64,000 bases of DNA from Chloroflexus sp. Y-396-1 (lineage in GTDB: Bacteria > Chloroflexota > Chloroflexia > Chloroflexales > Chloroflexaceae): NCBI RefSeq assembly GCF_000516515.1, contig NZ_KI911784.1:2822881-2886880 (forward strand), written 5' to 3'. Below are positions 1-64,000 of this stretch, piece by piece (positions within the stretch are counted from its first letter, which is position 1; each line of letters starts with the position of its first letter). The position numbers and the translations under genes are program-made. The notes under the pieces were generated by a model. It did no database searches. It had not been told where the DNA came from and saw only the letters and a program-made list of their open reading frames with translations.

Positions 1-761
1 TTACTGCCGTATGCCATCCATGTAGTGAGAAAAGTTCCGCCGGCGTCGAAGCGCTGGATGCGGTGGTTGCCCCAATCCGCCACGTAGACCGTACCGTCAG
101 GCGCCACTGCCACGCCAGACGGAGAAGAGAACTCCCCATTGCCGCTGCCCGACACTCCCCACGTACCGAGGAAGGTTCCGTCGGCGCTGAAGCGCTGGAT
201 GCGGTGGTTGCCCGTATCCGCCACGTAGACCGTGCCGTCGGGCGCCACGGCCACGCCGCCAGGAGAGCTGAACTGCCCGTCATTGTAACCCTGCTGCCCC
301 CACCTGCTGAGGAACGCGCCGGTGGCGCTGAAGCGCTGGATGCGATGGTTGCCCGTATCCGCCACGTAGACCGTGCCGTCGGGCGCCACCGCCACGCCGT
401 GAGGATTGTAGAACTGCCCGTCACCATAGCCGTACACTCCCCACCCACCGAGGAACTCGCCGGTGGCGCTGAAGCGATGGATGCGGTGGCTGTCGCTGTC
501 TGCCACGTAGATGGCGCCGTCGGGCGCCACTGCTACATCGGAAGGTTTGTTGAATTGCCCTACCGATGCCTGAGCGCCGATAGCAAACTGGAAGAAGCGG
601 TACGGCTGCGTCTGCTGTGTCGTGATACCGCCAGCAGGTGCGGCTGCAACGATACCCTCACTAACGATCAATCTTCCGGTGGTGATCGAGTTCCCCAATC
701 CTACGCCAATGACCGCCATGATGATGGTGAGGGTAATCACGAAACGATACCTCGACTGCAC
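1..761 (-). CDS. NHL-repeat (beta-propeller) protein, 3' end cut by window edge
   Basis: The start is GTG at 761, preceded by GGAGGA with a 5-nt gap. The N-terminus (QSRYRFVITLTIIMAVIGVG) is one hydrophobic segment, so the protein is probably exported or membrane-anchored. After a short linker come at least four copies of a 47-residue NHL unit with the repeated cores VAVAPDGTVYVADTGNHRIQ and RFSATG. The frame stays open to base 1, so the C-terminus lies outside the window. NHL repeats build a beta-propeller that usually binds ligands or partners; no catalytic domain is visible in this part. The repeat copies are nearly identical at DNA level, unlike the diverged NHL repeats of the gene starting at 3199. 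Function unknown. Confidence 0.85.
   Translation of the reverse strand, partial: MQSRYRFVITLTIIMAVIGVGLGNSITTGRLIVSEGIVAAAPAGGITTQQTQPYRFFQFAIGAQASVGQFNKPSDVAVAPDGAIYVADSDSHRIHRFSATGEFLGGWGVYGYGDGQFYNPHGVAVAPDGTVYVADTGNHRIQRFSATGAFLSRWGQQGYNDGQFSSPGGVAVAPDGTVYVADTGNHRIQRFSADGTFLGTWGVSGSGNGEFSSPSGVAVAPDGTVYVADWGNHRIQRFDAGGTFLTTWMAYGS
3..590. repeat. 141-bp tandem repeat encoding NHL units
   Basis: The block around GAAGCGCTGGATGCGG starts at 48, 189, 330 and 471, an exact 141-bp (47-codon) period. Copies differ by few bases. This suggests recent duplication or homogenisation, and the copy number could vary by recombination or slippage. Confidence 0.85.
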
Positions 762-1766
762 TGCGATCCTCCGTTGAATTCTGAACTGATGCGAGTCGAA
801 CGGGAAATGTAATCCGCACGTTTCAATTTGCTATTACCGACTATCTTGCGCCGATTCTTTATCGGTTCTCTATATAGAGACGCGCCAGCAGAGTAAATTT
901 GGCAGTGGGTAGAACATGTCTGACAACCGCAATCGACGTGGGCTTGAACATACTCAGCATTCATAGCTCCCCCTCAACGCTCGTTGTGGGGAGAATCGGT
1001 GAAACTCTAAGTGAGAATGTGTTCAATTGATTATTTAAATGCCCTATCTAGTATATCCGGTATGTTATCAGGACCGAATTACCTAAATGTATCGGTTTGG
1101 AGATTATAGCCGTTTCTGTATTTATCAAGGCGGGGGATCTCCCCTCGTTAGCACACTGGCGTGGTGTGCAGCACCCTGTGCCCGTGGGGTTTTGAGCGTT
1201 TTCAGCGCTCGTGCGGGAAATGGTGCTCCCAGCACCCTCCCTCGGCCCCAGTCCGCTCCCATCCAGGGAGCGGATGGAGGAGTGTGAGGTCTCGCCTGTT
1301 GGCATCGGTGATGATGTTCACCCGCCGAGGAATGGGCGCGAGCGATCATTTCCACTCGTTCACGTTGGAATGTGAGGCAGCGTTTTTTGGCTTACCAGAA
1401 GTGGATAGCTGGCATACGTGAACCAACTATGCTGGTAACGAAAAATTCGTTACCTGGCAAAATTTTTGCGTGCTATACCGGTGATTCGACCATGCTTTCA
1501 AATTTGGTCTCTACTTTGCTATTCTCATTGATTGCTATCTAAAATATTTTATGGTAAATCTTTCGAGTTACTTCTGACCGATTCATGATTAGATAAAAAT
1601 ACATTACATTTAGACAATACTGACTGAACATCTATTCATAACATGTTTATCATGAAATATTACACTTCCACCAGATGCAGAAACGATCATCGATAGTACG
1701 TGTAACCGGCGGGCTGTGACAGCATTCCTGTCGGGGGTTACTGTTTCATGCAGTCGAGGTAAATCA
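762..1766. other. Long intergenic region, no convincing gene
   Basis: This is a divergent spacer between the NHL gene and the sigma-like gene. The part from about 1130 to 1420 is GC-rich. It holds a perfect inverted repeat at 1252-1274 (arms TCCGCTCCC / GGGAGCGGA, 5-nt loop) and looks like worn intergenic repeat DNA. The part from about 1440 to 1700 is AT-rich and probably carries the promoter of the next gene, but I could not settle on one -35/-10 pair. Short open frames here lack ribosome sites and family-like sequence. Confidence 0.5.
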
Positions 1767-2444
1767 ATGAATATGTCTGAGCTGCTTCTGGAAGAGCTTA
1801 TTCGCTTGTGTGAGAGCGAAAGAGCAGATTTTCGCCGGTTATACGAACAACAATCACCAGCGTGTATGACCCTGTTCCGGCGGGCTTTTGCTGGTGATCA
1901 AGCAGCCTGGTCGTACATCTTTACACTGTTCGGGCGGATGCAGTACCTCTGGATTCGACGATCTTTTGATGCAGCGTCTTCTAAGGGTTTCCATGTTGAT
2001 ATTGAAGAAGACGACATCCAGGGGATCCTCCACGATGCACTCATCGCTCTTCATAGAGCCAGTCAGCGTAACCCTAGCCTTACTGCAACTGATGATCTGG
2101 CTAAGCTTTTTCGATATTGGAAAAAGTGCATTCAGACGGCGGTCTTAACAGTGCTCCGAACGAAGAGACGGCAGAGATTGACCGATAGATTAATACAATC
2201 CGTGCCTGACAATAATAATTATGATCTTGAATTCAAGGTGGCGCTCTGGCAGCGCATCCTGACTCTCTTATCAGAAGAGGAGCTTTTCATTCTGAGACTT
2301 GATCTACAGGGATATAAACCACAAGATATTATTCATAAATTTCCACAGCGATTTCCGAACGTACAGCGCATTTATCAGATCAAGCAAAATTATCTTCGCC
2401 GCTTGCAACAAGATTACATCATTCGTGATCTTTTTGGGTTATAA
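1767..2444 (+). CDS. Divergent sigma-70/ECF-like regulator
   Basis: 225 residues from ATG 1767; GAGG at 1756-1759 gives a 7-nt gap, which favours this start over an upstream in-frame start at 1716. The N-terminal half resembles sigma region 2: an LFRRAFAGDQAAW stretch, an aromatic/basic helix (YLWIRRSF), then an acidic DIEEDDIQGILHDALIAL segment. The C-terminal half resembles a region-4 helix-turn-helix: LSEEELFILRLDLQGYKPQD followed by VQRIYQIKQNYLRRLQ. It would direct RNA polymerase to special promoters. The match is weak and no anti-sigma factor is adjacent. The gene is visibly richer in A/T than its neighbours. It lies on the same strand as the large secreted peptidase gene 754 bp downstream, a possible target. 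Confidence 0.6.
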   Translation: MNMSELLLEELIRLCESERADFRRLYEQQSPACMTLFRRAFAGDQAAWSYIFTLFGRMQYLWIRRSFDAASSKGFHVDIEEDDIQGILHDALIALHRASQRNPSLTATDDLAKLFRYWKKCIQTAVLTVLRTKRRQRLTDRLIQSVPDNNNYDLEFKVALWQRILTLLSEEELFILRLDLQGYKPQDIIHKFPQRFPNVQRIYQIKQNYLRRLQQDYIIRDLFGL

Positions 2445-3198
2445 CTCCTGACAAAAAAGCATTAGCGAGTTGCTGAAAATGAACCTCTTGTCTGGATGTG
2501 CGAGTTTCCAGGGCCGCGTTCTAAGGATTGAAGAGGTGTGCTGCTTTCCGTTCTAATGGTGGGCTGCGCTACGCTCTTGTTGGCTCGCCGGTGTGACACC
2601 GCATCAGTAAAGGATGGGTTCCACGCGCCCAGGAAACGTGCTGATAGATGTGCGCAGGTTCCACCGCCGCCACAGGATGCGGGTCAGCGGATCAAAGGAA
2701 CCTGTACAGGTCGAGGCGTGATGGAAAAGAAGCTGAAAACCCCTAGAGAAGTAAGGATGCTCGACGTTTTCAGTGCTTGTATTGCAGAACGAGCCTCGCT
2801 TTCTGCCTCTACCCGTGTGGAAGAGCAGGGGCAAATGGCGATATTGCGCAGCCTGCTCACTGCTCGTCGCCCCCACCTCGCCCAAAAGGAAGTGTCATGG
2901 GAAAATGGTGGCGAGTTGAAAGCCTCATCTCACTCCTCCCACACCACTGCTAGAAAGGGAAAGAATGTCGAACGTGCTTCCGTGCCCTTAACCTCTTTTG
3001 CATCACTGCTCTGGATAAGACAGTGGAGTTCGGAGCATCAGACAAAGATGTGGGAAGTACTCTGTATGGGTAGTTTTTTTCTTCTGTGACTGCCAAAAAC
3101 CAGGGTGTTCCACCATCTCTTATGGTAGAACAGCGTACCAGGTGTAGACTTCTGCATCGGGTCGGGCTTCTTGCTCCTAGAATGAGAGGGAGAACCTC
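2445..3198. other. Intergenic region with degenerate repeat-like DNA
   Basis: One 183-codon open frame (2538-3089) runs through this region, but its product has no domain-like pattern, odd composition and no ribosome site. I read the stretch as non-coding. The block CGACGTTTTCAGTGCTTG near 2763 resembles GCGTTTTCAGCGCTCG near 1196, so both spacers may contain decayed members of one repeat. GAGAGGGAGAACCTC at the end is the ribosome site of the next gene. Confidence 0.45.
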
Positions 3199-6100
3199 AT
3201 GAAAACCTACCGTTATCCCACCAGCCGCGTTGCCCTCATCGTGATGGTATTCGCTATTCTAGTGTCTTTTCATTCGCCTGTACATAGTACATCCCTAACA
3301 ACACCACCAATGTCGGTATCCGATCTATCCGACGAGCCACCTGTGCCTCTCCCTCGTGGGTGTGGTGGTGTCACACCGCCAGGGGGATCAATGGTGACGT
3401 GTTGTCTCAATGGTCGAGTCTATGTTGACGGTGAAGCAGTTGCCGGTGCAGACGTTATTATTACCAGTCCACGAGGAAATAGCTTTTCTACAGTGACTAG
3501 TGTTACAAGTGTGGCGAGTGGTTCGCCCTATTACGAACTTAATTTGAACAGTGCACCCTTGAACATTCAGCCTGGTGAAACTATCACGATCACCGTGCGT
3601 TTTGGGCAGCGTGAACGCACACTGACATACACCACGCAACCGGGAAGTCAACAGGTTGACATCGTTCTACCGCGTCGTCATGGCAGCGATTATGTCAGCA
3701 TTCAATCATTTCCTCTGAGGGACGAGCCAGGTCGGTTTGATGGGGCTAGTGGGATTGCGGTTAGTGCGAATGGTACAGTTGTTGTCGTTGAGCAAGCGGG
3801 TCATCAGGTTCAAGTCTTCGATAACACGGGAAATCCTGTGCGTCAATGGGGCAGGTATGGTCGCGACGAGGGTCAATTCAATCGACCGGCCCGTGTTGTG
3901 ATTGATCCGACTCAGAATATTTACATCCTCGATGTTGGGAATCGACGCATTCAGAAGTTTGATCAGCGGGGGAATCTCGTTACTGTCTGGTCATTGTGTC
4001 CGAACGTCGATCAGTGTCCGCTCGCCAACGATATCGCACTAACGCCGGATGGTGATATTGCTGTTGTCTATGATCGAGGTGTCGCTTTCTTCGCGGCAAC
4101 CGGAAAGTTACGAAGACAGTGGCCGACAGCTCTCAACGGTGTTGGGATTGCAGTTGATCGAGACAGCAACGTCTATATTACTGAAGGCTTTGGGAGAATT
4201 CACAAATTTACTATCAATGGATCTTCGAACGGACACATTCAAACGTCGTTGAGTTACATTCAGAATATTACCGTCGATCACGACAACAAACTCTGGGTGA
4301 CCGATCCAACCATCGGTGTCGGACGCTTGTCGGCAAGCGGTACCCTTGAACGTCAGTGGTCTGTTACAGGGTCTATTTTTACCGATCTGACAGTGGCGCC
4401 GGATGGCAAGCTTTACCTCACGAGTCTCGATAACAAGGTGACGATAGTAGACCCAACCACGAACCAGATTCGCTCGTGGGGAGCGGCGAGTCGATATCGC
4501 GACATCGTGGGGATGGTCGTCGTTTCCGCGACAGGTGTCCTGATAGCGAACCGCGATCCGGCTCTTATTGCCCGGCTAGATAACCGGCAAATCACCCATT
4601 TGCAGCTTGACCCACCACCGCAAAAGATTATTGACATAACCCGAAGTCTGGATGGATGGATTTACATCCTCGATCAGTTGAGTCTCACATCAGGGAGGGT
4701 GTATCAATTAGACGCCAACGGTGTGCAACGTTCTTCATTTGCTTTCACTAACGTTACTGCCGGTGCTATTGCAGTCGCAGCGAACGGAACAATCTTCCTG
4801 ACCGATAGGCAAAATGGGAAGGTGGTCTCATTCCTGCCAAACGGTCAACGTCAGACTGAATGGGGGGAGGATCGGATCTTACTGCCGGTGGATCTGGCGA
4901 TTGATACCAATGGCTATGTCTACGTTGCCGATGCCGGTCTCAATAACTTTAGTCGGATTCACAAATTCACGGCTAATGGGAATCATGCCGGTACGTTGGC
5001 AATCACGATCGATCCGCTAGCCGATGATGTGTTGCATGTCTTCGGGAGCAATGTGTATGTGTACAATGCGAGTACGCTGCACGTCCGTCCAGACACCTTA
5101 GCGAATAGTCCGGCAGCCACGATTGATCTTGAAGGGCCGGTCAGAGGATTGGACATCGCTACGAATGGCAACATCTACGCTTTCAACCCGAATACGAAAC
5201 AGGTGCTCATCTTCCGACCGATGCGCTACACTCAACCGATAGCAACCATTACGCATGTGAATTTGTCTAGTCTGGAGGGTAGCGACACGCTGATCGTTCG
5301 GGGTATGGCGCAAGACAGTGATGAGAGTGACAGCATTGTCGAGTGGCGCTGGACTTCTGACCGGGATGGTATGATCGGTAACCAACCGGTACTGGAGATC
5401 CCGGCGAACCGTCTACAGTCGGGGATGCACAGGATCAGATTGTCAGTGCGCGATGATGAAAATGAATGGGCAACATCTGAAATCATTTCGGTGTCTGTAG
5501 CTCCCCAGCCGCAATCGCTACCAGCATGGACGATACTGCTGTACCTCAATGCAGATGACCATAACCATGAAAGTGGTCAAAACTTCTTGGCCTCCTACAA
5601 TCGGGCATTGGAAGAGTTGCGATCGCTTGCATCTCGTAATCCGACGATTCGTGTTGCTGCACTTGTCGATGGTCCAGGCTCGAACGACACGTATCGCGTG
5701 CTCATACCGGGTCAAACAGAGTATTTTGCCGAGCGGCAGATGGATGATCCGGCCACACTCAGAAGCTTCCTGCGTTGGGGGCAAAGTCAATTTCCAGCCC
5801 GGCACTACTATCTGGCAATTGCCGATCATGGACAAGGTGTGCAGGGTATTTCCTGGGATTCGACCAGTGATCTCATTGATGATGGGGTGCGTAATAAAAG
5901 TGCTTTTCTGACTATCAAAGAGCTTGGCGAGGTACTTAACACGGAAGATATTTTTCCGATTGATGTCATTCATCTCGATGCCTGTTCGATGGGTCTCCTA
6001 GAGGTTGCCTACGAGCTTCGCCCCCGCAGTGAGGTTCCGCCTCGTTCCCGGTTCTTAATCAGCTCGCAATACCTGGGATGGTCATTCTTTGCCTATGAAG

Positions 6101-6798
6101 ATTACTTTGCCAACATCAGTGCCAACACCACACCTGAAACGGTGGCACGAACAGTAGTCGAGAGGTACGCCGTTCGATCAAGTTCTTTCGCAGTCCCGTT
6201 TACCATTACCGCTCTTGATTTAGGGCGCGTTCCTACAGTTGCGCAGGCAGTGAGCAGATTGGCGCGCGAGCTGGCAGCATACGCGAACAATAGTGTGGTG
6301 CAACAAAATCACCTCAATGATATTCGCAACCGTAGTGTCCATATCGAGAGTAATGGCAATCGTATCAACGATCCCGAAGATGCATACCTTGATTTGCTAA
6401 GCTGGGTACGAATCATCCGCAATGAAATCCAGGATCAGGCGATCCGGCAACGAGCGACTGAACTGATCGATGAATTGACCGGTACCCAATCGTTTATCCT
6501 TCCCGATGGTCACCGTGCTGGAAGTGGTCTTCTCACTAGTGATGAGTCTGGTGCTCCCTACGTAGAGATGACGAACGTTAACGGGATTTCGATTTTCTAC
6601 CCGCATCGAAAAGGTGTTGTATTCAACAGCTACACTCAACATCGTCTCTTTCAGTTTACGAGAGATACCGCCTGGCATGAATTCTTAACCGCCGGTATTG
6701 TCCCTCTCAATCCAGGACTGGAACCGGATGAGAGGTTGGGACCGCTATCGATGCTGCCTGTTTTCTATAACGTCTATGTGCCGGCGGTTATCCGATAG
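3199..6798 (+). CDS. Secreted NHL-propeller protein with C-terminal clostripain-family (C11) peptidase domain
   Basis: 1199 residues. Order: signal peptide (about 1-32); a carboxypeptidase-regulatory/CnaB-like beta-sandwich (about 66-152, GRVYVDGEAVAGADV); diverged NHL repeats (about 165-675); an Ig/PKD-like domain (about 685-775, VEWRW...HRIRLSVRDDENEW); a peptidase C11 domain (about 775-1190). The C11 dyad is visible: His877 in IADHGQG and Cys929 in HLDACSMG. C11 enzymes are Cys proteases that cut after basic residues, often secreted. The protein ends in NVYVPAVIR, similar to short Y-x-P-x-hydrophobic-R tails I associate with exported Chloroflexi proteins (recollection only). Family assignment of the peptidase is firm; substrate and the propeller's role are unknown. 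Confidence 0.88.
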   Translation: MKTYRYPTSRVALIVMVFAILVSFHSPVHSTSLTTPPMSVSDLSDEPPVPLPRGCGGVTPPGGSMVTCCLNGRVYVDGEAVAGADVIITSPRGNSFSTVTSVTSVASGSPYYELNLNSAPLNIQPGETITITVRFGQRERTLTYTTQPGSQQVDIVLPRRHGSDYVSIQSFPLRDEPGRFDGASGIAVSANGTVVVVEQAGHQVQVFDNTGNPVRQWGRYGRDEGQFNRPARVVIDPTQNIYILDVGNRRIQKFDQRGNLVTVWSLCPNVDQCPLANDIALTPDGDIAVVYDRGVAFFAATGKLRRQWPTALNGVGIAVDRDSNVYITEGFGRIHKFTINGSSNGHIQTSLSYIQNITVDHDNKLWVTDPTIGVGRLSASGTLERQWSVTGSIFTDLTVAPDGKLYLTSLDNKVTIVDPTTNQIRSWGAASRYRDIVGMVVVSATGVLIANRDPALIARLDNRQITHLQLDPPPQKIIDITRSLDGWIYILDQLSLTSGRVYQLDANGVQRSSFAFTNVTAGAIAVAANGTIFLTDRQNGKVVSFLPNGQRQTEWGEDRILLPVDLAIDTNGYVYVADAGLNNFSRIHKFTANGNHAGTLAITIDPLADDVLHVFGSNVYVYNASTLHVRPDTLANSPAATIDLEGPVRGLDIATNGNIYAFNPNTKQVLIFRPMRYTQPIATITHVNLSSLEGSDTLIVRGMAQDSDESDSIVEWRWTSDRDGMIGNQPVLEIPANRLQSGMHRIRLSVRDDENEWATSEIISVSVAPQPQSLPAWTILLYLNADDHNHESGQNFLASYNRALEELRSLASRNPTIRVAALVDGPGSNDTYRVLIPGQTEYFAERQMDDPATLRSFLRWGQSQFPARHYYLAIADHGQGVQGISWDSTSDLIDDGVRNKSAFLTIKELGEVLNTEDIFPIDVIHLDACSMGLLEVAYELRPRSEVPPRSRFLISSQYLGWSFFAYEDYFANISANTTPETVARTVVERYAVRSSSFAVPFTITALDLGRVPTVAQAVSRLARELAAYANNSVVQQNHLNDIRNRSVHIESNGNRINDPEDAYLDLLSWVRIIRNEIQDQAIRQRATELIDELTGTQSFILPDGHRAGSGLLTSDESGAPYVEMTNVNGISIFYPHRKGVVFNSYTQHRLFQFTRDTAWHEFLTAGIVPLNPGLEPDERLGPLSMLPVFYNVYVPAVIR

Positions 6799-6874
6799 CA
6801 GGCACTGTTTCTCGTCATTTCTATCGAGTCCGAACATAATCTGTTTGGCAGTGGTCATAGGGTATGCGAGGGCC

Positions 6875-6897
6875 GGGGCGGGTGCCAAACCCGCCCG
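6875..6897. repeat. REP-like palindrome, family 1
   Basis: Arms GGGGCGGGT and AACCCGCCC around a short centre, lying between the convergent peptidase and Rieske genes. Other copies are at 18914, 24331, 31103 and 32666. At a convergent junction it can also act as a bidirectional transcript stabiliser or terminator. Confidence 0.7.
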
Positions 6898-6921
6898 CCG
6901 ACTGTGTTCGGCAGCGCTGTA

Positions 6922-7245
6922 TCAGTTCTCGGAAGACCAATCAATAACCACGTAAACATCGTCGTCGATGATTTCAACCGGGTACGTTGCGATGCGCAAC
7001 CCAACCGGCGGCACGATACTCTTCCCACTACGCACATCGTAAGTCCACCCGTGCCACGGACAGGTCACGGTGTGTTCAATAAGTACGCCTGCAGAAAGAG
7101 GACCGCCTTCGTGGCGACAACTGTCGCTAAAGGCGTAAATGGTTCCCTGCACGTTAGCCAGTCCAATTGGGAGGCCATCAATATCGATATAGCGCATAGA
7201 ACCAGGCGGTAATTCACTGCGATGACAGACTTTGAAGCGTTCCAT
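6922..7245 (-). CDS. Small Rieske [2Fe-2S] ferredoxin
   Basis: 107 residues. The two Rieske cluster boxes are intact: CRHEGG (Cys-x-His) and CPWHGWTYD (Cys-x2-His). The length and the early start (FKVCHRSELPPG) match the soluble ferredoxins of the NirD/BphF type rather than membrane Rieske subunits of bc complexes; there is no transmembrane anchor. Such proteins pass electrons to oxygenases or reductases. No oxygenase or reductase partner lies next to it, so the acceptor is unknown. It stands alone and converges with the peptidase gene. Confidence 0.88.
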   Translation of the reverse strand: MERFKVCHRSELPPGSMRYIDIDGLPIGLANVQGTIYAFSDSCRHEGGPLSAGVLIEHTVTCPWHGWTYDVRSGKSIVPPVGLRIATYPVEIIDDDVYVVIDWSSEN

Positions 7246-7485
7246 CTTCTCAACTCATTTTGGCTCGATCACCACCAATGCTCATCTGATCAGGTGAGGA
7301 GGAAGTTCCTATCCCCAACCGTGTGAGTGAGGTATAGTTTATCGCAAGTGGGCATGTCTTGGATGGGTTGGTTCTTGCGTTATCAGACGTGATAAAACTG
7401 TTCATCGCCCACGACGGAGCGGATTGCTAGGGGTGAATTGGGAACTTGACCTTCCCCATTTTTCTATCTCTTTTTTCACTTCTCA

Positions 7486-7513
7486 TTGCAGGGGCGGTAT
7501 AATACGCTATAAT
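7486..7513 (+). promoter_or_regulatory. Candidate promoter for the GAF histidine kinase
   Basis: TTGCAG at 7486, 16-bp spacer, TATAAT at 7508-7513. A second TATAAT at 7498-7503 lies just upstream and could serve an overlapping promoter. The kinase start is about 50 bp downstream. Confidence 0.55.
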
Positions 7514-7563
7514 GTTCATTATCAGTCTAAATCTTTACGTGTTGCCACAACTCGAGGTGTCTT

Positions 7564-9201
7564 ATGCCGCCGCTTGCGATTAATCAGCGCCAGCTTGAAA
7601 CGCTCAGTCAATTGCTTATTGCCGGCGGTCACCACGAAGTGGCCGATCTGCTTCAAGCATCACTAGATCGACTGATTTCCTTCTGGCCAGCGCAAGCTGG
7701 CGCACTGCTGTACGTCTCACCATACGGTGAAACAACGAAGGTGAGTCGTGGCAAACTTGATGCCGATACATTGCTGTTGATTGAACAGGCACGTGACGGC
7801 TTTACCCGTCGTGAAGATAGTGGTGAACCGATTGTCGGTTCTTATTCGATTGACGAGAGCCGTGATTTGATAGAGTTGCCGCTCCAGAGTGGTGGGCAGG
7901 GGGTTGGTCTGCTCCATTTAGTGGTCAGTCGCAACGATCAGCAAACCGGGAGTCAGCCACCACTTGATGAAGAGCTGTTGGTGTTGCTGGTGCGAGCAAT
8001 TGGCGGAGAAGCCGATAAGCTGGCAATGCTGCGCCGCGCCGAGCGTGATTTACGTGAACTGCACCTGCTGTACGAGATCGGTCAATCGCTGGCGGGTAAC
8101 CTTGATTTAACCAGCCTGCTCAACGATATTAAGTTACGGGCGCCGAAAGTGGTTGGTGCTGAACGTTGCTCGATTTTTATCCTTGATGAAGAGAAGAATG
8201 AGTTAGTGCTCGAAATTCCTGGCGAGCAGCGTCAATTTCGCATGCCAGCCGATCGCGGCATTGCCGGTTGGGTTGTGACACACGGTGTCGGGCAAATTGT
8301 GAACGATGTCGAACACGATCCGCGTTGGTACGATGCGATCAGTCGCGAAGCCGATTTTGTGACCCACTCGATCGTCTGTGTGCCAATGCGGGTGAAGGAT
8401 CGGGTTATCGGCGCGATGCAGTTGCTGAATAAAGCGGATGGGCAACCGTTTACTGAGCAGGATATGCAACTGCTCACGACCCTGGCAGCCCAGGCTGCGA
8501 TTGCGATTGAAAATGCTCGTCTCTATCAGCGGCTGAAGGAAGAGCGCGATAGACTGCTGCAAAAAGAGGCTGAAGTTCGGCACGCAATTGCCCGTGATTT
8601 GCACGATGGCCCAACGCAGAGCATTGCCGCGATTGCGATGAATATCGAGTTCATTAAGCGTCTCTTTAAGGCAATGCCCGAACGAGTACCTGCTGAGCTG
8701 GATACATTGGCGGAGCTGGTCCAGAAAACAACCTACGATATTCGTAACTTACTCTTCGAGTTGCGTCCACTCGGTCTCGAAACGCAGGGGTTGTTGGTAA
8801 CCCTCCAGCAGTACGTTGAGCGCTGGCGTGACCCTTCAGGGAACGATATGAAGCTGCGGCTCGAAGCACCAGCCCAGGTGCCACGTTTACCACCCGAAAT
8901 TGAAGCGGCGGCCTTCATTATCTTACAAGAGGCCATCAATAACGCTCGTAAACACGCAAAAACCGATAGTATCACGGTCTATCTATACGTTGAAGAAGAT
9001 TACTTCGTCGCCAGTGTACGTGATCGAGGGCAAGGCTTTAATGTTGCGGCGGTCGAGAGTGGCTATACAAACCGGGGTTCTCTTGGTTTGCTGAATATGA
9101 AAGAGCGGGCGCGCCTGATCGGGGCCGATCTTCGTATTCGTAGCGAGATAGGTAAGGGAACAACGGTTGAATTGCGTATTCCCCTGTCTCAGTCCCGTTG
9201 A
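7564..9201 (+). CDS. GAF-domain sensor histidine kinase (HisKA_3 / NarL-type)
   Basis: 545 residues from ATG 7564; GAGG lies 6 nt upstream. There is no membrane segment, so it is a cytoplasmic sensor. A degenerate GAF-like region (about 20-150) is followed by a clear GAF domain (about 170-325, ending AAQAAIAIENARLYQRL) and a short coiled coil. Next is a HisKA_3 dimerisation/phosphoacceptor segment with His347 in ARDLHDGPTQS. The C-terminal HATPase domain shows the N box (LQEAINNARKHA), a G1 box (DRGQGF) and GTTVELRIP. Kinases of this class phosphorylate LuxR-type response regulators; none is adjacent, so the partner is elsewhere. Signal unknown. Confidence 0.92.
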   Translation: MPPLAINQRQLETLSQLLIAGGHHEVADLLQASLDRLISFWPAQAGALLYVSPYGETTKVSRGKLDADTLLLIEQARDGFTRREDSGEPIVGSYSIDESRDLIELPLQSGGQGVGLLHLVVSRNDQQTGSQPPLDEELLVLLVRAIGGEADKLAMLRRAERDLRELHLLYEIGQSLAGNLDLTSLLNDIKLRAPKVVGAERCSIFILDEEKNELVLEIPGEQRQFRMPADRGIAGWVVTHGVGQIVNDVEHDPRWYDAISREADFVTHSIVCVPMRVKDRVIGAMQLLNKADGQPFTEQDMQLLTTLAAQAAIAIENARLYQRLKEERDRLLQKEAEVRHAIARDLHDGPTQSIAAIAMNIEFIKRLFKAMPERVPAELDTLAELVQKTTYDIRNLLFELRPLGLETQGLLVTLQQYVERWRDPSGNDMKLRLEAPAQVPRLPPEIEAAAFIILQEAINNARKHAKTDSITVYLYVEEDYFVASVRDRGQGFNVAAVESGYTNRGSLGLLNMKERARLIGADLRIRSEIGKGTTVELRIPLSQSR

Positions 9202-9563
9202 GAGCTGATGCGGGTTGGTGGATGCTCTTGCCGTTCCGCATCTGAAAGAGCATCGCTCGCCGTTTGAGAATGTGCCTGCAAAACCTTTTCGTCCCTGGTC
9301 GCCTTTCTCCCTTCCTTTCACTTTGTGTAGGAGGAACCAAGCCAGGGAGAGGGTAAGAATATTCGGCATGTTCAGCTTCGAGATGACGTCCGAATCCACA
9401 TGGCTTTCCTGGATGCGCGGTTGAATCCATCGGTTGGCGCATCAGCACGCCATCACGCTCCAGGCCCCTCGTCAGCGAAGATGGGATGGGGGTAAACCCG
9501 CCCCTGCCATGCGGTGACGAGCATCATCAGCGAGACAAGATGTTTGTCTGGCAACCATACGTC
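9202..9563. other. Intergenic region between convergent genes
   Basis: No gene is supported. Near 9488-9507 there is a half-copy of the family-1 palindrome (GGGGGTAAACCCGCCCCT). No clear hairpin followed by a T-run ends either gene. Confidence 0.4.
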
Positions 9564-11846
9564 CTACCTTACCTCAGCCCAGTCTAGTTGAAATGACAGA
9601 ATCCGTAGCTGACCAACCTGTGGCCCTTGCCGACGTACCAGATCGAGAGCGTCGGGAATAAATCCAGGGCCGGTGATGGTAATGAGGTAATCAGCGCCAG
9701 CCGGTTGGGCTGGTAATGGCAGGCAGAACTCTTGCAGGCGTCGATGAGGGCGGAATGTTCCTAACATCGTATCGTGGAGCCAGACCTTGATGGTGGGTGG
9801 CGACAGATCAACCGGCCAGTTGGCGGCTGCCCGCAGGCAAAGTTGGTGTTCCTTTCCAGAAGCGGCTGCCGGAAAACGGAGGTACGCCGTTTCCCCGGCC
9901 CACCGTACTGTGGCCCCAAGTACGGGATCAAATTCACCCAGATAAAAACCGTCGATATACCCGAGATCGTTGTCATCGGCCAGATCAATCCGGTTGTTGG
10001 GCAGCGGTGGTGGGTGGAGCCAACGCCATGCCCAGTTCGTCGGATTCCAATCGTCAACCAAGGTTTGCCCAAGAGCCTGACGTACACCGGTCAAATCGCC
10101 CATATGACGTAGTAATTCGCCACGAATAACTGCGGCTTGCCATAGGTAGAGTGGTTGCTGTTGGGCTAAGAGTTCCAGGCCGATGGTTGGTTGGCCATTT
10201 CGCGCTGCTAACAACGGCTCGCCAATTGCACGGGCGTATGGTGGTAGATCGGGATCGGCAAGTGCTTGCGACCACGCTGCCAGATCGTCGTTAGCAACTG
10301 CCTCGGCTAGACGCTCAAAAGCGTGATAGTGTGGACGGCTCTGCCAGGCAATCTGCGTCGCTGCTAGCGCCGATGGATAAGGGCCGAAATATGACGCCCA
10401 TTGTGATGGTGCACCGTCAGCACGTGGTTCGAGGTAGGCGTAGGGAGTGGCAGCGATGAGCCAGGCCAGCACTGCAAATATGGCGTAGAGCAAGCCACGT
10501 CGATTGGTTAACCACGTTCGCCATTGCGGAGCGGCTGCTAGCGTCGTTGTTGCCAGGATAAACAAGAAAGGCAACAGCGGTGTCCGAAAGCGATTAATCG
10601 CAAACAGTAACGGTGCTGCCGCCAGATTGTAGAGCAACCACAATCCAATCAGGCCTGGGAGAGTGCCGTTCTCTCGTTTCACTACAGCCCAGCCCAGCAT
10701 AGCCAATGGCAGCATAGTAATGTACAGGGTGTCATCGAGTACAAACAGGGCAAGGGTGTACCACTCCGGCAAACGCCCTAAAGCAAACCCTTCAACCAGC
10801 CGTTCATCGCCGCTATAGTTGATCTGAAACAGATCGATCAGTTCAATCAGCGTTTTTTCGACAAACGCCCACGGCTTCGCTCGAATCAGACACCAGCCTT
10901 CGGCGCTAAGCAGTTGCTGTCGTTCGGCCTGAGTTATCGCAGTTACCGGTTTGATCAGTGCTGCTTTCAGATGCGAATCATTATTCTGCGCCAGACACGA
11001 GTCGGCAGTTAGAGCGATACGAGTTGCATCATCAAGCGTAGGATCGAGGAGGGCCAACACGAAATTGCGGGTTGGGGCATCGCTACGACCACCGTCGTAA
11101 GCGGTACGGGCGCCCAAAGCCAGATTATAGGCGCTAGTTGTGTCAATGATGATCGGGCCTCCGTATGTGCGTGAGGCGTATACAGCCCATGGTCCTATAA
11201 GACATCCTGCGCTCAATAGAGGAAGCAACGCCGTGATCGTTCTCAGGCGCCAGTTGCCAGCGGTGCGCCAGAAAATCCAGAGCGTGACTAGCGGTAAAAA
11301 ACCGAGGAGCAACCCGCGTGTGAGTGTCGCCAGGCCGAGGAAGAAACCGGCGATGAAGATTCTGTATCGGTGGTGCGGACGAGCCAACAACCAGAAAGCT
11401 GCCAGCAGCAGGCAGATAAACAGGGTTTCGCTCAACAGCAGTTGCGGATACATTGCGAGTGGTAACGACAGCGCACTCAAAAGCGCTGCACCACCAGCAG
11501 TACGCGAGGACGCGCCCAGTTGACGGCTTATCACGTACACCAGTCCAACGTTCACCAAACTCAGCAGGCTCTGGCTGGCAAAGATGACAGCTTCGTTTCG
11601 GCCAAACAGGACAATATGCGCAGCCAGAAACAGCGGATAGAGTGGTGCGCGCGTCCAGAGATAGCCGGTATGCCATGCAAACCCACGCCCGTTGGCCAAC
11701 CAGTCGGCAGCGGCCAGATACTCGGCTTCATCGGAAATGAGGCCGAGACGCGGCAGGTTGCCCCAAAGTGCCACTCGTAAGCCAAGACCACAACACAAAG
11801 CCAGGATGAGAGGCCAGTGTTGTTTGAACCAGAGACGGCTATTCAT
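9564..11846 (-). CDS. Polytopic glycosyltransferase (GT39/ArnT-like, PMT_2) with C-terminal beta-sandwich
   Basis: 760 residues from ATG 11846, whose ATGAATAG overlaps the stop of the upstream gene by 8 nt, so translation is coupled. The N-terminal 450 residues hold about a dozen hydrophobic helices. An acidic motif in the first periplasmic loop (LISDEAEYLAAADW) is the usual metal/lipid-sugar site of the PMT/ArnT superfamily, which moves sugars from polyprenyl-phosphate donors. After the membrane part comes a helical, TPR-like stretch (about 490-620), then a beta-rich domain (about 625-760). That last domain resembles the N-terminal soluble domain of the 15072-17906 gene product. It is the last gene of the four-gene operon. 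Acceptor unknown. Confidence 0.82.
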   Translation of the reverse strand: MNSRLWFKQHWPLILALCCGLGLRVALWGNLPRLGLISDEAEYLAAADWLANGRGFAWHTGYLWTRAPLYPLFLAAHIVLFGRNEAVIFASQSLLSLVNVGLVYVISRQLGASSRTAGGAALLSALSLPLAMYPQLLLSETLFICLLLAAFWLLARPHHRYRIFIAGFFLGLATLTRGLLLGFLPLVTLWIFWRTAGNWRLRTITALLPLLSAGCLIGPWAVYASRTYGGPIIIDTTSAYNLALGARTAYDGGRSDAPTRNFVLALLDPTLDDATRIALTADSCLAQNNDSHLKAALIKPVTAITQAERQQLLSAEGWCLIRAKPWAFVEKTLIELIDLFQINYSGDERLVEGFALGRLPEWYTLALFVLDDTLYITMLPLAMLGWAVVKRENGTLPGLIGLWLLYNLAAAPLLFAINRFRTPLLPFLFILATTTLAAAPQWRTWLTNRRGLLYAIFAVLAWLIAATPYAYLEPRADGAPSQWASYFGPYPSALAATQIAWQSRPHYHAFERLAEAVANDDLAAWSQALADPDLPPYARAIGEPLLAARNGQPTIGLELLAQQQPLYLWQAAVIRGELLRHMGDLTGVRQALGQTLVDDWNPTNWAWRWLHPPPLPNNRIDLADDNDLGYIDGFYLGEFDPVLGATVRWAGETAYLRFPAAASGKEHQLCLRAAANWPVDLSPPTIKVWLHDTMLGTFRPHRRLQEFCLPLPAQPAGADYLITITGPGFIPDALDLVRRQGPQVGQLRILSFQLDWAEVR

Positions 11847-13818
11847 CACCGGCAATAACCTCAATCGTCGCTAACCAGAGCCGTCCGGCGCCAAGTGCTC
11901 GCGCACTGCGTACCGGCAAACGTCCTTCTGGCGTGGGATCAGTTGGTCGGTACCAGCCAATCAGCAGATGGTACTGACCAGGAGCCAGATCGGGTGGAAG
12001 GTAGACAGCCCGATCATCGCGGGCCGGTTTGCCCGGCAGCCATGTGCTGGTAGGGAGATAGCCGGTTAACGGTTGACCATCATCACCGGCAACCGGCGGC
12101 TGTTCACAATCGCGGCAAAGATGAATGAAGAGACTGTAATCCTCGCTCAGCGGCTGCTGTACATCCCAGAAGAGACTCAGCGGAATATTGCCACCGGCCC
12201 GATATACTCCTGGCCCGGCCGGGGTGGTTGCTTTCAAGGTATAACCCAGCAATTGCAGGTGATCGCCAAACAGAGCCGTGAGCGGTGTCGTTGGGCGTAC
12301 AATCTCACCGGTGATGTAGGCTTCTGGTGCTTCTTGACAGAAGAGATGAACACCTTGGAAACGCCAGATACCGCACGGCCATGTCCGCTGCTCGCGGCTA
12401 AAGGCCCAGAAGTTACCGACCAGCCCATATTCATCGCCAGGGAGCGGTGGATCAATCGTTCGCGCATGATCTGGTGCGATGATCAGCCAGCTTCGGGTAT
12501 AACCGGTTAATGCCTCGCGCCGCTCAACATCCCACTCGCGCTGACTGTAATCGGTCTCGCCGGTCCAGAAATTGGCGAACGTGATCGGCTGTGGCATCGG
12601 ATCAGCACTGAAGCGGGCTGTGTAGTAGTCGTACAATGGACGCAGATAACCTGGGTGAATTACCACTGCATCGTCGGGATGGAGCCGGCGTGCCAATTCT
12701 GCAATGGCGTCGCGGTATTGTTCTTTTACCGGATCACCCGAAAAGAGGCCAAAACGCGGTTGGGTTAGAGCAAGACCGGCAGTGGCAACGATGCCGATCA
12801 GCGCCAACCACCCCACCGACCGTAGCCAGCCGGTGTGCCCCAGCCCTAATGCCAGAATAATGATCCATACCGGAAAGATAATCATCAGGTAGCGTGTTTC
12901 GTAGAGGCGGGTAACGAGCAGTTGTAATGAGAAGAGGATAAGCGGCAGGCTGCCCATCACTCCTAGCACGAGAGTTACTTGCGGTGAGAGACGGCGCAGA
13001 CTCAGCAAGCCCAGGCCGAACATCAGCAACCACGGTAACAACCAGAACCATTCGAGATCACCCGGCCAGCGGTCAAGGCTGAAGCGAGTTATCGTCAACC
13101 AGATGGCTGTCAGTGGATCGGCGGCAATCGAAGCTCCACGAGCAGCCCGATCACTCCCCACACCGGCAGCCATAGCCGCAATCATCCCGATGCCTATGCC
13201 AATCAATCCGGCTGCAAGAACGAACCGGTACCGTCTTGGTCGACTGAATAACCAGACTAATGCAATACTCAGGCTCAGTAGCGCCGTGAGGCGATGAATA
13301 AAGATTGCAATCAGTGCCAGCCCAATCAACCAGAACCATGCCTGTGAGTGGTCAGATTGCACAGCACGGAGCGTCAGCCAGACCATCGCCGCGCTGACTG
13401 CCAGCACAAGCGCATACACTTTCGCTTCTTGGGCATACCAGATCGCGAAGGGCGAGACAGCACTGGTCACAATTGCCGCAATCGTGACGGTATCCCGTTG
13501 GGGCAATATCTCGGTTGCTGTGCGTGCTGCTAGCGCCACGAATGCAACGCTCAGGGTGCCGGCCAGGGCCGATGGGAAGCGCAGCGCCCACTCACTCATC
13601 CCGGCTACGCACATCCATCCCTTCAAAAGAATATGGTAGAGTGGGTAGGCCGCGCTCGGTTGCAGGAGATCACGAAACAGGATACTCCAGGGTTGCATCG
13701 CCATCGCCCAGCTATTCCCTTCATCGAGCCAGAGACTCTGGGCATCGAGGCGATAAAGACGGATCACCAGGGCGGTAACGCCGATTATGAGCCAGATCAC
13801 CAACGGTCGCCACTTCAT
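11839..13818 (-). CDS. Polytopic glycosyltransferase (GT39/PMT_2-like) with C-terminal soluble domain
   Basis: 659 residues; ATG 13818 overlaps the preceding stop (ATGA). The N-terminal motif LYRLDAQSLWLDEGNSWAMA carries the acidic pair typical of the mannosyltransferase-like family, followed by many transmembrane helices to about residue 360. A loop with HPGYLRPLYDYY follows. The last ~160 residues form a beta-rich domain (PLSLFWDVQQPLSEDYSLFI) that probably sits outside the membrane. Likely role: transfer of a sugar from a lipid carrier to a surface glycan or protein. Coupled to genes on both sides. Confidence 0.82.
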   Translation of the reverse strand: MKWRPLVIWLIIGVTALVIRLYRLDAQSLWLDEGNSWAMAMQPWSILFRDLLQPSAAYPLYHILLKGWMCVAGMSEWALRFPSALAGTLSVAFVALAARTATEILPQRDTVTIAAIVTSAVSPFAIWYAQEAKVYALVLAVSAAMVWLTLRAVQSDHSQAWFWLIGLALIAIFIHRLTALLSLSIALVWLFSRPRRYRFVLAAGLIGIGIGMIAAMAAGVGSDRAARGASIAADPLTAIWLTITRFSLDRWPGDLEWFWLLPWLLMFGLGLLSLRRLSPQVTLVLGVMGSLPLILFSLQLLVTRLYETRYLMIIFPVWIIILALGLGHTGWLRSVGWLALIGIVATAGLALTQPRFGLFSGDPVKEQYRDAIAELARRLHPDDAVVIHPGYLRPLYDYYTARFSADPMPQPITFANFWTGETDYSQREWDVERREALTGYTRSWLIIAPDHARTIDPPLPGDEYGLVGNFWAFSREQRTWPCGIWRFQGVHLFCQEAPEAYITGEIVRPTTPLTALFGDHLQLLGYTLKATTPAGPGVYRAGGNIPLSLFWDVQQPLSEDYSLFIHLCRDCEQPPVAGDDGQPLTGYLPTSTWLPGKPARDDRAVYLPPDLAPGQYHLLIGWYRPTDPTPEGRLPVRSARALGAGRLWLATIEVIAGDE

Positions 13819-15059
13819 AGGCTAACATTTCCTCGTAATGCCGTGGCAAACGCCGCCTCATAACGTGCCGCCGTATTTTCCCAGGTTAGTTCATTCACAA
13901 TCCGTTTGCGCGCTGCTACCCCCAGCCGTTCTGCGAGTGTCCGGTCAGCGATCAAACGCCCAATAGCTGCTGCCAGTGCTCCTGCATCGCGTTCAGGCAC
14001 GATTAACCCATGCACTCCATCTTCGATCACATCAGGCACCCCTGCTACCCGCGCTGCGACAATCGGGCGGGCTGCGCCCATCGCTTCAAGCAAGACATTT
14101 GGTAAGCCATCAACTCCTTCACGCACAATTGGAAGTGCAAAGACATCGGCTGCGGCCATCGCCATTGCCGTGCGTGCCCGATCAAGTTGGCCAGTAAACA
14201 GCACGTTCGTTGCGATGCCCAGTCGAGCCGCCTGCGCTTCCAGCGCTGGTCGCAGATCACCGTAACCGACAATTACCAGCCGGGCTGTCGGATGCATCCG
14301 CAGCACTGCCGGCCAGGCATCGAGGAGCACACTGAAGCCTTTTTTGCTCACCAGGCGTCCTACGCCCAACACGAGCGGGGCATGCTCGGGAATCCCCCAT
14401 TCAGCACGAAAGCGCTGTGCAGCCGTCGGATCGGGGCGAAATTGATCTGGATTGACACCATAGGGTATTACGAAGGTGCGAGTAGGGTTTGCGCCCAACC
14501 GTACTCCTCGCATACTTAAATCGGCACTACAGGCAGTCACTACTGCCGCCTGGCGAAACACGAGTCCGGCTATCTTCCCCATAATGGGTTGTATTTCCGC
14601 CAGGTAGATGTCACTCCCGTGCAAACTAACCACTAATGGGAGACGGGCACCGAGTGCAGCTAGTGCTGCCGGTGGACCGTTGGGCAATACCCAATGGGCT
14701 TGCACCAGATCGAACGGCGTGCCGCGGGCCTGGGCCTGTCGTAATTCGCGTTGTAATGCCAGCATCGAGGCTGTGAGCGCAAAGGGAGCCGCAATCCATG
14801 CCCGATCACGCACCTGAGTGTCACTATGGAGCGACTGGGCATAGCCCCAGATATTCAGGGTTGGGTGGGGTGCATAGCGAAAAAAGCGCAATTCAATGCC
14901 ACGTTCACGTGTACTGCGGCGCAGCTCGGGATGCCACGGTGCGACTAACGTCACCTGATGACCACGGGCCACGATCCCGGCGGCAATCTCTTCGATGAAC
15001 GGTGCGGTTGTTTCTCGTGGGTATTTTGGCAGTGAGGATGCCAACATTAAGATACGCAT
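13815..15059 (-). CDS. GT4-family glycosyltransferase (GT-B fold)
   Basis: 414 residues. Cytosolic GT-B enzyme: an N-terminal acceptor half beginning MRILMLASSLPKYPRETTAP and a nucleotide-sugar-binding half with VLGVGRLVSKKGF and the donor-site stretch PIVREGVDGLPNVLLEAMGA, where an E-x7-E pair is expected in GT4 enzymes. It retains the anomeric configuration and normally uses UDP- or GDP-sugars. It follows the 15072-17906 gene by 12 bp and overlaps the next gene by 4 bp. Within the operon it is the only enzyme expected to use a soluble sugar nucleotide, so it may prime the lipid-linked sugar used by the membrane transferases (inference). Confidence 0.9.
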   Translation of the reverse strand: MRILMLASSLPKYPRETTAPFIEEIAAGIVARGHQVTLVAPWHPELRRSTRERGIELRFFRYAPHPTLNIWGYAQSLHSDTQVRDRAWIAAPFALTASMLALQRELRQAQARGTPFDLVQAHWVLPNGPPAALAALGARLPLVVSLHGSDIYLAEIQPIMGKIAGLVFRQAAVVTACSADLSMRGVRLGANPTRTFVIPYGVNPDQFRPDPTAAQRFRAEWGIPEHAPLVLGVGRLVSKKGFSVLLDAWPAVLRMHPTARLVIVGYGDLRPALEAQAARLGIATNVLFTGQLDRARTAMAMAAADVFALPIVREGVDGLPNVLLEAMGAARPIVAARVAGVPDVIEDGVHGLIVPERDAGALAAAIGRLIADRTLAERLGVAARKRIVNELTWENTAARYEAAFATALRGNVSL

Positions 15060-15071
15060 ACGACGAATGTT

Positions 15072-17906
15072 CTATTTTGAAGTGGGAATCCGATAGATAA
15101 ACGCACGAAAATCAGGTGTCGGACTGGCATAGAGTAATTCAAAGCCGTCAATGATCATCCCTGGCTGATTAGCGTGATCCATCAGCGGCGCCAACAGCCG
15201 ACCGACATCACCTTTCACTCGCATCTGATTTTCCAGGACCAGATACGTAGCACCATAGTGACGGGCAATTTGCAATAACAGTTCACGGTCATCGGTGTTA
15301 GGGATCATCACTGCCGGTCGTTCGGTATGCCAGTTGACCTGCCAGGGCAGACGGGTCATAATCACTGCATCGGGGGGCGTATTGGCTTGTAACCATTCAT
15401 AAGCGGCCAGGTCTTGCTGCCAGATACGAGGCTCGTTGCGCACCTTGTCGGCAATGTCGGCTTGTGAACCGGCGACAATTGTTACGATGGCAGTCAGCGC
15501 CAGAATCAGCCCCAACGGCGCCCAACGTCGATCACCGATGGTTGCCAATCGATCATAGCAGGCCCAGATCATCCAGGATGCTAGAAGCGCCAGCCACGGA
15601 ATAAGTGCAACCCAATAACGCTCTTCATTGGTACGCCAGTAGGTCAGCATAAAGAGGATGTATGGCGTATACGTAAATCCAATCAAGCTTACCCAACGTC
15701 GGCGATACGCAATCGCTGCCAGGAAACCGGTCAACGCAAGCCAGGCGCCGAGGGGGGTCAGAATGTTCTTCTGCGCATCGTGACTGAATAGAGCAGCGAT
15801 CGGGTCTGGTGCTCCTGGCCACGCCGGCATCAGATACGCTCGCAATTCACGCACCTGGGTCTCGAATTTGGTCATGGTTGCATCAAATCCCCAGCGCAAA
15901 ATCCAACTGCGGTTGGGAAGGCCTGGTCCACCCCATTCTGGTGCGAACACGCGGTAGATTTCGGCCCAGGCATCACCACTCACACCGCGATAGTCGAGCA
16001 CCCAGGCATCGTAGCTCTCGGTACTGTAGACCGGTTTTCCAAACAGCATCATATTACGTACCAGGTATGGCGAAAGGATCATGAGTGCAATGAGTGACCA
16101 GACGACAATCGGTGTCAGTTCAGTACGTAGCCGATGCCAACGTTGTTGCCAGGTTTGGATAGGCCGGAGATGGTTCAACAGCATTGTCAATTGCCAAAGC
16201 CCCATCCCCAGCGCCAACATTGCCCCACTGGGCTTCTGCAACATCATCAGACCGGTACAGATTGCCGAAATCAGGAGCCATTGCCAGCGCTTTCTCCCAT
16301 CGGTATGGCTGCGCAGCAACGCAGCAGTTGCGGCCAGACTGAATACCACAAATGCCAGATCGTTTGTGACATAAATCGACAGCCGGAAAAAGAGGTAATT
16401 GGTCAACACGATTATAGCTGCCGTCACTCCGACTCGCCGATCCCATAGCCAGCTTCCAATTTTGTACAGGAGAACGAGTAGGATAACATCAAAAATGAAA
16501 TTGGGAATCTTTGCCGCCCAAGCGGTTGGCCCGAACAATGCAAAAAAGGGCGCAATCCAAACTGGCTGTAACAGCGGCCAGGTTTCTTGTGGGCGGGTTA
16601 TGCTATCGTATGGATAGTAAAATTGACTGATATAATCAACAACCCATCCGCGCCCACGAACCAGATTACGGGCTACAATCGCATTATCGCTGTAATCGGC
16701 GTGTCCGACATACGGCAGGGCAGCGATCACGGTAGCTTCAAAACCCAACCAGATGACGGCGAACAGTCCTAGTACGATCCAGGCCCCATACCGTGTTGCC
16801 AGCCAATCAACCAGTGCATCGCTCAGCCGTGGTAAACCGGTGCGGCCATTGTTCAAGATCAACGCCAGCAGAGCGGTGCCTAAGAGGGCCAGTAACAGTG
16901 AATCAGGAAAAATCTGCCAGAAAAGCCGAACCCCAACCGCTGTCGTCCAATGAAACACGTGCAACAAGACATAACCGAAACAGACTAGTGCTACAGTGAC
17001 CAGGCCATAACCCAGGATACGTCCGTGGGCATAGTGCTGTACCAGTCGTTGGATAAAGGTCAAGAGTGGTTGTCGATATACAAGCACATTGAGGGCCAGT
17101 AAGCCGATCATCGCCACGTTGAGAATGGCCGCCATCCAGATGCGGGCGCCTGCCAAACCGATCGCTGCTATACCGATGCCGAGAGTGGTCAGAATATACA
17201 CCTGAGTCTGGCTCAGCCGTAAACGGGACAGCAATACAGCCAGTAGCACTGCATTACAACCCAACAATGCCACTGCCGGCCAGGCTGGCGGCAAAAACAG
17301 TGCCGATTCTTGTTTCGACGCAATCCGAATTTCAGCCAGTCGCACCCCTTTCGGTCGTGGATCGCGTTCATCGGTTAGGGTTGCTGATGATTGGAGCGTA
17401 ATCGTCAGGTGATCATGTTGATGAACGCTCCCCGGTACAGAGAAAGAATATGCTTCCCAGCGTGGCGTAGGAACGAAATTACCAACCAATACCTCATCAA
17501 TCAATACACTCACTGTCGGTTGCACGCCGACAGACGCAGGCCAACCCTGGACAACAAGGGTCAACTGCAACGCTGGACCGGCCCCGACGTTTGGCAAGAC
17601 CAATACTGCGCGTTCGCGTGTCCATCGCGAACGTCCGGTTGGTGAGTCAGGCGTTAATTCATCGGCGAACAGATCACCGCGTTCAACCGGCGCCTGTCCC
17701 AGACCGGGACTAACCCCAAAGAAGAGACGATCTCCCGGCCAACCGATTGCGACCCGTCCTTGTGGTGGCGCCTGATAAGCCATGATTCCTGCCAACAGGG
17801 CTAGCATCAGCATCAACAGCGTTGCGCGGACTGTTGTGCGGATAGAGGATATAGATTCTGCCGCGAGTAGCTCTCCGGCAATGGTCGAACGATCACGAAC
17901 AGCCAT
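15072..17906 (-). CDS. Large polytopic glycosyltransferase with N-terminal beta-sandwich insert (PMT_2-like)
   Basis: 944 residues from ATG 17906, behind AAGGAGCATA, the best ribosome site of the operon; it is the first gene. A first hydrophobic helix (about 28-48) is followed by a ~140-residue soluble beta domain, then several helices, then a second membrane block. That block starts with FEATVIAALPYVGHADYSDN, an acidic first-loop motif like those of GT39 enzymes. A C-terminal soluble part (about 830-944) contains WLQANTPPDAVIMTRLPWQ. The insert between the first helix and the catalytic core is unusual, and its homologous module ends the 9564-11846 product. Likely transfers sugars from polyprenyl carriers to surface polymers. 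Confidence 0.8.
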   Translation of the reverse strand: MAVRDRSTIAGELLAAESISSIRTTVRATLLMLMLALLAGIMAYQAPPQGRVAIGWPGDRLFFGVSPGLGQAPVERGDLFADELTPDSPTGRSRWTRERAVLVLPNVGAGPALQLTLVVQGWPASVGVQPTVSVLIDEVLVGNFVPTPRWEAYSFSVPGSVHQHDHLTITLQSSATLTDERDPRPKGVRLAEIRIASKQESALFLPPAWPAVALLGCNAVLLAVLLSRLRLSQTQVYILTTLGIGIAAIGLAGARIWMAAILNVAMIGLLALNVLVYRQPLLTFIQRLVQHYAHGRILGYGLVTVALVCFGYVLLHVFHWTTAVGVRLFWQIFPDSLLLALLGTALLALILNNGRTGLPRLSDALVDWLATRYGAWIVLGLFAVIWLGFEATVIAALPYVGHADYSDNAIVARNLVRGRGWVVDYISQFYYPYDSITRPQETWPLLQPVWIAPFFALFGPTAWAAKIPNFIFDVILLVLLYKIGSWLWDRRVGVTAAIIVLTNYLFFRLSIYVTNDLAFVVFSLAATAALLRSHTDGRKRWQWLLISAICTGLMMLQKPSGAMLALGMGLWQLTMLLNHLRPIQTWQQRWHRLRTELTPIVVWSLIALMILSPYLVRNMMLFGKPVYSTESYDAWVLDYRGVSGDAWAEIYRVFAPEWGGPGLPNRSWILRWGFDATMTKFETQVRELRAYLMPAWPGAPDPIAALFSHDAQKNILTPLGAWLALTGFLAAIAYRRRWVSLIGFTYTPYILFMLTYWRTNEERYWVALIPWLALLASWMIWACYDRLATIGDRRWAPLGLILALTAIVTIVAGSQADIADKVRNEPRIWQQDLAAYEWLQANTPPDAVIMTRLPWQVNWHTERPAVMIPNTDDRELLLQIARHYGATYLVLENQMRVKGDVGRLLAPLMDHANQPGMIIDGFELLYASPTPDFRAFIYRIPTSK

Positions 17907-18074
17907 TATGCTCCTTCACCAATTGGCTTATTGCCGACGGCCATTATACAGCTATTTATCGCTAGCCGTAGCCTACGATACCGTGTGGGGTATGTGATAA
18001 AGTGCTGAAGATTCCATCATACTCTTCTAAAACAGAGTTGCATTGCAGCGCCAGGCCTGTTATCATCAGGCGCT

Positions 18075-18779
18075 ATGATCTGGACAATTTCTGATCTCCA
18101 TCTTTCTTTTGCGCGTCCCAAGCCGATGGATATCTTCGGTCCCGGCTGGAAAGATCATCCTGAACGCATTGCACGGGCGTGGCGCGAACGGGTAGCGGCG
18201 ACTGACTGGGTTCTGATTGCTGGAGACATTTCATGGGCAATGAAATTATCCGATGCCCTGCTTGATCTGCAATGGATAGACGCCTTACCCGGTACGAAGG
18301 TACTCATCCGTGGGAACCATGATTACTGGTGCCCGCGTCGTGTCAATTCGATCCGCCGGCATCTTCCACCGAGTCTGCGTCTGATCGGAGCCGATGCAAT
18401 CGATATTGGTGAAGCTGTCGTCTGTGGGACTAGAGGCTGGATCACGCCCGAAACCCCTGGTTTCGGTGAGACCGATCTCCCGATTTACCAGCGCGAACTT
18501 GGTTTACTCGAACGAGCATTAACGGCGGGAAAGACACTAGCCGCAGGGAAGCCACTCATCGTGATGATTCATTTTCCACCGTTCGTTAATCGTCAACCGA
18601 CGGAATTCGCTCGTTTGATTACCGCTGCCGGTGCTGCAACGTGCATCTACGGTCATCTACATCGTCGTTACGATTGGGATAACGCGGTGCAAGGTCGCGT
18701 CGAAGGCGTGTACTATCAGCTTACCGCCTGTGATTACCTTGGTTTTGGGCCGGTGGCCGTGCGCGGTTTGCATGGGTAG
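18075..18779 (+). CDS. Calcineurin-like metallophosphoesterase
   Basis: 234 residues. The dinuclear metal-binding motifs are all present: DLH at the N-terminus (WTISDLHLSF), GDISW (LIAGDISWAM), GNHDYW (LIRGNHDYW), then IHFPP and GHLHRR near the C-terminus. Cytosolic, with no signal peptide. These motifs fit the small YkuE/YfcE-like group acting on phosphoesters; the substrate cannot be read from sequence. It diverges from the glycosyltransferase operon and converges with the PspC gene. The start has only a weak ribosome site. Confidence 0.9.
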   Translation: MIWTISDLHLSFARPKPMDIFGPGWKDHPERIARAWRERVAATDWVLIAGDISWAMKLSDALLDLQWIDALPGTKVLIRGNHDYWCPRRVNSIRRHLPPSLRLIGADAIDIGEAVVCGTRGWITPETPGFGETDLPIYQRELGLLERALTAGKTLAAGKPLIVMIHFPPFVNRQPTEFARLITAAGAATCIYGHLHRRYDWDNAVQGRVEGVYYQLTACDYLGFGPVAVRGLHG

Positions 18780-18913
18780 CATCAAGGTGCTTTCATCGCT
18801 GTTCCTCCGCCTTTGCCACGTCTGGTAAGCGAAGGCACCCCAACGCTGCGCACGCCGAAACCACTCTCTGGTCGTTTGAACGATTGAAGCCCCGATGGTG
18901 CCTTGCAGAATCA

Positions 18914-18939
18914 GAGGGGCGATTCGCGAACCGCCCCTC
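18914..18939. repeat. REP-like palindrome, family 1
   Basis: Arms GAGGGGCG and CGCCCCTC with a 10-nt centre, between the convergent metallophosphoesterase and PspC genes. It is followed by CTTTGAC, so it could also help terminate plus-strand transcripts. Confidence 0.65.
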
Positions 18940-19003
18940 CTTTGACACAGGATATGTTGGATAGGTGCCAGGGGAGAGTGAGAGTAGCGGCCTCGCCAAA
19001 CCG

Positions 19004-19294
19004 TCACCGGAACAGATCGCGGATTCTAGCGGCTAGCTGTTCAATCATTGCCCGCATCTCGTCGATAGCGACATCGAGATTGTTGGTCGTTGGATCAGCA
19101 TCTTCATTCGGCATTAAGAGCCATAGCACAAGATAGAGCACAACACCTATGCCGTTCATCAGTCCAATAATGATAAACGCAATCCGCAGGATCACCGGAT
19201 CGATGCCTAGGTATTTCGCCAGCCCACCGGCGACCCCAGCGATCATACGATCACTGCGTGTCCGTTGTAGACGTTGGGTTTGTGGTGTATTCAT
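19004..19294 (-). CDS. PspC-domain membrane protein
   Basis: 96 residues behind a strong ribosome site (AGAAGGAGGATGTT before ATG). The PspC signature is clear: RSDRMIAGVAGGLAKYLGID, then a hydrophobic segment VILRIAFIIIGLMNGIGVVL with a second one after it (LYLVLWLLMPNED). A short acidic/amphipathic helix (DVAIDEMRAMIEQLAARIRD) ends the protein and could form a coiled coil. PspC proteins take part in envelope-stress sensing or in inner-membrane protection; no other psp gene is nearby. Confidence 0.9.
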   Translation of the reverse strand: MNTPQTQRLQRTRSDRMIAGVAGGLAKYLGIDPVILRIAFIIIGLMNGIGVVLYLVLWLLMPNEDADPTTNNLDVAIDEMRAMIEQLAARIRDLFR

Positions 19295-19365
19295 AACATC
19301 CTCCTTCTATCGTACCATCTATTTGACGTTGCACCTTTCTTGTCAGTTGCAGTCACAGCATGAAT

Positions 19366-19392
19366 CTGCGGCAACCAGCCTGGTTGCCGCAG
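19366..19392. terminator. Perfect 12-bp inverted repeat after the amylopullulanase gene
   Basis: Arms CTGCGGCAACCA / TGGTTGCCGCAG with a 3-nt loop, about 40 bp past the amylase stop on the minus strand. No T-run follows, so it may act as an RNA 3'-end stabiliser or need Rho rather than being a classical intrinsic terminator. Confidence 0.55.
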
Positions 19393-19434
19393 CGCCAATA
19401 GGGGGTGAGCAGCGATGTCTGCTCGCTTATTGTC

Positions 19435-22400
19435 TTAGTTTCCGCACGGATCAACGTTACGCCAGTTGAGTACGGTATCGTTCACCGTTTGTAGGCCACT
19501 TGTACCGTAGGTGAGTGTTAATTGGCGATTGGCTAGTTCTTCACAAGCGGCACCCTTCTCAACGTAATCCCAAGAGCCAAGGGTATACTTGTACTCAAGC
19601 TGCGTTCCCTCACGTCCGGTAAAAGTGATCGTCCACTGCGTTGCAGAGATCTGCGTCATGACCACTCCACCCGGATTCCACTGCGGTAACCCGCCATTAA
19701 GCCGGTCGAGGAAACCGGCGATGTAAACACTACGCCCGATCGCATCTTCGACCGGAGTTGGTACCGTGACGTTCATGATCAGCGTGACCGTGCGTAGTTC
19801 AGCAGTAGCAGTTACCGGTACGCTAAAGCCTGACCGGTTGAACGAGGTATCAAGTGCACGCACTGCGTAAGTGTACGTTGCGCCCGTCATCACCGTCGTG
19901 TCGGTAAAGGTAGTGGTTGTTGTGCGCGCAAAAATGATTTCGTTACCGTTACTGTCGATACGACGTACTTCGTAGGCGTAGGCATCACCAACCGCATTCC
20001 AGCTCAAGGTGATTCCCGTCGGAGAGGCGCTCAGCACCTGCAAGCCGGTTGGTATCGCCGGTGGTGTTGTATCACCACTAGAGAGTACAGTGAGTATGCC
20101 TGGCTGGGTTGGCAATCCGCTGATTGGCCCACCGCGATCAGCGTAGAGCCAGTCGCGTCCATTCGTTGTGCTGTAACGGAAGACGTAGTCGAAGACACCG
20201 ACGGTTTCAGGCTGGAGCCGGGCCTTGAATTCGTCATTGTTACCAACATCGACGTTAAAGGTTGCTTCAACCCATATCCAGCTACTGCCACCTGGATCAC
20301 TACCTTGTGGACCGTATCCAATCTGCGCACGTAGACCAGGTGTTGCGCCAGGCAGGTTGGTAATGCCGTTAATCCACACCTGCCCATAAATCTCTGGTGT
20401 CAAATCGATAGTCGAGATGGTATGGTTGATGCTCGGCGGCCATTGCAGGTTGGCCCATCCGATTGGGTAATGTGGAAGCGCACTGACTTCTGCCGAGGCC
20501 GGGCTTTCGTTACCGGCTGCATCTAGTGCTCGGACTATGTAGTAATACGTGCGACCATTGAGGACCGTAGTATCGGTAAAGGTGAGGCTGGTTACCGGTG
20601 TGCCATTGATCTTTAGCCAACCACCACCACTGACCGGACTGCGGTAAATGTTGTACGCCTGTGCTCCACCACTCGGGCGTTGCCAGCTTAAGCGCACCAA
20701 ACCATCACCTTCTTCGGTTACCCGGAGGTTTCGTGGTGCAGCAGGTGGCGTTAGGTCGGCGCCTGGCTCACTGAGAAGAACTGTGCCGCTCAGCGGAGCC
20801 AGCGTTATCTGCACACCACCTTGTACGACTCGTACCTTCTCATCACGCTGGTTACCAACCGTGAAGAGTGCACAGAGTTCTACCCCATTTGGAAGGAAGC
20901 CACTAACCGGAACTGTTACCATCTGCGTGGCTGTACTGCGATTGATCAGAATAATCGCTGCTTCATTGCGATATTTGCGGCCATACGCTGCTACACCTGC
21001 CACATCGTCAGCCAGTAGTGGGGTGAAATTACCCCGCACCAAAGCTGGATAGCGATTGCGCAGTTCGATCAGGCTGCGGTAGTATGCAAAGAGATTAGTA
21101 TCAGGAGCCCCTCCCAAGTCTGGCCACGGATAGGTACGCCGATCATCGGGATCATCATCACCAGTTACACCCACTTCATCACCGTAATAGATAGTTGGTG
21201 CGCCAGGCATAGTGAATTGGATCAGAGAAGCAAGCTGTAAACGTTGCTTCCCTTCTGCTAGATTGGCCGAGTTGAACTCCTTGTCGGCTCTTGTTTCCTG
21301 GCCGGGGGTGAGAGTCCACAGGATACGCTCAGTATCGTGACTATCAAGCAGATTCATGAGAGTGTAGTACGCAGCATCGGGATAATCCTCACGAATTGAG
21401 GCCAGGCGACTTAAGAACTCTGAAGGGCTGATAACCCGTCCGCTATCTCCAAAACCTTTGCTATCAAACGTTCCGCCCGGTAAGAGCAACCCGATTACTG
21501 CATCGCGCAGGCGGTAGTTCATCGTCGTATCAGCGGTTTGGCCGCGCAGATGGCGGAGCAATGTTGAGTCTTTCTGCCACAGCTCACCGACGATTAGCCC
21601 ATCACGCTTAGTCTGACGCACCACTGTACGAAATGTCTCCCAAAAACCGCTGGGGAAGCTGGCATCACCCATCACATCAAGACGCCAGCCCGCTGCGCCT
21701 CGCCGTAACCAAAAGCGTGTGACGCTGTTAGTGCCGGTCAAGAAATAGTTTTGCACGTTAGGGTTCGACTTGTTTATTTCTGGGATCGAGTCAAACCCAA
21801 ACCAGCCAACGTAATCATCGCTCGTGCAGGGTACGTTTGTGGTACGGAAGTTGAACCAGTTGCGATAGGGTGAAGCCAGTGACTCACAGGCACCCAGGGT
21901 GTCGTAATGCCCATACCTATCAAAGAATGGGCTGTCTGATGACATGTGGTTGAAGACGCCATCAAGAATGATCCGTATCCCACGCCGTCGTGCCTCTTGT
22001 ACGAGGTGGACGAACGTACCATTGTTACCAAGATAAGAGTCGATCTGATAGTAGTCGCGGGTATCGTAGCGATGATTCGAGGCAGCGGCAAAAATTGGGT
22101 TGAAGTAAATGGTGGTAATACCGAGTTGTTGCAGATAATCGAGCTTCTCAATCACACCCTCTAAATCACCACCGTAATAATCACGACCACGTGGCCCCTC
22201 AATAGTTGGGCTCCAGGCAGGTGGTGTACTGTCATAGCGCCATGGGCAGTTAGATGCAGCATCGGCGTAATGACGGCAGAACCCTTCAGGGAGATCACCC
22301 CATCCCAATGTGATGACCGGATCGTCATAGCGAATATCGCCCGCTTGAGGATCGTTGTGCGGATTGCCGTTGCGGAAACGATCGGGAAAAATCTGGTAGA

Positions 22401-23586
22401 TAACCGCCGATCGGGCCCAATTGGGTGAGGTAAAAGCCGGATCGTAGAACATCAACGCATAACTGAAATCAACTACATCGTCCGTCATTCGTCCAGGGCC
22501 ACCATCAAGGGCCGCTGTATTATCAGCGTAATAATCTGTATCACTCCCATCGCTTACGATAAAGCGATACCAGAGGTTGTTGGGTTGCGTCTCGTGTAAC
22601 GTAGCCGCCCAGAAGTCGCAGGTTCGTGGTCCATAATCACCATAACAATCGGTGTCGGCTGCGACAATACTCATCGGAATAAAGCGTTGGGCACCGGCAT
22701 TGACATCGTAGACCCGCAGCGTTACTGCGGTCACGTCATTATGGAAGGTACGTAAGCGAATGGTTACCGGCGTACCAGCAGGAACTGTGCCACCTGGAGT
22801 GCGGTATAGGGGATCACGGGAATTGTGATACACCCCATCCCATTCCACATTGTTGTCGGGCTGAGGCAACGCGCTGCGCACTTCAACGCCAACGAACGTT
22901 GTGGCGGTATTAAAGCTAAAGATGACAGTTGCCGGGCCGGTAACGGTGAAAGGTACATTGTTCCCAAATGCACCATAGTTTGGGTTTGCCCAGCTCTCAT
23001 TGGTGGCAATCTTAAATTCATAACTACCAGGCGGGATCGCATCCGTGATAAATGTAAAGATACCATCGCCATCAACATCACTCATAAAGGTACGTAAACA
23101 TTCCGGCTGCCAGTCACTACTGCAACCGATTTCGCTGTTGAAGTCTCCCGGAACGGTATAGATAGTATTCCGTACCCTATCAGCGATGTAATGGGTCTTG
23201 TGATCGTAGTAGAAACGTACAGATTGCGTGCTATTCAGGGTAATTGGAATATTTGGGCCGTTTTGCTGAAAATTAGCTCCATAATTTTCGGCCCAACTTC
23301 CCATAGCAACTTTGTACTGGTAGTTTCCGGCTGGAATAGGTGCTGAAATGAACAGATAGACACCGTTACCCTGCGGGGTAAAGGCCGAACCGGCACATCC
23401 TGGATCCCAGTTGCTGCACGCACCAGCAGTTGCGACTGATTGTAGATCACCGGTGAGATTGACCGACGACGGTTGTGCTGTGTGGTCGGCGAGGCTTATG
23501 GATGGTTGTGGTGCAATCGTTGCACCAAAAAGCACCCCAAACACAAGAATGAGGTGCAAGATGCGGAAAAACGGGCGCGGTCTCAC
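19435..23586 (-). CDS. Secreted multidomain amylopullulanase / alpha-amylase (GH13)
   Basis: 1383 residues from GTG 23586, chosen because AAAGGAG sits 7 nt upstream and the signal peptide then begins at residue 1 (FFRILHLILVFGVLFGA). Next are two X25-like modules (about 35-235; SNWDPGCAGSAF and SDWQPECLRTFM), a GH13 N-terminal beta domain, and the catalytic barrel (about 390-830). Catalytic residues are visible: nucleophile Asp in GWRLDVMGD (near 634), acid/base Glu in GELWQKDS (near 665) and LLDSHDTER (near 750). Two fibronectin III modules (about 949 and 1175) flank a further beta module; a CBM20-like starch-binding domain closes the protein. It should hydrolyse extracellular alpha-glucans. 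No transporter genes are adjacent. Confidence 0.93.
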   Translation of the reverse strand: MRPRPFFRILHLILVFGVLFGATIAPQPSISLADHTAQPSSVNLTGDLQSVATAGACSNWDPGCAGSAFTPQGNGVYLFISAPIPAGNYQYKVAMGSWAENYGANFQQNGPNIPITLNSTQSVRFYYDHKTHYIADRVRNTIYTVPGDFNSEIGCSSDWQPECLRTFMSDVDGDGIFTFITDAIPPGSYEFKIATNESWANPNYGAFGNNVPFTVTGPATVIFSFNTATTFVGVEVRSALPQPDNNVEWDGVYHNSRDPLYRTPGGTVPAGTPVTIRLRTFHNDVTAVTLRVYDVNAGAQRFIPMSIVAADTDCYGDYGPRTCDFWAATLHETQPNNLWYRFIVSDGSDTDYYADNTAALDGGPGRMTDDVVDFSYALMFYDPAFTSPNWARSAVIYQIFPDRFRNGNPHNDPQAGDIRYDDPVITLGWGDLPEGFCRHYADAASNCPWRYDSTPPAWSPTIEGPRGRDYYGGDLEGVIEKLDYLQQLGITTIYFNPIFAAASNHRYDTRDYYQIDSYLGNNGTFVHLVQEARRRGIRIILDGVFNHMSSDSPFFDRYGHYDTLGACESLASPYRNWFNFRTTNVPCTSDDYVGWFGFDSIPEINKSNPNVQNYFLTGTNSVTRFWLRRGAAGWRLDVMGDASFPSGFWETFRTVVRQTKRDGLIVGELWQKDSTLLRHLRGQTADTTMNYRLRDAVIGLLLPGGTFDSKGFGDSGRVISPSEFLSRLASIREDYPDAAYYTLMNLLDSHDTERILWTLTPGQETRADKEFNSANLAEGKQRLQLASLIQFTMPGAPTIYYGDEVGVTGDDDPDDRRTYPWPDLGGAPDTNLFAYYRSLIELRNRYPALVRGNFTPLLADDVAGVAAYGRKYRNEAAIILINRSTATQMVTVPVSGFLPNGVELCALFTVGNQRDEKVRVVQGGVQITLAPLSGTVLLSEPGADLTPPAAPRNLRVTEEGDGLVRLSWQRPSGGAQAYNIYRSPVSGGGWLKINGTPVTSLTFTDTTVLNGRTYYYIVRALDAAGNESPASAEVSALPHYPIGWANLQWPPSINHTISTIDLTPEIYGQVWINGITNLPGATPGLRAQIGYGPQGSDPGGSSWIWVEATFNVDVGNNDEFKARLQPETVGVFDYVFRYSTTNGRDWLYADRGGPISGLPTQPGILTVLSSGDTTPPAIPTGLQVLSASPTGITLSWNAVGDAYAYEVRRIDSNGNEIIFARTTTTTFTDTTVMTGATYTYAVRALDTSFNRSGFSVPVTATAELRTVTLIMNVTVPTPVEDAIGRSVYIAGFLDRLNGGLPQWNPGGVVMTQISATQWTITFTGREGTQLEYKYTLGSWDYVEKGAACEELANRQLTLTYGTSGLQTVNDTVLNWRNVDPCGN

Positions 23587-24330
23587 CTTAAAGCTCCTTT
23601 GCACTGCCTGTACCTTCTTAACACGGCGGCATCCATCAGGGACGCCGTGAAGTAGCACCATTGCATGAACCGCACCTTAGCGCTACGGAGCTAGATTGAG
23701 CGCGGCGATATTGTTTTTAACAGAAAAGTTGCCGACAAAATAGATGCTTGTGCAACATATCATAAATCATACGTCCTCCTTTGTCAAGAGGTATTGGTTG
23801 CTGTAAGAGTTTTCACCTTACCCGTCAGCGGTGATGTGAGGTGATAGGAAAGAGAAAAGAGGGATAAGCGGGCGCGGCAGGTTCCCAATCCGTCCGCAGC
23901 TTCCCGTTCCGACAGTAGTCTACTGCCAACCCCTTATTGTCTTGCCGATCATGAGATGCCACTGTACCGGTAGGGGCGAGTTCCAAATCTGCCCTAAGTG
24001 GCGTGCTCAGGCGGCAAGCAATGGCTTCCGGTCGCACACCGTAGGACACGGACCAGCGGTTCGCTCACCCAGGTCGGGGGTGTTTTTGTCATTCCATTCG
24101 GTTACTGTTGCGTGGCTCGCATGAGACCAAAAGATGAAAACGCTGCAAACTTCTGTCGCTGATCTTATGGGTTTTTAAGGTTCTCAGTTTTTGGTCATGT
24201 TCACCGATAAACGTCATTCACACCGTCACGACGATCTCCAAATCGATGCTGCTTGCCTTGGTGCGCAGGCAGTCGTCCCGCACCTGCCGTGGCAGCGATG
24301 GAACGGCGCCTGTCGCAGAAGCACGTCATA

Positions 24331-24353
24331 GGGGCGGGTTCCAAACCCGCCCC
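24331..24353. repeat. REP-like palindrome, family 1 (best copy)
   Basis: Arms GGGGCGGGTT / AACCCGCCCC around CCA: a perfect 10-bp stem. It is the clearest member of the family in the window. Confidence 0.75.
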
Positions 24354-24523
24354 TACCATACACGGACAGGAATCATCGGCGTGCGACCAAGGGCCTGATC
24401 GGAGACCACCGGCGGCGCGGAACGCAGCGCGCCGTTGCCCACGCTGCGGACATTCCGCTCGCTCCTCATGTCTGTAAGGTCGAGTGAAAACGTTGAAATC
24501 CCCTGTCGCTGCTCGCGAGACTC

Positions 24524-24552
24524 TTGACAAACTTCCTTCAAGATCATACAAT
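24524..24552 (+). promoter_or_regulatory. Near-consensus sigma-70 promoter of the acetoin-dehydrogenase-like cluster
   Basis: TTGACA (24524-24529), exactly 17 bp, TACAAT (24547-24552). Transcription would start near 24559, leaving a leader of about 175 nt before the first gene. A small inverted repeat (TCATTC / GAATGA) lies just past the start point and could be an operator. Confidence 0.75.
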
Positions 24553-24734
24553 GAAATTATCAATCTCATTCTCAAAACGAATGAATAACTAACCCTGATA
24601 CCACATTCTCGCTCATTTCCCTCCTTCTTTCTGCACATTTTGGCCTCTGTACACTATCAGGGGAATCTCTATCCTGGCTTGATATGGCTCATCGCTGAGC
24701 TAGTGATGTTGTTCGTTGAGGAACGGAGAACAGT

Positions 24735-25751
24735 ATGAACATTAGTCGGGAAAAGCTCCTCTGGGCGTATGAGCGCATGCGTCTCATTCGCGAGTTCGAA
24801 GACCGGCTTCACGCTGATTTTGCCGCCGGGAAGATACCCGGTTTCGTTCACTTGTATGCCGGTGAAGAGGCGGTAGCTGTTGGACTATGTGCGCATTTGC
24901 GTGACGACGACTTTATTACCAGTACCCATCGCGGGCACGGCCACTGTATCGCTAAGGGTGTTGACCTCCGGGCAATGATGGCAGAGATCTACGGTAAAGC
25001 AACCGGCGCCTGTAAGGGGAAAGGCGGCTCAATGCATATTGCCGATGTTGACAAAGGTATGCTCGGAGCGAACGGTATCGTTGGTGGTGGACCACCGCTG
25101 GCATGCGGTGCTGGTCTGACTGCAAAGCTCAAAGGTACTGATCAGGTGACTGTCTGCTTCTTCGGTGATGGGGCTTCCAATCAGGGTACAACGTTTGAAG
25201 GTCTTAATCTGGCCGGGATATGGAAATTACCGGTTGTGTTCGTTTGTGAGAATAATGGCTACGCTGAAACAACATCACCGCGTTACTCGGTTTCCGGCCA
25301 AGACATTGCCGCTCGTGCTCGGGGCTTTGGTATGCCAAGTATTGCTATCGATGGCCTCGATTTCTTTGCCGTATACGAAGCGGCAGGTGAAGCAATAGCT
25401 CGTGCCCGACGTGGTGAAGGGCCGACCTTTATTGAGGCGCAGACATACCGCTACTATGGCCACTTCGAGGGTGACTCAATTCGCTATCGTACTCGTGATG
25501 AAGAGTCGTACTATCGTTCACTCGATTGTCTGCAACGTTTTCGCCAGACGGTAACTGCGCAAGGTCTGCTTACTGCCACTGAACTTGATGAGATTGATGC
25601 TCGCGCCCGTGCTGCGGTCGAAGATGCAGTACGCTTTGCTGCCGAAAGCCCACTCCCTGATCCGGCAGAGCTGTTGACTGACGTATACGTCGATTACCCC
25701 GTGACCGGTTTGTGGCCGTTTCAGGAAGCTACGGTCGCAGTACAACGCTAA
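24735..25751 (+). CDS. acoA: Acetoin/pyruvate-type dehydrogenase E1 component, alpha subunit
   Basis: 338 residues, start preceded by CGGAGAACAGT. Thiamine-diphosphate enzyme: the ThDP/Mg motif runs from GDG (144-146) to ENN (172-174). Other family marks are GEEAVAVGLCAHLRDDD, THRGHGHCIAKG and GGSMHIAD. Together with the next gene it forms the alpha2beta2 E1 that decarboxylates a 2-oxoacid or cleaves acetoin and passes the acyl group to a lipoyl domain. Acetoin is favoured over pyruvate because an AcoX homologue and an AcoC-like hydrolase fusion follow. The gene order E1 alpha, E1 beta, lipoyl protein, AcoX suggests one transcript from the promoter at 24524. No E3 gene is in the window. Confidence 0.88.
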   Translation: MNISREKLLWAYERMRLIREFEDRLHADFAAGKIPGFVHLYAGEEAVAVGLCAHLRDDDFITSTHRGHGHCIAKGVDLRAMMAEIYGKATGACKGKGGSMHIADVDKGMLGANGIVGGGPPLACGAGLTAKLKGTDQVTVCFFGDGASNQGTTFEGLNLAGIWKLPVVFVCENNGYAETTSPRYSVSGQDIAARARGFGMPSIAIDGLDFFAVYEAAGEAIARARRGEGPTFIEAQTYRYYGHFEGDSIRYRTRDEESYYRSLDCLQRFRQTVTAQGLLTATELDEIDARARAAVEDAVRFAAESPLPDPAELLTDVYVDYPVTGLWPFQEATVAVQR

Positions 25752-25835
25752 GAATTGATAAGCGTCCTGTAGACAGAGGCATTGTTTCTGAACAATCCTT
25801 CGGTTTACAGAACTACTCGATGATGAGGTGTCACC

Positions 25836-26870
25836 ATGACGGTAATGGTTGAGGAGGCAGTTCGTACCCTGAGCTATCGTGAGGCCATCAATGAGGCGCT
25901 GCGTCTAGAGATGCGGCGCGATCCGACTGTGATTATTATGGGTGAGGATGTAACCGGCGCATCGCACAGCGAAGATGAATCCCATCTTGATGCCTGGGGT
26001 GGCGTTTTGGGTGTAACTAAGGGTCTGGTTCACGAGTTTGGTCGTCAGCGTGTGCGCGATACCCCCATCACTGAGTCGGGTTTTGTCGGTGCAGGGGTTG
26101 GTGCAGCAGCAACTGGCCTCCGTCCGGTCGTTGAACTGATGTTTATCGGCTTTATGGGGGTTTGTCTGGATCAGATTGTTAATCAGGCTGCCAAGATGCG
26201 CTACATGTTCGGTGGCAAGGCGCGTATTCCGTTGGTCATTCGCACGATGATCGGTGCTGGTTTTCGGGCTGCTGCTCAGCACTCCGACTCCATTTACTCA
26301 ACGTTTGTGCATTTCCCCGGTCTGAAGGTAGTAGCTCCGGCGACACCTGCCGATGCAAAAGGCTTACTTATTGCAGCCATTCGCGATGATGATCCGGTGA
26401 TCTTCTGTGAGCATAAGCTGCTTTACGATATGAAGGGGCCGGTGCCCGAAGGTGAATATGTTATTCCACTCGGTCAGGCTGAAGTAAAGCGTGAAGGTGG
26501 CGACGTAACTATCGTAGCAATTTCTCGTATGGTGCTTCACGCCTTAGAGGCCGCTGAACGATTGGCACAGCAAGGGATTAGTGCTGAGGTGATCGATCTG
26601 CGCTCCCTTTCGCCGCTTGATGAAGAGACGGTGTTGCAGTCGGTGCATAAAACTGGACGTTTGGTCGTTGTTGACGAAGACAATCCACGTTGTAGCGTTG
26701 CCGGAGACATTGCAACCCTGGCTGCAACGCAGGCGCTTGAGTTTCTGAATGCACCGGTGAAGTTAGTCACGCCGCCTCATACACCGGTACCCTTCAGTCC
26801 AGCGCTCGAAGATATCTATGTGCCCTCGCCGGAGCGGATTGTCGCAGCGGCACGCGCAACGCTTGGCTAA
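25836..26870 (+). CDS. acoB: Acetoin/pyruvate-type dehydrogenase E1 component, beta subunit
   Basis: 344 residues behind GAGGTGTCACC. Typical E1 beta architecture: SYREAINEALRLEMRRDP, then MGEDVTGASHSEDE, the partner-binding GFVGAGVGAAATGLRPVVE, and a C-terminal transketolase-like domain with EVIDLRSLSPLDEETV and VVVDEDNPRCSVAGD. It completes the E1 heterotetramer with the gene 84 bp upstream. The extended HSEDESHLDAWGG loop after the active-site segment is longer than in many pyruvate dehydrogenases, which agrees with the acetoin-type assignment, though specificity cannot be proved from sequence. Confidence 0.88.
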   Translation: MTVMVEEAVRTLSYREAINEALRLEMRRDPTVIIMGEDVTGASHSEDESHLDAWGGVLGVTKGLVHEFGRQRVRDTPITESGFVGAGVGAAATGLRPVVELMFIGFMGVCLDQIVNQAAKMRYMFGGKARIPLVIRTMIGAGFRAAAQHSDSIYSTFVHFPGLKVVAPATPADAKGLLIAAIRDDDPVIFCEHKLLYDMKGPVPEGEYVIPLGQAEVKREGGDVTIVAISRMVLHALEAAERLAQQGISAEVIDLRSLSPLDEETVLQSVHKTGRLVVVDEDNPRCSVAGDIATLAATQALEFLNAPVKLVTPPHTPVPFSPALEDIYVPSPERIVAAARATLG

Positions 26871-26899
26871 CGTGATAGATAATTGTCGCAGGAGCAGTC

Positions 26900-28288
26900 A
26901 TGCTGACCGAGGTTGTTATGCCCAAATGGGGCTTGAGTATGCAAGAGGGGAAGATCAACCTCTGGCTCAAGCGCGAGGGTGAAACGGTACAAAAAGGCGA
27001 GCCAATTGCTGAGGTTGAAACTGAAAAGATCACAAATGTGGTTGAAGCACCGACCAGTGGCATCCTGGCTCGCCAGTGTTATCCCGAAGGCAGCGTTGTT
27101 GCAGTAACAAAAGTAATAGCCTATATTGCTGCGCCTGGAGAGTATGTAGCTGACGTAACTGGTAATGGAATGACGGCAACGATGCCGACGGATGATCGGC
27201 GTGTTGATAAACCATTACCGCAGCCGCAAATTCGTGTCGGTAATGTGCGGGCCATGCCGGCAGCACGCAAATTGGCTCAGGAACACGGCATTGATTTGAG
27301 TACACTAACCGGTAGTGGGCCGGGCGGGGTCATCGTGAAGGAAGATGTCGAACGTGCAATTACCGCCCGCGCTGCCCCCGTTTCGCCGTTGCAGCGTGTG
27401 AAGTTCTACAGTGCTGGCTATCGTCTTGACGGTTTGCTTTACACACCGCGTCATTTACCCGCTGGCGAGCGTCGACCGGGAGTGGTGTTGCTGGTTGGCT
27501 ATACCTATCTCAAGACCATGGTCATGCCGGATATAGCTAAAGTACTCAATGCGGCCGGTTATGTAGCCCTGGTCTTCGATTATCGCGGTTTTGGTGAGAG
27601 CGAAGGGCCGCGTGGCCGATTAATACCACTCGAGCAGGTTGCCGATGCCCGAGCGGCGCTGACGTTTCTAGCTGAGCAGTCGATGGTCGATCCGGATCGG
27701 CTGGCCGTGGTCGGGATCAGTCTCGGTGGTGCTCATGCGATTACAGCCGCAGCCCTTGATCAACGAGTACAAGCAGTCGTCGCTCTTGAGCCTCCTGGCA
27801 ATGGGGCACGTTGGTTACGTAGTTTGCGGCGTCATTGGGAATGGAGTCAATTTTTGTCCCGTTTGACCGAAGATCGACGACAAAGAGTATTGTCAGGTGT
27901 ATCATCAATGGTCGATCCGTGGGAAATCGTACTACCTGATCCTGAATCAAAAGCGTTTCTCGATCAGGTGGCTGCTGAATTTCCGCAAATGAAGGTGACG
28001 CTGCCCTTAGAAAGTGCTGAGGCATTGATCGAATACGTCCCTGAAGACCTGGTCAATCGGATCGCGCCTCGGCCTCTGCTCATTATTCACGGTGATGCCG
28101 ACCAGCTTGTACCAATCGCAGAAGCGCAGGCCATCGCCGAGCGAGCTGGTTCCTCGGCACAGCTCGAGATTATTCCCGGTATGAGCCATTTCAATTGGGT
28201 CATGCCGGGAAGTCCCGGTTTTATTCGCGTAACCGACAGCGTTGTGAAGTTGCTGAGGAGTGCTTTGCCGGTTTCAGCAGATGATTGA
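26900..28288 (+). CDS. Lipoyl domain / E3-binding domain / alpha-beta hydrolase fusion (AcoC-like)
   Basis: 462 residues, behind AGGAGCAGTC. Domain order: lipoyl domain (1-80) with the lipoylated Lys43 in EVETEKITN; a peripheral subunit-binding domain (about 113-152; AMPAARKLAQEHGIDLS then GPGGVIVKEDVERA); an alpha/beta hydrolase (about 165-455). Visible triad: Ser274 in GISLGG, Asp near 400 in HGDADQLVP and His430 in GMSHFNW. The catalytic domain of ordinary E2 acyltransferases (HHxxxDG) is absent. AcoC proteins of acetoin dehydrogenase complexes also join lipoyl and hydrolase parts, but this one also has a clear E3-binding domain. It may carry the acyl group and then transfer or hydrolyse it. 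Confidence 0.85.
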   Translation: MLTEVVMPKWGLSMQEGKINLWLKREGETVQKGEPIAEVETEKITNVVEAPTSGILARQCYPEGSVVAVTKVIAYIAAPGEYVADVTGNGMTATMPTDDRRVDKPLPQPQIRVGNVRAMPAARKLAQEHGIDLSTLTGSGPGGVIVKEDVERAITARAAPVSPLQRVKFYSAGYRLDGLLYTPRHLPAGERRPGVVLLVGYTYLKTMVMPDIAKVLNAAGYVALVFDYRGFGESEGPRGRLIPLEQVADARAALTFLAEQSMVDPDRLAVVGISLGGAHAITAAALDQRVQAVVALEPPGNGARWLRSLRRHWEWSQFLSRLTEDRRQRVLSGVSSMVDPWEIVLPDPESKAFLDQVAAEFPQMKVTLPLESAEALIEYVPEDLVNRIAPRPLLIIHGDADQLVPIAEAQAIAERAGSSAQLEIIPGMSHFNWVMPGSPGFIRVTDSVVKLLRSALPVSADD

Positions 28289-28473
28289 GCATACAAGAAC
28301 CTTGTGCTACCTTCTCTTTCCTCTTCCGCCAGCGGTAAGGAAAGAGACAGGGCTGAGTAAGACTCAGTCACTGCGATCTGCGTAGCTACATTCTTCACCT
28401 TCATACGCGGCTTAGAGTCTGGTACTTCCAGCGGTAGAGGATCATCTTTTAGACACACGCTTAATCATGTCGT

Positions 28474-28498
28474 GGAGCGCGGGGCACCTGGCCCCGCG
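28474..28498. repeat. Palindrome, family-2-like, directly at the AcoX start
   Basis: Arms CGCGGGGC / GCCCCGCG around ACCTG, at 28478-28498, ending one base before a candidate ATG at 28499. GGAG (28474-28477) stands just before the stem, so folding would bring this possible ribosome site close to the start codon. Confidence 0.55.
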
Positions 28499-29530
28499 AT
28501 GTATTCTATGGTTACTGTTGGTATCATCGCGAATCCAGCCTCTGGTAAAGACATTCGTCGGTTAGTTGCGCATGGTTCTGTGTTTGATAATGAAGAAAAA
28601 GTGAGCATTGTCAGGCGTGTACTCTTGGGCCTCGAAGCCGTAGGGGTGCAGCGGGTCTGGATAATGCCTGATCGTTTTGGGATTGGACTGAAAGCGCTTG
28701 ATAATCTGCCGTTGACAATTGAAGCAACATTACTTGATATGCCAGCCTGGTTTACCCCTGACGATACGCTGCGCGCCGCACGCTATATGGCTGAACATTG
28801 CGTAGGGTGCATTGTCACACTGGGCGGAGATGGGACCAATCGTTTGGTCGCTAAGGGTTGTGGCGATGTACCGTTGATGCCTATTTCAACCGGAACAAAT
28901 AATGTGTTTCCGTTGATGATTGAAGCGACTACGGCCGGTCTTGCCGCTGGCATCGTGGCTTGTGGACGTGCTGACGATGCAATCATTCGGGCGCCACGCA
29001 TTGATGTCTACCGCCTGTCTGCTCAACGGACAGGTGAGCAGATCAATGGAACTCCACCTGATGATATAGCCTTGGTTGATGCTGCTGTCTACGACGAACG
29101 GTTTGTTGCGGCACGAGCAATCTGGGACAGCACGCGGATCACCGATCTGGTTTTGACCCGCGCTGAGCCGGGTAATATTGGTTTGTCATCAATTGGTGCA
29201 CATTTTCTGGCCGGTAACTATCCGGTTGGTCATGGTCTTTACCTGCGCCTTGCTACCGTGGGTACCGTGGGTACACCGGTACGGGCGCCAGTTGCTCCGG
29301 GCTTAATGCAGACGGTCTGTGTTTCAGCGTATCAGATATTACCTCCAGATGCAACAGTGACAGTATGTTGCGAGCGGCCTACAGTATTGGCGTTTGATGG
29401 TGAACGTGAATTGGAGCTACACGCCGGTGAATCGGTATTGTTACGTTTTAACCCACATGGTCCTCGCGTTGTCGATCCACGGCGCGCAATTGCGCTTGCT
29501 GCCGGTACTGGCTTCTTCAAACACGTTTAA
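28499..29530 (+). CDS. acoX: AcoX-like protein (ATP-NAD kinase superfamily)
   Basis: 343 residues from ATG 28499; ATG 28508 (340 residues) is an equally likely start because the conserved part begins MVTVGIIANPASGKDIRR. A GTG at 28472 is in frame but lies in a palindrome. The nucleotide-binding GGDGTNR motif and MPISTGTNNVFP match the diacylglycerol/NAD-kinase fold. The family is found in acetoin-catabolism operons, where its exact reaction is unsettled; it is not essential for acetoin cleavage in the organisms I recall. Its place right after the lipoyl fusion supports the acetoin reading of this cluster. Confidence 0.82.
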   Translation: MYSMVTVGIIANPASGKDIRRLVAHGSVFDNEEKVSIVRRVLLGLEAVGVQRVWIMPDRFGIGLKALDNLPLTIEATLLDMPAWFTPDDTLRAARYMAEHCVGCIVTLGGDGTNRLVAKGCGDVPLMPISTGTNNVFPLMIEATTAGLAAGIVACGRADDAIIRAPRIDVYRLSAQRTGEQINGTPPDDIALVDAAVYDERFVAARAIWDSTRITDLVLTRAEPGNIGLSSIGAHFLAGNYPVGHGLYLRLATVGTVGTPVRAPVAPGLMQTVCVSAYQILPPDATVTVCCERPTVLAFDGERELELHAGESVLLRFNPHGPRVVDPRRAIALAAGTGFFKHV

Positions 29531-29911
29531 CTTGCTTTACTGTATCGTAACGCGGCTTTATCCGTTGAGGAGACAAAACCGAAAAGGCAGGCCATGCTTG
29601 TTTTACTTCATCCGCCTCCGTGATACTGTTGTTCTACCCACTGCGTCTGTGATGGGTAGGGCCTGACCCACGCGATTGCTTAGGAGCCTGGGCCTCTGAA
29701 CCGTATCGTGCGGTGCGCGATAGAAATACATCAGGTGACGATCAGCACACCATCACTCCGCGCCTCCGCATACGTTGCGGCTGGGTTGAGAATCTATCCA
29801 TCCCTCTCACCTTTATTCCACACCGGGTATGGTGAAGACGTTGAAAACTCCTACTCTGCTGCATATACGCTATACTACGCACATAACCGTTGCTTAGCTG
29901 GCGAGGCTGCT
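29531..29911. other. Intergenic region
   Basis: No gene seen. A block at 29832-29862 (GTGAAGACGTTGAAAACTCC...) resembles repeats at 24134 and 24484. TATACT at 29871-29876 may be the -10 box of the next gene, but no -35 element lies at the right distance. Confidence 0.35.
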
Positions 29912-31048
29912 ATGCTTGATTGTGCGACTCTTGCTATTCACGAAGCCAACTTGCTCGACCTGATTGCCCGTTTGGTACGCGCCGAATCGCCGAGTACCGA
30001 TAAGTCTCTTCTCGACGCGCTGGCCGATGATCTGGTAACACTGTTTGCCCGTGTCGGAACCGTGGAACGGATTGCCAATCCAAGCGGTGGTGATCATGTA
30101 CGAGTGATGGTAACGAATGCCGTTGAACCAACGCTGCCGCCAACGCTGGTCTTATGTCATTACGATACGGTCTGGCCGGCAGGAACGGTCGCCCAACGTC
30201 CGTTTACGATCACGGCTGATCGGGCGTTTGGGCCGGGTGCTTACGATATGAAGGCCAGTATTGCGATGATCTACGCTGCGCTTGGTGGCTTTGGGCCACC
30301 TGCGCCGGTGTTGCGTCGGCCACTAGTGTTACTCCTCACCTCCGATGAGGAGATCGGTAGTCCAACCTCGCGCACGTTGATTGAAACAACTGCAACGCAG
30401 GCAGCGCATGTACTGGTACTCGAACCACCAACCGAACCAGACGGAGCGCTGAAAACGGCAAGGAAAGGCGGAGGAGCATTCCGCGTAACGATCACCGGTC
30501 GGGCAGCCCATGCCGGGGTTGAACCGGAGAAAGGGGCTAGTGCATTGATAGAACTGGCGCATCAGATATTGGCAGTGAATACTCTGGCAAATCCTGCGGT
30601 TGGTACGACTGTGAATGTTGGTGTGGCGGGGGGCGGTACCCGACCTAATGTAGTACCGGCTGAAGCGTGGATGGATGTTGATGTACGAGTCTGGACCCAG
30701 GCTGAAGCTGAACGGATCGAGACCGGTATGTTAGCGCTCAAACCGGTTACGCCGGGTGTGCAAATCGCAGTCACCGGTAATGTTCGTCGCCCACCTATGG
30801 AGCGGACGGCTGCTAGTATGGCACTTTTTGCGCAGGCGCAAAAACTTGGTACTGCACTCGGTTTAACCATCTGCGAGGGAAGTACCGGCGGTGGTAGTGA
30901 TGGCAATTTTACCGCTGCACTCGGCATCCCAACCCTCGATGGATTGGGGTGTCCAGGAGCCGGTGCCCATGCCGAACACGAGCAGATCAGTCGCCAGGGC
31001 CTGATTGAACGTACCGCTTTGTTGTGTGCGTTGCTCGAGACCTTGTAG
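29912..31048 (+). CDS. M20-family metallopeptidase (glutamate carboxypeptidase-like)
   Basis: 378 residues from ATG 29912, with GAGG 5 nt upstream; an in-frame extension to 29708 has no ribosome site and unlikely sequence. Metal and catalytic motifs: LCHYDTVWPAGT (His metal ligand and Asp), GAYDMKAS, and SDEEIGS with the catalytic/metal Glu pair; a dimerisation-domain His appears in ITGRAAHAGV; the last ligand His is in GAGAHAEHE. This pattern matches the ArgE/CPG2 group that removes C-terminal glutamate or deacylates amino acids. No signal peptide, so it is cytosolic. It converges with the fumarylacetoacetase gene. Confidence 0.9.
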   Translation: MLDCATLAIHEANLLDLIARLVRAESPSTDKSLLDALADDLVTLFARVGTVERIANPSGGDHVRVMVTNAVEPTLPPTLVLCHYDTVWPAGTVAQRPFTITADRAFGPGAYDMKASIAMIYAALGGFGPPAPVLRRPLVLLLTSDEEIGSPTSRTLIETTATQAAHVLVLEPPTEPDGALKTARKGGGAFRVTITGRAAHAGVEPEKGASALIELAHQILAVNTLANPAVGTTVNVGVAGGGTRPNVVPAEAWMDVDVRVWTQAEAERIETGMLALKPVTPGVQIAVTGNVRRPPMERTAASMALFAQAQKLGTALGLTICEGSTGGGSDGNFTAALGIPTLDGLGCPGAGAHAEHEQISRQGLIERTALLCALLETL

Positions 31049-31102
31049 TTGAGGAGGAGAGAGTTCCAGATCAGGCCTGGTCATGGGGCGATTCCCTGAG
31101 CG

Positions 31103-31127
31103 GAGGGCGGGTTCCTAACCCGCCTTC
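31103..31127. repeat. REP-like palindrome, family 1
   Basis: GAGGGCGGGTT / AACCCGCCTTC arms around CCT, between the convergent M20 peptidase and fumarylacetoacetase genes. Confidence 0.65.
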
Positions 31128-31261
31128 CCGTTTTGGTAGAGGCAATCATCTACAGGTATATGCGCCCAACGCTATTGCTAGGAGATGGATTGATACTACC
31201 GTGTCCGGCAATCACTCAAGATCGTGGCAAGAAGGCATTCAGCGCATGCTTCTCTCCCAAC

Positions 31262-32524
31262 CTAATGCACCACCGGATATTCAGCAGGTACAATTGTGCC
31301 CGTAACTTCGCCAAATCCAATACGATACCCTTCACCCTGTGCCCAACCGCGCATCGTCACTGTATCGCCGTCTTCCAACCAGCGGCGCAGAGAACCATCG
31401 GCCAGCCTGATCGGCTCACTTCCCCGCCAGGTCAGTTCAAGTAAACAACCACGTGACTCCCTGGTTGGCCCGCTGATAGTCCCAGAAGCGAGTAAGTCTC
31501 CGGGCCGTAGGCTACAACCATTAACGGTGTGGTGAGCAATTTGTTGCGCAAAGCTCCAGTAGAGATAACAACTATTGGTCTGGCAAATCCGAGTGTCATT
31601 GAGCCAGACTTCAAGAGTGATTGAAAAATGACCGGGTTGTACCGATTGCAAATATGGCAATGGTGGCGGTTCTTGTGGCTCGCCAGTAGAGCGAAATGGG
31701 TTCAAGGCGGCCAGCGGCACAATCCAGGGGCTTATCGAAGTGGCAAAGTTTTTTGCCAGGAATGGGCCAAGCGGCTGGTACTCCCAACCCTGAATATCCC
31801 GTGCGCTCCAATCATTCACCAATACAAATCCGAAAATATGTTCTTCAGCTTGAGTGATCGGAATTGGTTGGCCTAACGCATTCCCTGGCCCGATAAACAT
31901 CCCCAGTTCCAGCTCGAAATCGAGCGCACGGGTCGGGCTGAAGATTGGCGCCGGATTGTCAGCCGGTTTGATCTGGCCATAAGGACGACGAATGGCCGTA
32001 CCGCTCACCACTACGGTACTCGCTCGTCCATGATAGGCGACCGGGAGATGTCGCCAATTTGGGAAGAGTGGCGGACCATCGGGGCGCAGCATTTTGCCAA
32101 CGTTGCTGGCGTGATGTAGAGACGAATAAAAATCGGTGTAATCGCCAATCCGGGCTGGCAGCAACAGCTCGATGTCCGATTGCGGGATCAGTGCGGCATC
32201 GCGCAACGCCTGCGCATCGCGGAGTGTCGATTCATTAGCAGCGAGCAGTCGTTGCAATACAGTTCGTACTGCCTGCCATGCCGTTGGACCAGCGGCCATA
32301 AAAGCGTTGAGCGAGTCTTGGTTGAAGAGGCCACATTTACTGACCGGTGTCGCTGCCAGCAAGCCAGCCTCGTCGATCACTGCCAGATCGAGAACATAAT
32401 CACCAATTGCGACTCCTACTCGTGGCGAGCCACCACTACGGGGGCGAAACACACCGTAGGGCAGATTTTCAAGCGGAAAATCGCTGTCAGGTGCAACGGG
32501 TACAAAGCTGGTGAGTGGCGTCAT
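31262..32524 (-). CDS. fahA: Fumarylacetoacetase
   Basis: 420 residues, the full two-domain length. Last step of tyrosine/homogentisate breakdown: fumarylacetoacetate to fumarate plus acetoacetate. Recognisable marks: the N-terminal SH3-like part (LPYGVFRPRSGG), the catalytic segment DYTDFYSSLHHASNVG with the general-base His, PVAYHGRAS, the metal-binding glutamates in DFELELGMFIG, and NDWSARDIQGWEYQPLGPF. GTISGPTRESRGCLLELTWR is in the C-terminal barrel. It lies 193 bp downstream of the homogentisate dioxygenase gene on the same strand, so one operon is likely even though a REP-like palindrome sits between them. Confidence 0.96.
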   Translation of the reverse strand: MTPLTSFVPVAPDSDFPLENLPYGVFRPRSGGSPRVGVAIGDYVLDLAVIDEAGLLAATPVSKCGLFNQDSLNAFMAAGPTAWQAVRTVLQRLLAANESTLRDAQALRDAALIPQSDIELLLPARIGDYTDFYSSLHHASNVGKMLRPDGPPLFPNWRHLPVAYHGRASTVVVSGTAIRRPYGQIKPADNPAPIFSPTRALDFELELGMFIGPGNALGQPIPITQAEEHIFGFVLVNDWSARDIQGWEYQPLGPFLAKNFATSISPWIVPLAALNPFRSTGEPQEPPPLPYLQSVQPGHFSITLEVWLNDTRICQTNSCYLYWSFAQQIAHHTVNGCSLRPGDLLASGTISGPTRESRGCLLELTWRGSEPIRLADGSLRRWLEDGDTVTMRGWAQGEGYRIGFGEVTGTIVPAEYPVVH

Positions 32525-32665
32525 ACTGATGTAAGTGGGTATCTACACGATTGGCAATCATTTCTTCCCAATCCCGTTCGCTCCTATTGCGGAAGCAACG
32601 GTACGTGTGCCAGCACGAACATGTTCAATTCGCGCTCCTGTCTGCTGCTTGGTATCACGCTGGAA

Positions 32666-32688
32666 GACGGGTTCAAAACCCGCCTCCC
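32666..32688. repeat. REP-like palindrome, family 1, inside the hmgA-fahA spacer
   Basis: GACGGGTT / AACCCGCC arms. It lies between two co-directional genes of one pathway, where a hairpin could attenuate read-through or protect the upstream message. Confidence 0.55.
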
Positions 32689-32717
32689 AGGCGCGCTTAT
32701 GCTGTGGCTATATTTGA

Positions 32718-33884
32718 CTACCCCTCTGGTCCGCCAACACTCCACGAATCCATATACCCGGCTTTTTCCAATTCCAGCGCGGCTGTAGTGACGTGCAATG
32801 GGTGGAACGTATCGATCATCACTGCCAGCTCACGGGTCTCTTTAGCGCCAATACTGGCTTCAGTACTGCCGGGCTGGGGACCGTGCGGAAGACCGGCCGG
32901 ATGTAACGTTATATCGCAACGTTCAATCCCTCGTCGTGACATAAAGTTGCCGTCACAATAGTAGATCACTTCATCAGAGTTCACGTTGGAGTGATTATAC
33001 GGCGCCGGAATAGCCTCAGGATGATAATCGAACAGACGTGGTACAAACGAGCACACCACGAAATTGTGTCCTTCAAAGGTCTGATGGACTGGCGGTGGTT
33101 GATGAATCCGACCGGTAATTGGCTCGAAATCGTGGATCGAGAAGGCCCACGGATAGAGATAACCATCCCAGCCAACCACATCGAAGGGGTGATGGTCAAG
33201 AATATGACGGGTAAGCTGATCGCGCACCTTTACCCGCACCTCAAATTCACCGGTATCGGTAAAGGTCAGCAACTCGGTCGGACCGCGAATATCGCGTTCG
33301 CAATACGGTGCGTGCTCAAGCAACTGACCAAATTGATTACGGTAGCGCTTTGGTGGGGCAACTTGACTGGCCGACTCGATCACAAGGAAGCGGGCCGGAC
33401 CGTTCAGCCGCATCTGCCAGGTGGTGCCGAAAGGTATCACCAGATAATCACCATCCCGAAATGGAAGGCGTCCAAATTGTGAGAGTAATTCACCACTACC
33501 TTCGTGGGTAAACCAGACCTCATACGACTGGGCATTGCGGTAGAAGTAGGTCATACTCTCGGTAGGGCGACTGATCCCGATCGTCACGTCATTGTTACCA
33601 AGGAGCGTGATCCGGGCGTTCACCGGGTCACCGCCAGCCGGAACATTCGCGGTTGCAAATGCACGGTGGCGGATCGGACCAAACTCAGCGTACACTGGCT
33701 GCACCGAACCAATCAATTCGGCACGGATCACTCTGGGTGGCAAAAAGTAGTGGTAGAGGATCGACTGGATACCGTGGAAGCCCTCCAACCCCATCACTTC
33801 TTCGCGATAGAGTTTGCCATCAGGTTTACGGAACTGCGTGTGACGTTTGTGAGGAACCTGACCCAGACGCTGATAAAACGGCAT
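32718..33884 (-). CDS. hmgA: Homogentisate 1,2-dioxygenase
   Basis: 388 residues from ATG 33884 behind AGGAGG with a 6-nt gap; the in-frame extension upstream runs through a tRNA gene and is not coding. Fe(II) dioxygenase that opens the homogentisate ring. The N-terminus (MPFYQRLGQVPHKRHTQFR) is of the bacterial type. The iron-site region is preserved: HQPPPVHQTFEGHNFVVC supplies a His and a Glu, and LHPAGLPHGPQPG holds the later His. A missing maleylacetoacetate isomerase gene suggests it is elsewhere or that glutathione-free chemistry is used. Forms the tyrosine-degradation pair with fahA. Confidence 0.95.
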   Translation of the reverse strand: MPFYQRLGQVPHKRHTQFRKPDGKLYREEVMGLEGFHGIQSILYHYFLPPRVIRAELIGSVQPVYAEFGPIRHRAFATANVPAGGDPVNARITLLGNNDVTIGISRPTESMTYFYRNAQSYEVWFTHEGSGELLSQFGRLPFRDGDYLVIPFGTTWQMRLNGPARFLVIESASQVAPPKRYRNQFGQLLEHAPYCERDIRGPTELLTFTDTGEFEVRVKVRDQLTRHILDHHPFDVVGWDGYLYPWAFSIHDFEPITGRIHQPPPVHQTFEGHNFVVCSFVPRLFDYHPEAIPAPYNHSNVNSDEVIYYCDGNFMSRRGIERCDITLHPAGLPHGPQPGSTEASIGAKETRELAVMIDTFHPLHVTTAALELEKAGYMDSWSVGGPEG

Positions 33885-33929
33885 CGCACACCTCCTTGTG
33901 CTGCGAGTGTCGTCCTGATAATAAACGTT

Positions 33930-33953
33930 CGCCCGACGGTAAATCGTCGGGCG
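33930..33953 (-). terminator. Hairpin just after tRNA-Arg
   Basis: Arms CGCCCGACG / CGTCGGGCG with a 6-nt loop, starting 4 bp past the encoded CCA on the minus strand. On that strand the bases after it are AACGTTTATTATC, only a weak T-rich tail. Termination may therefore be partial, with read-through into hmgA. Confidence 0.6.
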
Positions 33954-33956
33954 AGG

Positions 33957-34032
33957 TGGCGACCCGGGAGGGACTCGAACCCCCAACCAACGGTTCCGAA
34001 GACCGTTGCTCTATCCATTGAGCTACCGGGCC
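33957..34032 (-). tRNA. tRNA-Arg (anticodon UCG)
   Basis: A complete cloverleaf of 76 nt on the minus strand, with the 3' CCA encoded. The acceptor stem is GGCCCGG with CCGGGTC (one G-U pair), the D stem GCTC/GAGC, and the anticodon stem ACGGT/ACCGT with loop CTTCGGA, giving anticodon TCG that reads CGA (and possibly other CGN) codons. The T arm contains GTTCGAGTC. It stands alone, about 70 bp upstream of hmgA. Confidence 0.96.
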
Positions 34033-34343
34033 TTCAGCTTCAATAGTTTAGCATAGCTGGCGCAGTTATGCAACGTCAGTACGGAGAAAGAAAAGAGGAA
34101 CGGGGAAGTAGAAATGCGGAACAGGCCAGAATATATGGGTAACGAAGACCATCGTTCAGAAACCGATATGGCCTTCCCGCACTGTAGGCGTATACCTTTC
34201 GTTCTTCCAGCCAACGCAGCGTTCAGACAGCGAACGTTCCCTTCACCACCCTGTAGGGATAGGTTCGCGACCGTCGGTGTGGATCTCCACTTCCTTGCCC
34301 TTGGTGGGAAAGGATGGAGTTAGGGGGAAGGTGAGGGCTACAG

Positions 34344-34372
34344 TTGCCCATCGCTTATCAATATGGTATACT
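34344..34372 (+). promoter_or_regulatory. Promoter of rpmG
   Basis: TTGCCC (34344-34349), 17-bp spacer, TATACT (34367-34372). It lies about 60 bp before the L33 start. Confidence 0.65.
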
Positions 34373-34430
34373 TGCTCGTAGTGTGCCGTGAGGCGAAATT
34401 TTGTGTGTAGCTCTAAGAAGAGGAAGTGCC

Positions 34431-34595
34431 ATGGCTAGCAAAAAGGGAAACCGCATCGTGATTAAGCTGAAGAGCACCGAGAGCGGTCACACCTATACAA
34501 CCGAGAAGAACCGGCGTAACGATCCGAACCGTCTCGAATTGCGCAAGTACGACCCGATTGTGCGCCGCCACGTGCTCTACCGTGAGACGAAGTAA
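34431..34595 (+). CDS. rpmG: 50S ribosomal protein L33
   Basis: 54 residues from ATG 34431, behind AGAAGAGGAAG. Typical L33: basic, [19 protein letters not shown], then [18 protein letters not shown] and [11 protein letters not shown]. The zinc-binding CxxC pairs of the C+ type are absent, so this is the zinc-independent form. It is monocistronic, bounded by its own promoter and by a strong intrinsic terminator. Confidence 0.97.
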
Positions 34596-34607
34596 GTCTG
34601 TTTCATG

Positions 34608-34645
34608 TACCGGGGGCGTCGTCGGCGCTCCCGGTATTTTCTTTT
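34608..34645 (+). terminator. Intrinsic terminator of rpmG
   Basis: An 11-bp stem (TACCGGGGGCG with CGCTCCCGGTA, one G-U pair), 7-nt loop, followed by TTTTCTTTT: a textbook Rho-independent terminator 12 bp after the stop codon. Confidence 0.9.
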
Positions 34646-34722
34646 CGGACACGATGTCCGCTGTATTGCTGCCTGACCTCTACTACCCGTCATTTCTCGC
34701 CTACCGCTGAACAGTTGCGCCT

Positions 34723-36112
34723 ATGACACGCCTGTTGCGAATCGGTTTTTTGGCTGCTTTTGAAGCGACGCTTGTTGCCTTGCCGTTACTGGCTCTGACC
34801 ACGATTGTGTTGTCATGGCCGGGTTTGTGGAGCACGGTTATGCTGGGGCGACTGGCCGATGAAATTGGTCGTCGTCTGCGTTGGCCCTTTCACCGCATGC
34901 TGCTTATAGCCGCACCTGTTATCGCTGCCTGCTGGCTGAGTTGGCTGACTTTCGGCCTTGATCCGCGCAATACCTTAGCCGCGTTGCAACCCGGGGCAGC
35001 CGCAGAGTGGCTTGGTTTATCTGGCGGTACTGATCGCCTTTTTTCTTGTGTGGCGTGGTGTGAAGCTAGTCGAACACGAGCATGCCACAATCTTAACGCT
35101 CGCCGGACGTGGACTAGTGGCAACGACTGCCGCATTAGTGCTTGGCCCATTGTTACGAGCTGGTGCACCGATCGCGAACGATCTGTTGCTGCTTTACATT
35201 GTCGCGTTTGTCGGTAGCGGTCTTAGTTCCCTGGCGCTTACTTATGTGCTTGAAGCTGCACCTGACCAGGCCCACACCTTGAATGTCCGTTGGAGTCTGC
35301 TTCTGCTGTTGGTCATTGGTGGCGTGCTGGGGCTTGGAATAGCATTTGCTGCCTTGCTCAGCGGTGAGTTGGCATTCACTGGGATCGTTACGCTCTTGCA
35401 ATGGATCCTCTTACCGTTTGCATTGATTGGCGCACTGTTCGTCTATCTGTTTACGGTCATCTTCGGTAGTATGATCCGAGCGCTCTTTGCGGCATTTGGT
35501 CAGGTCTTGGCCCGTATTAATCTACAGCCTGAACCACCACCAACGCCAGATACGACGATAGTTGACGATAACGCGGTAGAGACGGTGATCATCATCGCCC
35601 AACAGGCCACCTTCGTCCTAGCGTTGATTCCATTGGTACTGTTGGTGATATTCTTGCTTCTTTGGCGACGACGGAACCGGCGCGCTAATAACGATGAAGA
35701 GCACCAATCACTCGATGTCGGGCAGAGTTTGTTAAGCGACCTCCGTGATTTGCTTGGTACACTGCGCCGTCCCTTTCAGCGTCGTTTAAGTGGTCTACAG
35801 GCGGCACTGCTTGCCCTGCGTGATGCTGATGCAGGAACACGGGTGCGTCGGGCATACGTGAAAGCGCTTATCATGCTTGAGGCACGCGGTTGGCGGCGAT
35901 CACCAGATCAAACACCGTCTGAGTGGTGTAGCCGTATGGCAACGGTATTAACTGAGCCGAAGCCATTTACTGACTTGACCGTCAGCTATGAACGAGCACG
36001 ATACCAACCGGCTGGTGTTGATGTCTCGGAGGCCGAAGCCGCTGAGGATTGTTTGCAAGCGTTGCAAGCGGTTATACCACCACCAGGATCACGACGTGAT
36101 GTCAAAGCGTGA
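34723..36112 (+). pseudogene. DUF4129-type membrane protein, interrupted by a +1 frameshift
   Basis: The reading frame from ATG 34723 gives a hydrophobic N-terminus (two helices, ending NTLAALQPG), then turns into non-membrane sequence and stops at 35217. From about 34997 the +1 frame continues as GLVYLAVLIAFFLVWRGVK, with several more helices, a cytoplasmic basic segment and a C-terminal DUF4129 domain (MLEARGWRRSPDQTPSEW) ending at 36112. Dropping one G from the GGGG run at 34993-34996 joins both parts smoothly (QPGQPQSGLVYLAVL). Hence one gene of about 462 codons, broken by a single-base insertion or a sequencing error. DUF4129 proteins often sit with transglutaminase-like proteins; none is near. 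Function unknown. Confidence 0.75.
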
Positions 36113-36662
36113 TTGTGCAATGTTCGTTATTGAGTGCCCAGCCGGAATACCCTGTTGCAGAAGAAGATTCGGTTGGGGCGCAGCGTCGCTGCGCCCGTAT
36201 ATCTATCAGGTTTCATCTGCTGTACCGTGAGACATTGCCTGTGTATAGAGATTTTACACTTTTTGCGATCTGTCTTTTTCTTTCGGACATGCGCAAACGA
36301 AGGTTTAGTCTGGTGTAAAAATTGCCTTAGCACGATACTAGGGAGTTTCAGAGTTTTCATCTTTTGTTCTTATGAGAGGTATTGCGCCGCGACTGAACAG
36401 TTGGACACAACGATGAATGTCATCTAGGCGCTTAAAATGCCCCTGCCCCAAGCAGTTACCTAAATGCGCGGTAAAAACTATCGTTTGTCGTATCAGCAAG
36501 CCATTGGGGACGAGGTTCCAGCCCTGTTTCACGCTCCCCCTTCCGCTCCCTAGGTGGGAGAGGAAGGGGAGGGGGGGGGCAAGGTGAGGGACGCCAGGCG
36601 TGCTGCTGATGTCTGTGCAGTTACTAACCCTCTTGACGTATCGACTACTGCCGTTCAGTCGC
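36113..36662. other. Convergent intergenic region with two palindromes
   Basis: No gene. A perfect palindrome lies at 36176-36196 (arms GGGCGCAGCG / CGCTGCGCCC, 1-nt loop). A pyrimidine/purine inverted repeat lies at about 36537-36570 (CCCCTTCCGCTCCC...GGAAGGGG), next to a run of nine G. They lie between the DUF4129 gene and glmS and may serve as shared 3'-end structures. Confidence 0.55.
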
Positions 36663-38525
36663 TTACTCGACAGTGACGCTCTTGGCAAGATTACGTGGTT
36701 GATCGACATCGCATCCGCGCAGCACGGCGACGTGATACGCAAACATTTGTAACGGTATCACGTTAAGCACCGGTTGCAACAGGGGATGGGTAGTCGGTAC
36801 GCCGATGGCGTGGTGGGCCTTCTCGGCCAGCAATTCATCGCCCTGATGACCGATGGCTATCACCTGACCGTGACGCGCACGTACCTGCTCGATGTTGCTG
36901 ATCATCTTTTCATAGATGTGATCGCGCGTCGCGATACAGATAACGGGCATATTCTCGTCGATCAGCGCAATGGGACCGTGCTTCATTTCACCAGCAGGAT
37001 ATCCTTCCGCGTGAATGTAACTAATTTCTTTCAACTTGAGGGCGCCTTCGAGGGCGATAGGATAGTTGATCTGGCGACCAAGAAATAGTGCATTACTAAC
37101 ACGATGGTAGCGTTCGGCCAGTTCGATGCAGAGTGGCTTTGTCTGCTCGATCACTTGTGCCGCATGACCAGGTAGTTCGATCAGAGCCTGGATGTGCTCG
37201 CGAATCTGCTGTGGCTTGAGCGTTCCGTGAGCCTGGGCCAGCCGGAGAGCAAACAGATAGGCAGCTACCAACATTGATGTGAAGGCCTTGGTCGATGCCA
37301 CCCCAATCTCTGGCCCAGCATGCAGATAGATTGGACCGCCATCAGCTAGCCGAGCTGCCTGACTACCAATCGCATTGACGATAGCCACACTTGGTACACC
37401 CTGTGCGCGGGCTTCTTCCATTGCCGCTAATGTATCAACTGTCTCGCCGCTTTGGGTAATCGCCAACACCAGCGTATCGTGCTCACTATCGCTCTGCAAG
37501 ATAGGGTTACGATAACGAAATTCACTGGCGTAATCAACTTCGACCCGCACTCGGGCCAGATGCTCAATCATAAACTTGGCTACCAGTGCCGCATGCCAGG
37601 CGGTACCACAGGCAGTAGCGTAGATGCGGCGGATCCGTCGCAAATCATGGTCGTTGAGACGAAGATCCTCGAGTTCAATCCGCCCATGCTCCTGATCGAT
37701 CCGTCCACGCAAAACGTCCATCAGCGCCCGTGGTTGCTCATCGATCTCCTTCTGCATGAAATGGCGGTAATCGCCCTTGGCCGCTGCGACCGGATCCCAG
37801 GCGATACTGTGGATTGATCGTTCCACCGGTGTACCATCGAGGCGAGTCGTGGTCACGCTATCGCATCGGACAACTGCAATATCCTGATCCTCTAGGAAGA
37901 TCAGATCACGGGTGTAATCGAGAATGGCCGGAATATCTGAAGCGATAAACCGTTCGTCGTTCCCGATACCAATGGCGATACCGCCCGCGTTTCCCAGGCG
38001 AGCAGCGATGAGTCGGTCTGGTTCATGAATACAAAAAGCTACAATCGCATTCCCACCACGAAGTTCTCGCAAAGCACGATACATTGCGGTCTCAAGATCG
38101 CGCAGTTCGTCGTAGTAATGACCAATGAGTTTTGCAATCACCTCAGTATCAGTCTGCGAATCGAATTGATAGCCCAATTCGAGCAGACGCCCCTTGAGTG
38201 CGAGATAATTCTCTACGATCCCATTTTGAATGACCACAATCGCCCCACTGGCATCGCGGTGCGGATGGGCGTTGATTTCGGTCACGCCGCCGTGAGTGGC
38301 CCAGCGTGTGTGACCGATACCGATGTGACCATGCGTTGGTTCGGTCAGCAGTCGTTGTTGAAGATTGCTCAATTTACCAACGCTGCGGCGCAGTTGTAGA
38401 CCGGCTACTGGATCGTAAATCGCCACTCCCGCCGAGTCATACCCTCGATATTCCAACCGTTGTAAGCCGTGTAGTACCACCTCAGTCGCTTCCCGTTTCC
38501 CGACGTAACCCACAATGCCACACAT
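36663..38525 (-). CDS. glmS: Glutamine--fructose-6-phosphate aminotransferase
   Basis: 620 residues from ATG 38525 (AAGGAGTACGTT upstream). The Cys right after Met (MCGIVGYVGKREA) is the N-terminal nucleophile that releases ammonia from glutamine; RLEYRGYDSAGVA and the GNHGATHGG-like stretch (HTRWATHGGVTEINAHPH) complete the glutaminase domain. Two SIS domains bind fructose-6-phosphate (ATACGTAWHAALVAK, ITQSGETVDTLAA, YPAGEMKHGPIALID), and the end DQPRNLAKSVTVE is the conserved C-terminal tail. It makes glucosamine-6-phosphate, the first committed step to amino-sugar precursors of peptidoglycan. Its leader carries a glmS ribozyme (38672-38853), so product feedback is expected. Confidence 0.97.
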   Translation of the reverse strand: MCGIVGYVGKREATEVVLHGLQRLEYRGYDSAGVAIYDPVAGLQLRRSVGKLSNLQQRLLTEPTHGHIGIGHTRWATHGGVTEINAHPHRDASGAIVVIQNGIVENYLALKGRLLELGYQFDSQTDTEVIAKLIGHYYDELRDLETAMYRALRELRGGNAIVAFCIHEPDRLIAARLGNAGGIAIGIGNDERFIASDIPAILDYTRDLIFLEDQDIAVVRCDSVTTTRLDGTPVERSIHSIAWDPVAAAKGDYRHFMQKEIDEQPRALMDVLRGRIDQEHGRIELEDLRLNDHDLRRIRRIYATACGTAWHAALVAKFMIEHLARVRVEVDYASEFRYRNPILQSDSEHDTLVLAITQSGETVDTLAAMEEARAQGVPSVAIVNAIGSQAARLADGGPIYLHAGPEIGVASTKAFTSMLVAAYLFALRLAQAHGTLKPQQIREHIQALIELPGHAAQVIEQTKPLCIELAERYHRVSNALFLGRQINYPIALEGALKLKEISYIHAEGYPAGEMKHGPIALIDENMPVICIATRDHIYEKMISNIEQVRARHGQVIAIGHQGDELLAEKAHHAIGVPTTHPLLQPVLNVIPLQMFAYHVAVLRGCDVDQPRNLAKSVTVE

Positions 38526-38671
38526 AACGTACTCCTTAACAATAACTGGCAACACCAGGGCACAGCAGTAGTCGTCTGTGGCGAAACGCAGTAGTACAGA
38601 CCACTGCTCAGCGCAGGTTGCAGCAGAGAAATCAATTGTGACGGTGGGGGGAAATTGTTAGTGGGTCGTTG

Positions 38672-38853
38672 CTGACAACGTTGCCCTAGTCGTCACCGAC
38701 AGGTGTTGAGTTGTCTGCTTCACCGGCGACGCCCTACGCCGGGGAGGCTTCCGCTGATCTCTCGATGTTCCGGGTCATCGATACCCGTTAGCTCCGGCTC
38801 GCGCCGGGAACCTCCGTCCTCGTCAACTTCACTCTTCGTGAAGTCCATGCGCT
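38672..38853 (-). ncRNA. glmS ribozyme: glmS ribozyme (GlcN6P-responsive self-cleaving leader)
   Basis: On the minus strand, about 150 nt before glmS. The expected cleavage step is A(38853)|G(38852) at the start of GCGCATGGACTT. A P1-like stem ACTTCAC/GTGAAGT is followed by the invariant GTTGACGAGG, then CGGAGG pairing with CCTCC. The core ATCGAGAGATCAGCGGAAGC parallels the same region of the Thermoanaerobacter ribozyme as I recall it. A 3' hairpin (CCGGCG...CGCCGG) and an outer stem GACAAC/GTTGTC (38710-38715 with 38674-38679) fit the accessory P3/P4 region. Between GGAGG and ATCGAGA lies an extra ~44-nt element (38767-38810). The class cleaves itself when glucosamine-6-phosphate binds, lowering glmS expression. 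Confidence 0.88.
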
Positions 38854-38937
38854 TCGATCTACTATCACGTGTCCGAATTGTTGCTTTTCCCTCCTGGTTG
38901 CGCCCCCGCACAACCCTCTCCTACTCAACATTGATAG

Positions 38938-38958
38938 CCGGAGTATACCATACTCCGG
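38938..38958. repeat. Perfect inverted repeat upstream of the glmS ribozyme
   Basis: Arms CCGGAGTAT / ATACTCCGG with a 3-nt centre. It contains a TATACT-like box on the minus strand and lies about 85 bp before the ribozyme cleavage site, just after the DsbB-like gene. It could be an operator over the glmS promoter or a 3' structure of the upstream gene. Confidence 0.5.
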
Positions 38959-38999
38959 GCAGCCGTCTGATGAAAGTTTGCTTATATCCTGGCTAACAA

Positions 39000-39560
39000 T
39001 TACATCATCAGACCTAAACCAACAAAGGCAAGCGTTGTAGCAACGACGATGACTGTAGCAGTAATACGAGCCAATCGACCGCATGCCGGGGCATTGTCAG
39101 CCAGCGCCAGGTTTGCCATCATCACACTGATAATCACGAAGGCAACCAGGGCCAGGAATGGTATTTTGATGAAACTCAAAACGCCTGGAATATTGATGTA
39201 GTCAAAGGCGCACGGAACGGCGCCAGCACAGGGAGCTGGTGGGATGATCAGCATGACCATCAAGTAGTGATACAGTGAAACGGCAATTCCCATCAACGAT
39301 AATGGCAGTACGTACAGATATACTTTGCGATCATCACGCCAGATACCGACAAAAAGCAAAACGGCCAATGGGTACATGAGAATGCGTTGATACCAGCAGA
39401 GTTCACAGGGGATCCACCCCAACACTTCACTGAAAAACAGACTTCCACCGGTCGCCAGCATCGCTGCCAGCAACGCAACATGGCGGCAACTCAGCGTCAG
39501 CCAATCCAGTAAACCAGTCGAAGGTGTGGTTGCTAATTCTATCGGTTGTACACGATCCAT
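39000..39560 (-). CDS. DsbB/BdbC-like thiol oxidoreductase, membrane protein
   Basis: 186 residues behind GGAGAACTTTA. Four main hydrophobic helices. The first redox pair is CELCW, directly in the conserved position (GWIPCELCWYQRILMYPLA) with the following QR that contacts quinone in DsbB. The second pair lies in a periplasmic loop (APCAGAVPCAFDYI), giving the spacing of the BdbC type. It would use quinone to re-oxidise a DsbA-like thioredoxin, supporting disulfide formation in exported proteins; no DsbA gene is adjacent. There is also a fifth hydrophobic segment at the C-terminus (ITATVIVVATTLAFVGLGLM), longer than in the minimal family. Confidence 0.9.
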   Translation of the reverse strand: MDRVQPIELATTPSTGLLDWLTLSCRHVALLAAMLATGGSLFFSEVLGWIPCELCWYQRILMYPLAVLLFVGIWRDDRKVYLYVLPLSLMGIAVSLYHYLMVMLIIPPAPCAGAVPCAFDYINIPGVLSFIKIPFLALVAFVIISVMMANLALADNAPACGRLARITATVIVVATTLAFVGLGLMM

Positions 39561-40018
39561 TAAAGTTCTCCATTCTTATTGCATTGCAATCACTATCTGA
39601 CAGTATTGTATCACCATAGGGGTTGTTAACGTTTGCAGTTTCTGCTTGCATCAAATAACCGATCTGCTCGAGCACAGAGTAACGCCGACAAACATCACGT
39701 ACCCGCTTACGATGATCCTCGACCTGCACAGTTGCCCTGGGAGCGCGAGCCTCCGGCCCACGTGTGTGGTGAACCCGTTGCTTGGCACATCAGTACATCA
39801 TTACCCCGCCAGACCCTGCTTGCGAGGGTAAAACCGCCCCTATCATCGAGATAGCAGGGGATTGGGTAGACCTCCGTTGGAACGGTAGACAGCGTGCCTC
39901 CGCACGAGCTAGCTCTACCGGCAATGCTTGAAGTCGTAATTGAAAAGACGTATACTTAAAAATATCTCTTGGAGTGAAACGGGTGTTATCTATCTACTGA
40001 ACGTAGTTGGAGCCGACG
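39561..40018. other. Divergent intergenic region
   Basis: No gene. It contains a family-2 palindrome at 39739-39764 (GGGAGCGCGAGCC...GGCCCACGTG) and a half-copy of family 1 near 39830 (GGTAAAACCGCCCCT). A good promoter for the hybrid kinase lies at 39928-39956: TTGAAG, 17 bp, TATACT. Confidence 0.55.
39928..39956 (+). promoter_or_regulatory. Promoter of the hybrid histidine kinase gene
   Basis: TTGAAG (39928-39933), 17-bp spacer, TATACT (39951-39956), about 60 bp before the start codon. Confidence 0.6.
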
Positions 40019-42571
40019 ATGCCACAACGATGGACGGCTTCTCAAACCCGTTTACTCGCCGACGTAGGTGATCTCCTCGTCTCATTAAATCGGATTGAGG
40101 CGCTACAACAGGTTGCCCGTTATCTCGTACCGCTGCTTGCTGATTGGTGTGCAATCATTATTCGTGATGAACATCAACGACCTCACCGAGTGGCAATCGC
40201 TGCTGCTAATCCTGCAGATCAGTTTTTGGCTGACTATTTAACCCAACAAGCATTGTTTATTGAGCCGATGTCGGTACCAGCACGAGTTTTGACCGATGAT
40301 CGACCGCTTTTGCTAACTGATCTTAATGAGGAATATATTGAGAATCCGCAATTTTTACCTGCATATCGCGAGATTTTACGCCGCATCAGGCCACGCCACA
40401 TTTTAGGTGTACCAATATCCTTCCACGCAGTAAATCTTGGTGCACTGGTGTTAACAATTTCCACACCCTCGCGCCGTTGCTTTACTACAAACGATATTGA
40501 GCTGGCGACCGAACTGGCGCGTCGCATGGCGATTGCGGTTGAGAACATTATGCTCTACCGCTCCACACAGCGTCGTCTCGAACAGTTGCTGATCGTACAG
40601 CGCGTAGCATCATTGGTAAACTCAACCTTACAGACCGATCGGATTTGTCATTTGGTAGTAGAGCAATTACATACTGTGTTTGGGTATCAGTTAGTCAGTA
40701 TTTATCTCTTGCAAGAAGGGGCGCTACATTTGCAGGCTGCGATTGGGTATGACAACGGCTTATCAGTGATCCAGTTGCACGAGGGAGTTGCCGGGCGCGT
40801 TATGCGCAGCGGTCAGGCTGAGTTTGTCCGCGATGCCAGCCTCGACCCTGATTTTCTGGAGGTCATACCGGGCACCACTCAGTGTATTATTGTTCCTTTA
40901 CGTTACGAACATTCACCGCCAGTAGGTGTTGTTATTGTCGAATCAATTGGCGAGCCGGTTTTAGATGATGAAGATTTCTTTCTTCTTTCCCTCCTTGCCG
41001 ATCAAATCAGCGTAGCCTTTTTTAACGCAACGCTCTTTGCTCGCCTGTATGAGGCGAATGATCGGTTCCGCTCACTGATTGAGCTGGCTGGACATCTGGT
41101 GATCTACCTTGACTCTGAGCTGAGGATTACAGAATTCAACCCAATGGCCGAGCAGGTGTTTGGCCGTACCCGTGCTACGGTGATAGGTCGCCATTTCCCT
41201 GCAACACTGCTTGATATGGCAGAGCAACCACTGTTTGCCGCACTGGTTCGCGAGGTTGTTACCGGTCATAGCCCTCGTTCGTTTGAAATCTCCTTTTGGC
41301 GCCAGGAGCGCAAGCGGTGGGTCGAATGGACAATGACTTGTCGCTCTGATGTAAACGGCAAGGTGGTTGAATTCGTGCTGGTTGGTCAGGACATTACCGA
41401 TCAACGTGAAAAGGCACTGGCGTTGATCCGTGATGAGCAGCATCTCCAAATGATTGAGCGGCTTGAAAGTACGGCGATTATGGCCAGCGGTATTGCACAC
41501 GATTTTAACAATCTGCTCAATATTATTCTCAGCAATGCTGAGATATTGCAGGCAACCCATCCGGCGCAAACGTTGATCGGTCAACACTTGCAACACATTG
41601 TCAATGCCACGCAGCAGGCTGTTGATCTGGTGCGGCAGTTATTGTCATTTGCCGGTCAGCAGCCATCAGCATTGCAATACACAAATCTAAATCAGTTGAT
41701 CGATGATGTGGTTCCGCCGTGGCAGTCATCGCTGGGACAAAACATACGAGTCCAATTAGAGCTTGAACCATCGTTGCCGGAGATCATGGTTGATCCGGTG
41801 CAGATGCGACAGGTCTTGATGAATCTATTGATCAATGCGGTTGAAGCATTACCCAACCGGCATGGAAGCATTTGCATTCAAACCGGCCTTCGGTTGCTTA
41901 CAGCGGCTACAATACAGCGCATGGCGCCTCCACAAAACATCGAACCTGGTCAGTATGTCTACTTGTCTGTCCATGACGATGGTACCGGGATCGATCCGAC
42001 CATTCTTTCGCGCATTTTTGAGCCTTTCTTTACGACCAAACAACACGGTCATGGTCTGGGACTGGCAGGTGTATTTCAGATCGTACAGCGCCACAACGGT
42101 GCACTGACCGTTGATAGTCGACCTGGTCAGGGAAGTACGTTTACCGTTTGGCTACCGGTTTCCTTATCAACGATAACAGAAACAGGACCGACTCCTAGTG
42201 TGGGTAGCAACTATACGATATTGATTGTTGATGATAATCATGAAGTGCGCATGCTTACTGAACGAATCCTGACTCGCGCCGGCTATCAAGTGTTGGCATT
42301 CAATAGTGGTCGTGATGCCCTGAAGGTAATAACAGAACGCCCTATTACCTGTGCGCTGGTTGATGTGACTCTGGCTGACATGCATGGCTATGAGGTTTGC
42401 CGCCAAATAGCGGCTTTGAACCCAAATATTTCGTTGGCTTTAGTGAGTGGTTATCTAGTGGATGCAGCTCATCTGGTGGATGTGCCGATCGTCGCCACCT
42501 TGCAGAAACCCTTCCGTGCAGAGGAATTGCTGACATTGGTGCGGCGTTTGATCACTGCTAAAGATAGGTAA
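40019..42571 (+). CDS. Hybrid sensor histidine kinase (GAF-GAF-PAS-HisKA-HATPase-REC)
   Basis: 850 residues from ATG 40019 (GGAG 6 nt upstream), cytoplasmic. Two GAF domains (about 10-180 and 190-335), a PAS domain (about 340-460, with FRSLIELAGHLVIYLDSELR), a HisKA segment with His494 in SGIAHDFNNLLN, an HATPase (HDDGTGIDPTILSRIFEPFF, then GHGLGLAGV), and a C-terminal receiver with Asp782 (CALVDVTLADMHGYE) and a conserved K-P (LQKPFRAEE). The HDFNN signature is that of the NtrB/FixL-like family. Phosphate would pass from His494 to Asp782; no output gene is adjacent. The signal is unknown; GAF/PAS could bind a cofactor or small molecule. Confidence 0.92.
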   Translation: MPQRWTASQTRLLADVGDLLVSLNRIEALQQVARYLVPLLADWCAIIIRDEHQRPHRVAIAAANPADQFLADYLTQQALFIEPMSVPARVLTDDRPLLLTDLNEEYIENPQFLPAYREILRRIRPRHILGVPISFHAVNLGALVLTISTPSRRCFTTNDIELATELARRMAIAVENIMLYRSTQRRLEQLLIVQRVASLVNSTLQTDRICHLVVEQLHTVFGYQLVSIYLLQEGALHLQAAIGYDNGLSVIQLHEGVAGRVMRSGQAEFVRDASLDPDFLEVIPGTTQCIIVPLRYEHSPPVGVVIVESIGEPVLDDEDFFLLSLLADQISVAFFNATLFARLYEANDRFRSLIELAGHLVIYLDSELRITEFNPMAEQVFGRTRATVIGRHFPATLLDMAEQPLFAALVREVVTGHSPRSFEISFWRQERKRWVEWTMTCRSDVNGKVVEFVLVGQDITDQREKALALIRDEQHLQMIERLESTAIMASGIAHDFNNLLNIILSNAEILQATHPAQTLIGQHLQHIVNATQQAVDLVRQLLSFAGQQPSALQYTNLNQLIDDVVPPWQSSLGQNIRVQLELEPSLPEIMVDPVQMRQVLMNLLINAVEALPNRHGSICIQTGLRLLTAATIQRMAPPQNIEPGQYVYLSVHDDGTGIDPTILSRIFEPFFTTKQHGHGLGLAGVFQIVQRHNGALTVDSRPGQGSTFTVWLPVSLSTITETGPTPSVGSNYTILIVDDNHEVRMLTERILTRAGYQVLAFNSGRDALKVITERPITCALVDVTLADMHGYEVCRQIAALNPNISLALVSGYLVDAAHLVDVPIVATLQKPFRAEELLTLVRRLITAKDR

Positions 42572-42764
42572 TACCAATACCGTCTGCGAAAACCGGATAT
42601 CCTTGGTCGTGGGCTGTCGGCCTACATCCTAGCCGGCGTGGACGAACGATGGCACGTTTTGCTAGCTATCCCCTGCCCCGCTTGTGGAGGGCTATGGTGG
42701 TGCTCAAGATCGGTAAAGATCGCATTAAAATGCAGAAATCAACCAATTTGTCAGCTTTATTTTA

Positions 42765-42793
42765 TTGACATCCGTAATTGGCAAGAGTATATT
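42765..42793 (+). promoter_or_regulatory. Near-consensus promoter of the VanW-family gene
   Basis: TTGACA (42765-42770), 17-bp spacer, TATATT (42788-42793); the start codon is about 40 bp downstream. Confidence 0.75.
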
Positions 42794-42832
42794 AGGTTGT
42801 CGGGCAAATTGCACGTGGCGAGGAGGATTTTG

Positions 42833-44851
42833 GTGTCGGTCCAGCATTCACAGCCTTTCGATCCAATGTATGAAAGCACTGAAGGTGATGTGTTCTCTCC
42901 TGATGCGGTTGATGGATCATCTCGCAAGGGACACGTGCCGATAGTGCAGCGTGGTACCGACCAACGTTCCCGGCGTAGAGGGTCACGGGGATGGCGGTGG
43001 TTGTTGCTTGTCTTGTTTAGTGGCGTTGCTATTGTTGTTGGCGGACTGCTCTATCTTGATCGCATCTATGCCAGTCGCGTCTTACCGAATGTGAGTGTCC
43101 AAGGGGTTCATGTAGGTAGTCTCACTCGAGAAGAAGCACGGATCGCGATTGAATCCCGCTTTGCTTCTTTTTTGGCGCAACCGGTTATATTGACCTACAG
43201 CGGACGAACCTGGACGCCCACGCTGGCCGAGTTAGGGGTTGCCCTGGAAATTGATGAGGCGCTCGACGCGGCATTGGCTGTTGGTCGCAGTGATAATCTC
43301 TTCACCGATCTTCAGCAGATGAGTGCAATCTGGCAGTACGGGATTGAAGTTCCTCTGCGTCTGTCGATTGATCAGGATGTGATGCAGCGCTATCTGCTGG
43401 ATCGGGTTGCCGAAGTGGAGCAACCGGCGCTTGATGCCCGGTTGGTGCTTAATGGGACAACCGTAGAGGTTGTGCCTAGCGCCGTTGGTCGCCAGGTGTT
43501 GGTGGCTGAAACGTTGCAAGAGATATTAGCCGCACTTCAGGACTTGAATCCAGATACTGTGGCGTTGCGTACTCGGGCGCTCGAACCGTCACTTCATGAT
43601 GAAGCCGCATTTGCAGCTCAAGATCAGATTGCGACCATTCTGGCCGGGCCAGTAACATTCATGATCGATAATCGACCATTTGTCTGGTCGCTTGATGACT
43701 TAGTGCGTCTGATTCGCGTTGAGCGAGTTTCCGATCTAGCCGGTGATCGTCTGGTGGTGCGGGTGGATCGCGATCTCGCTATGGAACGTCTCATTGCTCT
43801 AGGAGATGCAACAGAGGTGAAGGGTACCTATCCACGGCTTAACTGGAATGAGGGAAAGCTAGAGATCTTTCAGGAAGGGAAACCGGGTAGACGGATCGAT
43901 GAAGAACAGACGTTGGCGGCACTGCTTGACGTATTGACTAAACCGGCCGATCAACGCACAATAACAGTGAAATTTCGTGAGATTCCGCCTCCAGTTACTG
44001 CTGATAATCTTGATAAGTTAGGTATTACAACTCTCCTTGGTGTTGGTCGTAGCGATTTCACCGGTTCTGCGCCCTACAGGATTACAAATATCCAGGCTGG
44101 TATGCGCTTGCTGCACGGTATCTTGATTGCTCCTGGTGAGGAATTTTCGTTCAATCGTGCTATTGGGCGCATTGATAGCTCGAATGGCTTTGTTGAAGGT
44201 TATGCCATCGTGCAGAATCGAACCCAGCTAGAGTGGGGAGGTGGAATTTGCCAGGATAGTACTACCGTCTTTCGGGCTGCGTTTTGGGCTGGTTTACCGA
44301 TCACCGAGCGTTGGGGTCATTCGTTTTATATCAGTTGGTACGATCGGTACGCTTTTGGGCCGTATGGCGATGGACCGGGTATGGATGCCACCATCTTCAC
44401 CGGTGGTCCTGATCTGAAGTTCCTTAACGATACCGGTGGGTGGATTTTGATGCAAACAATGGTTGATACCCGCCGGAATCTGGCCGAAGTACGACTCTAC
44501 GGGCCAGAAACCGGTCGCAAGGTCTTGCTAGAGGGGCCTGTCATCACCAATCGCACGCCACCACCAACCGAGCCAGTCTACGTGGCCGTTCCTGAACGAC
44601 CGGTAGGTCAGCCGCGGCAAAGTGACAAGGCTCGTGGCGGGATGGATATTCACTTCACGCGCATTGTCCTCGGCCCTGATGGGAAAGAGATCGAGCGCCG
44701 TGAATTTGTAACGCGCTTCAAGCCCTGGCCTGACATCTTCGAGTACAATCCGGCTGATCTTGGCCCTGATGGTAAGCCATTGCCAACACCGACACCACCG
44801 CCTCAACCTGAACCACTGCCAGCGGAAATATCGACCGAGGCAACGGGGTAA
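42833..44851 (+). CDS. VanW/YoaR-family membrane-anchored protein
   Basis: 672 residues from GTG 42833, with GAGGAGG 6 nt upstream; an earlier in-frame start at 42638 would lie before the promoter. A cytoplasmic basic N-terminus (RSRRRGSRGWRW) precedes one membrane helix (LLLVLFSGVAIVVGGLLYL). The external part carries repeated peptidoglycan-binding-4-like units (YLDRIYASRVLPNVSVQGV, LTREEARIAIESRF) and a VanW domain (EFSFNRAIGRIDSSNGFVEG, GGGICQDSTTVFRAAFWAGL, ITERWGHSFYISWY). A proline-rich tail (PLPTPTPPPQPEPLP) ends it. Members sit in envelope and cell-wall contexts; the reaction is not established. Confidence 0.88.
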   Translation: MSVQHSQPFDPMYESTEGDVFSPDAVDGSSRKGHVPIVQRGTDQRSRRRGSRGWRWLLLVLFSGVAIVVGGLLYLDRIYASRVLPNVSVQGVHVGSLTREEARIAIESRFASFLAQPVILTYSGRTWTPTLAELGVALEIDEALDAALAVGRSDNLFTDLQQMSAIWQYGIEVPLRLSIDQDVMQRYLLDRVAEVEQPALDARLVLNGTTVEVVPSAVGRQVLVAETLQEILAALQDLNPDTVALRTRALEPSLHDEAAFAAQDQIATILAGPVTFMIDNRPFVWSLDDLVRLIRVERVSDLAGDRLVVRVDRDLAMERLIALGDATEVKGTYPRLNWNEGKLEIFQEGKPGRRIDEEQTLAALLDVLTKPADQRTITVKFREIPPPVTADNLDKLGITTLLGVGRSDFTGSAPYRITNIQAGMRLLHGILIAPGEEFSFNRAIGRIDSSNGFVEGYAIVQNRTQLEWGGGICQDSTTVFRAAFWAGLPITERWGHSFYISWYDRYAFGPYGDGPGMDATIFTGGPDLKFLNDTGGWILMQTMVDTRRNLAEVRLYGPETGRKVLLEGPVITNRTPPPTEPVYVAVPERPVGQPRQSDKARGGMDIHFTRIVLGPDGKEIERREFVTRFKPWPDIFEYNPADLGPDGKPLPTPTPPPQPEPLPAEISTEATG

Positions 44852-44895
44852 TGGCACGGGATCAGCATGTGTCTGCACCATATTCCTCTCCCCCC

Positions 44896-44921
44896 GGAGC
44901 GCGGGCCTCTGGCCCACTTCC
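44896..44921. repeat. Family-2 palindrome, copy a
   Basis: GGAGCGCGGGCC...GGCCCACTTCC around TCT, in the convergent spacer between the VanW gene and murI. Confidence 0.65.
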
Positions 44922-44972
44922 TGACGACAACAAGTGACATCCTGATGCCGCTGGTTCTCTCATCTATTCCTG

Positions 44973-44999
44973 GGAGCGCGGGCCTCTGGCCCGCTTCCT
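44973..44999. repeat. Family-2 palindrome, copy b
   Basis: GGGAGCGCGGGCC...GGCCCGCTTCC, a near-identical direct repeat of copy a 77 bp away. Other relatives are at 39739, 55809 and, more loosely, 28474. Confidence 0.65.
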
Positions 45000-45102
45000 A
45001 ATGTAAACGAGTGGAATCCTCTAACGCTCTGCGGCAACCTCACTGCCACAGGAAGGGTAGCTCCTCGCATGCACCGCTCAAGCACCGAAATAGCCATGAT
45101 GG

Positions 45103-45891
45103 CTATTTGATGATCACATCTGTTGCCTCGAGCTGTACTCCACTCAGTGGTAGAGGCGCACCCCAAACCCGGTGAAGCGCTGGCGTAATCTGTTCTGGAT
45201 CGCCGGTAGTTACACAACGAATATTGCCACTCTCTAAGGGGTGATTGATCTGTTGCGCGATCCGGGCAGTTTGCGCTGCTACTGCCGGTCCGGTATCGAT
45301 GATGACGACGTCCGGTTCGACACATGTCTCAATAAGTGGTTTCAGCGGAGGGAAATGCGTACAGCCTAGTACGAGCACATCAGCTTCGGGTGCAGCAGCA
45401 AGATGCTTGAGGATTAGGTTCCGTGTGTGTTCACTCGTTAACTCACCGGCTTCGACCTGTTCGACCAGATCAGCACATACCAGCGAATACACCTCAACAT
45501 CTGCGGCGTAGGCCTGAACTAGACTACGAAAACGCTCGCTGGCAATCGTCCCACTTGTTGCTAGGACGGCGACTTTCCCTCGGCGAGTTGCCGCTACTGC
45601 CGGTTTTACACCCGGTTCCATACCTACGACGGGTACCGGTAATGTGCACCGTAAAAGTTCCACTGCTGCTGCGGTCGCGGTATTACAAGCTATCACCACA
45701 ATGTGCGCACCTTGATCGACCAACCAGCGTCCGCAAGCCAATGCCCGATCACGGATTTCGTCAATAGGACGAGGCCCATAAGGGCAGTAAGCACTATCGG
45801 CGAGATAGAGCAGATCGGCGGCAGGGAGCCGCTCACGGATGGCTCGCATCACCGACAGTCCACCTAGTCCAGAGTCAAAAATGCCAATCAT
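45103..45891 (-). CDS. murI: Glutamate racemase
   Basis: 262 residues from ATG 45891, where family similarity begins (MIGIFDSGLGGLSVMRAI); an in-frame extension upstream overlaps the neighbouring gene. Cofactor-independent racemase with two catalytic Cys: ACNTATAAAVELL and GCTHFPPLKPLIE, plus FDSGLGGL and YGPRP. It supplies D-glutamate for peptidoglycan. It lies 32 bp after the first amidotransferase-like gene, so it belongs to the same minus-strand transcript as the tandem C26 hydrolases. The ribosome site is weak, consistent with coupled translation. Confidence 0.94.
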   Translation of the reverse strand: MIGIFDSGLGGLSVMRAIRERLPAADLLYLADSAYCPYGPRPIDEIRDRALACGRWLVDQGAHIVVIACNTATAAAVELLRCTLPVPVVGMEPGVKPAVAATRRGKVAVLATSGTIASERFRSLVQAYAADVEVYSLVCADLVEQVEAGELTSEHTRNLILKHLAAAPEADVLVLGCTHFPPLKPLIETCVEPDVVIIDTGPAVAAQTARIAQQINHPLESGNIRCVTTGDPEQITPALHRVWGAPLPLSGVQLEATDVIIK

Positions 45892-45923
45892 ATGTGGTTC
45901 AGTTGTATCGGTTATAAATAGCC

Positions 45924-46691
45924 TTACGCCGACTGCCCATGCTGCGTCAGACGTTCCCGACATGCGGAAACAAAATCAATAAAGAGTGCTTGCCAGCGCG
46001 GTTCACTACTATCCCACAGATGTTCGGGATGACATTGCACGGCCATGAGGTAGTGATCATCGGTTGCTTCAAAGGCCTCGATGATACCGTCAGGGGCGTG
46101 AGCGGTGATCTGCACATCAGGTGCGAGCTGCTTGATGGCCTGATGGTGCATCGTATTGCAGCCGATATGCGTGGTTTGCAAGATTGCGGCCAGCCGCGAG
46201 TCGGCGCGAATGGTCAATGTATGGGTAAGCTCGGTCCAGGCCCGAGTGCGGCTATTTGCACGATGGTCGATGGAGGTGTCAAGCTGAGCAGGAATATCCT
46301 GGTAGAGCGATCCACCGAGGGCCACGTTAATGACCTGCAAGCCTCGACAAATGCCGAGCAGCGGTTTGCGATCTGCCCGCGCCCAGCGGGTCAATGCGAT
46401 CTCGACTGCATCGCGTTGGCGATCTATGTTCCCTAGCTTGGGATGGGGTGCTTCGTCATAGTAAGCCGGATCAACATCATCGCCACCCGGTAGTAAGATA
46501 CCGGCACAGTAGTTGTACAGATGGCGAATCGCATCCAAATCATCACTCAGATAGATGATAAGCGGAATACCACCGGCGGCTTCAATGGCGCGCAGGTACG
46601 TTGGACGTACCGCTTGCAGCTCACGCCCATCGGTACTGTTGCCGACCGACATTGCGGTAATGCCGATCAAAGGACGGAGTTGAGTATTCAT
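45924..46691 (-). CDS. Peptidase C26 / class-I glutamine amidotransferase-like hydrolase (copy 1)
   Basis: 255 residues. PuuD/gamma-glutamyl hydrolase-type family: PLIGITAMSVGNS start, LLPGGDDVDPAYY, the nucleophile elbow LLGICRGLQVINVALGG (Cys), and the His/Glu pair in QCHPEHLW. These enzymes split gamma-glutamyl amide bonds, for example in gamma-glutamyl-GABA or folate polyglutamate; the substrate cannot be fixed. The neighbour is a paralogue 15 bp upstream and murI lies 32 bp downstream, so a role in glutamate or gamma-glutamyl salvage is possible. Confidence 0.9.
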   Translation of the reverse strand: MNTQLRPLIGITAMSVGNSTDGRELQAVRPTYLRAIEAAGGIPLIIYLSDDLDAIRHLYNYCAGILLPGGDDVDPAYYDEAPHPKLGNIDRQRDAVEIALTRWARADRKPLLGICRGLQVINVALGGSLYQDIPAQLDTSIDHRANSRTRAWTELTHTLTIRADSRLAAILQTTHIGCNTMHHQAIKQLAPDVQITAHAPDGIIEAFEATDDHYLMAVQCHPEHLWDSSEPRWQALFIDFVSACRERLTQHGQSA

Positions 46692-46706
46692 AGGTGTTCA
46701 ATATGG

Positions 46707-47459
46707 TTATGCAGCACGACTCTGACGGTGATGATCGCCGCAGCTTTGTACAAATGCAGCAAAGAGATTCTGCCAGCGCGGATCAACGGTTGCCTGCAAG
46801 GCTTCAGGATGACCCTGCACGCCAATGATAAAGGTCGGCCCTTCACTCTCTAGCGCTTCAATTACACCATCGGGTGCCCAAGCAACAGCACGTAAGCCGG
46901 TCGCCACACGGCGCACTGCCTGATGGTGCAGCGAATTGATCATCAGATGAGTTGTTCCCAACATCTGGGCCAGGCGCGAGTCAGCAGCAATCGCAATCGG
47001 ATGTGCCAGAAACGTCCAATCTTCGCGCGTATATGAAAGATTGTGGTCAATGGTTGTGTCGATCTGCGAAGGAATATCCTGGTACAGCGATCCGCCGAGG
47101 GCCACGTTAATCAACTGCACGCCACGACAGATGCCAAGCAGAGGTTTCCCTTCGGCAGCGGCCCAGCGTGCCAGGCGAAGTTCGGTCAGATCACGTGGAG
47201 GATCGATTGTTCCGAGTCGTTCGTGCGGTTGATCGCCGTAGTGATTTGGTGCAATATCGCCACCACCGGCGAGCAGAACACCATCGAGTCGTTCGTAGAT
47301 GGTGCGCAATGTCGCAGCGTCAAGTAGCGGGGGAATTAAAAGGGGTGCACCGCCGGCCTGCAAAACAGCGTCGATATATGTTTGGCGATGACCATATGAT
47401 GGCGGACACCAATCGCGATCACGAAAGGTACCGCACGATATTCCGATCAGAGGTGTCAT
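46707..47459 (-). CDS. Peptidase C26 / class-I amidotransferase-like hydrolase (copy 2)
   Basis: 250 residues, paralogue of the next gene in the operon: GISCGTFRDRDW start, LLAGGGDIAPNHYGDQPHER, nucleophile in LLGICRGVQLINVALGG, catalytic His in QGHPEALQ. The stretch RGVQLINVALGGSLYQDIPS is nearly the same in both copies, including SLYQDIP, showing tandem duplication with divergence of the specificity loops. Both copies keep the Cys-His-Glu triad, so both are probably active. It is the first gene of the three-gene unit with murI. Confidence 0.88.
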   Translation of the reverse strand: MTPLIGISCGTFRDRDWCPPSYGHRQTYIDAVLQAGGAPLLIPPLLDAATLRTIYERLDGVLLAGGGDIAPNHYGDQPHERLGTIDPPRDLTELRLARWAAAEGKPLLGICRGVQLINVALGGSLYQDIPSQIDTTIDHNLSYTREDWTFLAHPIAIAADSRLAQMLGTTHLMINSLHHQAVRRVATGLRAVAWAPDGVIEALESEGPTFIIGVQGHPEALQATVDPRWQNLFAAFVQSCGDHHRQSRAA

Positions 47460-47650
47460 CTACACTTCCTCCATATTTGAGGTATTGTTCGTATTATAAA
47501 TGGGCATTATATCATACCACGGTGAAATTTCTTCAGCCGGAAGATTGGTTATCCATGATGAGGACTGTGCAACATTTTATCCTACGCGGCAGTGGGATAG
47601 AGGTAATGAATAGCAGCAAACACGGCTCAAAACTGCAATCTTCGTGAACC

Positions 47651-50287
47651 CTAGCTGTGATCGCCAGCCACCGGGAGGACGATCGAAAAGGTGCTACCGA
47701 CACCCACCGTACTCTCCACCCATATCCGGCCACCGAGCAATTCCACCAGCGGTTTGACAATCGACAGACCGAGACCTGTACCACCGGCTTCTACCTTGAG
47801 AGGGTTATCGCTACGGAAGAAGCGATCAAAGATACGCGGCAGATCCTCAGGGCGGATGCCAACGCCGGTATCGCTGATGCTCAGCAGGAGATAACGACGG
47901 TTATCACTCAACGTACTTCGTATTGGTTCGGGCAGATCGACATTCATCACTTCGCGGGCCGCAATAGTGATCGAGCCACCAGCCGGTGTATACTTCACTG
48001 CGTTAGAGAGGATATGAAACAAAATCTGGTGCAAGCGCATTGAATCGGCCCGGATCAGAGGAAGGCCCGGCGGGAGCGAGATAGTTAGTTGATGGTGTCG
48101 CTGTACGATCTGAGGTTGTAGTTCGGCAATAACACCGCTCAGCGCTTCAGCAAGATGCAGCGCACGCCATTCGAGATCAATGCTCCCCGACTCAATTTTG
48201 GTAATTTCGAGTACGTCGTTGATTAGGTTGATCATGCGCTCGGTGTTGTTGTAAATCGTGTTCACAAATTCGCGCTGCGTATCATTCAACTGACCGAGGC
48301 CTCCCATAGCCAGCAACTGGGTGAATCCCTTGATCGCTGTCATTGGCGTACGTAGCTCGTGAGACATAGTGCCGATAAACTCATTCTTCATGCGATCGGC
48401 TTCAACTTCACGGGTAATATCGCGCAATACCAACAGCGCACCGAGCAGTTCGTCATCGTCTTTGAGTACCGGACTGAGCGCAAAATTGATCGTTTTACCC
48501 GCAATAACCGCAGTCGTTGTAAACGTTCGTGCCGTACCCTCAACAGTTAACGGTCGGCGTAAGAGATCATCAAGTGGTAATTCAGCCGCATGGTTGCCGA
48601 GGTAACGGTGGATGATGTCATTCAGATTCCAGAGCAGCAACTCTTCCAATGGTCGATGGAGGATGCGACTAGCAGCCTGATTGATGCTGATCACACCACC
48701 GTAGAGGTCGCACACGATCACACCATCGAGTAAACTTTGTAAGATTGCGGCGATCTGACTGGTCTCTTTTTGCTGGCGATCAAGAAGTTCGTAGCGACGT
48801 TCGGCTTCAGCACTGATCATACGGAACAGATTAGCGTTATTAATGCCAATTGCAATTGCGCCAGCGCAGGCATTGAGCAACCGCACATGCCCTTCGCTAA
48901 AGAAATGGGTCTGTGGGTGCGAGAGGGTCATAACGCCGATCACTTCACCCTGCACAAAGAGCGGAACGGCGATCATCGATCCCTCACGCTTCCGGCTACT
49001 GCCAGGAATGGTGATCCACCGCTCATCTTGTGCTACATCATGCACCAAGACGGTTTGCCCATGCTGGGCTGCCCAACCGGCAATGCCCTGACCAATCGCA
49101 AAGCGTACCGTGTTATCGGGGGTGACTTTTTTGCCGAGAATAGCGCGTGTGACCAGCAGGCTGGGATTATCTTCTTCGGTGAGCAGAATCGAGGCATGTT
49201 CGGCTTGCACAATGCGAGCCAACATCGTCAGTGAGTTATTGAGAATCTGATCGAGGTCAAGGGTTTGATTGACCTGAGCAGCGATTGCGTGCAGTGTCGC
49301 CAAACGATTCTTCTCTTCTTCCAGCTCACGAGTGCGTTCAATCACACGTTGTTCAAGTTCGGCATTGAGAGTACGAATCGTGTGATACAACTCTGCATTC
49401 TGGAAAGCAATGGCAGCCTGGCTAGCAATGCTCTGGGCCAGGTCTTGCATAAAGCGTAGATCGAGCGGGTTTTGCAGTTCCTGAAGGGTGACGGCACCGA
49501 TCAAGCCGGTCCCACCTGTCATCGGGATGATCAAGACACTACACCCGGCAATCAACCAGTCGTGCGTAGGATCGGCAGACGGGGCAGGCCAGAATACGCC
49601 GTTCTGAAAGGCGGTCTGAAAAACGGAGTTTGTATCAGGCAAGACGTAGCCGATAGGTGGGCCATCACTACTACCGCGGGTGGCAACGACCTTGAGCCGT
49701 TGTTGGTCGTCAACCAGCCAGACGGCGACATGGTGTGCTTCGGTCAGGCGGTACAGGCTATCTGTCACGATTTCGAGAAGCTCATCACGGTTAAGAGTCG
49801 CCGAAAGACGCTGTGAAATATCGTTGAGTGCCTTCAGTTGTAATGCACGCTGATCGGCTGCTGCTGAAGCAGAATCGAGGCTGGCGGCAATAAACTCGCG
49901 TTCCTGGATGAGCTGATTGGTATGTTCCGACCAGATTTCGATCAGAATCGTTGTGGTTTGCTCAAAGAGATCGGCCAGGGCATCGACGAGGGTCAGCTCA
50001 GGCAATTCATGCAGCAATGTCGTGCGTAAGGCACGGTGCAGATAGTTGAGCCTCCGCACCATTGTCGGTACATCAGGTTCGACCTCGCCTGTTATCCAAT
50101 CGGTAAACAGCTCGCGTAATGGCAGCTCATTACCTTCCGCAGCAGCAATCAGAGCCAACACAAAGCGCTTTGTATCTATGTGTGATTGTACCGCCACCGA
50201 GCCGGGGGCAGCTTCACACTGATTTGGCCAGTGCTGTAGCAAATCGATCTGTTGGTTGTAAAGCCATTGGCTGAGTGTGTACTTCAT
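47651..50287 (-). CDS. Sensor histidine kinase (GAF-GAF-PAS-HisKA-HATPase), Rsb-linked
   Basis: 878 residues from ATG 50287 (MKYTLSQWLYNQQIDLLQ); a TTG 12 bp earlier is less likely. An N-terminal helical region (1-150) resembles RsbR-type sensory helices. It is followed by two GAF domains (about 165-310, 345-490) joined by a coiled coil, a PAS domain (about 505-620), HisKA with His643 (TMSHELRTPMTAIKGF) and an HATPase (FHILSNAVKYTP, ISDTGVGIRPEDLPRIFDRF, GTGLGLSIVKPLVELLGG). It starts 21 bp after the RsbX-like gene, as the last member of an rsbT-rsbX-kinase unit. Confidence 0.9.
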   Translation of the reverse strand: MKYTLSQWLYNQQIDLLQHWPNQCEAAPGSVAVQSHIDTKRFVLALIAAAEGNELPLRELFTDWITGEVEPDVPTMVRRLNYLHRALRTTLLHELPELTLVDALADLFEQTTTILIEIWSEHTNQLIQEREFIAASLDSASAAADQRALQLKALNDISQRLSATLNRDELLEIVTDSLYRLTEAHHVAVWLVDDQQRLKVVATRGSSDGPPIGYVLPDTNSVFQTAFQNGVFWPAPSADPTHDWLIAGCSVLIIPMTGGTGLIGAVTLQELQNPLDLRFMQDLAQSIASQAAIAFQNAELYHTIRTLNAELEQRVIERTRELEEEKNRLATLHAIAAQVNQTLDLDQILNNSLTMLARIVQAEHASILLTEEDNPSLLVTRAILGKKVTPDNTVRFAIGQGIAGWAAQHGQTVLVHDVAQDERWITIPGSSRKREGSMIAVPLFVQGEVIGVMTLSHPQTHFFSEGHVRLLNACAGAIAIGINNANLFRMISAEAERRYELLDRQQKETSQIAAILQSLLDGVIVCDLYGGVISINQAASRILHRPLEELLLWNLNDIIHRYLGNHAAELPLDDLLRRPLTVEGTARTFTTTAVIAGKTINFALSPVLKDDDELLGALLVLRDITREVEADRMKNEFIGTMSHELRTPMTAIKGFTQLLAMGGLGQLNDTQREFVNTIYNNTERMINLINDVLEITKIESGSIDLEWRALHLAEALSGVIAELQPQIVQRHHQLTISLPPGLPLIRADSMRLHQILFHILSNAVKYTPAGGSITIAAREVMNVDLPEPIRSTLSDNRRYLLLSISDTGVGIRPEDLPRIFDRFFRSDNPLKVEAGGTGLGLSIVKPLVELLGGRIWVESTVGVGSTFSIVLPVAGDHS

Positions 50288-50308
50288 GCGAAGGGCCAAC
50301 AGTATCTG

Positions 50309-50887
50309 TTATTCACAACGTATCACAACAACGGTCGCATCATCATTATCTTTCCCGAAGCGTTGCAAAATCTCATCGGCAATCTGCTGCGGTGGCTGAT
50401 GGAGATCAGGTGGTCGCTCGGTTGTGAATCGACTCGAAATCCCATCACTATATAAAACGAAGATGTCGCCCGAATTGTAAGTATAGGTCATACGCAAGAG
50501 TTGTGGCAAACGATAGCCGACGATACCGTTTTTCGATATTGGCTTGATAGGCAGATCACTGTAGACTTGCACACCAATGTTGCCCACACCTACAAACTCA
50601 GCGGAACGGTCTCTGGCATTGAGACGCAGCAGAGCCATCACTGCGCCACGACTACCGGCAAGTGCACGATCAGCCTGATTCATCAATTCTGTCAGTTCCA
50701 GAGTAGGCTGACGTTCAAGAACACTCACTGCTCGCTGCGCAGCTTCGGCAGCGGCTTCTCCACCGCCAAGCCCGTCAATCACCGCTGCTAAGAGGTGGTT
50801 GTCCACGAACGGAAGAATGACATACGCATCGCCACTGACGCTTTGCCCCGTTTTCGGACGGATAGCTGCTCCCCACGAAAATTTCAT
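50309..50887 (-). CDS. RsbX/SpoIIE-type PP2C phosphatase
   Basis: 192 residues, a minimal PPM/PP2C phosphatase without sensory domain. Metal-binding motifs: SGDAYVI (Asp near 20), VIDGLGGGEAAAEAAQRA, and the C-terminal DGISSRF and DNDDATVVVIR. RsbX-like enzymes remove phosphate from Ser in STAS-domain partners such as RsbR/RsbS and so reset the switch. It is 9 bp after the RsbT-like gene and 21 bp before a sensor kinase. No STAS-domain substrate gene is in the window. Confidence 0.88.
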   Translation of the reverse strand: MKFSWGAAIRPKTGQSVSGDAYVILPFVDNHLLAAVIDGLGGGEAAAEAAQRAVSVLERQPTLELTELMNQADRALAGSRGAVMALLRLNARDRSAEFVGVGNIGVQVYSDLPIKPISKNGIVGYRLPQLLRMTYTYNSGDIFVLYSDGISSRFTTERPPDLHQPPQQIADEILQRFGKDNDDATVVVIRCE

Positions 50888-50896
50888 AATTCCTCA

Positions 50897-51307
50897 TCAC
50901 GGACGCAACGATCGCCACTTTACTGCACGAACTATCGTCCCAACCCCTGGGGTTGAACGAATCTCAAACTCATCCATAAGCCGGCGCACACCGGGTAAAC
51001 CGGCTCCCAGCGAATGAGTTGTGCTATAACCATCGCGGAGCGCCAGTTCAATATCAGGGATGCCCGGCCCATTATCGCGTGCCTCAACCGCTATTCCCAC
51101 GGTCGTGTTGTCACGCTGAAGACGGGTAAGCACGATCTCGCCGCCGCCAGCATGCCGGATTAAGTTGTGAGCCAGCTCGAGAATGCAGATTTCAACGCGC
51201 GTGCGGTCGGTCTCACTGAATTGTAGTTCTGTGGCCAGTCGGCGACCGCTGCTAAGCGCAACGTAGACGTCTGCTTCACGCTGGATGCGAAACGTCATCG
51301 ATTCCAT
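50897..51307 (-). CDS. RsbT-like serine kinase / anti-sigma switch protein
   Basis: 136 residues of the GHKL fold. N box: ELAHNLIRHAGGGEIVL; G1: ARDNGPGIPD; G2: TTHSLGAGLPGVRRLMDEFE; final GTIVRAVKWR. RsbT-type kinases phosphorylate Ser/Thr in STAS antagonists and, in the free state, activate phosphatases or diguanylate cyclases. The start could be ATG 51307 or ATG 51298; neither has a good ribosome site. First gene of the unit with the phosphatase and the GAF/PAS kinase. Confidence 0.9.
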   Translation of the reverse strand: MESMTFRIQREADVYVALSSGRRLATELQFSETDRTRVEICILELAHNLIRHAGGGEIVLTRLQRDNTTVGIAVEARDNGPGIPDIELALRDGYSTTHSLGAGLPGVRRLMDEFEIRSTPGVGTIVRAVKWRSLRP

Positions 51308-51415
51308 ACTGCCACATTATACCTGATGGTGCGTAACGATATGTGACCGTACATTTGATAGTGGGTCGGTTTGAAGAGATCATCACTGCCGACAGGGAAA
51401 GATACAAAATCCCGC

Positions 51416-51892
51416 CTAGCTCGATGATCGGGCACGGCGTGGCATTTGGAGGTCTACACTATCAATGACCAGGGTTACCGGGCCATCATTGATCAGGGCA
51501 ACCTGCATCATTGCCCCGAAGACACCGGTCGCAACACGGATGTTATGGGCGCGTAAAGCATCCACAAAGGCATCCACAAGTGGGGCAGCGATTTCAGGAC
51601 GGGCCGCAGCCGTAAAACTGGGTCGGCGACCTTTGCGCGTGTCAGCGTAAAGGGTGAACTGCGATACAACTAATGCCTCACCACCAACATCGAGTACAGA
51701 GAGATTGAATTTTCCCTCCTGGTCGCTAAAAATGCGGAGTTGCGCAATTTTATCGGCCAGCAGCGCAGCATCAGTTGCGGTATCGGTATGGCTTACACCA
51801 AGGAGAATCAATAACCCACGACCAATTGCACCAACAACCTGACCATCAACCGTTACCGATGCTTCACTGACACGTTGAATGACGGCACGCAT
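51416..51892 (-). CDS. dtd: D-aminoacyl-tRNA deacylase
   Basis: 158 residues. The active-site blocks are intact: [17 protein letters not shown] and the GP-cisPro motif in [12 protein letters not shown], plus [17 protein letters not shown] at the start. It removes D-amino acids (and glycine from tRNA-Ala) from tRNA, a cytosolic proofreading role. ATG overlaps the stop of the upstream gene by one base (TAATG), so it is translated together with the PIN-TRAM gene. A short basic tail ([10 protein letters not shown]) extends beyond the usual end. Confidence 0.95.
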
Positions 51893-52983
51893 TACTCTTC
51901 CTCAACAGGAACTGCAAAAACCAGACGACCGGTTTGTGTCTGATGAATTCGGGTTACCACGACCTCAATCGTCTGCCCAATCAGATGACGCGCATTCTCG
52001 ACAATGACCGGTGTGCCATCATCAAGAAACCCAACCCCCTGCTGACGGGCATTCCCTTCGTTACGGATCAGAATCTGCAATCGTTGATCTTGCGCCACTG
52101 GCGGGCGCAGAGCATCGCTCAACTGATTGATGCTCAACACGGTCACCCCTTGCAAACCAGCCACGCGATGGAGATTGTAATCGTTCGTAATGATAGGGCA
52201 GCGATGCTGACGGGCTAGCTCGATCAATTTATCATCAACACGAAGTGCGTCGGGGAGATCATAGTGAACAATCTCGATGGGTAGGAGCGAAGATTGTTGC
52301 ATCTGGTTCAGTAAATCAAGGCCACGCCGTCCTTTCTGGCGCCGTAAATCATCGTTCGAGTCGGCCAGCATTTGCAATTCGGTCAAGACAAATGAAGGTA
52401 TGAGGAGCGTTCCTTCAAGAAAACCGGTACGCGCCACGGCTGCGATCCGACCATCGATAATCGCGCTGGTATCGATAAGGTAGCGTCGTTCAGGTGGTGA
52501 TGACGGAGGCAATTCAGCGGGTACTGCCGTGATGGTTGACGCCGGCGTTCGCTGTTGTTGCCAACGATTGATGAGTTCGACAAATTCACGTTTTCGTAAA
52601 TACAGGAGTGACGCGCTGAAGTAGATCAGAATTGCAGTGACGATGGTCGGTAACAGGTTTCCATACGGTGCGGGCAGCGTGGTCAACGGCACCGTAAGTA
52701 ATGCGCCGACAACACTGCCGAACACGACGCCCAGTGCGACCAGGATCACTTCATAAAGAGGGATGGTGCGTGCCTGCCGGAATAGAGAGCGCAGGGGATC
52801 AACAATAATCCGTGGTGCGAGGATCAGACCCAGGCCGCCACCGGCAAGCGCCAGCAACACCGTAGCCTGAATCTGTTCAGACGTCGGATTTGGCCCTGAG
52901 AGCGAGCGCCCGATCCAGAAGCCAAGATATGCCATCCAGCCAAAGCCAAGCAGGCGCACGAGAAGATCGAGACCTAGTCTCAT
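51892..52983 (-). CDS. Membrane PIN-TRAM domain protein (YacL-like)
   Basis: 363 residues. Four hydrophobic helices in the first ~135 residues ([17 protein letters not shown] through [19 protein letters not shown]). Next is a PIN nuclease domain (about 165-290) with the acidic residues of [31 protein letters not shown] and [16 protein letters not shown]-terminal TRAM domain follows ([20 protein letters not shown] and [17 protein letters not shown]). The architecture is that of the conserved Gram-positive YacL family, often next to radA as here. Probable membrane-bound RNase; target RNA unknown. Confidence 0.9.
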
Positions 52984-52986
52984 ATC

Positions 52987-54387
52987 TCACCCTTCATCAA
53001 TGTCCTGTGCAGAGGAAGGTGTCGTTTTGCGGGTGAGGAGTTCAACGGCTTCAGATAGAGACCGTACCGGTGTGATGCGCAGACCGGTTGGTGCTTCGAG
53101 CGTAGAGTGTGCTGGCACAATTGCACGTCGAAAGCCTAGCTTTGCCGCTTCACTCAGCCGACGTTCAAGCTGACTGACACTACGTAATTCACCCGACAGC
53201 CCTACCTCGCCGAGACAGACGATGTCAGGGTCAATGCGCTGATTGCGGTACGATGAAGCGATGGCCAGCGCTACCGCAAGATCGGCTGCCGGTTCGCTGA
53301 TCCTCAGACCGCCAACAATATTGACATACAAATCCTGATTAAAGAGCGGAATACCGACCCGTTTCGCGAGGACGGCGGTAAGCATTAGCAGGCGATTGAG
53401 ATCAAAGCCATTGGTCGTCCGTCGTGGTTGAGCATTCCCGGTATGTGATGTCAGTGCCTGCACCTCAACCAGTAACGGACGGGTTCCTTCCAGGGTTACT
53501 GCAACTGTCGAACCGGGACTTTGGGTATTGCGCTCGGCGAGAAAGACTTGAGAAGGATTGCGAACCTCGCGCAAGCCGTCACCGGTCATTTCAAATACGC
53601 CAACTTCATTGGTGCTACCGAAGCGATTTTTTACACCACGCAGGAGCCGAAACTGGTGGAAGCGATCCCCTTCAAGATACAACACAACATCAACGATATG
53701 TTCGAGCACCCGTGGACCGGCAATTGCCCCCTCTTTGGTCACGTGACCAACCAGGACAATCGGAATAGCGGTCTCCTTCGCCAGTTGCATCAGACGCAAA
53801 GCCCCTTCGCGTACCTGGGAAACACTCCCGGCAGCGCTGGTTAACTCAGGGAGATACACTGTCTGGATCGAGTCTACAATTGCAAGCCGGGGCCGTAAAT
53901 TGCGGATGTGCTCGATGATCAGATCAAGTGACGTCTCGGTCAGGAGAAAGAGATCATCGGCGTGGAGGCCGAGTCGTTCGGCGCGCAGCCTGATCTGTTG
54001 GGCCGATTCTTCTGCACTCACATAGAGCGCCGGCCCGACACTAGCCGCAAAGTGTGCGGCAACCTGACCGAGCAAAGTTGACTTGCCAACGCCAGGATCA
54101 CCACCTATCAGCACCACTGAGCCAGGTACTAGCCCACCACCAAGAACACGGGCGAACTCATCGGCGTAGACCGGGAGACGTTGGAAATCGGTCAAGGGCA
54201 CATCACGTAGCCGGATAGGTTGATTCTGTCCGGTAGAAGATGCCCGTCCGCTACCGGTAGCTCGAGGCGGAGTGACGAGCTGCTCTACCAAACTATCCCA
54301 TGCGCCACATTCAGGGCACTTTCCCATCCAGCGACTTTGCTGGGCGCCGCATTGTTGGCAGACGAAAATAGTACGTATCTTTGCCAT
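52987..54387 (-). CDS. radA: DNA repair protein RadA (branch-migration helicase)
   Basis: 466 residues, full length. The N-terminal zinc finger CQQCGAQQSRWMGKCPECG is complete. Walker A is GDPGVGKSTLLGQ, Walker B is within LAIVDSIQTVYL, and the RadA-specific KNRFG motif is present (GVKNRFGSTNEVG). The C-terminal Lon-like domain (NIVGGLRISEPAADLAVALA) ends with CLGEVGLSGELRSV. It drives DNA-dependent branch migration during recombination. It is 3 bp upstream of the PIN-TRAM gene and heads the radA-PIN-dtd operon. Confidence 0.96.
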   Translation of the reverse strand: MAKIRTIFVCQQCGAQQSRWMGKCPECGAWDSLVEQLVTPPRATGSGRASSTGQNQPIRLRDVPLTDFQRLPVYADEFARVLGGGLVPGSVVLIGGDPGVGKSTLLGQVAAHFAASVGPALYVSAEESAQQIRLRAERLGLHADDLFLLTETSLDLIIEHIRNLRPRLAIVDSIQTVYLPELTSAAGSVSQVREGALRLMQLAKETAIPIVLVGHVTKEGAIAGPRVLEHIVDVVLYLEGDRFHQFRLLRGVKNRFGSTNEVGVFEMTGDGLREVRNPSQVFLAERNTQSPGSTVAVTLEGTRPLLVEVQALTSHTGNAQPRRTTNGFDLNRLLMLTAVLAKRVGIPLFNQDLYVNIVGGLRISEPAADLAVALAIASSYRNQRIDPDIVCLGEVGLSGELRSVSQLERRLSEAAKLGFRRAIVPAHSTLEAPTGLRITPVRSLSEAVELLTRKTTPSSAQDIDEG

Positions 54388-54611
54388 AACCGTATTATAC
54401 CACTGGACGAATAATACCGAATCGAAATGAGTGAATGATGCTTATGTTCAGGCTATTATGTCAAAAATCGGTCTCTTCCATTTAATTTTGTTATAAGCAA
54501 CATAAATCTTATGAAATTAGTGATGGGTATTCTTATTCGTTTTGTATATATTATCAAAAACATATTCACATATAAAGAGTGGTACTATACATGGGTGGGA
54601 ATAACGGGTGA

Positions 54612-54641
54612 TTGCTGGTCTGTATTGTAAAGCATTATAAT
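54612..54641 (+). promoter_or_regulatory. Promoter of the AT-rich regulator gene
   Basis: TTGCTG (54612-54617), 18-bp spacer, TATAAT (54636-54641), 38 bp before ATG. The surrounding 54420-54680 stretch is strikingly AT-rich. Confidence 0.6.
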
Positions 54642-54679
54642 CGAAAACACTGTTCTGTTGTTCAGGTGAGGCATTCATT

Positions 54680-55417
54680 ATGTTGAAAGGCACTGCACTT
54701 CTCGTTGAGCGCGACTCTCGGCTTCGTAATGGGATGGCTATGGAACTTAATCGATCTAGTTGGGCAGTGTTAGCAATCAATGATCTTGCTGCTGCTCGTG
54801 ATTATTTGGAACGTTGTGTTTTTGATCTTTTATTATTTAATTTAGATATATCTCCATTGCTTAATTGTGATATTTTGGAGAATTTTTCTATGAAAAGATC
54901 GGGAATGTTTACAGTGTTGTACGGTAAAAACTTTGAAGTAGCGTTTAGTCAATATGATATTGTTGAATATATTACCCCACCCCTGTCATCCAAAAATGTA
55001 CGACATGTGCTACAGCGGATACAACAACGATCATACCGTACCCCATCGAACAATTTTAAGCGTCTCTCTGAGACATCGTCATTGTTTTCATATACAGACC
55101 GGCCACCAATTATGATCGATGCCGATCGATCTTGTATCACCATTGGGAGCCAGGTTATTAAGCTCAGTGATGGTGAAGCAGAAATTTTGCAACACATCGC
55201 ACGTTCGCCTCACCAGATAGCTTCGTTTCAATCTCTGGCTCAGATGCTGTATTTACAAGATACCGGTCACGATGAAGCTCGTGAATTGGTGAAGGGGCGG
55301 GTGTATCGCATACGGCAAAAGATTGAGGTGAATCCTGACGAACCAACCCTTCTCTGTCCGGTACGCGGGATTGGCTTCACACTGTGTTCATCGGTGACAC
55401 TTTTGCGGCTTTCATAA
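54680..55417 (+). CDS. Response-regulator-like protein: degenerate receiver plus OmpR-type winged helix
   Basis: 245 residues, GAGG about 9 nt before ATG. Residues 1-115 look like a receiver fold (GTALLVERDSRLRNGMAMEL, RDYLERCVFDLLLFNLDIS), but the usual phosphoacceptor Asp position reads Asn (LLFN) and the conserved Lys position reads Pro (EYITPPLS), so normal phosphorylation is unlikely. Residues 145-245 form a Trans_reg_C winged helix (IKLSDGEAEILQHIARSP, ELVKGRVYRIRQKIE, VRGIGFTL). The gene and its leader are clearly more AT-rich than the neighbours and use rarer codons, which suggests foreign origin or relaxed constraint. No partner kinase is adjacent. Confidence 0.78.
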   Translation: MLKGTALLVERDSRLRNGMAMELNRSSWAVLAINDLAAARDYLERCVFDLLLFNLDISPLLNCDILENFSMKRSGMFTVLYGKNFEVAFSQYDIVEYITPPLSSKNVRHVLQRIQQRSYRTPSNNFKRLSETSSLFSYTDRPPIMIDADRSCITIGSQVIKLSDGEAEILQHIARSPHQIASFQSLAQMLYLQDTGHDEARELVKGRVYRIRQKIEVNPDEPTLLCPVRGIGFTLCSSVTLLRLS

Positions 55418-56264
55418 CGATTGTCATCGTGCATATTGTGCAAAACGCTTGTTGCTGCCTAGTTTTGATAAGCTGGTTTGCCCAGTTGTTTCAAGCATGC
55501 TATCATAAAGCGAGTTATACAAAATGTGAGTCCACTGCAAAGACTCACACGGAGAACACTAAGATAGATGATTCCAGGTAAACTCTCTGGGTGTCTTCTC
55601 TGCTGATGAATTAACTTGTACCAGGCAAACCGTATGTTAGGCTCCTAACCGTATGCGACAGCAAGCGGAAAGCAGTGAACGAACGTGATAGGTGCTGCAC
55701 GAGGTGAGCGCGATGATCCAGAGAGGTATTCGGCGTGCTCTGGTTTTGGTCGTGTTCACCAATGAACTCATTCCCTCCTGCACGACGATTGCCAAAGCCA
55801 TTTGCCCTGGTGCGCGGGCCTACGGCTCGTATCCTGCGCTGCGTGGATGAAACTCTGATACGTCTCCACCGCCTTGCTGGTGATGCCCGTCACGGTATCG
55901 GGCGAGGTGGGTTCACCCCCGCTTGCTGGGAGAGGTTGGGAAGCATACGAGGGGATCCTGGAGGGTGATAGAGGAGGATGCGCCACCGATGGGTACCAGC
56001 CGCTCATCGCACTGTGGGCCAGCGGCCGTGCTCGTAAGCTATCGTGCAGGGTGGGATTCATTGGTAGCTGGTACAGTATGTTCGTCCGTGTCACCCCCTG
56101 TTGCATCATTCGGGCATCGTAGGTGATCCGAAGCTGGGAACACTGCAAATATGATCGGTGGTTCTGCTGGTATTAGTGCGGGCAATTCAAAGTAGTATCC
56201 AATGGTTAGTGCCCTCGTTCCATCCTGGAAGGGGGCACTTATGTGATAATTTAGGAATACGCTC
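55418..56264. other. Intergenic region with dispersed repeats
   Basis: No supported gene. The block at about 55743-55815 resembles 24188-24272 (both contain TGTTCACC...CACGACGAT...CCAAA and GTGCGC). A family-2-like palindrome follows at 55809-55834. The last part (56000-56264) shows only low-level repeat character. Confidence 0.45.
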
Positions 56265-56744
56265 ATGCGCGAATTTGGGCTGACCCTACTCTATCGCTGG
56301 TTAATTCTTTTGCGCTTCGTCGCATGGCGTGTGTTTCGTCCCCGCGCTATTGGTGTTCGGGTTGTGGTACGACGTGGCGATGAGTTTTTGTTGGTACGTC
56401 ACCGGGGTGGGGTGGCGCCATGGGGCTTACCTGGAGGCGCAATTGATTGGGGCGAGGCGCCGGCTGATGCGGCCCGTCGTGAGGTCATGGAAGAGAGCGG
56501 TTGCCCGGTAACGATTACGGGTTTGCATGGAGTGTTCCACTATCTGGCTCATGGCCTAAGTGATTATATTATTGTGTTCACAGCGGTGGCCGATGGATCA
56601 GCACTGCCACCAGTCGGTGATCTTGAAATTTGCGATGCACGCTTCTTCCACCCTGATCAGTTGCCGGTAGGGGTTGAGGCCGGGAGTGTACGCCGCATTG
56701 CTGAGGCACGTCGTGGTGAGAGTGGTTTGTTTACGTCGTGGTGA
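56265..56744 (+). CDS. Nudix hydrolase (1)
   Basis: 159 residues. The Nudix box is complete: GGAIDWGEAP then ADAARREVMEESG (G-x5-E-x7-REV-x-EE-x-G). An N-terminal hydrophobic stretch (LLYRWLILLRFVAWRVF) is unusual for the family and may be a membrane-associating helix. It hydrolyses a nucleoside diphosphate linked to another group; substrate not predictable. It overlaps the upstream part of the next Nudix gene's leader by only a few bases, so the two are likely co-transcribed. Confidence 0.9.
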   Translation: MREFGLTLLYRWLILLRFVAWRVFRPRAIGVRVVVRRGDEFLLVRHRGGVAPWGLPGGAIDWGEAPADAARREVMEESGCPVTITGLHGVFHYLAHGLSDYIIVFTAVADGSALPPVGDLEICDARFFHPDQLPVGVEAGSVRRIAEARRGESGLFTSW

Positions 56745-56758
56745 ATGATGAGGTTTCT

Positions 56759-57256
56759 ATGCCCTACACACCAATTCTGGCTACGCTTGGCTACGTTTTA
56801 TCTTCTGATCGACAATCAGTGTTGATGGTTCATCGGAATGCACGTGCTGGCGATCAACATCTAGGGAAATATAATGGATTAGGTGGTAAACTCGAACGGT
56901 ATGAAGAGGTTGTAGCTGGTATTCAACGTGAGCTATATGAAGAAGCGGGCATTACGGCGCTCGAAATGACATTACGTGGGACGATCAGTTGGCCGGGTTT
57001 TGGCAAAAATGGTGAAGATTGGTTCGCTTTTATCTTTTTGATCACCAGTTTTGCCGGTGAACCTCCGCCCCGGAATGAGGAAGGTACACTCGAATGGGTG
57101 CCACTTCAGCGCGTAATGGATTTACCACTCTGGCCCGGTGATCGGCTGTTTTTGCCGCTCGTCTTTGATAATGACCCTCGTCCGTTTCACGGTGTGATGC
57201 CTTACGCCAATGGTCAACCAGTAGATTGGCGGTACAGCCGGATCGGTGCTGTCTGA
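56759..57256 (+). CDS. Nudix hydrolase (2), MutT/8-oxo-dGTPase-like
   Basis: 165 residues from ATG 56759 (GATGAGG upstream); an earlier GTG at 56738 lacks a ribosome site. Nudix box: GGKLERYEE then VVAGIQRELYEEAG. The features NARAGDQHLGKYNGLGGKLE and the C-terminal WPGDRLFLPLVFD match the 8-oxo-dGTP diphosphatase branch that cleans oxidised nucleotides, sensible in a phototroph, though this is inference. It lies 14 bp after the first Nudix gene. The two differ in sequence outside the box, so they are not a recent duplication. Confidence 0.9.
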   Translation: MPYTPILATLGYVLSSDRQSVLMVHRNARAGDQHLGKYNGLGGKLERYEEVVAGIQRELYEEAGITALEMTLRGTISWPGFGKNGEDWFAFIFLITSFAGEPPPRNEEGTLEWVPLQRVMDLPLWPGDRLFLPLVFDNDPRPFHGVMPYANGQPVDWRYSRIGAV

Positions 57257-57266
57257 TGCACCGTGG

Positions 57267-57308
57267 TATAATGCAGCTTATACGATCGTCCGTGCCATCG
57301 TCGCACGG
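57267..57308 (+). promoter_or_regulatory. Promoter -10 and leader hairpin of serS
   Basis: TATAAT at 57267-57272, just past the Nudix stop, and a hairpin at 57290-57308 (CCGTGC / GCACGG, 7-nt loop) that would start the transcript. The -35 element is poor. A T-box leader is excluded by length: only about 50 nt separate the likely start from the gene. Confidence 0.5.
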
Positions 57309-57331
57309 CATATTAAACCTTGGCTAAGCCT

Positions 57332-58603
57332 ATGCTTGACATCAAACTAATCCGTGAGCAACCCGATGAAGTGAAGCGCCGATTGGCTCGTTGTGGGGTT
57401 GATGGAGCCATCATCGATCAGGTATTGGCGTTTGATGAACAGCGCCGACGTTTAATTTACGAGGTTGAAACTCGTAAAGCAGAACGGAATACGGTCTCGA
57501 AGCAGATTGGCGCGATGAAAGATCCGGTCGAGCGGCAAGCAAAGATCGAGGCAATGCGGCGGTTGGGGGATGAGATTGCGGCGCTCGATCACCAACTGGC
57601 CGAAGTGGAAGAGCAGCAACGAGCGGCCATGCTTGAAATTCGTAATCTGCCTCATCCTGACGTGCCCGATGGTGTGGATGAACGGGACAATGTGGTAGTA
57701 TATCAAGAAGGTGAAGCGCGTCAATTATCATTTCCCGCTCGTCCCCATTGGGAGCTAGGGGAAGCGTTAGGTATTCTTGACTTTGAGCGAGGCGTGAAGC
57801 TGGCCGGTTCACGATTCTACGTCATGCGAGGGGCCGGTGCCCGTCTCCAGCGCGCCGTTATTCAGTGGTTGATCGATCTCCATTTAGAGCAGGGCTATCA
57901 AGAGGTCTATACGCCCTTTGTGGTCAAGGAGTCGGTGCTGTGGGCCTCTGGTCAATTGCCGAAGTTCCGCGATAATCTCTATCGCGATGAGGAGTCAGGG
58001 CTGTGGCTCGTACCAACGGCTGAAGTGCCGCTCACCAGCCTGTACGCCGATGAGATTCTCGAAGCGAGTCAGTTGCCGATCTATCACGTCGCGTACACGC
58101 CCTGTTTTCGCAAAGAACAGTTCAGTGCCGGACGTGATGTGCGTGGCATTAAGCGTGGGCATCAGTTTGATAAAGTTGAAATGTATATGTTTGTGACACC
58201 CGATCAGAGCTATCAGGCGCTCGAGAAGCTGCGTCGCGATGCCGAAGAGTGTGCCCGACGTTTAGGCTTACCGTTCCGCACCAAGCTGCTCTGTACAGGT
58301 GATCTCGGTTTTGGTTCGGCGAAAACCTACGATATTGAAGTGTGGGCGCCGGGGGTTGGCGAATGGCTGGAGGTCAGTTCGTGCTCAAACGTTGAAGCAT
58401 TTCAGGCCCGCCGCGCGAATCTTCGCTATCGCCCAGAACCGGGAGCGAAGCCAGAGTTTCTCCATACCTTGAACGGCTCAGGTTTAGGTTTGCCCCGCAC
58501 CATTATTGCGATTATGGAGAATTATCAGCAGGAAGACGGGAGTATTCTCATTCCTGAAGTGTTGCGCCCATATATGGGCGGAATGGAACGGATTGGCCCG
58601 TGA
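57332..58603 (+). CDS. serS: Seryl-tRNA synthetase
   Basis: 423 residues from ATG 57332 ([20 protein letters not shown], the usual SerRS start); a TTG 12 bp earlier is possible. Class II synthetase with an N-terminal antiparallel coiled-coil arm (about 25-110, [20 protein letters not shown]) that grips tRNA-Ser. Motif 2 is in [19 protein letters not shown] and motif 3 in [20 protein letters not shown]. It charges tRNA-Ser and selenocysteine tRNA with serine. The arm and catalytic core are complete. Confidence 0.97.
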
Positions 58604-58645
58604 TCAGCGGGGTTGGGCTAGGTGTTCAGAGAGGAAACGACGCTT

Positions 58646-59017
58646 ATGCCGGTGGTAATTCAGCTTACCAGTGCTATGCATGGTGGCACCACACCGAGTT
58701 GTGGGACGGGTGACCATAGCAGTTGCGGGCCAGATTGTGGTTGTGGTTGCCCCTATACCGGTATGGTTGAACGTGGTCGGGTAGAACCGGTCGCTCTGAT
58801 TGAACAACGGTACCCAGGGCAGTGGCTGGCGCTGGTCATCCCTCCCGGTGAAGATGAAGAGCGTCCAGAACGGGCGATGCTGGTCGCCTATAGTACTGAT
58901 CCAGATGAAGTATGGGACGCTGTAAGTCGGATTACCTTTAACCAGGTGGTGCATGTCTATTTTAATGGCCCACTGGCCGATTATCTGGCCTGGGCCGAAG
59001 CCGAATCGTCATGCTGA
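58646..59017 (+). CDS. Small Cys-rich protein of unknown function
   Basis: 123 residues from ATG 58646 (GAGAGGAAACGACGCTT upstream). A Cys cluster lies near the N-terminus (about residues 18-36): CGTGDHSSCGPDCGCGCPYTG, five Cys within twenty residues, resembling a metal site. The rest is a plain soluble fold (VALIEQRYPGQWLALVIPPG, MLVAYSTDPDEVWDAVSRIT) ending in Cys. The stop overlaps the next gene's start by 7 nt (ATGCTGA), so both are probably translated together. I do not recognise the family. A metal-binding or redox role is possible; the cluster could also be a small Fe-S or zinc motif. Confidence 0.65.
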   Translation: MPVVIQLTSAMHGGTTPSCGTGDHSSCGPDCGCGCPYTGMVERGRVEPVALIEQRYPGQWLALVIPPGEDEERPERAMLVAYSTDPDEVWDAVSRITFNQVVHVYFNGPLADYLAWAEAESSC

Positions 59018-59820
59018 CGGTAAGTGATTATCTGGCTCAACCGGTGATATATCCTGACGAGCGCATTCCCTACGGTGATCATGTTTGGCAGTTTGGTGAT
59101 CTCTATCTTGCTGATACCACACAACCGACCCCGGTTGTGATAATGATCCACGGTGGTTGCTGGCAGGCTGCCTATGATCTCACTCCGCTGAGCGCGTGTT
59201 GTGCCGATCTGCGGGCACGTGGGTACACCGTGTGGAGTCTTGAGTATCGTCGGCTCGGTAATGGTGGTGGTTGGCCGTATACGTTTCTGGATGTTGCTGC
59301 CGGTGTGGATCGGTTGCGCGATCTGGCGCAGCCCTATATGCTCGATCTGAACCGTGTCATTGCAGTCGGACATTCGGCGGGTGGGCAGTTAGCCCTCTGG
59401 CTGGCCGCTCGCTCCAGACTCCCGATCACCGGTCAACTCTATACGCCGAACCCGTTGCCAATTCAGGGTGTGGTAGCCCTGGCCGCCGTAGCTGATCTGG
59501 TTCAGGGTGTAACCAAAACGGCCTGTGGTTCTGCCTGTGCCGAACTTGTTGGCAACGATGAAGTACGTTATCAAGAGGCATCACCCCGTGCGCTCTTGCC
59601 ACTCGGTGTACCGCATCGCCATCTGGTCGGTCACGAAGACCTTATCGTACCGGCAGCATACGTAGCTGATTTTGTCGCTACAGCTTGCCAGGTCGGTGAT
59701 CCGGCGCACCTTACTATTCTCCCTGCTTGTGGACACTTTGAGCTAACGACTCCCTCTAGCACAGCATGGCTCTCGGTGGTGGCTGCTATTGATGAAATAC
59801 TGACTCAGAATCGGTCTTAA
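59011..59820 (+). CDS. Alpha/beta hydrolase, esterase/formamidase-like
   Basis: 269 residues. The oxyanion-hole motif MIHGGCW and the nucleophile elbow GHSAGG place it in the BD-FAE/carboxylesterase-like group. The later Asp is in VGHEDLIVP and the His in ACGHFELT, completing a triad. The YPDERIPYGDHVWQFGDLYL start has no signal peptide, so it is cytosolic. Translationally coupled to the Cys-rich gene. Kynurenine formamidases share the HGG(x)W motif, but no tryptophan-degradation gene is nearby, so substrate stays open. Confidence 0.88.
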   Translation: MLTVSDYLAQPVIYPDERIPYGDHVWQFGDLYLADTTQPTPVVIMIHGGCWQAAYDLTPLSACCADLRARGYTVWSLEYRRLGNGGGWPYTFLDVAAGVDRLRDLAQPYMLDLNRVIAVGHSAGGQLALWLAARSRLPITGQLYTPNPLPIQGVVALAAVADLVQGVTKTACGSACAELVGNDEVRYQEASPRALLPLGVPHRHLVGHEDLIVPAAYVADFVATACQVGDPAHLTILPACGHFELTTPSSTAWLSVVAAIDEILTQNRS

Positions 59821-59974
59821 GGCGGATAGACGATTGTGACTAAGCTTGCTATACTTTTCACAGGTCGAGCGATGGAGCAACAGACATCGCCCGACGTGTA
59901 TCCTCCCAATCCTCACTGTTGCTCCCCATAATCCCCCTACGGCCACCAGAAAGTGGCCGTTGCCACATCAGTAC

Positions 59975-60013
59975 GGGTCATCGGGTGATGCCCGGTGACC
60001 CATACCGCTTTTT
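59975..60013 (+). terminator. Intrinsic terminator of the esterase operon
   Basis: An imperfect stem (GGGTCATCGGG / CCCGGTGACCC) is followed by ATACCGCTTTTT. A second small hairpin (GGCCAC / GTGGCC) lies upstream at 59941-59958. Confidence 0.7.
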
Positions 60014-60097
60014 ATGCGCTATAATAGAACTACTATCGACTGTTGGTTAGATTTGCGTTATACTAAGTACAGTAATGAACGGTTTGAGGAGTTTTGT

Positions 60098-60544
60098 GTG
60101 TTAACCTCGGATGAGTTAACGCCAACCAGTAATGCCTGTACCCAACGTGAGCTAGAGTTGTTGCGCCGTGAACTGAACGACGCCCATGCTCTGATCCGGT
60201 CGTTGCGTCGTCAATTGGAAAAAGCTCTGGCGGCTGCGCAGGAAGCTCAGCGTGCCCATGCCAAAATGGTTGAAACTCTTACCGAGACGATGCGCGAAAA
60301 TACGATTCTTTGTCACGAACGAGATATGTGGCGTGCTCGCGCCCAACGCCTCGAAGCCTCACTCCACGAAGAACAGCGTTCCAAGGCGGTTATTGACATC
60401 AGTTCACTGGCCGGTCAGATCAGCGAAGACGAAGTAAATGCGATCCGCAAGGCAATGGCCCGTCTCCACCATCCTGATGTCGGCGGTGATCCAGAACGGA
60501 TGAAAGCCTGGAATGCAGCCCTTGATCGCCTCTTCCGTCAGTAA
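60098..60544 (+). CDS. Coiled-coil protein with C-terminal HPD (J-domain-like) helix pair
   Basis: 148 residues from GTG 60098, with GAGGAG 6 nt upstream. Residues about 12-115 form a long heptad-rich coiled coil (ELELLRRELNDAHALIRSLR, RAQRLEASLHEEQRS). The last ~45 residues read VNAIRKAMARLHHPDVGGDP then MKAWNAALDRLF: a short helix, the invariant HPD of DnaJ proteins, a GGD spacer and a final helix. Only the core HPD element is present, so it is not a full co-chaperone. It may recruit an Hsp70 (DnaK), or the HPD may be coincidental. Two -10-like boxes lie upstream. Standalone gene. Confidence 0.75.
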   Translation: MLTSDELTPTSNACTQRELELLRRELNDAHALIRSLRRQLEKALAAAQEAQRAHAKMVETLTETMRENTILCHERDMWRARAQRLEASLHEEQRSKAVIDISSLAGQISEDEVNAIRKAMARLHHPDVGGDPERMKAWNAALDRLFRQ

Positions 60545-60565
60545 CGTGCGCGTTAGGAGACGGTG

Positions 60566-60617
60566 TGCTTTCCAGCCCGTTGCTCTCCAGTAGCAAGATT
60601 GCTTCAACGGGAAAGCA
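60566..60617. terminator. Hairpin after the coiled-coil/HPD gene
   Basis: Arms TGCTTTCC...CCCGTTG and CAACGGG...AAAGCA enclose the spacer; no T-run follows. Possibly a 3' stabilising structure. Confidence 0.4.
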
Positions 60618-60809
60618 AGAACTGCTTTGTGCTAGTGGCTGCGACGCGAAAGTTTCGTCATTTTCCAATTCTATCAAGCAGGATCGTGTAGAAGGGCGCA
60701 GCACTGTGTCCCTACGATGGGAGCGGCTCAGATAGGCTCACAAAGCACGATAAGATGTTTTTGCCCATTCTTGTCTACAGCATAATCTTGTGTTATCGGG
60801 AATAACTGT

Positions 60810-62318
60810 ATGTCTGGTTCTGATACAAGTTATCCACAAGAGTCGGTCTGGATTCTCGGTGATCAGCTTAGTTCCCGTCATCCCGGTCTCATCCCAGGGC
60901 GGCGGGTTGTCTTGATCGAGTCATTGGCCCGTCTCAATCAGCGTCGCTACCATCGACGAAAGCTGGTGTTGATCGTCAGCGCAATGCGTCATTTCGCCAA
61001 CGAACTACATGCGGCTGGTTATGAAGTCGATATACGTTCAGCACCGGATTTTTTGCAGGGTCTGCGCGATCACATTGTCCAGTTTGATGTACGACATTTG
61101 GTTTGTATGGCGGCTGCCGAATACAATACCCGTCAATTCCAGCAGCATCTGGCTGCCGAACTGGGTATCGCAGTGACGATCCTCCCTAACACGCTCTTCC
61201 TGGTTGAACGCTATCCACCATCACGCTCACCGGCGCTTATGGAGCCATTTTATCGGGCAATGCGTCGACAAACCGGTTTACTGATCGAGCCAAATGGTGA
61301 GCCAACCGGTGGCGTCTGGAATCTTGATCGTGAGAATCGGCGTCGCTACGATGGTCGTCCGGTACCTCAGCCGTTGCGCTTTCCCGCCAACGAGATGACG
61401 CGACAGGTTATTGATGATCTGTCACATCGTTGCCCCGAGGCAATCGGTTCAGCAGATACCTTCGATCTACCGGTGACACGGGCACAGGCTCTGGCTGCGC
61501 TCGAAGATTTTATCACACACCGGCTGGCGGACTTTGGCCCGTTTGAAGATGCGATGAGTGCCGATCATGACCTCTTATTTCATTCGCAGCTCTCACCTCT
61601 TCTCAATATTGGGCTGCTCGATCCACTGGAGACGGCATCTGCGGCGGTGAACGCTTATCACAGGGGGCTGGCCCCGTTGTCTTCGGTTGAGGGTTTTGTG
61701 CGCCAGATTATTGGCTGGCGCGAATATATCTACTACCGCTATTGGGAATTGATGCCGGCATTGTTGGAAGCCAATGCCTGGCAGGCCGAGCGTCCGTTAC
61801 CGACGTGGTACTGGAGTGGTGAGACGCGCATGCGTTGCATGAGCTGCGTTATTCGTCGCGTCTTACGAAGTGGCTACTGTCACCACATTGAGCGGTTAAT
61901 GATCTTGTGTAATTTTGCGCTTCTGGCAGGCATCAAGCCGCGTGCAGTGAATGATTGGTTTCTCGAGTGCTATGTCGATGCTTATGAATGGGTAGTAACC
62001 CCCAACGTGATCGGGATGGGCTTACATGCCGACGGTGGACGGACTGCAACGAAGCCGTACATTGCCAGTGCAGCCTATATCGACAAAATGAGTGACTACT
62101 GTCGCGGATGTGTTTACGACCGCAAAGCACGGGTAGGGCCGCGCGCCTGTCCGTTCAACACACTATACTGGCATTTTCTCATCGTTCATGAAGCGACGCT
62201 GCGGGCTAATCCACGACTGGGGCCGGCAGTGCTGGGTTTGCAACGCTTGACACACACAGAACGTCAGGAAATTGTCCGCCAGGCGCAGGAACTTTTGCAG
62301 CGACTAGACACATTGTGA
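60810..62318 (+). CDS. Cryptochrome/photolyase-related protein of the FeS (6-4) type
   Basis: 502 residues. The family of deoxyribodipyrimidine photolyase-related proteins: N-terminal antenna domain starting VWILGDQLSSRHPGL, then the FAD-binding catalytic domain (GWREYIYYRYWELMP, ECYVDAYEWVVTPNVIGM). Four Cys sit at 343, 431, 434 and 447 (CMSC, CRGC, RACPFN). The spacing equals that of the iron-sulfur ligands of the Agrobacterium (6-4) photolyase PhrB as I recall it, shifted by seven residues. It would repair (6-4) photoproducts using light, with FAD and a lumazine-type antenna. That fits a sun-exposed mat phototroph. Confidence 0.9.
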   Translation: MSGSDTSYPQESVWILGDQLSSRHPGLIPGRRVVLIESLARLNQRRYHRRKLVLIVSAMRHFANELHAAGYEVDIRSAPDFLQGLRDHIVQFDVRHLVCMAAAEYNTRQFQQHLAAELGIAVTILPNTLFLVERYPPSRSPALMEPFYRAMRRQTGLLIEPNGEPTGGVWNLDRENRRRYDGRPVPQPLRFPANEMTRQVIDDLSHRCPEAIGSADTFDLPVTRAQALAALEDFITHRLADFGPFEDAMSADHDLLFHSQLSPLLNIGLLDPLETASAAVNAYHRGLAPLSSVEGFVRQIIGWREYIYYRYWELMPALLEANAWQAERPLPTWYWSGETRMRCMSCVIRRVLRSGYCHHIERLMILCNFALLAGIKPRAVNDWFLECYVDAYEWVVTPNVIGMGLHADGGRTATKPYIASAAYIDKMSDYCRGCVYDRKARVGPRACPFNTLYWHFLIVHEATLRANPRLGPAVLGLQRLTHTERQEIVRQAQELLQRLDTL

Positions 62319-62557
62319 TCGTTGAGAGCCGATCCGAAAACCCGTCTCACGGTGCAACCGGGATTACAGGCACAGCGCCGCTACGCCTCAATCGATCTTC
62401 TTCTGCTTCTCACCACAGGATTTTTTACCTCCAGATTGACAAAGAACGTTAAGAGGTCGTGAATTGTCCATTTGCAGGCCAGGATACCTATTGCACAGTG
62501 CAGTATAATAAACATGAACCTATCAATCTGGTTGTCTTGCAGACGTCATCTCAGGCC

Positions 62558-62587
62558 TTGAAGGTGATGAACGAACAGTGCTATAAT
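62558..62587 (+). promoter_or_regulatory. Promoter immediately before hflX
   Basis: TTGAAG (62558-62563), 18-bp spacer, TATAAT (62582-62587). The predicted start point, 62593-62595, falls on the first ATG of hflX. A second TATAAT at 62504-62509 lies farther upstream. Confidence 0.6.
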
Positions 62588-62594
62588 CCAGATA

Positions 62595-63974
62595 ATGATG
62601 AGACGATTGAATATTCAGTCAAAGGAGACACCCATTAACGCCTTGCGAACTCACGACGGAAAACGCCTGTACCCTACGACGTCACCACGCCGACGCGCCT
62701 TGCTGGTAGGTGCGGAGATTGCCAGCCTACGCAGTCCATGGCCAGTCGAAGACTCTCTTGATGAGCTAGAGCTGCTCGCCAAAACAGCGGACCTTGAGGT
62801 GGTAGGTCGCATCTTTCAGCGCCTGCCAGAGCCACAACCAAAGTTTTTTATCGGCCCCGGTAAGGTAAAAGAGGTCGCTGCATTGCGCGAGCAGACGCAA
62901 GCTGACCTTATCGTATTCGACGAGGAATTGAGTCCGGCCCAGACGCGCAATCTTGAAGAGGAGTTACAGACTCAGGTTATTGATCGGACGGGTCTGATCC
63001 TCGACATCTTTGCGCGCCATGCACGAACGCACGAAGGGCGGCTTCAGGTCGAGCTGGCCCAGTACCAGTACCTGCTGCCTCGTTTGCGTCGACAATGGAC
63101 ACACCTCGAACGACAGGCCGGTACGGGTGGTACGGCAGCAGGTGGTGTGGTTGGTTTGCGTGGGCCTGGTGAGACTCAGCTTGAAATTGACCGCCGGTTG
63201 ATTGAGCGCCGCATTGCATGGCTGAAAGAACAACTGGCTGACGTTCATCGGCACCGCGAATTGTACCGCCAGCGCCGACGACAGGCCGGGATACCGGTGA
63301 TCGCTCTTGTCGGTTATACCAATGCCGGTAAAAGCACCTTGCTCAATGCTATGACCGGCGCTGACGTGCTGGCTGAAGATAAGCTGTTTGCAACCCTTGA
63401 TCCGACGACGCGGCAGGTGTTGCTGCCCGGTAATATCGTTGCACTTATGACCGATACGGTCGGTTTTATTCAGAAATTGCCGCCACAGCTTATCGCGGCG
63501 TTTCGGGCAACCTTGGAAGAGATTGAGGAAGCTGATGTACTGCTGCATGTCGTCGATGTTACTCATCGTAATGCACAAGAGCACGCGCAAACGGTCGAGC
63601 AAACGCTGCGCGAATTAGGTGTTGCCGATAAGCCGATTCTGACCGTCCTCAACAAGATCGACCTGCTCGAAGGGGCAACCGCTGAGGATGTCGGTCAGAT
63701 CGCGGCCGAAATGGGGTTGCCTAAAGATATTATTGCAGTTTCGGCTGCACGCGGATGGGGATTACAGACGTTAGGTGAACGAATCGTGGAAACGCTGGCC
63801 CGGCACATGGTGCGGGTCGATGCGTATATTCCATATCAGCGGAACGATCTGGTTGCACTCTGGCGGCAGCGCGGTGTGATTGAGGTCGAAGAGTTTGGGA
63901 GTGAGGGCGCTCATATTGTTGGCCGATTACCTCCGGCACTGGCGCCTCAATTTGCCTGCTTTGCACGAATGTAG
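62595..63974 (+). CDS. hflX: Ribosome-associated GTPase HflX
   Basis: 459 residues if ATG 62595 is used. HflX N-terminal domain (RRRALLVGAEIASLRSPWPV, KFFIGPGKVKEVAAL, FDEELSPAQTRNLEEEL), the glycine-rich GTGGTAAGGVVGLRGPGETQ and a GTPase domain (G1 GYTNAGKST, switch I ATLDPTT, G3 DTVGF, G4 NKID). It splits stalled ribosomes after stress. No ribosome site precedes the two ATGs; AAAGGAG at 62621-62627 lies 6 nt before an in-frame ATT (62634), so the start is open. The C-terminal domain is present (VDAYIPYQRNDLVALW). Confidence 0.95.
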   Translation: MMRRLNIQSKETPINALRTHDGKRLYPTTSPRRRALLVGAEIASLRSPWPVEDSLDELELLAKTADLEVVGRIFQRLPEPQPKFFIGPGKVKEVAALREQTQADLIVFDEELSPAQTRNLEEELQTQVIDRTGLILDIFARHARTHEGRLQVELAQYQYLLPRLRRQWTHLERQAGTGGTAAGGVVGLRGPGETQLEIDRRLIERRIAWLKEQLADVHRHRELYRQRRRQAGIPVIALVGYTNAGKSTLLNAMTGADVLAEDKLFATLDPTTRQVLLPGNIVALMTDTVGFIQKLPPQLIAAFRATLEEIEEADVLLHVVDVTHRNAQEHAQTVEQTLRELGVADKPILTVLNKIDLLEGATAEDVGQIAAEMGLPKDIIAVSAARGWGLQTLGERIVETLARHMVRVDAYIPYQRNDLVALWRQRGVIEVEEFGSEGAHIVGRLPPALAPQFACFARM

Positions 63975-64000
63975 GTCGGTTATCGGCATAAGGGTGCATG

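Follow-up and report, generated by a model that had tools for sequence, protein, structure and literature searches.

A glmS ribozyme of Chloroflexus with a two-stem module beside the predicted cofactor pocket, and its relatives in Chloroflexota

The core of the glmS ribozyme is usually described as nearly uniform. McCown, Roth and Breaker reportedly described, in 2011, glmS ribozymes from Deinococcus-Thermus with additional stems within the catalytic core; extra core stems would be the likeness of these variants to the element presented here, and the module below is not claimed to be undescribed. In the available portions of the further glmS-ribozyme literature that was checked, no such insert was found described. 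The accessible text of PMC11602151 portrays the core as marginally stable, with a peripheral loop packing on P2.1, the register of which is C38-G55, G39-C54 and A40-U53 in B. subtilis. According to the part of PMC7125110 that could be consulted, the second P2.1 strand sits in the cofactor pocket.

The window analysed here is the whole stretch of 64,000 nt from Chloroflexus sp. Y-396-1. On its minus strand, positions 38864-38661 match RF00234 at 61.4 bits (E 2.7e-13; model positions 1-167), well above the gathering score of 37, which bears out a preliminary description that had recognised a glmS ribozyme from the letters alone. RF00234 matches this genome at this place only. The ribozyme lies 135 nt upstream of glmS, whose start at 38525 confirms the placement in the glmS 5′ leader, and its own upstream neighbour is a DsbB-family gene. 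A tRNA gene at 33960-34032 (-) is the sole further Rfam match in the window at gathering scores.

The element shares several features with RF00234 ribozymes such as those of B. subtilis, B. anthracis and T. tengcongensis: the cleavage-site context, the P1/P2/P2.1/P2.2 core, a P3-P4 domain with a GNRA loop (GUGA in the window) and the place upstream of glmS. It differs from them in that a two-stem module of 41 nt occupies the joint from P2 to P2.1, and in having P2.2 in the A5-bulge, U6-A53 form, not C5-G53. The whole element is a glmS ribozyme, of which the module is a variant. The cleavage-site context reads A|GCGCAUG at 38853|38852, and AGCGC at the predicted site is invariant in all 30 rows of alignment A1; the positions of this site, of GACGAGG and of AUCGAGAGAUCAGCGG agree with those proposed earlier. 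P2.1 and the three inner pairs of P2.2 have the expected letters in 20/20 rows of alignment A2, and U6-A53 is present in 18 of these rows; the ribozyme of the window has the same letters at these positions (see Table 1 for coordinates). Folding of the single sequence was set aside as evidence for the whole ribozyme, being weak (z -1.80) and giving a minimum free energy structure other than the pseudoknot fold.

Table 1. Features of the window ribozyme and its gene, and further ribozyme copies ahead of other genes
Feature	Position	Strand	Details
glmS, glutamine--fructose-6-phosphate transaminase	36663..38525	-	620 aa; TIGR01135 770.9 bits (cut-off 418.05)
Predicted cleavage site	38852..38853	-	A38853 (A-1) / G38852 (G1); aligned with RF00234
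P2.2 5′ strand CGCAUG	38846..38851	-	C2 G3 C4, A5 bulged, U6, G7; register from sequence
P1 hairpin	38825..38845	-	8 pairs and 5-nt loop, by sequence; covaries in A2 (helix 3)
P2.1 5′ strand CGA	38820..38822	-	Pairs with UCG 38765-38763; register after PMC11602151; invariant in A2
P2 5′ strand GGAGGUU	38809..38815	-	Pairs with 38749-38743
Insert stem A	38792..38808	-	GCGA tetraloop; bulged A38793
Insert joint CUAA	38788..38791	-	
Insert stem B (CGGGU/ACCCG)	38771..38787	-	17 nt in window; up to 111 nt in order
GAA (insert end) and joint CA	38766..38770	-	Last A abuts P2.1
P2.1 3′ strand UCG, loop, P2.2 3′ strand CAGCGG	38751..38765	-	RF00234 alignment and A1
P2 3′ strand	38743..38749	-	A2
Peripheral P3-P4 domain	38661..38742	-	GUGA tetraloop 38696-38693; RF00234-aligned to model position 167
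glnA-leader copies, f51	L223, L248:406-512, L454, L477-L480		
Divergent f19 copies	L455-L457, L459-L461, L463-L470		
Second copies at a PF01645 gene (two genomes), an FAD oxidase and a YvcK-phosphoglucomutase-like fusion	L452, L453, L471, L472		

The insert comprises 41 extra nucleotides (38808-38768), placed beside the cofactor pocket between P2 and the 3′ strand of P2.1. In relatives with no insert, a P2 of 7 bp is followed at the same site by a joint of some 2 nt: from ACGAGG to the 3′ strand of P2.1, 10 nt are found in 52 of the 55 distinct insert-less cores and 11 nt in the other three, in a count whose search pattern required at least 10 nt and so excluded shorter joints (9 nt in L084 and L101). 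Because insert-less cores carry just 10-11 nt there, the roughly 41 nt are truly extra, and the expectation of no more than a short joint here in ordinary glmS ribozymes holds for all 55. Likewise, the alignment sets 50 window bases opposite 8 RF00234 positions, so that the extra nucleotides noticed in the preliminary description are no standard part of the consensus. The joint from P2 to P2.1 in the window RNA is longer than in the Rfam consensus; this is a length variant and not a defining loss.

Read 5′ to 3′, the module consists of UU, stem A, nUAA, stem B and GAAnA; in the window, this order is UU (38810-38809), stem A, CUAA, stem B and GAA, followed by CA-UCG. The alignments show that, in the predicted fold, this two-stem module sits between P2 and P2.1, flanked by a conserved UU and, at its other end, by the pocket element xA-UCG. 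Since the window insert folded alone does barely better than its shuffles (z -1.26), the case for it rests on comparison with relatives.

For this comparison, RF00234 was scanned across the class, giving matches in 103/158 genomes. The order of the window corresponds to families f1-f4, in which 42 of 43 matches (the window and 41 others) were parsed. All 42 follow the pattern UU-A-nUAA-B-GAAnA, including UU at the end of the P2 5′ strand; the parser demanded nUAA and GAAnA, and none of the 42 rows was lost thereby. Match lengths fit this pattern, with about 200 nt or more in f1 and f4 (one exception, 165 nt) and mostly 147-165 nt in f9-f14, while matches in f2 and f3 are truncated at their 5′ ends because their insert is very long.

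Both hairpins that had been proposed within the insert are real, and both covary. Over the 42 rows, stem A pairs in 277/277 cells, with changes on both sides at 7/7 positions, in a count that picks the stem A register (bulge or none) for each row and thereby favours pairing; stem B pairs in 203/210 cells, with 5/5 pairs changed on both sides. For neither stem did any of 1000 shuffles match the real pairing. In A2, which consists of 20 rows, none from the genus of the window, and has a fixed stem A register, 100% of the stem A cells are paired (7/7 pairs with two-sided change) and 96% of those of stem B. The whole A2 structure, core helices included, reaches 98.9% pairing versus 86.6% for shuffled alignments and 30-46% for slid versions, with 0/500 shuffles as good. 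Unprompted, RNAalifold recovered stem B and the larger part of stem A from the 30 rows of A1; it further proposes a pairing between the GG of P2 and the joint's CU (A1 columns 80-81 and 102-103).

Conservation of the joints extends across the 109 distinct insert-bearing cores (111 minus L212, which has no module, and L424, which the pattern missed; the weak L440 is included). Here, the nUAA joint is present in 102, GAAnA in 96, an A directly before UCG in all 109 and a GNRA loop on stem A in 77. The length of stem B lies between 11 and 111 nt, and the sequence of stem A varies freely. Taken together, the comparison shows stems selected for pairing, joints selected for sequence and a module that travels with glmS. 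Seven of the 42 ribozymes (L136-L142, from f2 and f3) have GCGA instead of UCGA at the P2.1 3′ strand and a stem B of 85-111 nt; some f2/f3 ribozymes with this GCGA may be weakened.

The insert had been pictured as a three-way junction, and this stands for its two hairpins but not for the closing helix. The proposed 5 bp of GUUCC/GGAAC pair in 91% of cells versus 91.3% in shuffles, with two-sided change in 0/5 pairs, and in relatives the outer C and G form part of stems A and B. A remnant of the helix could be only UU/AA or UUC/GAA, of which UU/AA is invariant in the 20 rows tested. The joints invite comparison with the UAA/GAN motif, an internal loop in which UAA lies opposite GAN between two helices. 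As in this motif, UAA and GAA of the module occupy opposite strands and are both flush with stem B. The module differs in that no second Watson–Crick helix is evident beyond the loop, where the candidate closing UU/AA never varies, and in that 12/109 cores carry AAAnA.

Beyond the order, the same module occurs widely in Chloroflexota. RF00234 itself matches 125/400 genomes of the phylum. A covariance model, R1, was built from A2, in which the window's genus is absent, and it scores the window at 100.4 bits. R1 matches 50/82 genomes of the order, leaving 32/82 with no R1 match; relative to RF00234, it gains nine genomes and loses two. RF00234 thus overlooks members, namely in the nine order genomes matched by R1 alone. 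In the class of G334, 218/396 genomes have R1 matches, a count of matches and not of confirmed inserts; R1 picks up insert-less cores too, with lower but overlapping scores. Among named loci, the module is present in Anaerolineales UBA2200 (L032), in two Anaerolineae (L033 and L034) and in four loci titled Chloroflexi (L041, L046, L047 and L049); L047, L033 and some other loci parse poorly by regular expression, but for L047 the covariance alignment displays the module clearly, and in L033 it is recognisable only by eye. It is absent from the R1-matched (E ≤0.001) named loci of four Bacillota, one Coriobacteriia and one Anaerolineae (L037). A different insert, located in the loop after P2.1 and not before P2.1, was seen in L212, L228 and L244 (f46 and f30).

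The history of the module was approached via a GlmS tree of 112 distinct rows (126 extracted; at most 140 N-terminal residues each), the branching details of which are unsure because the alignment is short (141 columns). In this tree, a single branch (support 100/95) unites 71 of the 73 insert-bearing rows and contains no insert-less row; the other two, L257 and L414, stand outside it on unresolved forks. Forcing all 73 into a single clade is not rejected (p-AU 0.51), a result that hinges on L396: labelled insert-less, this row lowers p-AU to 0.0034, and labelled insert-bearing it yields the 0.51. The sequence of L396 carries the module, with GAGAA. The 23 GlmS rows of the order nest inside Anaerolineae-type rows, and a clade joining them to the other 23 rows of their own class is rejected (p-AU 0.0015), bearing in mind that these clade tests were run after the tree had been inspected. 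The simplest reading would be a single origin of the module and a transfer of glmS and ribozyme together to the order's ancestor.

Additional copies lie ahead of other genes. In f51, six of the nine R1-matched genomes hold a second copy upstream of glnA, encoding glutamine synthetase, and for two of the f51 genomes, G334 and G430, an ordinary copy ahead of glmS was demonstrated as well. The glnA calls rest on Pfam for three of the six proteins and on translated starts for the other three; that of L454 was also made by NCBIfam (TIGR00653, 555.9 bits; cut-off 429.15). RF00234 places three of these six copies above its cut-off (47.7, 46.6 and 42.9 bits) and three below (G430, 35.0; G467, 34.9; G250, 23.7 bits). 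Their 5′ strand reads AGCG[G/A]CUG; with the position-4 purine bulged out, this strand can pair.

In f19, 24 genomes have an R1 match and 15 of these have two copies. In 14 of the 15, an ada-like gene is the longest frame downstream of one copy (families checked for L456, L470 and L464). Most of these 14 divergent copies start with AGCG[G/A]CUG, no 5′ strand being visible at the match in L468-L470, and RF00234 missed all seven that were tested at E up to 1. A terminator-like hairpin and T-rich tail precede the ada-like gene in 14/14 cases, and for this reason the divergent copies may be separate, stand-alone RNAs. In the fifteenth two-copy genome, G243, and likewise in G770, a copy stands ahead of a gene carrying the glutamate-synthase domain PF01645; in G731, a copy precedes a YvcK-phosphoglucomutase-like fusion and in G545 an FAD oxidase.

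Glutamine synthetase makes the glutamine that GlmS uses, and the E. coli enzyme is subject to feedback inhibition by glucosamine-6-phosphate. If active, the glnA-leader copies would represent a glmS ribozyme controlling another enzyme. We regard it as a possibility, and a tentative one, that Chloroflexota harbour an undescribed glmS-ribozyme subfamily of one origin that spread with glmS between classes and was reused for glucosamine-6-phosphate-controlled nitrogen assimilation. A literature search by title, confined mainly to freely available papers, found no report of a glmS ribozyme ahead of glutamine synthetase, and nothing was found linking the glmS ribozyme with Anaerolineae.

As to function, the window RNA is probably a working glmS ribozyme, as predicted from its sequence, and a member of a distinct structural subfamily with an added two-stem scaffold domain. 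Glucosamine-6-phosphate would bind a preformed pocket, self-cleavage would occur at A38853|G38852, and destruction of the cleaved glmS message would follow, as in Bacillus. The module, for its part, would act as a scaffold that fixes P2 and P2.1 via the nUAA/GAA joint, perhaps with a docked stem A tetraloop, and would thereby make folding of the marginally stable double pseudoknot reliable; stem B would be a free arm, and its length could therefore vary. For stem A, however, the analysis revealed no docking partner, and its loop is GNRA in only 77/109 cores. Since the P3-P4 domain is retained beside it, the module is no simple replacement of P3-P4. Stabilisation in a warm habitat, as suggested in the preliminary description, is not favoured, because the module is also present in f2 and f3, where stem B is much longer (85-111 nt); one f2 genome, G042, is perhaps, on our assumption, that of the mesophile Herpetosiphon aurantiacus. 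This subfamily shows that a whole domain can sit beside the cofactor pocket, and its removable module offers a clean test of how the periphery props a marginally stable ribozyme core.

That the module stops two bases short of the pocket-side UCG, with conserved joints, and that module-bearing copies occur upstream of several different genes would also suit a role in tuning or gating cleavage next to the cofactor pocket, either as a second sensor or as a domain that binds protein. We consider this unlikely: the few conserved bases (nUAA and GAA) lie at the junction, as those of a structural joint would, and stem B spans 11-111 nt while the sequence of stem A changes freely. A scaffold fits better than a sensor because the letters of the pocket-side joint are conserved while the length of stem B varies freely. 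The same variability of stem B, along with the fast drift of its sequence, is what one would expect of neutral growth tolerated at a permissive loop. Yet a neutral insert would decay, whereas pairing persists in 42 order rows and roughly 100 of the 109 distinct cores keep the letters of the joints, which makes this reading improbable, as does the confinement of 71/73 insert-bearing glmS rows to one clade free of insert-less rows. Least probable of all is that the RNA retains the fold but no longer cuts, serving as a plain riboswitch or leader structure. Some relatives do alter core bases (the GCGA in P2.1 of 7/42 rows), and the activity of the window RNA is a prediction; against this, AGCGC, ACGAGG, UCG and GCGG are all intact in the window and its genus.

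The relatives also inform the pairing of P2.2, for which a 2007 survey, in the part of the paper available (PMC2258182), reported no significant covariation in P2.1 or P2.2. Two forms can be distinguished in the present set. In one, C4 C5 goes with G53 in 52/52 rows; in the other, different letters, mostly C4 A5 U6, go with A53 in 103/114 rows. The association between positions 4-5 and 53 has a Fisher p of 1.4e-32, a value that ignores kinship and comes from a count retaining probable false AGCG matches in long P1 loops (e.g. AGAG or GTGG at positions 4-7). The second form is read as a shifted bulge with a putative U6-A53 pair, and both forms are found with and without the insert. Natural covariation in P2.2 is now available from this ribozyme set.

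Finally, in L220-L259 and others, the 14 nt 5′ of AGCG (often GGGAAAG) complement a stretch about 15-20 nt past the core, forming a candidate helix across the cleavage site. Outside the order, 38/72 insert-bearing rows score above 95% of their shuffles, compared with 3/39 order rows and 2/55 insert-less rows; the group of 72 wrongly includes L030, which belongs to the order, and L212, which lacks the module.
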